Shown here: positions 1 to 64,000 of the stretch, piece after piece
Position numbering within the stretch: position 1 is the first letter of the stretch
Layout: every line of letters starts with the position of its first letter
NCBI RefSeq assembly: GCF_902686445.1
Contig: NC_062222.1
Span: 40,919,792-40,983,791, forward strand
DNA length: 64,000 nt
From: Sciurus carolinensis
Lineage: Eukaryota; Chordata; Mammalia; Rodentia; Sciuridae
Direction: 5' to 3'
Translations under genes and position numbers: made by a program
The notes under the pieces: model-generated
Told to the model about the DNA's origin: nothing
What the model saw: only the letters and a program-made list of their open reading frames with translations
Database searches by the model: none

Positions 1-12731: not shown

Positions 12732-12849
12732 ATCAACTGGAAGTGATGAAAGAAATTGGTTTTATTTTGATACTATTGTCAACAATGGGGAAGAGAGCAC
12801 AGAGCAAGTCTGGATACTCAACTCCACTTTAAAAGTTGGGAAAGATTTT

Positions 12850-12985
12850 GTTTGTTTTACAGTACCAGGGATTGAACCTGGGTGTCACTGAGATGTTCCC
12901 AATCCATTTTATTTTTTATTTTGAGACAATGACTCACTAAGGTGCTGATTGGCCTCAAATTGTAATTCCTGGCAGGAGTTTTTAA
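12850..12985 (-). mobile_element. B1-dID SINE fragment
   Basis: Antisense ID half (12857-12895, B box on the minus strand near 12866-12878), linker, and a truncated antisense B1 half ending near 12985. It is diverged. Confidence 0.65.
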
Positions 12986-13184
12986 GAGCTAGGGTGAATG
13001 GAGCTTAGGTCATTTCTTCTTTATTTACAGATCTAAGTAAAACTTAGAAGCTCTGGAATAGTTTTGTGATTACAAAATTAATTGATTCCCATTGAGTAAA
13101 ATTTACAAAATACAGAAAAAATAATTTATCAAATTAACAAACACTAAAACAAATGACAAACCTTGAATGGCTTTCTGTTGGAAT

Positions 13185-13352
13185 GGATTCTTCTGAGGGA
13201 CGGAGGGTATGAAAGATGGTAGAATGAGATGGACATCATTACCCTATGTACATGTATGGTATGAATCCACATCATGCACAACCCTAGAAACGAAAAGATG
13301 TACCCCATTTGTGTACAATGAATCAAAATGCAGTTTGTAAAATAAAAAAAAG
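13185..13352 (+). mobile_element. LINE-1 3' UTR fragment
   Basis: Plus-strand 3' UTR sequence contains the 'catcattaccctatgta' segment that also ends the full-length element at about 36790-36812. It runs into an A-rich tail near 13340-13352. It is strongly 5'-truncated. Confidence 0.75.
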
Positions 13353-13619
13353 AGAACAATACAATATTTCATTTAGGGCCGTGCATGCTTCAACCATATC
13401 CCCTTTTACCTTTCACTACTGAGCATGCTACAAGTCATGAAGTCTTTGAAAATGTAATTTGTTCTAGCAGAAATGTCATCTCTTACTTCTCACAGAGTTT
13501 TCTTATTTTAAACAGATACACTTAGGGATACATTTCCTTAATCACCTTATGTTGAATAAAACTTCACATAAATTCTTCCACATACTGAGGAATAATCAAC
13601 TTTGTCAATTTTACCTGCT

Positions 13620-13745
13620 CCATCTGTCCATTGGCCTTGTTTTGCTGAATGTTCCACTAGCATGTAGGTTCCATGAAGACAGTGACCACATTTCTTTCAT
13701 ATTCATCACCATACTCTAGTCTAATACCTAGTTTGACAAAGAGTA
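13620..13745 (+). mobile_element. L2-like 3' end (tentative)
   Basis: The segment with 'atgtaggttccatgaagaca' looks like the conserved 3' part shared by L2 LINEs and related MIR SINEs. It is ancient and diverged, and there is no clear end. Confidence 0.4.
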
Positions 13746-13899
13746 GTTTGTTGGGTTGTTAATCTTTCCTTAACCATGATGCAAACAGATTACTCTTAAA
13801 AATAATGATTAAAATATTCAAACAGAAAGTGAATGTGAAATAAAACTAATTCCAATAGATCCTGAAGTGCTGTTTCCTATAGCTTGTGTTAGTGCACAA

Positions 13900-14045
13900 A
13901 GCATTTGTCTTCTCTTTCATATATTTTCTTATCTGTAAAAAAAGCTAATAATAGTGACAGTTAAACAGATTTTTAGTAAAATAAAATAAGTGAATAAGTG
14001 TAAAGGCTTAGAACCTTTCCCAGAATATCAATATGCACTAAAAAT
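13900..14045 (+). mobile_element. MIR SINE
   Basis: Fossil MIR 3' half: a 'tttcttatctgtaaaa' core, a spacer, then the 'gtaaaggcttagaac' segment and tail near 14010-14040. The element predates rodents. Confidence 0.55.
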
Positions 14046-14094
14046 AGTAATTATTAATTTCATATAAAAATTAAAAATGATTAATGATCATATT

Positions 14095-14634
14095 GAAGCC
14101 AGAATTAAGGACAGGTAGTTAGTGTAGAAATAGGGGATTGGGTCAATTCGAGGAAATGAAGCCATGAAGCCATCTGCCTCTGGAAGTTGGAGACTGCCCC
14201 TGGAAGAATGGAATGTCAAGGATCTCCAGAGCTCATTGATTACCAGATTTACCTGCCTTTATCAAGGACTGCAAGCAAGGAGCTGCTAATTAATGACCCC
14301 TGAGCCCTTACCTGCCTGAATCACCTTGGCCCTCCCCCTGCCCATGGCTTCTCACTTAATGCAAAACCAGGCCTAGTCATGTAGGCAGGAAGGACAGATA
14401 AGGGGGGGAGAACTGGAAAACAAAAGAGACTTTAACCTATAAAAGATGTAGGGTGTGCTCACTTCTTGGGACCTTAGAACATCAGCCATGGCCCCCTTCT
14501 TCCTGCTGGGGAGAAGTCTGTATTATTACCTTTAAATAAAACCTGCTTAATATGCTTGCCTTGGCGTGCTTCTCTAGTGTTCAATCTTCAACATTAGAAG
14601 GAGCAGAACCCGTCACCATTAAATGGCGGTATCA
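14095..14634 (+). mobile_element. Solo LTR, family with 4-bp duplications, copy A
   Basis: A 540-bp LTR starts with TG (14095) and ends with CA (14634), flanked by the 4-bp repeat atat (14091-14094 and 14635-14638). It holds a TATA-like 'tataaaa' near 14440 and a polyadenylation signal aataaa near 14536. Two further copies of the family lie inverted at 23807-24364 and 40957-41499. A 4-bp duplication is usual for gammaretrovirus-like (class I) elements, but the internal region is absent, so the class is an inference. Confidence 0.85.
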
Positions 14635-14984
14635 ATATGTGCTACAAAAGAATATACTTTAATACTTTTGTTATTTTAAAATATTTCTCTCAGATATTTC
14701 ACAACTTTGTAAAACATAATCAAAGGCACATTCATGAGCCTTCCATGACTTACATAGCATAGTTTATAGAAGATTGCTTTACAAAGTTGAAGCCAAAGAA
14801 ATTATGAAGTAATTATATTCTACAAGGTCAAAAAATATAGTTTTCAGGATATGGTTTGTTTGAGATGAACTGATCTGCCTAGAAAAACTCATATTTATGT
14901 TTGAAAGGAGCAGACTTGGATGTCTGAGGAATAAATGGCAAGCCCTTAGTGGACCTCAAGCCAAAAAAGACATAAGTGTCACGA

Positions 14985-15465
14985 GAGTGCTGCACCAGGG
15001 AGATAAGGCACCATCTAGACAAGAATTGGAAACAAGCCAAGAAGAAAAGTCTATAAACTCACCCCTCAGACAGCTCCTTGGCTCAGCCCAGATCTCCTGG
15101 CGAATCCCCGTCAGCCAGGTTCACGAGCCCCACGGATCATCCCTCCAGACTGCTGAGACTCCGCTGCTCTGACGGCTTCATGACCAGTGGAGCCTGCCTG
15201 TCCTCGATTCCCAGACCATCCATTGGAGGAAGTTCCGAGACCAGCTGTTGTCTTCCCTCTAAGATACGTCGCATTCGGGGTCCTCGGAACGGACAAGGCA
15301 GAAAGGACTTTGGACTATTTGATTGAGGTGTGTTTATTTGCCATACGATTTGATTGATGTGTGATATTAGGAATATTAAGGTTTGTGTTATCCTGAGTGT
15401 ATCAAATAAAGCCAACTTGTTTGGAACCAAATTCTAGTCACTTGCCTCTCTGCCGCTGGCGACAA
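14985..15465 (+). mobile_element. LTR-like segment (tentative)
   Basis: This is a GC-rich block in AT-rich surroundings, with CpGs preserved at 15100-15300 and a polyadenylation signal in 'tcaaataaagcc' (about 15402-15413). It ends near a CA at about 15464. The composition and signal fit a young LTR. No target duplication or second copy was found here, so the ends are uncertain. The short open frames inside it are not convincing genes. Confidence 0.4.
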
Positions 15466-15726
15466 TGTTGCAGTTAGTGTTCATTATGATTCCATTCAAT
15501 GTGAACACTGTATAGATTAACAGCTTGTAGATAAACTCATAATATTCCAAAGGACCTTAGAAAATGTGCCTCATGTTACAAAAACTTCTCAGAAGCCATA
15601 ATTTAGCTGCCTCAAATCACCTCTTTTAGCACTTTCCAAATTTGCCCACCTCACCTTGCCAAATTCCAAGGTCACTTTGTGATGTTTGCATATTCAATAT
15701 ATATGTTTTCACATCTTCAAGGTGTG

Positions 15727-15812
15727 TTTTTTTTTTTTTTTTTTACAGCATCCTATTGATTTGATTTGTTTCAATGACAAAACCTTTTTTTTTTTTTTTT
15801 TTTTTTTTTTCC
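15727..15812. repeat. Two poly-T tracts
   Basis: T tracts lie at about 15727-15745 and 15786-15811. They may be the remains of minus-strand retroposon tails, but no attached element is recognised. Confidence 0.8.
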
Positions 15813-16207
15813 CTATATGTCAAACACATTTCTCAGATTGGGAAAAGTAAGGTGAATATATTTCACTCTTTTCTCTATAGTTCAGATTCAATTTGGGGCA
15901 CATTGACATACTGCTTCAACCATTATAATGTCATCAGTATATTTGTCTAGAAGAAAATCATGAAATTTTGAAAAACACGAAATGGTATTACATTAAAATA
16001 TTTAATAGTGTTAGATGTCATGAATGTGGGAGAAAAAAGAGCTTATATCACACTTTATTAGGTAGTGTCAAATAACTAAATGTTTCAATCAAATAAAAAT
16101 AAAAATTCAATGTTTCATTTGTGTCTACTGGTCTCTTCTTCAATTCTATATTTTAATGCAACTTAAATATTTTTTTTAAAAAATATATACCTTTAATTTC
16201 TCCCTGT

Positions 16208-16377
16208 CAGTGATTCTCAAAATTATCTGTGCATTGAAGTTTCCTGGGAAACATTAAATATTATTCATCCCTTGGCTCAGGGATTTAGATTTAATTCATT
16301 TTAGTGCTGTCTCAACAATGAGATTCTTAAAATCTCTCTCAATTAATTCTAATGTACAACTGAAGTTGAGAATCAGT
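16208..16377 (+). mobile_element. MER5-type hAT DNA transposon fossil
   Basis: A 170-bp non-autonomous element has terminal inverted repeats: cagtgattctcaa at the left and ttgagaatcagt at the right. Internal pieces such as 'cctgggaaacatt' fit the MER5A/B consensus. The orientation is nominal. No 8-bp target duplication can be made out any more. Confidence 0.75.
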
Positions 16378-16713
16378 TTCAAAAAATACTCTATCTCTAC
16401 ACTTTAACTCTTTCATTGATCTAATTACAACTCATTTGTCTACATTTCAGACAAATTGTCATTTTTCCAGGGAAACCTAACCTGATATACCTGATATTTA
16501 ATTTAAACTCCTGTACTATTCTGATGTTTTCCTGATCAAAACACTGAAAATGTTACTGATAAACATATTTAGTGTTTAACTTTTCTACAAGAATACTCTG
16601 AGAACAGTGGAAGCTTCTGGGTTTTCTTCTTTTTTTGTGTGCTATTCCTTTTTACTGCCAATATATACTAGGTCTCAAATAAAAAACTCACACCAAGAGG
16701 CAGAAGTTTCCAC

Positions 16714-16817
16714 AATACTATAATATTCTATATATTGAACACTAAATTGTTCACTAAATACTATAATTGAACAGTAAATACTATAATATTCTATATATTG
16801 AGTAACTAAATTGTTTA
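16714..16817. repeat. 63-bp-period tandem duplication
   Basis: A segment of about 40 bp (tactataatattctatatat and following) occurs at 16714 and again at 16777 with small differences. This is a local tandem duplication of AT-rich DNA. Confidence 0.8.
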
Positions 16818-17490
16818 TAAGCTACTGAATATGACATGATAAAGAATTTACAAACATTAATTCTGAATCTCAATAGCTTTCTTAAGTGACAAATAGATAA
16901 AACAAAATAATACACTAAAAAGGCAAATAGAATTTCCCAAGGTCAGAAGCTAGGAAATACAGTCAAATCCAAAGCATCACACTGCATTTCAATAACTTCA
17001 GAAAAATACTATAAAGACATTAGATATATACCAAAACAGATGAGGTTATTTTGGTATGTATAAATTTTTTGTCTTGGCAGATATCAAATAGGTATTTTAT
17101 ATCTCATGTGTTTACATTGCATTTGAATTACCATTTACTCCCAGAAGACTAATCTACAATTCTTTCTAGAATTGCAACACAAACTTGAATGCTACCATGT
17201 TGTCATTAATCTCAACGATTTTATTTTTAGTATTTACCTTCTACACATCCATAAAGTGTGGAAATGTATATAATTTAAAGAGATAATTTTGTCTTCATTA
17301 TGAAATTTTTTAAAAATATGAAATTTTAAAATAATGTAAATTTTTGTTCATTTTGTATAAATTTCTGTTTAGAACGTAATGAGTTCATATTTTTTTTTTC
17401 TGAAATATCAACATCAATAGTTCTTTATTGAGAAAAAAGGGATCCTCTACTAGGCTTGGGTGATCAGAATACAAACAGATTATTATGTAG

Positions 17491-17895
17491 TGTTGGGGTC
17501 TTAAGCCCCCTTGCTCTTCTTGACCAGAGACAAGGGAAGGGGACACTCCCCAACAAGGTCAGACCAGGATAGGTAGGGCTGGCTGACCAGCTGCTCCCAG
17601 CCCTTACTGTTTATTGAGGAAATCACACAGCTTTTATGTGTAGGGTGGGGGCTAGGCAGGAACCAATCAGCTTAAAGGTCAGCAAGGCATGGGGGTTCAC
17701 ACAGGTGAGAGTCCCATAGGACTATATTGCAAGCACAAACTGATCACATTCACGGAACTGTTGTTAACCAATCCCTGACGGTGGTCCGATTTATCATCAT
17801 TAACTCTTGAAACCGCCTTTGAGGCCCTGATCCTGCTCACCCACCAGGAAGTAAGGAGTCAACCTGAGTTAGTTAACATGTCATTAGTCCCAACA
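17491..17895 (-). mobile_element. Class II solo LTR, same family as the ERV at 55-60 kb
   Basis: Read on the minus strand, this 405-bp LTR begins TGTTGGGACTAATGACA and ends with CA. It is flanked by the 6-bp duplication atgtag (17485-17490 and 17896-17901). It matches the LTRs at 55094-55543 and 59536-59985 over most of its length, including the TATA-like 'cataaaagc' region. It differs in two ways: it has a canonical aataaa signal (minus strand, 17610-17615) where the ERV LTRs read aatgaa, and it lacks about 45 bp just downstream of that point. A solo LTR arises by recombination between the two LTRs of a full provirus. Confidence 0.92.
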
Positions 17896-17901
17896 ATGTA
17901 G

Positions 17902-19110
17902 AGCATACCTACATTAATGAAAGGCCTTATTTTGTTGTACAAATTTAAATTATTTTGTATTTTTTAGAAATATATACTATTAAACTCATTCTAATTCAAA
18001 ATTTTTAGTATATATTTTTCCCTGAAAAGTATATAGGGTGGATGATAAATATATGTATAATAATATTCAGCAGAGATTATCGTTCTAGAGAATTATTTCA
18101 AATACCAAAAATAAAATGTTTGCAGCTTTGGAACTTAAGAACATATTAAACCTAAAGAAAATGAATGTTTTGTATCACATTTTTTTACCTACAGAAAATG
18201 TTTAGTTTGCAAAATGATATTTTCATATGAATATACTATACAATTCTTTTTGTGAACAGTCAAATTTATAGGGTCTTTATTGTATTGATTGTTTTACATG
18301 TTTTCAGGTTGAAGCTGAGTATGGTTATTGCATTATTATTTTTCATTTGGAACTTAATGATTTTCTGCCAGTAACTTACAGGTCAATTTTTAAAAAGAAA
18401 GAGTTGTTGTAATCACTTGATTAATACATTTTGTAAAAGATAGTACCATAATTGAAACTCTTTCATCAGTCTGTCAGGTCTATAACAGAGTTTTGATGTT
18501 GTTGCCACTTTAAGAATTGTTGAAGATTCTTTTTTGAACAGATTCTTTTTCATCAGGAAATTTTAAAATTCACATTAGACATTTCACATTATTTGCCTGA
18601 GTAAAAAATTAGGCATGATAAATTGATTATTTAATATTCAATATTATTGATTTTAGGAGTAAATTTTTATCACATTTGGAATTACTTTTTGAGAAATTAT
18701 CCAAGTTTTATTGTCATATTTCCTTTTAAACTTAAGGAAGTTTGACAGAAAAAAGTATCAAAGTACTTTTGTTTTGGAAACCACATGTAATTGTAATCTC
18801 ATGGTAACTTTACACATTCATTAAGCAAAATTTCCTCCTATTGTTAAAAGATTTTATTTGAAAATATATAAAGTAAGCAACACAAAATCATTTCCAATAT
18901 GAAATTTTAAACTTAGTCTATTTGCCTACTTTAGCATTGTAATTTACCTATAAATTAGATGATTCATAGATGTTATCCATCAGGAAAACTTTGCCTAAAT
19001 TAAGGTATTTTCACCAATTGGACACTGAATTTTGTATTAATATATGGTTAACAACCATTGCATAACTGCTGTTTTTGGACTGAAAACTCAATTAGTACTT
19101 TTATGTTGTT
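17902..19110. other. AT-rich sequence, nothing recognised
   Basis: About 1.2 kb in which I recognise no repeat, gene or structural RNA. Confidence 0.45.
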
Positions 19111-19112
19111 TA

Positions 19113-19195
19113 TTATGTGTTGCTGGGGGTCAAACCCAGGGCCTCAAGCATGGCAGGTGAGCATTCTACCACTGATTCACATCCTTAGTCCCTCA
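19113..19195 (-). mobile_element. ID SINE, diverged
   Basis: Antisense ID body with the minus-strand B box near 19124-19138 and the A box near 19165-19180. Old copy. Confidence 0.7.
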
Positions 19196-19429
19196 ATGAG
19201 GACTTTTTGAAAAAGTTTAACTAATAGAAAATATAATTAACTAGGAATAAGAAGGTATGAATTAATATTTTAGCTCTTACTCTACATAACTAAACTACTT
19301 TAGAAAGTCAGTTTTACATTTCTAACCATTACTATGTATTATTTTGATAATTAGAATAGAAAGACTCTTTCAATGAAATATTCACCTTCATGAAAATAGA
19401 TAGAATTAAGTACTGAGGGTTATGGAAAA

Positions 19430-19905
19430 TAATATTTCTAAAGGACAGGTCCCCAAGAAAAAATGGAGAGACAATGTAAATTGGGAGGTACGAGGGGGAA
19501 CTGGTCTAATATTATACCTCTCCCTGCACACTCCTTCCTAATAACAATAAGTCTTAAACTTTGATCTTCCCCCAGTCCTAAATTGACCCTAAATGGAGGC
19601 ACAGCAAATATTGAAACTCTGGGCAACAATGGATCCCAGAGAAAGAACAATGGGTTTTAATCTTTTTGCAACCACCCTCCTAAGTTAAAGTTTTAACCTG
19701 TACAACTAGCCCCTGATAGTCAAAACTGCATGTACACGGCTTCCAATGATTAGATCATTGTACTCTCTAAACCCAGAATACCCTACATAACATAAATATG
19801 ACAATTTCCCATCCAGAAAATGGGCCCCAACAGCGCCTGAGTCCTCAAAGGAATAAAGGCTTCTCTGAATTCGCTGAGGTCTGCTTCCCATCCTTCTGTG
19901 CTTAT
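19430..19905 (+). mobile_element. LTR-like segment (tentative)
   Basis: This is a block of more balanced composition with a polyadenylation signal aataaa at about 19851-19856, followed by a T/C-rich region, as in the R-U5 part of an LTR. No partner copy and no target duplication were found. It could be another kind of old repeat. Confidence 0.3.
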
Positions 19906-20328
19906 AAGTACATATAATTAGTATGTTTATAGGTCCTTGAATTTGCTTTTATTAAAAGGTTAACAAACAAATTCAATGTAGTATTAAGTTCATTAAATTC
20001 CTTCTTGAATTCTTTTTAATTTATCCATTTCAATGCCTTTATGATTCTTTCCTAAATTCATAGATATAGCCGTATCTCATATATCTAAGATTATTTGGTC
20101 TTATGATTGTTCTAGCTGTCCTAAGAAGTTGTGTTTTTGTTCTCTGTAATAGGCCATAAATCATAACTTATTTTGGACAATATTCCATTGTCATGGAAAA
20201 AAATCGACACTATCAAAATGAGAAAATTTGTCACAAAAATCTTGGATAAAACTCACTAAATATTTTTAATATAATTAATCATTAGGAAATATAAGTAAAA
20301 ATTATGTAACGGTTGTCCACTCCATCTT

Positions 20329-20743
20329 TGAATATAGCTCTGATGCTTATTTTTAAAAGGGATGTACTCCTTTTACTCTTCTCCCTCTCCCCCTCCCTAA
20401 CCTGGGGGCGGGAAACAAGATTACCCTGAGTTTTCTGTGCTCTCCAGGAAGGAAATATTTGCCAGAGGATCTAGGAAGTGAATATCTACCAAATTAACGA
20501 GTGAATTAACACAACATAAAAGCATCCTGGGACCCCCTGTCAGGGCATACCTAGAATGTAGCTTTTGAAGAGTTCCTGTAAAATCCCCCTGTTCCTCCTG
20601 TCAACACAATCACAGCCTCTAGGACAGGGTCCCCTGTGTTTCTCCTTTGCAAGCAAAGCAATAAACCTTCTTTTTCCTTTTTCTCAAAATCATGTCCTCA
20701 TTATTGAAATGGCATCAGGGACAAGGACTGAGTTTTGGTTACA
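20329..20743 (+). mobile_element. LTR, clustered family, copy 1
   Basis: Starts TGAATATAGCTC and ends near ttaca. It has a polyadenylation signal aataaa at about 20661-20666. The same sequence occurs inverted and more complete at 22667-23086, and partially at 22226-22515. The shared stretch 'gggaccaagattaccttgag'-type (20413-20432 here) marks the family. No target duplication is clear. Confidence 0.7.
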
Positions 20744-20804
20744 AATACATTGAGATATTACTTCATGCCCACTAATATTAAATAATAAAATAACAGGAGA
20801 AAAA

Positions 20805-20975
20805 TATCCAGATATGATGGATCCTGGGAAGGCTGAGGCAAGAAGGCTAGTTTGAGGCAGCCTAAGCAGTTTAGCAAGACCCAGTCTTAATATAAAAAGT
20901 AAAAAGAGTTGGGGATGAAGTTTGGTAGTTAAAGTGCCCTGGGTTTGATCCCCAGTCCTAAAAATAAATAAATAA
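20805..20975 (+). mobile_element. B1-dID SINE, 5' truncated
   Basis: Degenerate B1 half (20805-20888), A-rich linker, ID half (20910-20958; B box 'gggtttgatcccc'), then an AAATA-type tail. Confidence 0.75.
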
Positions 20976-21039
20976 GCCTTAAAAAAATAAAAAAGATTTT
21001 GGAGGATATGTAGACTTTGGAATCTTTTATTCACCAATG

Positions 21040-21250
21040 CTAGGAATGCATTTTGATTCATTGTACATAAAAGGGGTACTTCATTTCGTTCCTATGGTTG
21101 TACATGATGTAGATTCATACCATTCATGTAATCATACATGTCCATAGGGTAATGATGTCTGTCTTATTCCACCATTTTTCATACCCCGCCCTCATTTCCT
21201 TCTACATAATCTGAAGTTCCGCCATTCTTCTCTCATCCCCACACCCATAG
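21040..21250 (-). mobile_element. LINE-1 3' UTR fragment
   Basis: Minus-strand LINE-1 3' UTR, closely similar in layout to 2790-2990 (the same 'cattttgattcattgtaca' and 'tagattcataccatt' segments). Short, 5'-truncated copy. Confidence 0.75.
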
Positions 21251-21279
21251 TAGCACTTTTAATGAACAAAAAGTAAAAA

Positions 21280-21750
21280 AAAAAAAAAAAAAAGTTTCAT
21301 CAACATATTAATAGATAGACAAATGGGAATCAGATCAGTCTAGAAGAGGCAAAGGGCACTCTTTGGGAGAACTCAAACTTTGTTTTAACACTGGCAGGCT
21401 CAGTGGAGATCAAACTCCAAATTCTGAGTACCCATCTCCAGTTTTTCACAACATTTATAGGCTGCATGATAGAAGACCGTGAATGAGGTTTCCAGTGGGA
21501 TGCCTGTTCACAGAAGCAGAGTGTAACAAGGGGAAAAACTGGCTCTTCTAAATCTCCAACCTTGGGGATAAATCTCTAACCTTGGTCCAGAAGCCTCAAC
21601 AGGCTTACAATACAAAAGGTAGGGACCTATGTAGGGTCAATTAGGTTTTCTGAAGAAGGACAGGCTGAAAGGGGAAAAGGACTAACCCTCTCTTCAGGCA
21701 CTGGTTTCGATTTCATTTTACATCAGGCCTGGTTTTGTCATCCATCTCGT
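21280..21750. other. Unclassified moderate-GC block
   Basis: Holds an A tract at 21276-21293 and a block of mixed composition that could be an antisense LTR. I cannot assign it. Confidence 0.3.
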
Positions 21751-21754
21751 GCCT

Positions 21755-22095
21755 ACATACTATGAAATGTTATTCAGTCATGTGAAGGAGCAGAGCACTG
21801 ATACATGCTACAAAACAAATGAATCTTGAAAACATGCTTGGTGAAAGAAGTTAGACACCAAAGACCACACACATCCTGTGTTTCTATTTTTATACAATAT
21901 TCAGAATAAGTAAATCCATAGGGACAAATAACAAAATTATGGTTTTTTAAGGACTTTGGGAAGGGGAGAATGGGGACAGCATGTTTTCTTCTGTGTCAAT
22001 GAAAATGTTTAGAAACTAAATAAAAGTTGTGCTACATAACATTCTGAATGCACTATGCATGATTGAATTATACATTTTAAAATAGAAAAATGAAT
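21755..22095 (+). mobile_element. Ancient LINE-1 3' end
   Basis: The stretch 'tatgaaatgttattcagtca' near 21770 and a segment near 21905-21925 ('agtaaatccatagggaca') are typical of old mammalian LINE-1 ORF2-end and 3' UTR sequence. It ends in an AT-rich tail near 22090. Confidence 0.6.
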
Positions 22096-22225
22096 TTCAC
22101 TTCAATTAAATAAACATGGCTAATAAATTTATGACATAATTATGTAGTTGAAAATTTTTCCCAGTAAAATTAGCTGGAAAATCTTAATTTTTTTTTTCTA
22201 AAAAATGTTCATTATATTAATGCTG

Positions 22226-22515
22226 GCAAAAACTTGGTCCTTGTCCCCAATGCCAATCCAATAACAAGGTCAGGGTTTTGAGAAAAAGAAAAAAGAAGTC
22301 TAATTGCTTTGCTAGCAAAGGAGAAACACAGAGGACTCCTGTCCCAGACACTGTGATTCTGCATATCAGCAGGAACAGGGAGCTCTTAAAGGGGTGATTC
22401 AAAGGCTACACATTCCATGTGTTCTGTGTCTGGAGTTGTAATTCACTTGTGAATGTGGGAGATATTCAGTTTTGAGATCTTCTGGTACCATTTGAGATTT
22501 CTGCTATCTATTGAT
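22226..22515 (-). mobile_element. LTR, clustered family, copy 2 (partial)
   Basis: Minus-strand copy of the family seen at 20329-20743 and 22667-23086. It covers the U5/R side ('ggtccttgtccccaatgcca') and then loses similarity near 22515. The minus-strand polyadenylation signal of the family is not preserved. Confidence 0.65.
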
Positions 22516-22666
22516 GACTTTTCTTGTTTTTATCATCATGTGAGTTATCAAAGCTGAATGCAGTAATGTTATGAAGTTTAAAAAAAAATCTTAAAAATTT
22601 TTTAAGAATTGAAACATCCTGAAACATCCCTGTTCCCCGCCCAATTCATTATAATTTAAATAATTT

Positions 22667-23086
22667 TGTTACTGAAATCTCAGTCCTTGTCCCCAGTGCC
22701 AATTCAATAAGGAGGACAGGTTTTGGAATAAAAGGAAAAAGAAGTTTTTTTTTGCTTTGCGAGGAAAGGAGAAACAAGGGGAACTCCTGTCCCAGAGACT
22801 GATTTTGCCCATTAGGAAAAACAGGGCTTTTAAAGAAGTTATTCAAAGGCTACATTCCAGGTGTGTCCTGGCAGGGAGTCCCAGATGCACCCTCATGGTG
22901 TGTTGAAATTCACTTGTTAATTTGGGAGAAAGTCGCTTCCTAGTTCTTCTGGTGACATCTCTTTCCTGTGGAAAACAGATAACTCAAGGTAATCTTGGTC
23001 CCTGCCTCCAGGTTAGGGAAGTGGAGAGGGAGAAGAAGAAAAGAAAAATATGTTCCTTTTAAAATAAGCAGCAAGGGCTAAGTTCA
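22667..23086 (-). mobile_element. LTR, clustered family, copy 3
   Basis: The most complete minus-strand copy: 420 bp from tgttactgaaatc to gctaagttca. It aligns over its full length with the plus-strand copy at 20329-20743. No duplication of flanking bases was found, so exact ends are open. Confidence 0.7.
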
Positions 23087-23089
23087 AAA

Positions 23090-23800
23090 GGTAAAGTGGA
23101 CCACTGTTACAATTTCAAATATTCAAGGTCTTGATAAATATGTAAAATATTATACACAAAAAATACATGTGTGACTATAGTATTCTGATCTTTTAAATTT
23201 AAGATTCAATTACTTTTCCAACCCATTTGAATCTTACTTCAAGATGATTTTGAGATTTTTTTACATAATTTATTTAAGAAAATGTCTGGATAAAATGTAA
23301 GTTTTCCGATTCAAGAGGTTTTGCATTTGATTATCTGACATTTTGTGTATTTTATAACTTTGGTATTTCAAGGTCCTTAATGTTTGGTTTATTTTTTAAA
23401 GAAATACCCAGTCCCAAAAACAAGATTTCAATGATTGTTTGCTCACTTTATTTTTATCTATACTCAATGATTCTTGAAATTATCATTCCTGGATTTTAGA
23501 AAGTAATTATATGACAGTAATAGATTAATTTTTCCTCAATTTTTCATTATATCACCCTAAAGTCATATGCAAGGTTTAAACACTCAATATATTTGGAAAT
23601 GAATTTGTCCTTTTACCTCTAAAGTAGGAAAGATGGATAAAATTCTATCAATTCTAAGTCAAGAGATCTTTTAGAGTGTTGCCAGGAAAGAAATTGTCTC
23701 TTAGAATGATTTCCATAGCCTAACTCTTCTAATTATCTGATGAGTAAGCAAAAAAAGTGATAACAATTTTCCAAAAAGAAAGGAAACAAAGAAAAATCAC
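23090..23800. other. AT-rich sequence, nothing recognised
   Basis: No element or gene identified. Confidence 0.45.
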
Positions 23801-23806
23801 TAACAA

Positions 23807-24364
23807 TGATACCACCGGTTATTGGTGATCAGTTCTGCTTCCTCAGATGTTGAAGTATAACACCAGAAAAGCACTCCAAGGCAAGCATACGAAGCAGGTT
23901 TTATTTAAAGGTAGTAACACAGACTTCTCCCAGGAGGGAGAAGGGGGCCCTGGCTGGTTCTGATATCCCTGGAAGTGAGTGCACCCTGCGTCTTTTATAG
24001 ATTAGAGTCTCCTTTGTTCTCCAGCTCTCTTCCCACCTTATCTCTCTCCTCCTGACAACATGACCAGGCCCAGGAGATGCTGGTGAGATGGCAAAAAGGT
24101 GAGAAGCAGATGGGCAGGGCGAAGGGCCAAATGGAGTGATTTAGGCAGGTAGGGACTCAGGGGACATTAATTAGCAATTCCCTGTCTGTAGCCTTCTGGG
24201 TAAGGTAGTATAGGCAGGTAAACTTGGTAATCAAAAGGCCTCTGGAGACACTGACATTCCAGTCTCCCAGGGGTGGTTGCCAACTTCCCAGACTCGGATG
24301 GCCTCCATCCCTTGATTCAACCAGATTCCCTATCCTACACTAACTGTCCTCAATTCTGACTTCA
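23807..24364 (-). mobile_element. Solo LTR, family with 4-bp duplications, copy B
   Basis: 558 bp, inverted relative to copy A (14095-14634) and flanked by the 4-bp duplication acaa (23803-23806 and 24365-24368). The minus strand carries the 'tttaaataaaacctgctt' polyadenylation region (around 23896-23912) and a TATA-like element near 23993-24000. It is more diverged from copies A and C than these are from each other, judged by eye. Confidence 0.85.
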
Positions 24365-24394
24365 ACAATATTCATAGAAAAGAATGGCAGAAAT

Positions 24395-24407
24395 GGGGGG
24401 GGGGGGT
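24395..24407. repeat. Poly-G tract
   Basis: An uninterrupted run of at least eleven G, just 30 bp beyond solo LTR copy B. Confidence 0.9.
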
Positions 24408-24409
24408 GG

Positions 24410-25185
24410 CACAGTCTAATTATCTTTGTAGAACCCTTTGAAAGTACAATTATATTCAAAAGTTTAAATGTTCAGATTTCAAATAAGCAGTTATTAGTCT
24501 GTAGGTGATCTCAATGAAATCTCATGTGACATAAACTGTAATCAGAAGTGACCTGTTTTGTTTTTCATGACTTCTGGTGGGAATTTTCTTGAAATATCTT
24601 TAAAAACTGAAATTGAACTTTTCTTGCTAAGGAGGTTCCAAGCTTTGTAACTGTGAACATTGCTTTCTTCCTGGAGGTGACTGGTTTCACTTTTGTATAT
24701 ACCCAATAAATGATTTGGTGGCAAACAATTCTCTCCCACTTAAGACACAGTATCAGGACTACCTTATGATGTATATTAATACATTTCATGCTCTGTAAAG
24801 ACAGAAGGCACTGCATACTTTGGATCCCTTATTTTTGTGTTAGCATGTAATTATTTTGACCAACAAACTGGGTAGTATGACCTTGTTGCTTAAATTATAT
24901 ATGCCCACGTTCCCTGATGTAGAGATCATAAGAATACAATTTTCATATAGGACCACTGAAATTATTAAATAATTCCATATATTGAAATCCCTTTGAAAAA
25001 ATGACAACTACAAAATAAAAACTACATATTTTTGTATTATTATTTCATGGGAATAAACGCTCCTTACTTTTATTATTTCCTGTTCTGTTAAAAATTCACC
25101 AACTGAGAGATGAAGAAAACACCCTTCGTGTAAATTGCTAAAATATTTGGTTTAACAGATTAAAGATGTAAGAGACTGAAAAGTA
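24410..25185. other. AT-rich sequence, nothing recognised
   Basis: No repeat or gene identified. Minus-strand open frames at 24542-24816 have no recognisable features. Confidence 0.45.
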
Positions 25186-25189
25186 CAAC

Positions 25190-25610
25190 CTTCAAAAAAA
25201 GGCACTGATGATTGAAAGCACATGGGAGGGAATTCCAAAAGAAAAAGAAAAATGGAGGCAGACCTCCATTTTATTTTATTCAGCACTGGAGGGGCACATT
25301 TTAGGGGGAAAAAATGGATGCTGGCCACCGTGACGTTCTGGATTTTATGTGCAGCCTAACACAGCCAGGCCAGGGGAGGAGGAGGTAGTTATTTTGGGCG
25401 GGTTCTTTTGGTGGGCAGGGGGCAGGGCCTGGTCATGGGAGGAGTTTTGGTGAATCATTTAGGGCAGGAGGACAGGTAGGTAACCACATCCTTCTGATGG
25501 TGCAGTCAAGTCTTAAGTGATTGTTTCTCTGTTTCAGCTGCTTCCTCTTATCCCAGGAAGTAAGACATTAAGCTGTTTTATTTTTCCTCTAAGTGGGAGA
25601 GCTAACATTA
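25190..25610 (-). mobile_element. LTR-like segment (tentative)
   Basis: A G-rich block (plus strand) in AT-rich DNA. Its minus strand reads 'gctgaataaaataaaat' near 25265-25283, a possible polyadenylation signal, followed by more T/C-rich DNA. No second copy in the window and no duplication found. Confidence 0.3.
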
Positions 25611-25932
25611 GAATCAACACATATAAAAATAATTCTCTAATTTGTCATTTTACATAAAGTTACTATGATGGGAAAAAATGGGATAAATTGTGAGCTTCTT
25701 TTATCCCATTGCAAATTGTACCTCCCTAAAAATTCCACAGACCAAATCTTTTGAGTTAGCAAAAAGAGAGTTGTAATGCAATATGACACATTGTGATTCC
25801 TTGGGGAGGACTCTGTATCCAATCCAACCTATAGACCTGAACAGGTGGTGGCAGATCCAACTCCAGGTGACAATGATGATCCAAACACTAAGAGGAAATA
25901 AAGTTACCTCCAAGGTGACTTATTAAAAGTAA

Positions 25933-26176
25933 GGGATTCCTGGTGCATGCCTGTAATTCCAGCAGCTTGGGAGGCTGAGGTAGGAGGATCGCAGGGACAA
26001 AGGCTGCCTCAGCAACTCAGCGAGGCCCTAAATTACTTACTCAGAACCTGTCTAAAAAAATAAAAAGGACTGGAGACATGGCTCAGTGGTTAAGCGCCCC
26101 TGCATTCAATTCCTGGTACCAAAAATAAATAAATAAATAAGTAAATAAATAGATAAATAAATAAATAAATAAATTC
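25933..26176 (+). mobile_element. B1-dID SINE with (AAAT)n tail
   Basis: B1 half (25933-26050; 'tgtaattccagcagcttggg' core), linker, ID half (26069-26120; A box 'tggctcagtgg', B box 'cattcaattcc'). The tail has expanded into an (AAAT)n microsatellite with AAGT and AGAT variants, up to about 26176. Confidence 0.9.
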
Positions 26177-26529
26177 TTCTGAAAGAAGAATGGAGGGAGT
26201 CAGTAGAGCGCAAATGGTGGCATGATGGGTCTAGGCAGAGAGCATCACATAGAGCCAACTATTCACCCCGATTTTTCTATATTTTGAGAGAATCTTAAGA
26301 GAGGATCCAACTTTTTATATGTACAAGAGGAAACAAAAATATTTGAAAAATGCCTGTAGATCTATGGTATCTGGTTGTGTGAAAAAGATGATTTAGTTTT
26401 TCCAGAAGAGTAATTAAACAGTGGGATTCTGAAATACCTAAGCATGAAACCAGGGGTAGTGGAGATCACAGCAGTTACATGGTGATGATAGAAAGAGACC
26501 AGGTAACTGTTTCTTAATGCCATGGTGCT

Positions 26530-26695
26530 GCATGAACCAGGAGAAAGAGAGGCTTCCAGAGCCTGAAGGAGGAGGATCACAAGTTCAAGGCAGCCTAGGC
26601 AACTTAGCAAAACCCTGCTTCAAAATGAAATAGAAAGTGCTGGGTCTGTAGATCAATGGTGAAGTACTCCTGGGTTCAATCCCCAGTACCACAAA
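26530..26695 (+). mobile_element. B1-dID SINE (right half shared with an inverted repeat)
   Basis: Degenerate B1 half 26530-26620 and ID half 26640-26690 (B box 'gggttcaatcccc'). The ID half lies within the left arm of the inverted duplication. Its mirror copy is at 28187-28240, so the duplication boundary falls inside this SINE. Confidence 0.75.
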
Positions 26696-27090
26696 AAGCA
26701 ATCAAGTTAAAAACAAAAAGAAGAGACAAATAAATATACTTGGGAGAAAGCTGTATTAATGCCACAAAAAGAAGGTAGATAGTGAAATTATGTTAAACTA
26801 TGGCCAAAGTCTTAACTAACAAATGCAATTTTGTGTGTGTATGTGTGTGACACATGCTTGGGATTGAACTCAGGGAATAAATATACTAAATATATGTTCT
26901 GCCACTGAGTTACATCCCATCCCTAATAACTTTAAGGGAAGCTCTTAATACTATTTCCCAAAATCCATGCACCCAAGGCAAACTTTAATATTATCCTAGG
27001 CTCATACATTGCTATATATTTTTTCTATTAAATGAAAATATTATCTTAAAATTAGAGAATCTTATTTCTTAAATGTTAAGTAAAATTTTC
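26626..27090 (+). repeat. Inverted duplication, left arm (465 bp)
   Basis: This arm is nearly identical to the reverse complement of 27787-28251. Matching features in mirrored order are an ID half, a run 'aaaaacaaaaagaagagac', a TG microsatellite (26834-26848), a diverged ID body (26850-26925), and an AT-rich end. Differences by eye are a few percent, plus small indels in the TG tract. Confidence 0.92.
26850..26925 (-). mobile_element. ID SINE inside the left arm
   Basis: Antisense ID-like body (B box on the minus strand around 26858-26872), interrupted by an AT-rich insert near 26880-26900. The same copy, in mirror image, lies at about 27945-28022, so it was present before the duplication. 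Confidence 0.6.
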
Positions 27091-27786
27091 TAGTGAGGTC
27101 ATCTGGATTTAAGGTATTATATGTGATGTGTCTTGATTAATTTTTTAATTTTTAGACAGTTTTACAATGTACAATTTCTACTCTTCTTGAGTAAAATTTT
27201 TTTGTTATAAATTTGGAGAAAATTTTGTACTTCTATTTTTTAATTTGGATTGACTGATCTTTCAATTGACTTTTTGACACTGAAAACATCTAGGGTTATG
27301 ACTTAATTGTATGTGAAGATATTAGGTATTACAATTTCCAATTTTCTTTGTCATTGTTAATGTGGTTATTATTGCTATTCAGCAGTGTCAGCAGATGTTG
27401 ATAGGTTTCACAGTTCTTTTCAAAGAATTAAATTGAGGATTTCATGATCCTTTCTACTTATTTTCTCTTTATTTCTAAATTTTATATTTATATCTTCATT
27501 GGTTTTATTCTGTTGTTTTCTAAAATTTATAATATTTTTGCATGGAATTTTTTATTACCTTTTTTTTACAACCCACAGGTTATGTATGTAGCATTTTCCT
27601 TCAAATATTTGCTTCTAAATGCAACATTTTACCCTTACGTTATATACTTAATGTATTCCTTAATTTCTAGCTATGTTACCTGTTACTTTAACTTTTTGTA
27701 CTATAGCTTAAATGTATCCCATATAATGTAGTCCTTGAAAAATTTAAACATGTTTTATAAGCCAAAGAATGACCATGATAATCCAT
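27091..27786. other. Spacer between the inverted arms
   Basis: 696 bp of AT-rich DNA. A 95-codon open frame (27444-27731) is hydrophobic, Phe/Tyr/Ile-rich and driven by base composition. I do not regard it as a gene. Confidence 0.6.
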
Positions 27787-28251
27787 GAAAATTTTACTTA
27801 ACAGTTAAATAAAATATTCCAATTTTAAGATAACATTTTCATTTAATAGAAAAAAATATATAGCAATGTATGAGCCTAGGATAATATTAAAGTTTGCCTT
27901 GGGTGCATGGATTTTGGGAAACAGTATTAAGAGCTTCCCTTAAAGTTATCAGGGATGGGATGTAACTCAGTGGCAGAACATATACTTAGTATATTTTATT
28001 CCCTGAGTTCAATCCCAAGCATATACACACACACATACACACACAAAGTTGCATTTGTTAGCTAAGACTTTGGCCATAGTTTAACATAATTTCACTATCT
28101 ACCTTCTTTTTGTGGCATTAATACAGCTTTCTCCCAAGTATATTTATTTGTCTCTTCTTTTTGTTTTTAACTTGATTGCTTTTTGTGGTACTGGGGATTG
28201 AACCCAGGAGTACTTCACCATTGATCTACAGATCCAGCCCTTTCTATTTCA
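27787..28251 (-). repeat. Inverted duplication, right arm (465 bp)
   Basis: Mirror copy of 26626-27090. The TG tract appears here as CA repeats (28023-28046) and is longer or differently interrupted, as expected if the microsatellite changed after the duplication. Confidence 0.92.
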
Positions 28252-28602
28252 CATATGCCTAAATTAGTTTTCCATAGATGTTCACAGTATATAATTCTTT
28301 CAATGTTGCTTATTTCAATCTTGTTTATCATATTGACAGCATTCATTAGCATCTTTGTTCTGTCAAAGATTGAGAAATGTGATTAACATGCTTTATCACA
28401 GTATGGCCTTTTACTTTTTTTTTTTTTTTCTTTATAATTTTGCTATCATATTGAGGCTGTTTTATTAGTTACATTTGGATTTAAAATGTTTACATTTCCC
28501 TAATAACTTGAACAATTAATAATGGCAAATATCTCTATTCTTTAATGAACTTTCTCTCTACCACTCTTGCTATAGATAAACAAAAAAATCTTTGACAAGA
28601 CT

Positions 28603-28604
<2 letters not shown>

Positions 28605-28639
<35 letters not shown>

Positions 28640-28656
28640 CGTCTTTCTCTCTCTCT
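28605..28656. repeat. (CT)n microsatellite
   Basis: About 16 CT units, then an interrupted CT-rich stretch, directly before an antisense SINE tail. Confidence 0.9.
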
Positions 28657-28659
28657 TTT

Positions 28660-28857
28660 TTTGCACTGGAAATTGAATCCAGGGAAGCTTAACCCCTGAG
28701 TCATGTCCCCAGTCCTTTTCATTTTTTATTTTAGGACATTGTCTCCCTAAGTTGCTAAGGGCCTCACTAAGTTGCTGAGGCTGGCTTTGAACCTGAAATC
28801 TTCCTGCCTCAGGCTCCTGAACTGCTGGGATTACAGACATGTGCCTTGCCTGGCTAT
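28660..28857 (-). mobile_element. B1-dID SINE
   Basis: Antisense dimer: ID half 28664-28715, linker 28716-28735, B1 half 28738-28857 ('ctgggattacagacatgtgcc' end, mirrored). Well preserved. Confidence 0.88.
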
Positions 28858-28951
28858 CCCCATTCTTTTAATTTTTACATTATTTATGTTATGTTTTAGA
28901 TGCATTTCATTCAATGAATAGGAGTAAGAATATTCTTATTCAGAATTGATT

Positions 28952-28955
<4 letters not shown>

Positions 28956-29004
<49 letters not shown>

Positions 29005-29078
29005 GGTGCTGGGGATCGAACCCAGGGCCTTGTGCATGCAAGGCAAGCACTCTACCGACTGAGCTATCTCCCCAGCCC
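28956..29078 (-). mobile_element. Young ID SINE with long poly-A tail
   Basis: Minus-strand ID body 29003-29078 with an intact A box (tagctcagtcggt on the minus strand) and B box (ggttcgatccc, CpG preserved). About 45 T precede it on the plus strand, i.e. its A tail. A 9-bp duplication, tgattacta, flanks it (28947-28955 and 29079-29087). The intact promoter and long tail point to a recent insertion, mobilised by LINE-1. Confidence 0.95.
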
Positions 29079-29732
29079 TGATTACTATCTCTTAAAACAT
29101 TTATTTTAATACATAGGATACATAGGAGATGAATATTAATCATTTATTTTGATTCTGCTTGTGGAATATTCTGTTTTCATTGCCACTCTTGTATTTTATT
29201 TTATTCTTATTTGTGTTTTATCTCCACTTGTGAAATTATAATTTTCTTATATATTATTTTAGCAGGTTAAAATGTAGAAATGCCACATTAAACAAGTATT
29301 TACTTCTTTCACCTATTTTGTCTTCAATAGCTGTTTTATATAATTAATTTTCATATAAGCCTACACATATACTCAGTACTTTGAAGTATTTAATATTTAA
29401 TTCTTCTGATTCTTCTTTTTCACCACTATTTCTGTTTTTGTTTTGTTTCGGGGGGATAACTATTGCATATAGATTTTTTTAAAAAATTTATTTGGCTTCT
29501 TTTTTTAATAAATTCAATTATTGATAATTTATATGTTTTATTTTATGGAGAAATATATTATTTTTATATATAAAATTTTGTCAATAATATATTTTAAAGT
29601 ATTTTAGTTAGATATTACTATATGTATTTTCTTGATGATTTTGACAAGATAGATCTTCTCATAATTTGCTGGGGTTTTTTTTGCAAATTCTCAGTCTTTT
29701 TTATCTGACCATTTAGAAACTTCTCTGCTTTT

Positions 29733-29822
29733 TTTTTTTTTTTTTTTGGGTGCTGGGGATCGAACCCAGGGCCTTGTGCTTACAAGGCAAGCACTCTACC
29801 GGCTGAGCTATCTCCCCAGCCC
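29733..29822 (-). mobile_element. Young ID SINE
   Basis: Minus-strand body 29748-29822, differing from the copy at 29003-29078 at only a handful of positions, with intact A and B boxes. Flanked by ctctgctttt (29723-29732 and 29823-29832); the right edge of the left repeat merges with the tail. Confidence 0.93.
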
Positions 29823-29834
29823 CTCTGCTTTTGA

Positions 29835-30885
29835 TATCATGCAGAAATGCCTTGTGGGAGCAATATCACTGGACTTTTCTCCATAGTGAATTGGGATCCT
29901 TTATCATGGACATGGAATTTCTACCATTACTCTTTAGGATAATTGCCTATCCTTTCTTTTTGTTTTCTTTCTGAACTTTTCTGATCCCTCTTCCTTTTGC
30001 CATGTTAACACTTAAAACTGAGGAATCTAAACTGCTGCCATAGGTGTACACTTAGTTTTTCTAACATGAATTTTTAAAAACACAGAAACAAATCAAATTT
30101 TACAGTGAACACTCATAAACACAGGACATATATACTATAATTAGAATCTTACTGTGTTTATTATATACTTGTTCACTAATTATCCTATCTATCCATCAAT
30201 CTTATTTCTTAAGGAACTTCAAATTAAATTCAAGATATCAGTGTGCTTCACTCCAACACATTTTAGAAAGCATATTATTAGCTATATTTAAACATTTTCA
30301 TTACTATTTATGATATGAAAATTAAATTTATCAATGAGTGTATTATTTGTAAGAACATATATTAATACTATTTAAATAAATGAACAAGGTGGTTAAATGA
30401 TACTAAACTGCCATAAAAGTCTTACTTAATAAATTCAAATATAGGTATATTTGGGAAAACTATTAATATTATTTCTTGTCATCAGTGTCCCCTGCCCCCC
30501 CCACACACAAGAAAGCAACAGGAAAATCAGAAGTGAGATTGCTAAAATTACAGAATTTCACATTTAGACTTTTTTCTGGCAATTCTTTTTTCAAATATAA
30601 CAGATTTTTATTAAAATATATTTTGGCCCCCATAATTTAAGTTGTTTGCAAAAGAAACTTGGTCTGAATAATTTATTCCATCATACTGCTAGAAATGATG
30701 ATCTAAAATGTATGATTTGTATTAAGTAAAACATATATAATTTTACATATATTTTTCTGTTTATATGAATTATCTCTTCATAATTACTGATGAGAAATCC
30801 AAGAAATGCAAAAAAAAAAAAAAAAAAAAAGTAATTTTGCCTAAGAATTTCCAGAGTTTGGATGAAAATTTATGCTTATTAAAAA
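29835..30885. other. AT-rich sequence, nothing recognised
   Basis: No element or gene identified. A poly-A tract at 30809-30830 stands alone, about 60 bp before the LINE-1 start. Confidence 0.45.
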
Positions 30886-30889
30886 TAAT

Positions 30890-31720
30890 ATCAGGTTCTC
30901 GGAACGGAACTGGCCCGCTGGTGAGAGCCTTTCTGACCAGAACAAGCTCCGAGTCCCGGAGCCAGTGCAGCTCAGCGTACTCTGGCACGCAAGCAGATTC
31001 AGGGTCCAGACAGGGCAGCCAGAGACTTCCCCAAGTAGTCTGGACCCCTGCGGTGGGAGGTGCCGTTCAAGGCTAGCCTCTCGGAGCTGACCGCCCAGTG
31101 AGAGACTTTCTACATAGAACCAGCCACAAGCCTCCGAACCAACGGAGAGCCTCGATCCGCAAACAGCCTCTGGGATCAGGGCAGGGCAGCCAGAGACCTC
31201 TTTAGGCGGCTCTGCCCAATCCGGCTGCAGGCTCTCTTCTCGGGGCGATCCAAGATGGCGGCCTAGAGGGAGACTGCACCCCCTGTCACTCCAGAACCCA
31301 GGAGTTAAGAAGGGGAGGCATTGAGAGACTGGGACTGAAATAGAGCCACGGGTGAGTCTGCCCACTGGGTGAAGCTCGGTCCAGGTGGCAGGCCCAGATA
31401 GAGGTGGCTTATCGGAGCCGGGCAGGGCAGCTAGAGTCATCCACAGGCAGCCCTGCGCACTCCGGCGGTGGGCCCCGCCCACACAGCCAGCTGCACGGTG
31501 CAGGCCCACAGTGAGAGCATTTCCGCACAGAGCCAGTTCCAAACCGTGGAACCAGTAGGGGGCTAGGGACAGTTTTCTTCGGATGAGCTGCTTTATCAGA
31601 TTCCTCCAAGACATCAGGCTACTGAAGGCTGGGAGGTGATACACTGGAAATCTACCGGGACACTATAAGCCAATAGCGGAAAACTGCAATATCTCAGGGT
31701 CCCACTGACAACTGACCAAT
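30890..31720 (+). promoter_or_regulatory. LINE-1 5' UTR / internal promoter with repeated modules
   Basis: GC-rich region with many CpGs. Related modules recur: a 'cagggcagcc(t)agag' block near 31012, 31183 and 31424, and a 'gtgagag(c/a)' block leading to an 'accag' segment near 30931, 31098 and 31510. This is an irregular tandem structure of the kind known as monomers in mouse LINE-1. A 'caagatggcggcc' site at about 31251-31263 matches the YY1 consensus, a factor known to position transcription from human LINE-1. A 267-codon open frame runs antisense across it (31644-30841). Confidence 0.75.
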
Positions 31721-32767
31721 ATGAGAAAACAAGGGAAGAAAATGTCCCAAACAAACCTAGATACTACATCAATAAAACCCAATGACAGCACAGCAGAAGA
31801 AATGTCAGAAAGGGAGTTCAGAATGTACGTAATTAAAACGATCAGGGAAGCTAATGAGGAGATGAAAGAGCAAATGCAGGCATTGAAGGAGGAGATGAAA
31901 GAGCAAATGCAGGCATTAAATGATCGCACCAATCAACAGTTAAAAGACCAAATACGGGAAGCAAGAGATCATTTCAATAAAGAGTTAGAGATACTGAAAA
32001 AAAAACAAACTGAAATACTTGAAATGAAGGAAACAATAAACCAAGTTAAAAACTCCATAGAAAGCATAACCAATAGAATGGAGCACCTGGAAGACAGAAC
32101 CTCAGACATTGAAGACAAATTATTTAATCTTGAAAGCAAAGTTGGCCAAACAGAAAAGATGGTAAGAAATCATGAACAGAATCTCCAAGAATTATGGGAT
32201 ATCATGAAAAGGCCAAATTTAAGAATTATTGGGATTGAGGAAGGCTTAGAGAAACAAACCAAAGGAATGAACAACCTATTCAATGAAATAATATCAGAAA
32301 ATTTCCCAAATCTGAAGAATGAAATGGAAAACCAAATACAAGAGGCTTATAGAACTCCAAACATACAAAATTACAACAGACCCACACCAAGGCACATTAT
32401 TATGAAAATACCTAACATACAAAATAAAGACAGAATATTAAAGGCCGCGAGAGAAAAGAATCAAATTACATTCAGAGGGAAACCAATAAGAATATCAGCA
32501 GATTTTTCAATCCAGACCCTAAAAGCCAGAAGGGCCTGGAACAACATTTACCAAGCCCTGAAAGAAAACGGATGCCAACCAAGAATCTTATACCCAGCAA
32601 AACTTACCTTCAAATTTGACGATGAAATAAGATCCTTCCATGATAAACAAAAGCTAAAGGAATTTACAAAAAGAAAGCCAGCATTACAGAACATTCTCAG
32701 CAAAATATTCCATGAGGAAGAGATGAAAAACAACGATGCAAGTCAGCAACAGGAGGTGCTAGCCTAA
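31721..32767 (+). CDS. LINE-1 ORF1 protein (RNA-binding chaperone)
   Basis: A 348-residue open frame, within the normal size range for LINE-1 ORF1p. This protein forms trimers, coats the LINE-1 RNA in the cytoplasm and acts as a nucleic acid chaperone during retrotransposition. Residues about 45-150 are a Glu/Lys/Gln-rich coiled coil, including a perfect-length 11-residue tandem repeat (EEMKEQMQALK, then EEMKEQMQALN, residues 46-67). Residues about 155-255 form the RRM domain, with the strand motifs 'LRIIGIEE' and 'ITFRGKPIRISADFS'. The C-terminal domain follows ('ARRAWNNIYQALKENG', then 'RILYPAKL'). The ATG at 31721 is the first in the open frame and follows the 5' UTR directly. The frame is intact, so the protein may be functional; that is an inference. 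Confidence 0.95.
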   Translation: MRKQGKKMSQTNLDTTSIKPNDSTAEEMSEREFRMYVIKTIREANEEMKEQMQALKEEMKEQMQALNDRTNQQLKDQIREARDHFNKELEILKKKQTEILEMKETINQVKNSIESITNRMEHLEDRTSDIEDKLFNLESKVGQTEKMVRNHEQNLQELWDIMKRPNLRIIGIEEGLEKQTKGMNNLFNEIISENFPNLKNEMENQIQEAYRTPNIQNYNRPTPRHIIMKIPNIQNKDRILKAAREKNQITFRGKPIRISADFSIQTLKARRAWNNIYQALKENGCQPRILYPAKLTFKFDDEIRSFHDKQKLKEFTKRKPALQNILSKIFHEEEMKNNDASQQQEVLA

Positions 32768-32798
32768 AGGAATAGCCAAATAAAGGAGAAACCAAATC

Positions 32799-35700
32799 AT
32801 GCCAAAAACAAATATGAGTCAATTGACTGGGAATACAAATCATATCACAATAATAACCCTGAATGTTAATGGCCTGAATTCATCAATCAAAAGACACAGA
32901 CTGGCAGATTGGATTAAAAAGAAAAATCCAACAATATGCTGCCTGCAAGAGACTCATCTCATAGAAAGAGACACCCATAGACTAAAGGTGAAAGGATGGG
33001 GAAAAACATACCATGCACACGGACACAGCAAAAAAGCTGGAGTATCCATCCTCATCTCAGATAATGTGGACTTCAAACCAAAACTAGTCAGAAGGGATAA
33101 AGAAGGACATTACATGCTGCTTAAGGGAAGCATAAATCAGCAAGACATAACAATCATAAATATCTATGCCCCGAACATTGGCTCATCCATGTACGTCAAA
33201 CAAATCCTTCTCAATTACAGAAATCAAATAGACCACAACACAATCATACTAGGCAATTTTAACACACCTCTCTCACCACTGGATAGATCGTCCAAACAAA
33301 AATTGAATAAAGAAACTATAGATCTCAACAACACAATCAGCAATTTAGACTTAACAGACATATATAGAATATACCATCCAACAAAGAACGAATACACTTT
33401 CTTCTCAACAGCACATGGATCCTTCTCTAAAATAGACCATATTTTATGCCACAAAGCTACTGTTAGCAAATACAAGAAGATAGAGATACTACCTTGTACT
33501 CTATCAGATCATAATGGATTGAAATTAGAAATAAATGACAGAATAAAAAACAGAAACTTCTCCAATACTTGGAGACTAAATAATACACTATTATACGATG
33601 AATGGATAACAGAAGACATCAGGAGGGAAATAAAAAAATTCTTAGAAGTAAACGAGAACAAAGACACATCATATCAAAATCTCTGGGACACTATGAAAGC
33701 AGTACTTAGAGGAAGATTTATTTCATGGGGTGCATTCAAAAAAAGAAGTAGAAATCAACAAATAAACGACTGAACACTACAGCTCAAAGCGCTAGAAAAA
33801 GAAGAGCAGACCAACACCAAAAGTAGTAGAAGACAGGAAATAGTTAAAATCAGAGCCGAAATCAACGAAATCGAAACAAAAGAAACAATTGGAAAAATTA
33901 ACAAAATAAATAGTTGGTTCTTTGAAAAAATAAACAAAATTGATAAATCCTTAGCCACACTAACAAAGAGAAAGAGGGAGAAAACTCAAATTACTAAAAT
34001 TCGGAATGAACAGGGAAACATCACAACAGACACGAGTGAAATACAAAACATAATTAGAAGCTATTTCGAAAATCTATACTCCAACAAAACAGAAAACCTC
34101 GAAGACATCAACAAATTTCTAGAGACATATGAATTACCTAAACTGAACGAGGAGGACATACACAACCTAAATAAACCAATTTCAAGCAATGAAATAGAAG
34201 AGGTCATCAAAAGCCTACCAACAAAGAAAAGTCCAGGACCAGATGGGTTCTCAGCCGAGTTCTACAAAACCTTTAAAGAAGAGCTCATTCCAATACTCCT
34301 CAAACTATTCCATGAAATAGAAGAGGAGGGAACCCTCCCAAACTCGTTCTATGAAGCCAATATCACCCTGATACCTAAACCAGACAGAGACACATCGAGG
34401 AAGGAAAATTTCAGACCAATATCCTTAATGAACATCGACGCAAAAATTCTCAACAAAATTTTAGCAAATCGCATACAAATATATATTAAAAAGATAGTGC
34501 ACCACGATCAAGTGGGTTTTATCCCAGGGATGCAAGGTTGGTTCAACATTTGGAAATCAATAAATGTCATTCACCATATCAACAGACTTAAAGTTAAGAA
34601 TCACATGATTATTTCAATAGATGCAGAAAAAGCATTCGATAAAATACAGCATCCCTTCATGCTCAAAACACTAGAAAAAATTGGGGTAGTGGGAACATTC
34701 CTAAACATTATAAAGGCAATCTACGCTAAGCCCATGACCAATATCATTCTAAATGGTGAAAAACTGAAAGCGTTCCCCCTAAAAACTGGAACAAGGCAGG
34801 GATGCCCTCTTTCACCACTTCTATTCAACATCGTCCTTGAGACTCTAGCCAGAGCAATCAGACAAACCAAAGAAATTAAAGGGATACGAATAGGAAAAGA
34901 AGAACTCAAACTATCCCTGTTCGCTGATGACATGATTATATATTTAGAGGAACCTGGAAATTCCACCAGAAAACTTTTAGAACTCATAAGTGAATTCAGT
35001 AAAGTAGCAGGTTACAAGATCAATGCTCATAAATCCAATGCATTTTTATACATAAGTGATGAATCTTCAGAAAGAGAAATTAGGAAAACTACCCCATTCA
35101 CAATAGCATCGAAAAAAATAAAATACTTGGGAATCAATCTCACAAAAGAGGTGAAAGACCTCTACAATGAGAACTACAGAACACTAAAGAAAGAAATTCA
35201 AGAAAACCTTAGAAGATGGAAAGATCTCCCATGTTCCTGGATAGGCAGAATTAATATCGTCAAAATGGCTATACTACCTAAAGTGCTATACAGATTCAAT
35301 GCAATTCCAATTAAAATCCCAATGATGTACCTCGCAGAAATAGAGCAAGCAATTATGAAATTCATCTGGAAGAATAAAAAACCTAGAATAGCTAAAGCAA
35401 TCCTCAGTAGCAAGAGCGAAGCAGGGGGTATTGCAATACCAGATCTTCAACTCTACTACAAAGCAATAGTAACAAAAATGGCATGGTATTGGTACCAAAA
35501 TAGACAGGTAGATCAATGGTACAGAATAGAGGACATGGACACAAACCCAAATAAATACAATTTTCTCATACTAGACAAAGGTTCCAACAATATGCAATGG
35601 AGAAAAGATAGCCTCTTCAACAAATGGTGCTTGGAAAACTGGAAAACCATATGCAATAGAATGAAATTAAACCCCTATCTCTCACCCTACACAAAACTCA

Positions 35701-36647
35701 ACTCAAAATGGATCAAGGACCTTGGAATCAGACCAGAGACCCTGCATCTTATAGAAGAAAAAGTAGGTCCAAATCTTCAACTTGTTGGTTTAGGATCAGA
35801 CTTCCTTAACAGGACTCCCATAGCACAAGAAATAAAAGCAAGAATCAACAACTGGGATAGACTCAAACTAAAAAGCTTTCTCTCAGCAAAGGAAACTATC
35901 AGAAATGTGAAGAGAGAGCCTACAGAGTGGGAGAATATTTTTGCCAACCATACCTCAGATAGAGCACTAATTTCCAGAATCTATAAAGAACTCAAAAAAC
36001 TCTACATGAAGAATACAAATAATCCAATCAACAAATGGGCTAAGGAAATGAACAGACACTTCACAGAAGAAGATGTACAAGTAATCAACAGATATATGAA
36101 AAAATGTTCAACATCCCTAGTAATAAGAGAAATGCAAATCAAAACTACCCTACGATTTCATCTCACCCCAATTAGAATGGCGATTATCAAGAACACAAGC
36201 AACAATAGGTGTTGGCGAGGATGTGGTGAAAAAGGAACACTCATACATTGCTGTTGGGGTTGCAAATTAGTGCAGCCACTCTGGAAAGCAGTGTGGAGAT
36301 TCCTCAGAAAGCTTGGAATGGAACCACCATTTGACCCAGCTATCCCACTCCTTGGTCTATACCCAAAGGACTTAAAATCAGCATACTACAGAGATACAGC
36401 CACATCAATGTTCATTGCTGCTCAATTCACCATAGCCAGATTGTGGAACCAACCTAGATGCCCTTCAGTTGATGAATGGATAAAGAAACTGTGGCATATT
36501 TATACAATGGAATATTACTCCGCAATGAAGAATGATAAAATTATGGCATTTGCAGGCAAATGGTCGAAATTGGAGAATATCATGCTAAGTGAGATAAGCC
36601 AATCTCAAAAAACTAAAGGACGTATGATCTCGCTAATAAGCGGATGA
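32799..36647 (+). pseudogene. LINE-1 ORF2 (endonuclease - reverse transcriptase), one nonsense codon
   Basis: One reading frame of 1283 codons, counting the terminal stop, runs from ATG 32799 to 36647. It is interrupted only by a TGA at 33771-33773 (codon 325); I read the bridging interval 33774-34427 in frame and found no other stop. The protein would nick target DNA and copy LINE-1 RNA at the nick. Endonuclease: Asn22, Glu51 (QETH), Tyr123 (IYAPN), Asp213 and the SDH at 236-238 are present. The catalytic Asp equivalent to human Asp145 is Asn153, in 'ILGNFNTPL'. Reverse transcriptase: the F-A-D-D motif is at residues 708-711 (34920-34931). C-terminal Cys motif C-X3-C-X7-H-X4-C is near residues 1138-1155. 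The TGA lies in a context where CGA (Arg) would fit, consistent with CpG decay. As it stands it would make only a truncated endonuclease. Confidence 0.96.
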
Positions 36648-36847
36648 GGACATATAATTGGGGTGGGAGGGGTTAGCATTAGGTTTAGGGTTAGGTTTAG
36701 AGTTAGGCTAAGGAGAGCAGTAAGAATGAAGGAAAGAAGGACTATATAAAGGGACAAGGGTGGGAGGGGTGGGGGGGAAGGGAAAAAAAATAAACATCAT
36801 TACCCTATGTAAACGTAAAAAAATAAATAAAAAAAAATAAAATAAAA
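36648..36847 (+). other. LINE-1 3' UTR with telomere-like motif and G-rich tract
   Basis: Contains degenerate TTAGGG-type units (36671-36712, including 'ggtttagggttaggtttag'). A polypurine G-rich run follows (about 36759-36783, with several groups of three or more G). It then ends with 'catcattaccctatgtaaac' and an A-rich tail. G-rich polypurine tracts in this position are a general feature of mammalian LINE-1 3' UTRs. Confidence 0.85.
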
Positions 36848-36849
36848 CA

Positions 36850-37855
36850 GTATATCCAGTAAAATAAAGGGTGAATGAATGAAAACCCTTAGATATTGAT
36901 AAATGGAATTAATTATAGGACTGAACATCTTAAGATATTTAACACAGTGCCAAAACTTTCCAGCAAGAATCTATCATTTTAAATCTTCACTGTTAAGCGA
37001 ACTTATTATGAAACAATATTTTATTAATTTAGTAAGTGAAAAAGTATAGCTCAAGTTGTAATTTACATTTCTTGGATTGCCACTAAGGTTAATTTTTTTT
37101 TCATGAATATTAGTCATCTGGATTTCATCATATGTACTGGTTAATATCTCTTGTCCATTTTTCTCTAATTTGTCCCTAGTGTGTTTTCTCATCTATTTTA
37201 TGAACACTTTGCTTTTTATTTATATGAATATTTAACATATTAAAACCTGATATGTTAATGGTTTTTCCCAGTCTGATATATCTTTAATTTCTCTTAATTA
37301 AAAATATTTGTGACACATATTTCAAAAAAAAATAATAATATCAATAGTTATTTTCATTTGTAAGTGGTTAAACACTTGAAAATTATAAGCTCTATGCTAT
37401 TATGCTATTCTTGACATTTTGGGGGGATTATCAATCGTGTATGGTGATTACTTCATTCTTATTATCCGTATGATTTTCTAAGTTTGCCATTATTTAAGAT
37501 TAATATCTATGAAGAAATTTAAATTACATGTATTTAGTTACATGGTTTTTGGAGGCAAACTCAATACATACCTGTTCCTCCCAGCTCTTCCATCAGCCCA
37601 GAACCATAAAATTATAGGAAGATCAAAATATTAAGACAAAAACATAAAGGAAAATGGAAAGGAATAATATGTTGCTCTTACTAAGTTTCTGTGACTAAGA
37701 AATCTTATTCATGGAAATAACAATACCAGTGCCTAATAATATTGGGGCAAGAATATGATTTTTAGTGTCTGCATACCAAAAGGAAATTGAACAAATTTCA
37801 CAATGGAGAAAAGCTGAGTAAATACATCCAGATCCGTAATATTTTTTCATTAAAA
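36850..37855. other. AT-rich sequence, nothing recognised
   Basis: No element or gene identified. Confidence 0.45.
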
Positions 37856-37857
37856 TT

Positions 37858-38076
37858 AAAGCTGAGCACAGTGGTGCATGCCTTTTATCCCAATAACTTG
37901 GAAAGCTGAGGAAGGAGGATCACAAATTGAAAGCCAGCCTCAGCAACTTAACAAGGTCCTGTCTGTAAATAAAATAGGGTGGGGATGTGAGTTGGAGCTT
38001 ACACGCCCCTGGGTTCAATCCCTGGTAAAAAATAAAATAAAATAAAATAAATAAATAAATAAATAAATAAATAAAC
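37858..38076 (+). mobile_element. B1-dID SINE with (AAATA)n tail
   Basis: B1 half 37858-37970, linker, ID half 37978-38022 (B box 'gggttcaatccc'), then an A/AAATA-rich tail to 38076. Confidence 0.88.
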
Positions 38077-38079
38077 TAA

Positions 38080-40950
38080 CTTCCTATTTTACTTGAATCT
38101 TTTACTAAAAAAAAGCATAGTGAGACATTGATGTTTAAAAAGTCATATGAATTATGATGTAATTTTAAAAATAAAATATTTTCCACAAATATGTGTGCAT
38201 TCACACATGTACGCACATGCACTCATGCAAAGATTATGTAATCATTTATTATATTCTATTATATATCATAGTTATATAAAATATGCAACATTATTATAAC
38301 ATTTTCCTCTTAAAATATGAAAAGATACATAGGTGGCTATTAAAAAATATTATTTGGTTTAGAATAAGGTGAATTTGGTCAGCTAAATCAAATTCTATTC
38401 TATTCTAAAAGAACAGAAGAACCCTACTATTCTTCTAGGGAAACAAAAAAAGTATGGGTATCATGAAAGTATACTTCTATATAAAGTTCATTCATGTGCA
38501 TAACTACTGTCAAATACTATTCCTATGGTTATTATCTTGAAATTAATTGAAATATATGTAAAGTAAAAAACTAAAACAGTATGCAAATTATTTCACATTA
38601 TTTGGATGGTTAATAATTTTGATAACAATATTTACTTCAATAATAATTCCAAAATCCATTATTGTAGACAAGTATTTTACTGAAATACACCTACTCACAC
38701 AATTTGAAATATTTTTGAAAAAACAGAAATGAATACTAAAATATTTGACATTAGAAATAACTCATTATGAAAATTACTCCTTGCTTTTGATGATTATTTT
38801 TCTAAAGGCATGAATTATTCTGTTTAAATCGTTCATTTCAATATTGCCTAGCACCTTCTAAAATTTATAATCAGTCAAGATAGTAACCTTTGGAAAGTGG
38901 ATTAATCTTGTAGAGTTTTCTTTCCTCCATTTATTTTCTGCAAGCGTGAAGTACACTTTTTATATCAAAAAATAATTAAATGAAATCATAATATTTTTCA
39001 TATGAAATATATTATGGCAATGAATACACTTATTAAGAATGAAGCAGTATAGACATTATGAATGCTTTCTGAAGGAAGAATATGAATATAAATGATAAAG
39101 AATAATTCATGTTCAAGATGAATTATTTTCACCTTTGATCTATATTATTTTTGACATAGGACAAAAATACATAGTTGTTTTAAAAATATTATTTGCTCAG
39201 TGGTATTAAAGTTTATATTACTCAGAAAAGTAATTTTTTAAATGTACTCCTGGGTACAAAAGGGAAACCAGTGTTAAGTTAGTCTTTTCATTGAATGTTC
39301 TCATATTCCATGTGATAGTACAAATGTAGAAGATCATTTATTTAAAATTTCCAATTATTTTTACTTGCTTTAGAGTTATTTTAGAAACAATCTTGTATTT
39401 TTCACAAACATGGTTACAACTAGTTGCCCATGTAAATATTCATGGCACACTCTTATTTCTTCTGGATTTTAGATATAGTTCTGTCTTTATCACTTGTTAC
39501 ACAGTGGAGCTTGGGCAATATTGCAGGGGAACAAAAATCATGAAACCTCTAATATAACTTCCTGAAGAATTCTAAAGAGACTCTTATTTCAACCCAGGCT
39601 TGAGACACTTTTCAACTTACTATGATTTGACATTTTATTTGTGATTATTATAGACAATATGTTTATCCTGTTTTCAGTGGATATATCACAAAATGAAAAA
39701 TTCAATTCCATTCAAATTTCATTAAATGTAGTAAAAAATATAAAAGTTAAATTGAGACACATTTGATTTTCCAATTCTCTATTTTTGGAATGATATTCCT
39801 TATTATGTCTGATATAAGTTACCTAAAAGAGAAAAATATATAATTTACCATGATATGAATCGTTATTTGTGACATTATGCTAAAAGACTCACATGAAGAC
39901 TTGAATATCCATGTCTATCTTTGTCTGAATCTACTTTTTTAACCTTCTAAACATTAATACATTTTCCAAAGAAAGTTGTAAATTTAACTTTAATTTCTAG
40001 CATAGTTTGACCTTTTTTTGACATTCAGTCATCTGCTATTGAAGAAATCTGGCTTGATGATTGTTGCACTAAGGACATGCCTCATAGATTTCCAGAGTGC
40101 TTTTAATGTGGTGTTATTCTCCATTTAATCATTTCAAATCTATTAAATATATTGGCATAGTTTCTTAGATCGTCATTAAAAGACTTTAAAATGGCTCATT
40201 ACTACAATTTCTTCACATTGCTCTATCTAGATAAACATTAAGCAACCATTACATTAAGATTTGCCCATTAGATGAATGGAGAATATGCTTCAAAGGCATA
40301 TTTTATCTGCTCAACAGAGTTCAAGAAAATCCTTGCTTTAACTTTGATATTTGCTTTATCTACTTCATACTGCTTACTGATCCATTTATCTGTTCAGTGA
40401 CATTTCTTACTCAATGATAAAAATTAGGAGATAGAGAAGAATTCCCTTTCCTTTTAAATGCTTTTAATATAAACATTGATAATCTGTATGCTTAAATTTA
40501 AAAAAAAAAAAACATTTTACTTGGCAATTTGGTTAGTGTTAATTTTTTCTTTATCTAAAGTAAATGATTTTTTTCCTCCTTCAAAATTATTTCAGTATTT
40601 TTAATTTGCGGTTATTTTAAAATCCATACCAAATACCATATGGACAAATTTTTTTTCAGGAACAACTTTTCTTTTTTCCCCTTCTTTCATTACACAAAAT
40701 GCACATAGGTTAACCAAGACAAACTTAATATTTCTATCTATTTTAGTAACTTTTAGACAGGTGTCTTTCTGACTATAGTCCCTGACTTGCTTTTTCTTAG
40801 TGTTTACTTTTGAAAATTTGTAATTATGAATTCTTTTTCTGTTATTTTGAGATGTGCTCCTTTCCCCAGCCTTTTGTGAATTTTTAAAACCAGGTATTTT
40901 TTTCAAACAACCTAAGAACCACCGACTCCTATCTCCCAATTTCTGTGGCA
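38080..40950. other. AT-rich sequence, nothing recognised
   Basis: Nearly 2.9 kb with no recognisable mobile element, the longest quiet stretch of the window. A minus-strand open frame of 116 codons (40601-40951) is Lys/Asn-rich with no recognisable domain and abuts the next LTR; I treat it as chance. Confidence 0.45.
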
Positions 40951-40956
40951 AGATAG

Positions 40957-41499
40957 TGATACCACCATTTAATGGTGACGAGTTCTGCTCCTTCTAATGT
41001 TGAAGATTGAACACTAGAGAAGCACGCCAAGACAAGCACATTAAGCAGGTTTTATTTAAAGGTAATAATATAGACTTCTCCCCGGCAGGAAGAAGGGGGC
41101 CATGGTTGATGTTCTAAAGTCCCAAGAAGTGAGCACACCCTACATCTTTTATAGGTTAAAGTCTCTTTTTTGTTCTCCAGTTCTCTCCCCCCTTATCTCT
41201 CCTTCCTGCCTACTGACTAGGCCTGGTTTTGCATTAAGTGAGAAGCCATGGGCAGGGGGAGGGCCAAGGTGATTCAGGCAGGTAAGGGCTCAGGGGTCAT
41301 TAATTAGCAGCTCTTTGCTTGCAGTCCTTGATAAAGGCAGGTAAATTTGGTAATCAATGAGCTCTGGAGATTCTTGACATTCCATTCTCCCAGGGGCAGT
41401 CTCTAACTTCCAGAGGCAGATGGCTTCATGGCTTCATTTCCTCCATTTGACCTGATCCCCTATTTCTACACTAACTACCTGTCCTTAATTCTGGCTTCA
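40957..41499 (-). mobile_element. Solo LTR, family with 4-bp duplications, copy C
   Basis: 543 bp, inverted relative to copy A at 14095-14634 and flanked by the duplication atag (40953-40956 and 41500-41503). Minus-strand signals are in the same places as in copy A (aataaa near 41050-41060, TATA-like near 41145-41152). It is closer to copy A than copy B is. Confidence 0.88.
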
Positions 41500-41509
41500 A
41501 TAGGAGCCT

Positions 41510-41775
41510 AACTTCAATAAGGGATAATTAGCACTAATGGGATAATTATATGCTTAATCACTACTGGTCTAATCACATTGACTGGCCTCTTCCCTAATGT
41601 CTTCTACAGCTTTTCCAATAGCTAATCCTAGTGCTTAGAATCCTTCTTCCCGCCTGCCCCGCCCCCCACTTTCCTCAGCAGAGTTAAGTTTAACCTCTCT
41701 CTCTTTTTGCACTAGTCTTAAATAAAGCCTTCCTTGAGTATTTTATTGTCCAGTGCAATTTTTCTTTGATAGGGC
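41510..41775 (+). mobile_element. LTR-like segment (tentative)
   Basis: A C-rich block (41645-41685) followed by 'cttaaataaagcc' (polyadenylation signal near 41718-41723) and a T-rich end. This looks like the 3' part of an LTR. No duplication or second copy found. Confidence 0.35.
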
Positions 41776-41778
41776 TAT

Positions 41779-42560
41779 GTTATGGTTTGGATATGTAGTG
41801 CCCCACAAAAGCTCATTTTTGAGAAAGCAAGAAAGTTTAGAAGTGAGATCAATGTTATGATCACTTTAACCTAACCAATGCATTTATTCACTTGAACAGA
41901 TTAATTGGGTGGTAAGGAGTCAGGAGAAAGGGTTAGAATAAACAGGCAGAAATCTTGGGCTTCTTCAAGTTCAGGTCTCTGTGTAGTAGGACTGAGAAAC
42001 TATAGACACAAGCCAGGCCTCAGCAAGGTCAGGTTAACTCCTAAATAAGCAAAGGAAAAAAAAAAATACTGATAGTGAGACATCTACTACCTGGTACCCA
42101 GATCCCCACCAAAAAAAGGCAAGGTAACCCATTGGACCAAACAGTACATGAAGAGCCTGTGAACACTGAGTGCCTTGCCTAGGGTTGGGTAGGGGTCTAA
42201 CTCCCTTAAACCTTTAGATTTACATAATCCCCTAGACAGTAGCCACACTCAGGTATCTCTTTTTTGAGACCCCTCCCTTTAGAACTCTGCTTTCTTTCTA
42301 TTATGCTAATAAATCCTGTTACTTTGTTACCCTTGTATCCATAGATTTATTTCATTCTTAAAACATGTGAGACAAAGATCCCAACCCCATAATCCCTACT
42401 ATAATAATTGTAGGCAAGTAGGGTGTGGCTAGAGAAGGTAGATCACTGAGTTGTGCCTTTGGGCTATATATTTTTTTCCCCAGTGAGTGGAACTGTCTCG
42501 GCTTCCTGTTGCCATGTGCTGAGCTGCTTTCCTCCACCATACCTTTCTGCCATGTATATG
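41779..42560 (+). mobile_element. ERVL-MaLR type LTR, interrupted
   Basis: The left part (41779-41922) starts 'tatggtttggatatgtagtg' and contains 'aaaagctcatttttgaga'. The right part (42407-42560) continues with 'tgtaggcaagtagggtgtgg' and 'ccatgtgctgagctgctttc'. The same family occurs inverted at 50712-51338. The two parts are separated by about 480 bp of other DNA, so the LTR was split by a later insertion. Confidence 0.75.
41925..42405 (+). mobile_element. LTR-like insertion inside the MaLR LTR
   Basis: This block separates the two halves of a MaLR LTR, which shows that it is an insertion. It has a polyadenylation-type 'taataaatcctgtta' (42307-42321) and a pyrimidine-rich end, as in an LTR. 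A possible 4-6-bp duplication could not be fixed. Confidence 0.5.
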
Positions 42561-42564
42561 ATTT

Positions 42565-44195
42565 ACATTTATTCCTAAAAAAATTGTGTGCAAACTGAAA
42601 TTTAAGGTCCGTTTGATTTGGAATACCAATAACAAATATAGAAACACTAAAGTGTGTTGAGTGCTTACTATATAAAAGACATTATTTATATGAATAAGTC
42701 ATTGAATCATGAAATTCAACACACATATATATGCATATTTTTCAGTAATATATGAAACCAAAAGAAACATTTTTATAAATTCTCCATTTTTATCTAATCT
42801 CACTTTTAATTTAACTAGCATAAAATAAATATTAATATATATATATATTTCATAAAGTTTTTTTCTATAAATGTCACCTTAGAGTTTCAACAACATCAAT
42901 GAGGTATTAAAATGAAATGCACAATAACCATTGTCACATGGTGGGCGACTGAAAACTAGTATGCTGATAGACCTGCAGGGTCTTTTTTGCCAGTGTGAGG
43001 TTGTAGGGCTTTCTCATTTAAACAAAACCTTATTGGTTGGTAGAAGAGGATTCAACTCTTCAGAATCTTTTGTAATTTTCTGAGTGTATTCACTGTCGTA
43101 TTGACTCACTTCCTGAAAGTCACTTCTTAGACTTGGAACCTAACTGGAAACTTACATGATTTTTCCTCTAATACCGTCTTTATCTCTTCACCAAATAAAA
43201 TGAAAATCCTTATTTTAAAATTTTACAATATATCTTGTGTCAAAAGAATTTTTTAAAATATGTTTTTTCTTAAAGAGGTTAAATGTCCAAGTATTCTGGT
43301 AGGCAAGGTTTATGATTTTTTCCATCCTAGAAGTCAATGATGAGGAAAATAACTTTACCATATTTAAAAAGACTGGAACATTCTCAGTCTGATATAAATA
43401 CATTATGTGAGATAATTCCGTGCTGAAATGGAGATACAATACTTAATAATTAATCCCCTTGATTATGTATATTTTCTCATTTTGTTCCCTTTCCATAAAT
43501 AAGGATGGTGTGTAAAATATGCCCAAAAACTAATGAAATTACTTAAATGAGGATATGTTGAGACAATTGGACATTTACAATGTTTACAAATGGAGGATAT
43601 TTAAACACTGTTTACAACACTAAATTATCACCTTTCATGTAACATCATAATTATTAAACACACAAACACATTCATAGTATAAAATTTGTTTAGATGCCTT
43701 GGAAGCCCATTGAGGATAGGTTGGGCTCTAGGGTTCAGTTATCCAGAGAGCTTAAAATAAATATTGTATAAATGTATTGAAATTCTGTACTTTACCTAAA
43801 AATATGTATTGTATCAAGTAAAAATAACACTTTAGCTCCTCCTCAAATTTAACCATTTTCTGAATGTAAATATCTCTTATTTATAAATTTTAATATTTCC
43901 ACAAAGCATGGTAAGTATGGACAAAAAAAAAAAAACCAACCAGAATTTGATACATATACATACCATGCAAAGAGAAATGAGATCTGCAAAGAGACAAATA
44001 CACAAAAGAAACCAAAAAAAAAGAGAGAGAAAGAAAGCTACCAATCAAGGTGAAGAAAGTCTATCATTATAGATGACAGGTGAGCCATGGAAAGTTCCAG
44101 CACCTGAAGACCTATCAAGTTGATGTGATTCCTTGGTTTCCAAGAAGAATGAAAAACAAATAGTTCTCTGAAACAAATATTTATCAAGTTACTCT
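42565..44195. other. AT-rich sequence, nothing recognised
   Basis: No element or gene identified. Confidence 0.45.
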
Positions 44196-44198
44196 TTT

Positions 44199-44335
44199 AA
44201 AAAAAATTTTTTGTAGTTATAGATGAAGAGTCTTTAATTTATTTTTATGTGGTGCTAAGGATCAAACCCAGTGTCTCATAGTAACTAGGCAAGCACTCTG
44301 CCACTCAGACCCAGCCCCAGCCCCAGCCCCAAGTT
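44199..44335 (-). mobile_element. ID-type SINE with longer 3' part and CCCAGC repeat
   Basis: The minus-strand ID body (44252-44312) is followed on its 3' side by 'cacataaaaataaattaaag' and a further unique piece up to 44199. This is a longer ID-derived form. At its 5' end a 6-bp unit (cagccc) is repeated about three times (44315-44334). Confidence 0.7.
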
Positions 44336-44656
44336 ACTCCTTTTAAGGTTTCTGAAAATCAGAATATATGAAATACAAACTTTCAAGAGAGTTATTATGC
44401 ATGTATTTGGAACTGAAGAAATGAAGCAGAATGCATTAAAAAGAAATTCAAAGAATAAAAAGTAGAGAAAAGTCAGGACATGAGAATACAATAAGTTCTA
44501 ACAAATGTCTAAATTGGGTCCTAGAAAAATTGGATGTAGACAATAAAGAAACTATCTGAGAGTTATGGATTACATGGATTACATATTTGTTTCAAACTAA
44601 TAATTTAACCAGAGAAATAGGATGCATAGTTAAATAATGCAGTAATTGGAGAAATA

Positions 44657-44660
44657 AGGA

Positions 44661-44732
<72 letters not shown>

Positions 44733-44790
44733 GGAAGGAAGAAAGGAAGGAAGAAAGGAAGGAAGGAAGGAAAAGAAAAGAGAAGAAAAA
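44657..44790. repeat. (GAAA)n / (GGAA)n microsatellite
   Basis: About 18 GAAA units, then GGAA/GAAA variants. A pure polypurine strand of about 130 bp that could adopt triplex DNA. Confidence 0.95.
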
Positions 44791-44934
44791 ATAAAAAAGA
44801 CAAAGTAAAAAATCTGAACTTAGGAAGAACAAAACTCTTCTTGATTTGAACAGTAAGTATGTTGTAAATACTAAAAATTAAACTAAATTCAATGAAATTT
44901 AATTTTCAACTTAAAAGTATTATGCACACACACA

Positions 44935-45400
44935 CATACAAGTATCTGTACTGGTTCTATTACTGTTATAGTAAGTCAAACAATATTTTAAACAATACAA
45001 CGTATCTTACAGTTCTTGGCCATTTCTTCTGGAGGTTCCAGGACAAAGTTCATTTTCTTGTACTTTCCAACTTCTAGAAGTCACCCCTATTTCTTTACTA
45101 AGGGACCCTTTCCTTCTTCTTCAAAGCCACTGACACAGCATCTCTATGGTCCCACTTTGATCTTTATGTTTCATTAACTGACTCTCGGGTTTTCTTCACT
45201 TTTTCTCTGTTAAAGTATGCTGGTTAGCAAGGCTAATTTTACTCTGTTTACTTTCCTTTTTCAGCATAAAGTATTCACACATTCCAGGAGTAAAGAACAT
45301 ATACACTTGGAGGACAGTATATTACCCACTATATTACCTTATAGGAGCAGGAACAAATTAAGACTGTTTTCCCATAGTCAAAACATTAAATTATTATCAT
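44935..45400 (-). mobile_element. MaLR-like LTR fragment (tentative)
   Basis: 'cttacagttcttggccattt' and the following 'cttctggaggttccagg' and 'ttctagaagtcacc' segments resemble antisense mammalian MaLR-group LTRs. Strongly diverged; ends uncertain. Confidence 0.4.
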
Positions 45401-45699
45401 CAACAATATTCAGAAAATTATAAAGGAATATATCTTATCATAAAACATGCATATTCCTATAAAAATATCTTTGATCTAAAGAACAATGAATAAAAATTCT
45501 CAAACAAAACTTTTAGAAAAAAAGTATATGTATATGAAATGATGATGATTTAGTATCTATCTGGGGGGAGTTAAAAATGAGCAGAAGTAAAATAGTGGAC
45601 ATTTTATCACAATTTTGTGATAAATGAATAAAATATTATGTTTTGGTGAGATTAGTGTTAAGATAATAACTTTAAATTAATCAAATTATTCATGCACAT

Positions 45700-46400
45700 T
45701 TTAAGGTGGAGCATGTCCACTAGAATAATAAGATTAAGTATAGCCCTAAATACAGTACAGTTAGGTTAAAAAATAAAGTCAATACCAAATAACATGGTCT
45801 CCTCCATGACTCACCTATGGAGGCCTGCCAAAGTTTCCAGACAGCAGTACTATCTTCCAGTGACAACCCAAGTATCATTGAATCTGCATAGCAGCCTGGA
45901 CCTGTTGTAGAGCCTTCTCCTGTTCTGGTCCCCACTCAAAACAAGAAGCTTTTTGAGTCTCTTGGTAGATGGGCTGGAGTAACACATCCAAGTGAGGAAT
46001 GTGCTGCTTCAACAATGCAAACAGGCCAACCAGGCATTTTGCTTCTTTCTTGTTTGTAGGAGGGGCAAGACACAACAACATATCCTTTACCTTAGAAGAG
46101 CTAGGTTGGTAGGACCCATATCACTGAGCTCCTAGAAATTTTACTGAAGTTGATAGTCCTTCCATTTTAGTGGGATTTATTTACTATCCTCTGGTGTGTC
46201 AATGTTGCACTAGCAAGTTCAGAGTTGTTGCTACCTCTTGCTCAGTTGGTTCAATCACCATAATATCATCAATACAATAGACCAGTGTAATGCCTTATGG
46301 AAGAAAAAGGCAATCGATATCTCTGTAAACTAAGGTATGACACAGGGCTAGAGCATTGATACACCCCTGTGGAAGGATATTTCTAGGCTTTGTTTTTGTA
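45700..46400 (-). pseudogene. ERV pol remnant (reverse transcriptase end and RNase H side)
   Basis: Minus-strand frames keep a reverse transcriptase active-site relic (an I-D-D motif near 46270) and a thumb/connection part. The best open frame is 46081-45875, with 'QHIPHLDVLLQPIY' and 'FEWGPEQEKALQQVQAA'. A further piece near 45870-45760 ('WQASIGESWRRP') lies toward RNase H. Several stops and frame changes separate them. The pattern fits an old class III (ERV-L-like) or related element, but the class is uncertain. No LTRs are assigned. Confidence 0.65.
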
Positions 46401-46409
46401 AAGCAGGAT

Positions 46410-46583
46410 TAGTTTCCTCCAGGGGAGGCGGAAAGGCCAGTACCACAGAGGGTGGGGAGGGATGTCTATGCCACAGCTAAGGGTGGGGACTCAACACCTT
46501 CTGGAAAAATCAGGATATAGGAGTTCAATATTCCCAGCTTATTCAGGGTTCTCTCATTTTTCTCCATCCCAATTTATAAAATT

Positions 46584-46614
<31 letters not shown>

Positions 46615-47130
46615 CAAGCAGTGCCCTGACTTTAACTGCAGAAAACTTTCAAGGCTGAGGGGGTTTGTGTTTGGCTTTTAGCAACCTCAGCCATATGGGT
46701 ACAAGAGAGAAGCTTCTCCTTTAGAGCACACTGAGAAGGTTTTACATTGGTTTTATGCATCTGGAGTTGAGAAACTGAGTCTCTGAGCTCATCTTTCTCC
46801 ATTGTTACTTTGCCAGTGAAGCTAGAAGCAACTAACCAACACCAACATATTTCTTCACTTTCCAAATGTTCAAAAGTATCATGTATAGAATTTCTAAAGT
46901 CCTTCCTTCTTACAAACAGCAAATTGTGAACATCAAACACATTTACTTTATGAAAATCATGAAATGGTTCACATCAGAATTATCAGTATTATCCATACTA
47001 TCAGCAGAAGAGACTTCAGCAGTTTAAAACCTAATCAATTTAGATAACCAACTCCTGAAACCATTGAAACCAACTCAGTAAATTCAGTCTTAAAATTCTA
47101 TTTTTCTATAACCCCTCCTGGTACCAAAAT
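46410..47130. other. Unclassified block with poly-T tract
   Basis: Includes a T tract at 46587-46614 and a 102-codon minus-strand frame (46940-46632), Glu/Lys-rich with no recognisable domain. It may be part of the ERV next to it, but I cannot show that. Confidence 0.35.
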
Positions 47131-47134
47131 ATGT

Positions 47135-47622
47135 ATTAATCAGTGTTCTCTACAACAGAATCAAGTATATGATTATAAAAGAGTATTAATACATGATTTA
47201 TACATGATTATAAAAGGAATTTATTCTGGCTTACACAATCAGAAGTTGGATAGGCCCACAATAGTCTCTGTAGACTGGAGAGCTGCAGAAACCAGTAACT
47301 GTTCAGTCCAAGAAGCTGAAGTCTCAGAACAAGAGGGATCAATGATACCGCACCAGGCTAATAACAAAGGCCTAGAAACTTCCTGGAGAGTCACTGATCA
47401 GAATCTATTTTGTAAGAGGGAAGGAGCTAGAGTCTGGTGTCCTCAGGCAATCACGGCTGCTGCGTCCTTATTCTTCCAACTTTTCCTTATCTAAGCCATC
47501 AACCTATTGAACTGTGCTGCCCAAATTTGGGTGGTTCTCCTTCTCTCATTGAGATAGTGAGAAGCCTCTTAATCTTTGGCATCTCTTAATTCAATCAAGT
47601 TAACAATTCTGATTAACTATCA
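47135..47622 (-). mobile_element. Dispersed repeat, LTR-like (tentative)
   Basis: It starts 'gtattaatcagtgttctcta' and ends 'attaactatcacac', resembling the outer ends of a known mammalian LTR-type repeat read antisense. Internal parts are diverged. Class not certain. Confidence 0.4.
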
Positions 47623-47627
47623 CACTA

Positions 47628-48088
47628 TTATAGTTTCAATTATGTCCCCCTAAAATCCATATGTGAAATCCTAGTCCCCAAGGGCCTTATATGGTGGACA
47701 TATTTGAAAGTGAAGTGATCTAAGATATAATATATTGTTATAATGGGTTCATATTGGAGTAGGGTGGGAATCAATTCAATATGACTGGAGTCCTTATAGA
47801 AAAAGGACAGTTTGAAACAGACATGCTTCCAGGATAAACCCCATTTTATCATGAAGGTAGAAATTGCAGTGATACATCTATAAACCAAAACATTTCAAAG
47901 ATTTATAGTAAACCACCAGAAGCTAGAAGAAAATCATGGAATAGATTGTTCTCACAGCCCCAGAAAGAAACAGTGCAGCTAATACTTTGATCTCAGACAT
48001 CTGGACTTCATAACTATGACATAATAAATTTATTTTATTTTATCCACACAGTTTGAGGTTCATTGTTATAGCAGAACAAGTAAACAAA
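47628..48088 (+). mobile_element. MLT1-type MaLR LTR
   Basis: 'attatgtccccctaaaatcc' near the start, 'tcaatatgactggagtcctt' in the middle and 'gaggttcattgttatagcag' near the end are typical of MLT1 LTRs. The aataaa signal is near 48023. Old mammalian element. Confidence 0.75.
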
Positions 48089-48363
48089 TAAAATGAATAA
48101 ATTTTAAGGCTCTATAATTACAAAACTGATTCAGGAAACAGTAAAAATGTGGTAATCTCCTGTAATTAAGGAAGATATTTAATTATTAATTAACTACCTT
48201 TTTTGCAAAAAATAATTTTTACAAAATTATTGAGGTAACTATTTCTCTAAATCTCTTAATATGTTTAACTGTATAGATGGATGCACACATTAACAAAAAT
48301 TTATAGATAAGATTTAATGCTTTTTGAACATTGAAAAAAATATATATATGTATACAAAAACAT

Positions 48364-48567
48364 ATTGGGGGGGGTACCAGCAATTGAACTCAGGGACACG
48401 CCACCACTGAGCCACATCCCCAGCTCTATTTTGAATTTTATTTAGAGACAGGGTCCACTGAGTTGCTTAGTACCTTGCTTTTGCTGAGGCTAACTGAACT
48501 TTTGATTCTCCTGACTCAGCCTCCTGACCCACTGGGATTACAGGTGTGCACCACAGCACATGGCCAC
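48364..48567 (-). mobile_element. B1-dID SINE
   Basis: Antisense dimer: ID half 48374-48424 and B1 half 48440-48567 ('actgggattacaggtgtgca'). Preceded by an eight-G run at 48367-48374. Confidence 0.88.
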
Positions 48568-48569
48568 AA

Positions 48570-50705
48570 AATTTTTCACTTTTATTTTAATAAATATATT
48601 TTGCTTTAAGTGAATTCAATGACAAGACTTGGAATTCTTGCAATATTTGAGTTTCTTGGAGAAATTATATAAAAAAAAACTTTGCTATTTTTCACTTATT
48701 GTATTAATAAAAAGATATGTTGATAATGTATCCAAGTTCAATATCATAGCTTTCTATTATATAATCTGAAAAAATAATACTCAAGTTTTCTCTCATTTTC
48801 AAATAGATTTCTTTTAGCATTAAGATTATAACCATCTTTTAAAACATAAAATTTTAAATGTGTATAACTGAGTTCTAAATCATTATGGTGTGACAGAATA
48901 TCCAATAGTACATGACAACAATAATGTAAAATAAATCAGTAAAAATCAATTTTAAAATCTTACTTTGATTAGCAACACATACAAAATGTAGAACAAATTC
49001 ATTTTCATATGCTATAGTATAAAAGTCATGCATTTTTCTGTGAGAATTCATGTTAATATTTTGACAGTAACAATTTTAAGATACAGACAATATTTAAAAA
49101 TTTTTGTCTAGTTAGAAGAAGTGTAAAGTAAATCAATAAATACAGATTTTTTTCACAATGTTAAATTATCTGTCTGTTCTGGTTATAATAAATGATTAGA
49201 GTTTCATAAATTCATTATTTTTCTAAATTATAGTCAATAAGGCTTATCTTGATTCCCAGGGTAATTCTAAACTAAGCAAATTCATTTCCAGAAGCAAAAT
49301 TAATTTCATAGCTGAATAAACTAAATACTTCCAGTCAAAGCCTTTATATTTATGTTAAGTAGATAATTAATAGTAAACACCTATTTGAAATTAGTATTTG
49401 TACCTATGATGCCTGGCAAGATTATATGATATATGCACATACTTTTTCCTCTCAGAAAATATTAATAAAATGTTATGACATGTTTTTGAGTTGTCAGTTT
49501 TGAGCTATATAGTGTGATTTATAATTCACACAGATATGGACCAACTGTAGTCTTTGGTGACTACCTTAAAATGCTTCTCGTTTATTAGCATAAATGTAAT
49601 TTATGTTTATGTCCCCTTCTTGGACCCCTCCCCAAACTCAAGAAGGACATAGAGTTTATCTTTGCTATGTAAAAAATGGAACACAAACTTTTCAACTTAA
49701 GTGTGTTCCCTTCAATTCAAATTTCTACCCAGTTGCATTTTATCAAGTATTATCAGAATTCTTTCAAAATATGGCAAAGTGGGAGTTATATTTTAATTAT
49801 ATTGTTATATATATGTTCATATATGCATATATATGTGGTCGTATATAAGTATATAAATGTCAACGATTACATAGAGTGAGAAAATGAACTACTGTACAAA
49901 ATCAAATTAGAAAATGGTCCTTCCTCTTTTTTGTAATTTTTATAATTTCTTAGTGCATAAAAATGCCCAGTTTACATTATTAAAATCCCTGATGTTATTA
50001 CTTTTTTTTCCACTTAATAAATCACTGTCTGTGCCTCTAAAGAGTGCTTTTCAATTAATAGTTCATGAAACAACAGAATCAGTCCCATCTGAAAAACTGC
50101 TAAATGTACAAAATTTTGACCAAGAGACTCCATCATTTGCATTGGAAATCCTGGGAATGAAGAACCACAAGATGAGTTTTAACAAGACCTTTAGGTTATT
50201 ATGATAAACAATAAAATTTGTAGACCATTGAAGACTGCTGCTTGTACCTTTAAGATGCATATTTTTTACTATTTCATAGCCATAATACTGTTGCACATGA
50301 AAAATCAAACTGCTGATAAACAGCAAAATAATTGAAGGTTGCCAGAACAAAGTCATACTAGTGAAATTGTCCCTCAGGAGTCTAGGTCTCCATTATAGGT
50401 TGAGAATCTCAGAGAAAAGACTCAGAGAAGAGAATATGAATACATGTGTTTTGCTTATGGCAGATTGTAACACTTGAGGGAACCAGAATTGGGTGAGGAA
50501 TATATCAAACTGCTGAGCACTTGCAACTTAATGCATGTGATCCTGTCAAAGGTCTCAAGATGGGATGGTCCTTTCAGAGGTATCTTAATTAAAGCAAGAG
50601 ACTTAGTCCTTCCAATACTTGTCCATTCTAATCAGCCACTGAATGCTAACTCTTTTCTTGGAAAAACATAATATTGATGAGGCTGCTCCCTTTATGTACT
50701 TTCTG
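48570..50705. other. AT-rich sequence, nothing recognised
   Basis: More than 2 kb in which I recognise no element. Plus- and minus-strand open frames of up to 97 codons (49914-50204 plus, 50356-50063 minus) overlap each other and lack recognisable domains; I treat them as chance. Confidence 0.45.
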
Positions 50706-50711
50706 GAAATA

Positions 50712-51338
50712 TGTACTAGTTAGCTTTCCATTGCTTTATTAAAATACCTGTTAAGCTGGGAGCAGTGGCACACACCTGTAATTACAGAAAACTGGAAGAA
50801 TGAGGAAGGAGGATCACAATTTCCAAACTAGTCTTAGCAATTTAGTGAGATCCTGTCTCAAACAAACAAACAAACAAACAACAAACAAACAAAAAAAAAC
50901 GATATACTCAACTTAATGGAGAAAAAGTTTGATTTGGGCTCACGGTTTCAGAGATTTCAATGAATAGTCAGTTGGATCCATTACTTTTAGGCCTTTGGTG
51001 AGGCAGAAACATCACGGTGGAAGAGCCTGGTGGAAGAAAGCTACTTACCTCATCACAGTTTGAAAGATGAGAGAGGAAAAGGAGCCCGGAGCAAGAGATA
51101 CCCTTCTGGGACATGGCCCCAGTGACCTACTTCCTCTAAGTAGGTCCCACCTCCTAAAGTTTCTACCACCTCTCAAGGAAACCATCAGCTATGAACCCAT
51201 TTAATTAATCCATTTAGGAGATCAGAGTCCTCATAATTCAATTATTTTCTAAGGGTCTCACCTCTGAACACCGTTGCATTGAGGGATCAAGTTTTCAACA
51301 TAGAGCCTAGGGGGACATTCCTGATCCAAAACATAACA
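50712..51338 (-). mobile_element. ERVL-MaLR type LTR, with SINE inserted
   Basis: Antisense copy of the LTR family at 41779-42560: it starts tgtactagttagc, contains 'atttgggctcacggtttcag' (50934 on) and ends 'gatccaaaacataaca'. A B1-like SINE interrupts it at about 50752-50902. Flanking 5-mers do not match, so no duplication can be claimed. Confidence 0.75.
50752..50902 (+). mobile_element. B1 half-SINE with (CAAA)n tail
   Basis: Plus-strand B1-type monomer ('cctgtaattacag' and 'gagatcctgtctc' segments). The ID half is missing, and it ends in (CAAA)n and an A run (50860-50900). Confidence 0.75.
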
Positions 51339-51339
51339 G

Positions 51340-52862
51340 AAGAGTTTCATCTATGATTTATGCAATCACACACATAGCTGGGGGTAACCTCAGGAAATAA
51401 TATAAACAATATGGCTAGGAGATTATAGTTTCCCTAAGTGGTTACTAGGGTAGGTGTTTCCATTTTACACAAGTGTTTTTGTTGTCTCTTTGTTCATGTT
51501 ATTCCAAAATCCAATTTCTGAATGAAAATGTAAACATATTTAGATGAGCAAAAGATATAAAAATTGAAATTTTATAAAATATTAACAATGTATATTTAAT
51601 TTAATGACAATTATATAAAAATATTCATAGTCTTTAAACAGAAATAATGTAAAATGAATGATAAAGGTAGCAGTTAAAATTAACACATTTTTAACAGATA
51701 ATAATAAGCTTATTACCAGATGTATACTCATAAAGAGATATTTCTGATAGATGCCTTGATTGCATAACAGGACACCCACATCAGAAACAATAATAAATAC
51801 ATGAATAATTAATTAAGAACATAACCGAGGTGTTAGAAAAATGGAAGACTTACTCATTTAACCTCTTTAAGCTGTTTCAAAAGAACAGCACTAAATAACA
51901 AGCAAAATTATATGCTGAGCAACAGATTAATTTATTATTTTAACATCTTGGTAATAGCCTCTTAGTATTGCTATTGAAAATTTAACTACTCATGTTTTCT
52001 ATCATTTTTATTGTTTTTATTTTGGGGGTGTTAATGAAGAATTGTTGATTTTATATAATAATTTCAGGATGTGGCACATCTGTAAATCACTACAAAATGA
52101 TGCAAAATGAAAGCAAATCCATTCATATGGTACATCAGGATTAATTAATGTCAATTATTTTAGCTGTCTCCACTTGAATCAAATAAATTCATGAATTTAG
52201 TTCTGAGACTCTAGAATGAGATTCACAAAATAGGCATCAATAGGAAACATAGTATTTACTTACCATATCAGATATAGGATACAGTTTCTCCAGTTTTCAG
52301 GGATAGTGTTTTTTTGCCATCAGGGAAGAAAAAAATATTCTTTCAAAACAATGGATAAGTAGAAAAATTTTGACAAAGTAATGAAAGAAATAATTGAATG
52401 TATTTATTCAGATCTAAGAAAATTATAGGAATAATAGAAAGGAGATAAGGCAGAAAATAAAATATGCTTCTAATAGTTTTATCTGTAATAAGTCAAAGAA
52501 AATACTAGCATTTAAAGTTGAAATAATATTTAGTGAAAGCATACACATATCTAACAATGGAAATATAAGTACCAAGATAAATAAGATGGATAAATTTGGG
52601 TGGAAGTGGAAGTAGTAACCATTTTCATTGTTGCCCATTTAAAGAACAGTTTCTTTATAGAGAAAGGGGGGGGGGATAGAATAAATGGATTATAAAACTG
52701 ATAAATATTAAAGATTTATTACATTTAATTGTGAATAACTAACATTTCATTATATTAAAATGTCTTGAAGAGGAACAAATTATTTCATTTCTTTGCTTAT
52801 TTCTTTTTTGTAACCTATTATTTTACAATTTAAAACTTTAAAAAAGTTATAGGGCAAGCAAA
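51340..52862. other. AT-rich sequence, nothing recognised
   Basis: No element or gene identified. A run of nine G at 52667-52675. Confidence 0.45.
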
Positions 52863-52865
52863 ATC

Positions 52866-53190
52866 AGCCTTTCATACCCATGGGTGACACCTTTATGGAT
52901 TCAGCCAAGAGTGGAAGAAAAACATTTGGGGAAAAAAAATTGCATCTATACAGAAAATGTGCAGACTTGCTTTTTCCTGTCATTATTCCCTAAACAATAT
53001 CATATATGACATTTACATTGTATTATATAAGTATTCTAGAGGTGATTCAAAGCATAAAAGAGGATGTTCAGAGGTTATATGGGAACACTTAAAAAATTTT
53101 GCATAACAGACCTGAGCATCTGCAGATTTTGGTATCCATCAGGGTTTTGGAACCAATCCCCGCCAGACACCAAGAGAGGACTGTACAGAG
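52866..53190 (+). mobile_element. MER2-type (Tigger-related) DNA transposon fossil
   Basis: 'tttcatacccatgggtgaca' at the left and 'tttggtatccatcagggttt' with 'ggaaccaatcccc' at the right, plus the internal 'cattattccctaaacaatat' and 'atttacattgtattatataa', match the layout of MER2, a non-autonomous Tigger relative. The outermost terminal repeats are decayed. Confidence 0.7.
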
Positions 53191-53479
53191 AATCTCATAT
53201 ATACATATTAACACAGATTAACTATGGTTTACATTTTGCCACATTTGCAATTATGCTTCTGATGCCTTATGCTCTCTCTCCCTCCTAACTCCTTCTTAGC
53301 TTCCTTTTGGTTCTTCTCCCCCATGGAAAGCACATTTATGTGCATGCATGTACACATGTACACACACACACAAAACAGAGAATTCTTTAATAAAGAATTT
53401 CAGTTAATGTGCTTTAGTTATGTATTCATTACCCAAGAAAGTTATTTTCGTCTTCTCCTCCCCTCCCGTTTCCCTCTTC

Positions 53480-53521
53480 TCTCCTCTTTCTTTCTTTCTT
53501 TCTTCTTTCTTTCTTTCTTCT

Positions 53522-53593
<72 letters not shown>

Positions 53594-53622
53594 TTTTCTT
53601 TTTTCTCCTTTTTCTTTTTCTT
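53480..53622. repeat. (TTTC)n microsatellite
   Basis: More than 20 TTTC units with TTC interruptions. Complementary in sense to the (GAAA)n at 44657-44790. It yields long Ser/Phe/Leu or Lys/Glu/Arg open frames that are artefacts. Confidence 0.95.
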
Positions 53623-53624
53623 TT

Positions 53625-53812
53625 TTGCAATACTGAAATTGAAACCAGGGCCACTCTACCACTGAGCTACATCCCCACCCTTTATATTATTATCTTTTAA
53701 ATTTTGAGACAGGGTCTTGCTAAATTGCTCAGGCTGACCTCAAGCCTGCTATTCTCTTGCCTCGGGCTCCTAAGTAGCTGGGATTAACCATATGTGCACC
53801 CAGCTCCTAATA
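53625..53812 (-). mobile_element. B1-dID SINE
   Basis: Antisense dimer: ID half 53630-53682, linker, B1 half 53700-53812. The TTTC repeat lies at its A-tail side and probably grew from it. Confidence 0.85.
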
Positions 53813-53814
53813 GT

Positions 53815-54920
53815 GTTTCTAATATTGTAAATCATAGTATATAGAACAATCATATATAAGTTTTACCATTTCTAAACATCCCTATATATATAACTAAAAT
53901 AAGAATTTTTTTTTAATGTTTTAACTAAAAATTTTAAAGGTTATAGAACATTTAGTATTTTTCCATTGAGATTTAAGATTTCTTTGGTTTCTGTTTGCAC
54001 AGTCAGGTTGAGTCTGATCTTATAATACAAAGGGAAGCATATCATTTGAGAATAAATTGTCAAATGATCATTTACTACATAATGCTTCCTTATGTTATTT
54101 TTGAAAACAAAGATAGTGGCCCCAATGTGCAATGCACTTATCACAAAGCACTTATGAATATCAGAAAAGTTAACCTTCATACAATATTAATATCTAATCT
54201 ACAGTGCATTTTAAAATACAGAACTCATATTTTACATATATTTATAATTTTTATATTACATATACTCTATGTATTCCTAGTCCAGGATCCATTCTCAGAT
54301 CAGGACTTGTGTTTGTGTGTTATTAATTTGCTTTAATCTGTAACTTTTTCTCACCTTCCTTTATTTATTAGGATCTTGACAGATTTAATAAAGTATTACT
54401 CCATTTGAATTTTTCTTATATTTTGTGCTTAAATTTGGATTATATGTGTTTTTGGAACACATGAAATTGTCTTTTTTAATGTAACATATTAGGAAGGACA
54501 TAATTTTGTTTATCCTATTAATGGTAACGTAACACTAATTATTTGATTGAGGAGGTATTCTCTCTCTTTTCCGGTGGTAGTAAGATTATTTCCCCATGTA
54601 TAAAATTCATGGTTATATTTCTGCTCCTTAAGGCATTTTTATCTACACATCTATTTCTAGCTTATTAATCTTTTTTCTTTTTCACTTTCTAAATTATACC
54701 TTTCAGATAATTTCAGATTCACATGGCATTACAAAGAATAATCCAGAGAGAACCTATGTTACCCTTATCCAGGCTCTCTCAACTATAATGAAATGTCATA
54801 TCTATGATATCGATGTGATACATTTAAGACAAAGATCAAATTAAGAATCACAAGTGTTTTCATGTTGTTCATTTTTAGCAACTCCCAACTTTTAACTCCA
54901 ACTAAAACTCAGAAATCATT
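53815..54920. other. AT-rich sequence, nothing recognised
   Basis: No element or gene identified. The 113-codon open frame at 53995-54336 has no recognisable features. Confidence 0.45.
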
Positions 54921-54923
54921 AAT

Positions 54924-55093
54924 ATTGACTTATTTCACTTAGTATGATATTTTCCAATTCCAACCATTTATCTGTAAATAACATAATATTATTCTTCTTT
55001 ATGACTGAATAATACTCCACTGTGTATATATACCACAGTTTTTTTATTTGTTCATCTGTTGAAGGGCATCTAGGTGGGTTCCACAATCTAACT
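54924..55093 (-). mobile_element. Twin-primed LINE-1, inverted 5' part (left of the ERV)
   Basis: Minus-strand LINE-1 ORF2 end. The same inverted segment continues beyond the ERV at 59986-60050. Together they correspond to about 36380-36602 of the full-length element. The plus-strand part that begins at about 60053 corresponds to about 36605 onward, so the inverted and direct parts abut in element coordinates. Confidence 0.85.
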
Positions 55094-55543
55094 TGTTGGG
55101 ACTAATGACACGTTAATTAACTCAGGCTGACTCCTTACTCCCTGGTGAGTGAGCAAGATCAAGGCTCAAAGGCGGTTTCAGAGGTTCATGACAATAAACT
55201 GGACCACCATCAGGGATTGGTTAACAATAGTTCTGCAAATGTGATCAGCTTGTGCTTGTCATACAGTCCAATGGGACTCTTGCCTGCATGAACCCCCCTG
55301 CCTTGCTGACCTTTAAGCTGATTGGTTCCCACCTAGCCCCCACCCTACATAAAAGCTGTGTGACTTCCTCAATGAACGAGTTCCTGCTGTGACGGGTCTC
55401 CCTGACGCGTCTGATTGCCCTCCACCTGGAGGGCTGGGAGTGGGCGGTCAGTCTGCCCTACCTATCCTGGTCTGACCTTGTTGGGGAGTGTCCCCTTCCC
55501 TTGTCGCTGGTCGAGAAGGGCAAGGGGGCTTAAGACCCTGATA
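55094..55543 (+). repeat. 5' LTR of the class II ERV
   Basis: 450 bp, TGTTGGGACTAA to a decayed end (ctgata, where the 3' LTR has cgaca). A TATA-like 'cataaaagc' lies at 55348-55356, and aatgaa at 55371-55376 where the related solo LTR has aataaa. Both LTRs share this change and a segment of about 45 bp just downstream that the solo LTR lacks. Confidence 0.93.
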
Positions 55544-55545
55544 TC

Positions 55546-55563
55546 TGGTGCCCAACGTCGGGC
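55546..55563 (+). promoter_or_regulatory. Primer binding site, lysine-tRNA type
   Basis: The sequence tggtgcccaacgtcgggc starts two bases after the LTR. It resembles the site complementary to tRNA-Lys (1,2 type), with changes at two or three positions. Lysine primers are usual for betaretroviruses. Confidence 0.8.
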
Positions 55564-55666
55564 CCCTCAAGGCTGAACCGCAGCCAAATTGAAGAGGCAG
55601 TTTCGAAACCGAAAGTACCGGCAGATCGGGCCAAAAGAGTTCCGAGGTAAGGGCATCCCTGAAAAG

Positions 55667-56471
55667 ATGGGGCAAACACACCACACATGGTGACCCTGTG
55701 CTCTCAGCTCTTAGACTCATGCTAAAGAGTAGGGGCCTTGAGTCTGATACACAGGCGGAAAAAGCCTGGGACACCTTTACTTGGGTGGCCCCTTGGCTTC
55801 CTGCTGCTAATCTTTTTGACTGGTCCACATGGGATCGTGTAGAACAACTTGTTAAGAAGAGGGAAATCAGTTTAGGGGAGGGTCCCCCATTAGGAGTCTG
55901 CCCTACATTATCCACCCTTAAGGCCTGCTTCTTTCCAGGACCTCCCAAAGGGGGCTCCAAGTTTCTCCCCAGAGAGCTGCTGCCTAAAGAACTGCCGGCT
56001 CCTCCCGTTACATCTCCTTCCAGAAACTTGCCACAGAGTAAACAACGTTGGGAGACCTTTAATGAGGAGCCCAATCCATCTCCATCCGCTCCTCCCAAGG
56101 TTGAGTAACCACGAGGGCAGCCAGCCTCTACACATAGGGAGGGCCCACTACCGCCCCAGGGAGGCTCATTGCTGCCATCTTGTATTCTGGGGCCACATCA
56201 GACTCCAATGAAAGCCCTCGCCCTCCTCCTTCCGGATGGTGGGAAATCTTCCTGGTGGCCATTTTATGATACTGGGCAAGAACTCACAGACTCTAACCTC
56301 CCCCCTCCCTGTATGGCCTTCCCAATAAATGTTAAAATGTTAGTTTGGGAAGGAATGACTACCGGTCACAAATTGGCCTGTGCAGGGATGAAAGATTGCT
56401 CCATGGGAAGGTGGATTGTGGCTACCAAAGATATTGGCACACAGCTTCTGCAAGCGAGTGGGCAGATGTAA
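55667..56471 (+). pseudogene. Class II ERV gag, N-terminal fragment
   Basis: An ATG-GGG-CAA start (55667), typical of Gag with a glycine for myristoylation, is followed by a stop eight codons on. The main frame (55698-56108) is shifted relative to it. That frame has a matrix-like stretch 'WVAPWLPAANLFDWSTWDRV' (here residues about 28-47) and a long proline-rich part. After a stop at 56106 the same frame is open again from 56169 to 56471. No capsid major homology region or zinc knuckle is recognised, so only the 5' part of gag remains. Confidence 0.7.
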
Positions 56472-56472
56472 A

Positions 56473-58670
56473 GGGATTCCTTATCTTCAAGTCTCTTCTT
56501 TCTTGCGCTTCTCTGCTCTTCCTGCAAACTTAAACGTCTCCTTCTTCTCCCCCTCTTAATTCCTCCTCCTCCTCCAACTTCGCCTCACCCAGCCCACCTA
56601 GTCCTCCTGCCATGAGGTCCCACATATGCCAGTGTGGAGGGAGTAACCAGCCCAACCATCAGTGGCATGTCCTAGTAAGGAGTATGATATAGTAGCCCCA
56701 GTCCCCACAAGTATTGGGAGATAATTGTTTCACAATTTTCTGCATCCAAACCTGAATTGATTACTAACCAGGAATAAGGGTTAAAATGCCCTAAGCATCA
56801 AGTTTCTGCTAGAACCTATTAGCCCCTTTCAGATCCTGATCTCAGTGAAGGCTTACATTGAAATGTAAATAGAGAAAGCCTGAAGACTCAGTAGGAGACT
56901 GGTCTCAAACCCAAGAAAAAAAAGAAAAAAAAAAAAGAGCAAAAAGTCTTACCTGAACTCCAGCAAAAGTAAATTTTATGGTGCTTTACTAAAGTAATTA
57001 ATGGTGGTATCATTTTTCCAGGACTCTTGTTTTTTTTGAATTCTACATATTTTTTGAGCTTATGACTTTTTTGATCAGTTCTATTTTTTTATTCAACTAG
57101 AGTTTTTGAACATCTGTTACATTGCAATGGAGATTCACCTATAAAGTTTCAAGGCCTTTGATTTTGTGTTGTGTGTATGTCGTGCTGTCTGATGTCATGT
57201 TTTGTCTGTATCAAAACTGAGTGCTCCTAAAATTAAAATTTTAAAATGGATCCAAATACTTTAAATTCACGTGATTTAAAAAGGTTCATTTTAAATTGGG
57301 TAAACTAATAGAAGTAAAATATCTTGAAAATAACTTGCAAGTCTCTAGGTGGTCAAACTAATAAAATGTTGATGTTAATAAAATGTCTAACATCAATTTT
57401 TCTAGGACTTTCCTCCAACAAGAAAAAGCTGGCAAATACTGTTCAGGACACTTGTCTAATATCTTGTTTTTTGTTTTTTGTTTTTTGTTTTAAGAAAATA
57501 AGTGAATTAGAGTTAACATGCATGGGATTACTCAAATGTGTTTGTAGAAAAAATTGTTTTGTGTCATCACTAAACTAAAAACAAGGTTACTAAGAGTTAT
57601 GCCCTAACAGGTACAATTCTATATACGAAGGGTTCCAAAAGATTCAACTGTTTCAATTACAGTACTTATAAATAACAAAATATTTAATCTTATTAAAATG
57701 GAGTAATTTATATAAATTAAGAAATTTCATAAAAGTTGTTTCAGAATGTGAACAAAAAGGTCAACAGATAGGAAAGAAAAAATAAAAAGTTCTAAATATG
57801 GAAATATATTTAGTGAAAAACAAAATGTTTCTAGGTGAGAAAGTGCTTATGTGATAAACTACATGAGGGTCTAAATAAGTGCTAAGAAAGTCTGTAAAGG
57901 GCAAGTTTCAATAAGTTTGCATGTAACTAAGTTGGTTGTATCTATGTGACACAGTTAAAGTTATTTAAGGTTTTTTCCTAAGGTGAAATACTAAAGTTCT
58001 GATATAAACCAAAGTTTAATCTATATGGTTAAATGACAAGGATTTCTTAGAAACACTAATTTACTCTTAAATTTGTGTCTATTAAGTTTTATTCTTTAGA
58101 ACAATTAGTCTTAAAATTGGGGTATGCAATTATGGTTAAGCAACTGTTAGAGTATTGTACTATGTTACAGTCTAAATTTTTCTTTAAAAACTAAATTTGG
58201 TATTATAAAAGTGTCAAGGTAATCATGAAATGGTCACTCTTTGTATGTTGAATGTGTTCATATTTTCCAGGTATATAAGTTTTTAAAGCAGGGAATTTAT
58301 CAAGCTGCTATTCTCCAAACTTAACTTGTCTGTAATAGTAATTTAAACTTAAAAAGAGTAAATTTTATTGGGGATTTATTTCTATCATTTAATGTTCTAT
58401 TATAGGACCTGTCATCAATAGGGTATATGTAAAATTTGTTAAATGTATTTCTGAAGGTTATTGAGAGCCTGATTTGTTTAAAGGTTAAACATAAAAACAC
58501 TTTGTCACTTTGCCACACAAAAGGAAAGTTAAAAGCTCTCTCAGCATTTCTTTAATTCATGTTTAGATACAATGTTAAATTGTGTTAACTAATGTTCATG
58601 TAGACTTAGGATTCAATATATGTAAACTACTTAAAATGACATTTAAGAAAGAGTGTAATGCGCAGTAGCA
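56473..58670 (+). other. AT-rich ERV interior, no pol recognised
   Basis: 2.2 kb between gag and env. After a C-rich start (to about 56620) the composition becomes strongly AT-rich. I recognise no protease, reverse transcriptase or integrase motif. The longest frame (57324-57578, 84 codons) is featureless. It may be foreign filler taken up by recombination or a non-coding part specific to this family. Confidence 0.55.
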
Positions 58671-58671
58671 A

Positions 58672-58778
58672 AAATGGGACAGCAGTGATTGAGATTGGGG
58701 TCTCTGACCTCATGACTTTGGATGATGGACTTCCTTGAGAGTTACACAGAGCTCTTAACATTGCACTTTGCAGCTCTA
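58672..58778 (+). mobile_element. Piece of a different LTR family inside the ERV
   Basis: Two blocks, 'agcagtgattgagattgggg' (58681 on) and 'cttaacattgcactttgcag' (58754 on), match the LTR-like element at 60785-61320 in the same order. There they lie about 220 bp further apart. So a deleted version of that sequence is fused to the start of the env remnant. Confidence 0.75.
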
Positions 58779-58780
58779 CC

Positions 58781-59236
58781 ATCTTAGATCTACAGGCTCA
58801 ACTTGATTCCTTGGCCGCTATCGTCCTGCAAAATCATCGTGGTTTGGATCTGCTCACAGTGAAGGAAGGAGGGTTTTGCCTGTTCCTTTGTGAAGAGTGC
58901 TGTTCCTATGCCAACCACTCTGGCATCGTACAAGATAAAATCAAAAACCTACAAGAAGATCTGGAACGTAGTAGGAGCGAGCTCCACTCTAATTTCCTCT
59001 GGACTGGGTTACACAGGTGGCTCCCCTACCTCCTCCCACTTAGGGGACTGCTAATCACCATTATCCTTGTGTTCACCTTTGGGCCTTGCATAATCAATAA
59101 GCTTATCCATTTACTGAAAAGCCAGGCTAAGTCTGTGCAGCTCATGGTAGTCCGACAGCATTATACTGCCCTTTGTAATGATGATTGGGAGCCCTATAGG
59201 ATCATGGATCACTCGTATCAGGACACTGGGGTCTAA
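58781..59236 (+). pseudogene. ERV env remnant, transmembrane subunit
   Basis: An open frame of about 150 codons begins without a credible ATG. It holds the conserved 'LQNHRGLDLLT' segment, then a C-X6-CC motif (CLFLCEECC), a Leu/Glu-rich helix, and a membrane anchor with the 'FGPCIINK' junction (around residues 85-105). A cytoplasmic tail follows, ending at a stop at 59234. The surface subunit, fusion peptide and signal peptide are missing, so it cannot act as a fusion protein. The C-X6-CC type occurs in gammaretroviruses and in type D betaretroviruses. With the lysine primer site and 6-bp duplication, the type D pattern is the better fit. Confidence 0.85.
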
Positions 59237-59279
59237 GTGTCTCTCCCTTAAGCCCTGCTCCTCCTGAGGGGCCCGCCTG

Positions 59280-59515
59280 AAGTGCTAAGGTGGTAGTCGA
59301 TGATGGGTAAGATTCATGGGGAGCTCATACCAACCTAAGACAGGAAATGAGGGCTAGAGCCTCATTGTCCAATGACGGGTAAGGATGTTGCTCTGCCGTG
59401 GACAACCTAAGACAGGCACACCTTCGAGTAAGGCGGACCCCCAAACTGCTAGGGTGATGGTCCATGATGGGTAAGGCCCTCCCAGGGGCAACCTAAGACA
59501 GACACACCCTTAATA
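59280..59515 (+). promoter_or_regulatory. CTE-like RNA export element, three units
   Basis: Three times, a 'gatgggtaag/gacgggtaag' motif is followed 20-30 bp later by 'caacctaagacag'. Unit 1: 59298-59311 and 59331-59344. Unit 2: 59369-59384 and 59403-59416. Unit 3: 59461-59476 and 59489-59502. The constitutive transport element of Mason-Pfizer monkey virus, located between env and the 3' LTR, carries two such motif pairs as internal loops that bind the export factor NXF1. Place and motifs agree here. Function is inferred, and the third unit is unusual. Confidence 0.85.
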
Positions 59516-59521
59516 TAAAAC

Positions 59522-59535
59522 AAAAAAGGGGGATG
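59522..59535 (+). promoter_or_regulatory. Polypurine tract
   Basis: aaaaaaggggg followed by gatg-type bases, directly before the 3' LTR. The usual plus-strand primer site of a retrovirus. Confidence 0.88.
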
Positions 59536-59985
59536 TGTTGGGACTAATGACACTTTAACTAACTCAGGCTGACTCCTTACTCCCTGGTGAGTGAGCAAGA
59601 TCAAGACTCAAAGGCAGTTTCAAAGGTTCATGACAATAAACTGGACCACCATCAGGGATTGGTTAACAATAGTTCTGCGAACGTGATCAGCTCATGCTTG
59701 CCATATAGTCCTATGGGACTCTTGCCTGCGTGAACACCCCATGCCTTGCTGACCTTTAAGCTGATTGGTTCCCACCTAGCCCCCACCCTACATAAAAGCT
59801 GTGTGACTTCCTCAATGAACGAGTTCCTGCTGTGACGGGTCTCCCTGACAGTCTGATTGTCCTCCGCCTGGAGGGCTGGGAGTGGGCGGTCAGTCTGCCC
59901 TACCTTTCCTGGTCTGACCTTGTTGGGGAGTGTCCCCTTCCCTTGTCGCTGGTCGAGAAGAGCAAGGGGGCTTAAGAACCCGACA
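59536..59985 (+). repeat. 3' LTR of the class II ERV
   Basis: 450 bp, tgttggg to gaca. TATA-like 'cataaaagc' at about 59791, aatgaa at 59814-59819. It differs from the 5' LTR mainly by transitions, with one or two single-base indels. Confidence 0.93.
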
Positions 59986-60352
59986 CTAACTATTGCGAAT
60001 TGAGCTGCTATAAACATTGATGCAGCTGTGGTACTGTAGTATGCTATTTTTAAAACCAAAGGTCCTATGTTTTCCCTGATAAGTGGATAATGATACATAA
60101 TGGGGTTGGGGGTGTTAGGTAAGAGAAGATTAGATTACGTAGAGGGAAATGAGAGGGAGGAGGGGGCGGGGGGCATGAAAGATGGTGGAATGAGACAGAC
60201 ATCTTTACCCTATGTACATGCATGACTACACGAATGGTATGTGTCTACATTGTGCACAACCATAGAAATGAAAAATTGTAGCCCATTTGTATACAATGAA
60301 TCAAAATGCAGGCTGTAAAATAAAAAAATTAAAAATTAATAGAGTAAGAATT
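59986..60352 (+). mobile_element. Twin-primed LINE-1, remainder (right of the ERV)
   Basis: 59986-60050 is the rest of the inverted minus-strand part. From about 60053 the strand switches to plus ('ccaaaggtcctatgttttcc'), running through the 3' UTR with a G-rich run at 60160-60175 and the 'accctatgtacatgcatga' segment, to an A-rich tail near 60352. Confidence 0.85.
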
Positions 60353-60784
60353 AAAAAAAAAAGAACTCACTAATCTGTTCTCCATTTCTACATTTTTGTC
60401 ATTTCCAGAAAGTTATTTCATTGTTTATATACAATCGTAAAATGAGGAAAAGTTCACTATGTAACATTGTGAGGGAGTTTTTTCCCCCCGTAAGTATAAT
60501 TTACTCCAGATATGCACAAGTTTTTGAATGTGTCAATATTTTCTTTGTAGGGTTGACTAGTAGTCTATGATATGAATATACCACAGTTTCTTTAAAAATT
60601 AACTTGTTGAAGAACATCTGGGAGGCTATTAAGAATAAAAGTGCTGTGAACATACATGTGCACAGACATGTTTTCAAATATCTGGAATAAATGCCTCAGA
60701 GTGAAACTACAAGGTTAGATCAACACTCACTTTTTTTTTTTTTTTTTTTTCCTTTTTGCTTAGAGTTCTTCAATTACTCTAGTA

Positions 60785-61320
60785 TGTGGAGAGCAGTGAC
60801 GGAGGATGGGAGAGCAGTGACTGAGATTGGGGGTCTTTGATGCCCTCATGGCTGTGGCATGCCCCGTGTCTGGGAATGTTACTGAGCAAAGGCACAGGAT
60901 GCTCAGCTGCCATAGCAATTCCCTGCATGAGGAGATTCTGTGCAAAAGTACTACCAGTTCTGACCTTGATCTCAGGCACACAGCTCCTGGGAAGGAAGGG
61001 ACTCTTATGCCAGACAACCACAATGTTTCACCAGCTCAGTTTCCCAGATTCCTGCTTGCCTTATAGTAACTTTTAACAATGGACTTTCTTGATAGGTACA
61101 CAAAGTTCCTAACACTGCACTTTGCAGCTGTGGATTGCAACTACAGAAAAGCTTCATAGAATGTCTTAGTTTCTGTAACTTTCCTGAATACAAAGAATAA
61201 TGATTACATAGTCTTTAACTTGATAATGAGACATATGTAAATAAAGATTGGTAGCATAACTCTTTAGATCTTCATCTCCATCAGATAGCAGAGCTCCACC
61301 TGATCCCAGTTTAATCTTCA
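60785..61320 (+). mobile_element. LTR-like element (probable solo LTR)
   Basis: Starts tgtggagagcagtgac and is of mixed composition, with a polyadenylation signal aataaa at about 61241-61246. The right end is estimated. A T tract (60731-60752) precedes it. Parts of the same sequence occur within the ERV at 58672-58778. No duplication found at the ends chosen. Confidence 0.6.
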
Positions 61321-61379
61321 AGATCTGGGTCTATGAATCTTTTCATAATTTTTCAATCCTCCCTTTGCCCCTTGCCAGA

Positions 61380-62740
61380 CCAAGAGTTTGGTCTTGCTGG
61401 ATGTAGCACTAGTATGATTTGTTGGAAAAAACAAAAACAAAAAAACACAATCCTTTCTCCATTAGTTTTCACATTTATTGAGATAAATGTGAAGCTAGTC
61501 ATTTGCGTGTGGATCTGTTTCTTTGTTCTCTGTTTTCCTCCATTGATGAATGCAACTAACACCAGACAAATATCACATTGTCATTCTTACTGTAGATTTG
61601 TAATAAGCTTTAATATTGGGCAAAATAATTCTTCTTGCTTTATTTTTCTATCTCAAGATTATTTTACTTTTCTAGGGCCTCTGATATTCACATAGATTTT
61701 ATAATACAACTTGTCTAACCACTACTAACAACAAAGCTACTTGAAATTCTACTAGGAATTTTACTTTTTTAATGGATGAACTTTAGAATAACTGGCATCT
61801 TTATTTCATTGAGAATGTTATCATACATACATGGATAATATGGCCATTCATTTATTTAAATCTTCTTTGATATCTTTCTTCATGATTTTGTAATATCCAG
61901 GATTAAGTTCCTTTGGGAATTTTTCTAAGTTTATACCTAAGTATTTCATTTTCTTTTGAGTAATTGTGGGTGGCAAGGGCATTTTGTTTCCTTGTGTTTG
62001 TTTTTATTATACAGAAGTGAATTTGATTTTGGGATAATATTCTTGATCATTGATTGCTAAATTCATGTTATAGTTCTAGAGTTTTTTAATAGGTTCTTCG
62101 GGGTTTTCTAAGTCAACTTTAAATAAGAACAGTTTTATTTCTTCTTTTTCTATCCTTATGAATATTATTTCTTTAACTTGCCCTTTACAATGGCTAGAAA
62201 TGCCATGTCTTTATTGATTAAGAATTCTAAGTATAGAATTTCTTGCCTCTTATTAATCAAATTGAGGAAGTACTCCTTTAATCTGAGTTTGCTGAGAGGT
62301 TTTATCATGAAGGTATTGTGTATTACTAAATGTGCTTCCTGAAACAATGAATGATTATATGATTTTCTTCTTTAGCCAGTTAATAAGGTGTTTTATTATG
62401 ATTAATTTCCAGACTTACATACTTGACATGAATGCCATTATACAGAGTATTAATTTTTATACATTTCTAGATTTGATTTGCTTGCTAACATTTTGTTTAG
62501 GAACTTTTCATAAAATGTTATAAGCAATATTGTCCTGTAGTTGTTTTGTATGTATGTATATGTGTATGTATGTGTGTATGTACTGCATTGGCTAGTTCTG
62601 ATATGGGTATAATATTCATGTAATAAAATTATTTGGAAAACATTCCACCCTCTTTTATTTTTAGAAGACATTATAATATCATAGCTAATTCTAAAATATT
62701 TGATAAAATATTTCAGTAAAATCATCAGGGCTTCAATATT
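61380..62740 (-). mobile_element. Ancient LINE-1, ORF2 part
   Basis: The minus strand is a decayed LINE-1 ORF2 in which successive segments of the reverse transcriptase half can be followed. For example, the antisense run near 61900-61945 ('tttatacctaagtatttcat') and 62095-62165 are typical of old L1M elements. Many stops and indels. A (TATG)n tract lies at 62545-62582. Confidence 0.7.
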
Positions 62741-63009
62741 TCTTTCTCTAGAAATTTTTAATTGAAATTAAATTTAATTAGAGGTTATAGGACTAATTAG
62801 GTTGAAACTCCTTTAGGACTTTTTTAGGTTTACATTTCCAGGCAAGAATTCTTTTAGTTTTTTGTTGTCGGATAAAGTCTTTATTTTCCTTTTTTCCCGA
62901 AGAACACTCTAGAATAGAATTCACAGCGAACATTTTTTTCAGTGATTGAAAAATGTGTGCACTTGATTCTTTTCTCCATGATTTCAAACAAGATGTATGC
63001 TGTTACTCA

Positions 63010-63710
63010 ACTTAATGCTCCCCTATAAATAATACATCATTTCTCTCTGGATACTTTCAAGGTGTTTATTATCTGTCCTCTGTAGTAACCTAGTTATAAT
63101 GTGTTTTGATGTGGATTTTTTGTTTGTCTGACATTGCTCAGCTTTTCAACTTTGTAGGTCTTTCAGCGAATTTGTTTTCCTGCTTTTAGCCATTATTTTT
63201 TCAAATAACTTTTCAGTTCCATTATTTTCTCCTTTCCCTTCAGAACTACAATGATACAAATGGAAGATTCTTCTTATTCTTGTACCCCAAATACTCAAGG
63301 ATATTTTCCTCCAGGTAATTTTCTTTTCATATTGGAGTTTGGTTAAATTGTAAATTGTTGTCAAGGTCACTGATTTGTTCTATCATTTCCTCTATATTCT
63401 AAGCCAAATCTTCAATTTTTTGAAAATAATTTTCATTTATTTGCTCATATATTTTTCCACATAGTTCAAGAACATATATAACAGCTCTTTAAAGCCATTT
63501 TATGAGGTCTTCTTGAAAATCCTTGTCACTTATTCCCAGCATTGGAAATGATTGTGTTATGGGTATTTATGATTTTATTTTCTCTTTCATGTTTTGATTA
63601 TACTCATTTTTATTGAGGATTTTTATTGTATACTGGATAATTTGAATATTATATCATGAACTTCTAGATTTTCTCTAATCTCCATTTTTAGCAGGTAATC
63701 CACATGTTAA
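63010..63710 (-). mobile_element. Ancient LINE-1, upstream part (tentative)
   Basis: 'tttcaaggtgtttattatct', 'cattattttttcaaataact' and 'actgatttgttctatcattt' follow the antisense order of an L1M-type 5' region. It continues the element at 61380-62740 in the expected direction. Confidence 0.5.
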
Positions 63711-64000
63711 AGTATGAGAGTATGCAATGTATTTAGCTTCTCACTGGGACACACCAACACCACCCCAACAAATGTGGAACCTTGACACACACTGACTCTT
63801 TAAAGACTTGCAATGTTGAAGTCCTGCATTCCCCATAGTTTCCCTGTGAGATTAAACTACCGATGATCTCTGCCTCATTATGGAGATTTAAGATCTCCAC
63901 TAGTTCCCATTGTCAGCTGATATGGAACAGAATGTCTACCAACCCTATCTCCTCCTCCACTTCATTCCATATTGTTAATGCTGGGTAGTAGCACAGACTC
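63711..64000. other. End of window, nothing recognised
   Basis: Mixed composition; no element or gene identified. Confidence 0.4.

Follow-up and report, generated by a model that had tools for sequence, protein, structure and literature searches.

The combination of a betaretroviral gag with a gamma-type env is the plan of the type D retroviruses, whose CTE is usually pictured as one hairpin with two symmetric loops; natural variants of this signal would allow symmetry to be tested against loop number. According to the passages concerned, each CTE unit with AAGACA in its loop takes one Tap-p15 (PMC4330393), and each lobe of the CTE can bind alone, a symmetric platform for an NXF1:NXT1 dimer having been proposed (PMC4330390). 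Part of a study of lentiviral vectors describes several CTE copies as better than one or two (PMC1904242), which makes a gain from additional loops plausible.

The locus described here lies in a stretch of 64,000 nucleotides of the Sciurus carolinensis genome, which was analysed as a whole and is referred to as the window. Three units, each consisting of a GGGTAAG box (G1 to G3) followed by a CCTAAGACAG box (C1 to C3), were found in it as exact matches:

59305-59343, plus strand: unit 1, GGGTAAG...CCTAAGACAG, exact match
59377-59415, plus strand: unit 2, GGGTAAG...CCTAAGACAG, exact match
59469-59501, plus strand: unit 3, GGGTAAG...CCTAAGACAG, exact match

These three are the only such pairs in the window, and none occurred in 100 dinucleotide-preserving shuffles of it, which bears out the observation of an earlier note on this DNA that three motif pairs stand between env and the 3' LTR. 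All of them are located after the env ORF, which ends at 59236, and before the 3' LTR, which starts at 59536, the place also occupied by the type D CTE, and AAGACA is present in the loop of every unit. A repeat finder recovered the identical three copies, the starts of their 3' boxes being 72 and 86 bases apart.

The units belong to a provirus with the following features:

55088-55093, no strand: target-site duplication CTAACT, 5' copy
55094-55543, plus strand: 5' LTR, from alignment with the 3' LTR
55546-55563, plus strand: probable primer binding site, which we take to be lysine-tRNA-like
55593-56108, plus strand: start of gag, betaretroviral matrix domain (Pfam PF02337 Gag_p10, E 1.5e-06, above the cut-off)
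58739-59236, plus strand: open env end with the transmembrane part, envelope of gamma type (Pfam PF00429 TLV_coat, E 1.3e-44)
59522-59533, plus strand: presumably the polypurine tract
59536-59985, plus strand: 3' LTR
59986-59991, no strand: target-site duplication CTAACT, 3' copy

The provirus extends over 55094-59985 and, as in type D viruses, combines a betaretroviral gag start (PF02337) with a gamma-type env (PF00429), the reading frame of the latter being broken upstream of 58739. The interior between the LTRs measures only about 4 kb and contains the start of gag and the end of env, in keeping with the statement in the earlier note that pol and most of gag are lacking. A Pfam search of 14 interior ORFs returned no pol domain, which is a test of modest power given such short and interrupted frames; one of these ORFs gave a weak match, below the cut-off, to an unrelated family. 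Of 4873 candidates for the stretch following the gag start (55900-57700), 40 were scored, and at least 25 places other than the window cover 1790 or more of the 1801 bases with 89 to 94% identity. This short middle being common to so many places, the shortened form therefore seems to have multiplied as such, presumably with proteins supplied by other elements. The two LTRs differ at 24 of 451 aligned sites (19 transitions and 5 transversions, K2P 0.056), corresponding to an age of about 6 to 13 million years if rates between 2.2 and 4.5 per billion sites per year are assumed. Outside the provirus, a 61-base segment at 61069-61129 is 82% like the env part at 58715-58775 and is probably a fragment of a second env-containing element that lies downstream. 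The window also holds a full-length U6 snRNA match at 12390-12496 (100.5 bits) and, on the minus strand, two weak tRNA-family matches at 29747-29816 and 29009-29066, which we would guess to be tRNA-derived SINEs.

Folding of the region between env and the 3' LTR resulted in two separate structures:

59270-59439, plus strand: two-lobe CTE hairpin predicted from units 1 and 2 (minimum free energy, base-pair probabilities, covariation)
59451-59510, plus strand: half-CTE hairpin predicted from unit 3 alone (predicted fold, facing probability 0.98)

In the predicted hairpin of units 1 and 2, G1 faces C2 and C1 faces G2, so that the two loops stand in a 180-degree relation, which is the layout of the type D CTE. 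Unit 3 is predicted to place its single GGGTAAG side opposite its single CCTAAGACAG side in a closed hairpin of its own. All three facings (G1:C2, G2:C1 and G3:C3) are already contained in the unconstrained minimum-energy fold, and folding every unit on itself would cost 17.8 kcal/mol over that minimum. The minimum free energy of the whole region (-88.8 kcal/mol, z -2.1) is only moderately below that of shuffled sequences, 4 of 200 being equally low. The fold check thus agrees with the suggestion of a CTE-like element in the right place, since each GGGTAAG side is found opposite a CCTAAGACAG side. A further suggestion, that the third unit could create a second NXF1 site, changes in two respects: unit 3 is a self-contained predicted half-CTE, and, two NXF1 loops being present in the type D CTE itself, it would add a third.

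Alignment with the type D CTE, also proposed earlier, could be carried out with the SRV-1 half-CTE primers (PMC4330393), parts of which match the loop strands of the window. Sixteen of 17 aligned bases are equal at 59329-59345 (out of a 22-base primer part) and 14 of 15 at 59368-59382 (out of 27). The score of the forward primer, 15, was reached by one of 300 shuffles, while the highest score in 2000 shuffles with another seed was 12 (one in 2300 overall); that of the reverse primer, 13, was reached by 0 of 300 shuffles, the top score being 11.

Covariation was evaluated in a set that went from 89 distinct loci to 70 two-lobe elements and to 14 clusters, with one representative of each (mean identity 65%). 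The RNAalifold structure of the 14 representatives comprises 45 pairs, with standard pairs in 91% of the cells and two-sided change at 24 of the 45, against maxima of 84% paired and 20 two-sided changes in 500 shuffles and 31 to 47% paired for slid structures; as the structure was fitted to the same alignment, these counts lean towards it. The number of further pair types, 49, fell inside the shuffle range (maximum 51). Nearly invariant columns account for 33 of 38 box columns versus 13 of 115 elsewhere, a figure inflated by the way in which most copies were found, namely through an exact motif in one unit, so that conservation of the motif is partly a product of the search. For unit 3, variants in the boxes were not clearly rarer than in the remaining columns (19 box columns with 5 single and 3 shared variants, versus 27 and 26 for 102 other columns outside the hairpin).

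Relatives of the element were sought in the genome to which the window belongs (G000, 2.8 billion bases). The 251-base element used as query gave 1499 candidates, and the 40 that were scored all matched at 96% or more. Exact motif pairs were found 6526 times, counted as units rather than elements, versus 23 for the reversed control; the pattern C1-G2-C2 occurred 3385 times and a half-CTE following another unit 217 times, each versus 0 for the control. In viral contigs, 77 stretches had one match each, judged from these single matches to be chance. An intron of NXF1 itself reportedly carries a CTE, said to have been found by Li in 2006; four-box scans of the host NXF1 gene (L168, about C11:12314701-12321406) gave no match, or none beyond shuffles.

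Of 67 loci that were folded, 18, one of them the window, had three units, 40 had two units at CTE spacing, eight had two tandem half-CTEs and one had a single readable unit. At a pairing probability of at least 0.5, the three-unit loci formed G1:C2 in 18/18, G2:C1 in 17/18 and G3:C3 in 10/18 cases. Both lobes were predicted in 29 of the 40 two-unit loci and not in the other 11, and both hairpins in 5 of the 8 tandem half-CTE loci. A second sample was assembled without use of the motif, from the 40 of 403 candidates most similar in the env tail (window included), and the CTE stretch was retrieved for all 39 places other than the window; the sample contained 15 three-unit copies, 20 copies with two tandem half-CTEs and five other forms, among them L217 and L235 with a single half-CTE each, apparently from loss of one 86-base unit. 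Other copies of the family, including those selected independently of the motif, therefore carry the motif pairs at this place, as the earlier note had expected. Its description of a three-unit element is right for the copies of that form, which is nevertheless only one of several layouts with one to four units.

In the tandem-half copies the first unit makes a short hairpin with a spacing of 22 to 25 bases, and the second unit corresponds to unit 3 of the window. When excised alone, the first unit showed facing boxes at a probability of at least 0.5 in 18 of 20 such copies (42/200 for shuffles keeping the boxes) and the second in 13 of 20 (44/200), while unit 3 did so in 9 of 15 three-unit copies, the window included (25/150). 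A second family with two tandem half-CTEs is represented by L187-L193, the stems of which differ from those of the window's relatives. Both of its half-CTEs fold as drawn in all four copies examined in context, and 13 of its 14 units form the hairpin when excised, the exception being the second unit of L189. By spacing, L194 (G000:C9:105761450-105762050) has four units, a two-lobe core plus two tandem half-CTE units, the last two of which are without separate hairpins in the predicted fold.

Comparison of copies by blastn against window 58001-60050 (E up to 1e-3) picked out one segment:

59292-59419, plus strand: two-lobe core common to elements with unlike flanks, 94-98% identity

Four elements each gave a single match within the 58001-60050 region: L136 at 59293-59419 (98%), L029 at 59292-59419 (96%), L126 at 59292-59419 (95%) and L014 at 59300-59420 (94%), the flank available on each side being about 0.5 kb for L136 and L126 and about 1.5 kb for L029 and L014. 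The core-sharing elements fall in three flank backgrounds other than that of the window. For parts of its flanks, L029 has matches in L172 and L173, and L126 likewise in L175 and L037; the cores of these four copies are less like that of the window. The copies L020, L036 and L121, each with two tandem half-CTEs, match the window on both sides of the core. The same switch between core and flank is seen in 30-base bins, some of which are noisy (e.g. 85% for L126 at 59240-59299); most flank pairs had an identity, gaps left out, of about 0.64 to 0.8, which is taken as background. With close relatives that bear tandem half-CTEs and a core 94 to 98% like the cores in unlike flanks, the three-loop form therefore looks recombinant, and judged from these alignments it most likely originated by the setting of a two-lobe core into a tandem-half-CTE element. 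The core was probably moved between families by template switching at the conserved boxes. A tree of the flanks (18 three-unit and 8 tandem-half copies) is in rough agreement only and did not recover the three-unit copies as a clean clade; the group in which the 18 are best gathered also contains two of the eight tandem-half copies, and support is low.

Taking these observations together, we consider it likely that the window element joins a type D-like CTE, made up of units 1 and 2, to a separate half-CTE, made up of unit 3, that its loops are putative NXF1 sites and that its present form goes back to a swap of the core. Units 1 and 2 would form one hairpin with two opposed internal loops, the classic CTE, and unit 3 a separate hairpin with a single such loop. 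Each loop would once have taken one NXF1:NXT1 exporter, so that unspliced RNA of this provirus, which apparently lacks pol, could have been exported from the nucleus and then packaged using Gag and Pol of other origin. The swap itself may have replaced the first half-CTE of a tandem-half element by the two-lobe core, through template switching at the conserved box sequences. Binding of NXF1 and export by the window element are what such a fold would predict.

The two-lobe part might, however, work alone, unit 3 being a passive remnant that hitchhikes on account of its location between the CTE and the polypurine tract. We regard this as possible although rather unlikely. It would account for the lack of clear constraint on the unit 3 boxes, for the existence of one-unit copies (L217 and L235, among 40) and for the lower frequency at which unit 3 and its counterpart fold (9/15 and 13/20) relative to the first half-CTE of the tandem-half copies (18/20). 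Unit 3 nevertheless retains facing boxes although its inner stem sequence differs, and in the tandem-half copies its counterpart is one of two loops and must count if these elements are exported in this way; the second family, L187-L193, likewise pairs two half-CTEs. The origin of unit 3 could also be different, by tandem duplication of the two-lobe CTE and subsequent deletion of the distal lobe instead of a core swap, as might be suspected from the similarity of the 45 bases ending with G3 to those at G1 (76%) and of the 33 bases surrounding C3 to those surrounding C2 (82%), and from the four-unit L194, which suggests that the 86-base unit does duplicate. That origin appears improbable to us in view of a core 94-98% identical in three other flank backgrounds, flanks that match tandem-half copies, and the position of six of the eight tandem-half copies outside the group of the flank tree that gathers the 18 three-unit copies.

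The remaining two explanations are much weaker. The units might switch between the alternative two-lobe pairings raised in the earlier note, 1-2, 2-3 or 1-3; in favour of this, all three units have identical boxes, so that short box pairs could form in any combination. Forcing the 2-3 pairing costs 29.9 kcal/mol over the minimum and forcing 1-3 costs 21.1 kcal/mol, and in the window the probability of the expected flanking pairs is 0.00 for both; the alternative pairings are thus unlikely, and switching among the three units is highly improbable. A chance pattern or a different known 3' element might be considered on account of Rfam, in which the full window had no CTE match at the gathering score and the 59000-59800 part, searched with E values up to 5, had one weak lncRNA match and none to a CTE. 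The motif counts are, however, far beyond chance by both shuffles and reversed controls, and the window has no copy of the 17-base SPRE core motif of syncytin genes even with up to three mismatches allowed, leaving this explanation a negligible chance of being correct. A type D-like CTE followed by a half-CTE, most likely assembled by exchange of the core, is the reading that we retain.

On a wider scale, we tentatively propose, with slightly less than even confidence, that the CTE of this genome behaves as an exchangeable module of one to four putative NXF1 loops in two layouts, two-lobe and tandem half-CTE, that families retain at least two loops in either layout, so that loop number rather than a hairpin with two-fold symmetry may be the export requirement, and that recombination at the loop sequences transfers cores from one retrovirus family to another. 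The tandem-half and two-lobe-plus-half elements suggest that the export signal spreads between retrovirus families as a cassette. There would be thousands of candidate NXF1 sites in one mammalian genome, and intronic copies could affect retained introns.

Among described systems, the MER11 element of SERV-K is comparable in that a CTE was gained by recombination and replaced another export system, as stated in part of the paper concerned (PMC11379458); unlike the window element, it is about 1000 bases long and, according to its authors, without obvious NXF1-binding loops. Bat endogenous betaretroviruses are likewise endogenous type D-like elements with predicted NXF1 (Tap) sites, and the passages on them describe a motif prediction and mention neither a third unit nor a tandem half-CTE (PMC3621094). 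Gunnison's prairie dog retrovirus and ERV-PDRV.1 are type D betaretroviruses of the squirrel family, as is the window element, and the terms 'cte' and 'transport element' have 0 occurrences in the available text on them (PMC7354474). In titles and abstract openings of the top-ranked open-licence papers no description of a natural three-loop CTE or of tandem half-CTEs was found, a prior description being possible. The half-CTE (hCTE, CTE-B) shares with unit 3 the single loop per hairpin and, as a laboratory half, is reported in the relevant passages to be bound by the RRM-LRR part of NXF1 (PMC4330393, PMC4330390); here it is a natural form, present in the window as unit 3 and in relatives as tandem pairs. 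The extra predicted loop and the probable origin by shuffled parts imply that variation of a signal usually depicted in a single fixed form may already exist in nature. With the type D CTE of MPMV and SRV-1, the window element has in common the position between env and the 3' LTR, two predicted opposed loops in one hairpin and the AAGACA loop. It differs in its mosaic of core and flanks, in belonging to an apparently pol-less endogenous family and in a third loop in a separate hairpin, which brings the predicted loops to three versus only two in the type D CTE and adds to the layout by which the latter is defined. The kind of element, a CTE, is known; what is new is the architecture, an extra predicted loop in its own hairpin together with a mosaic of core and flanks.
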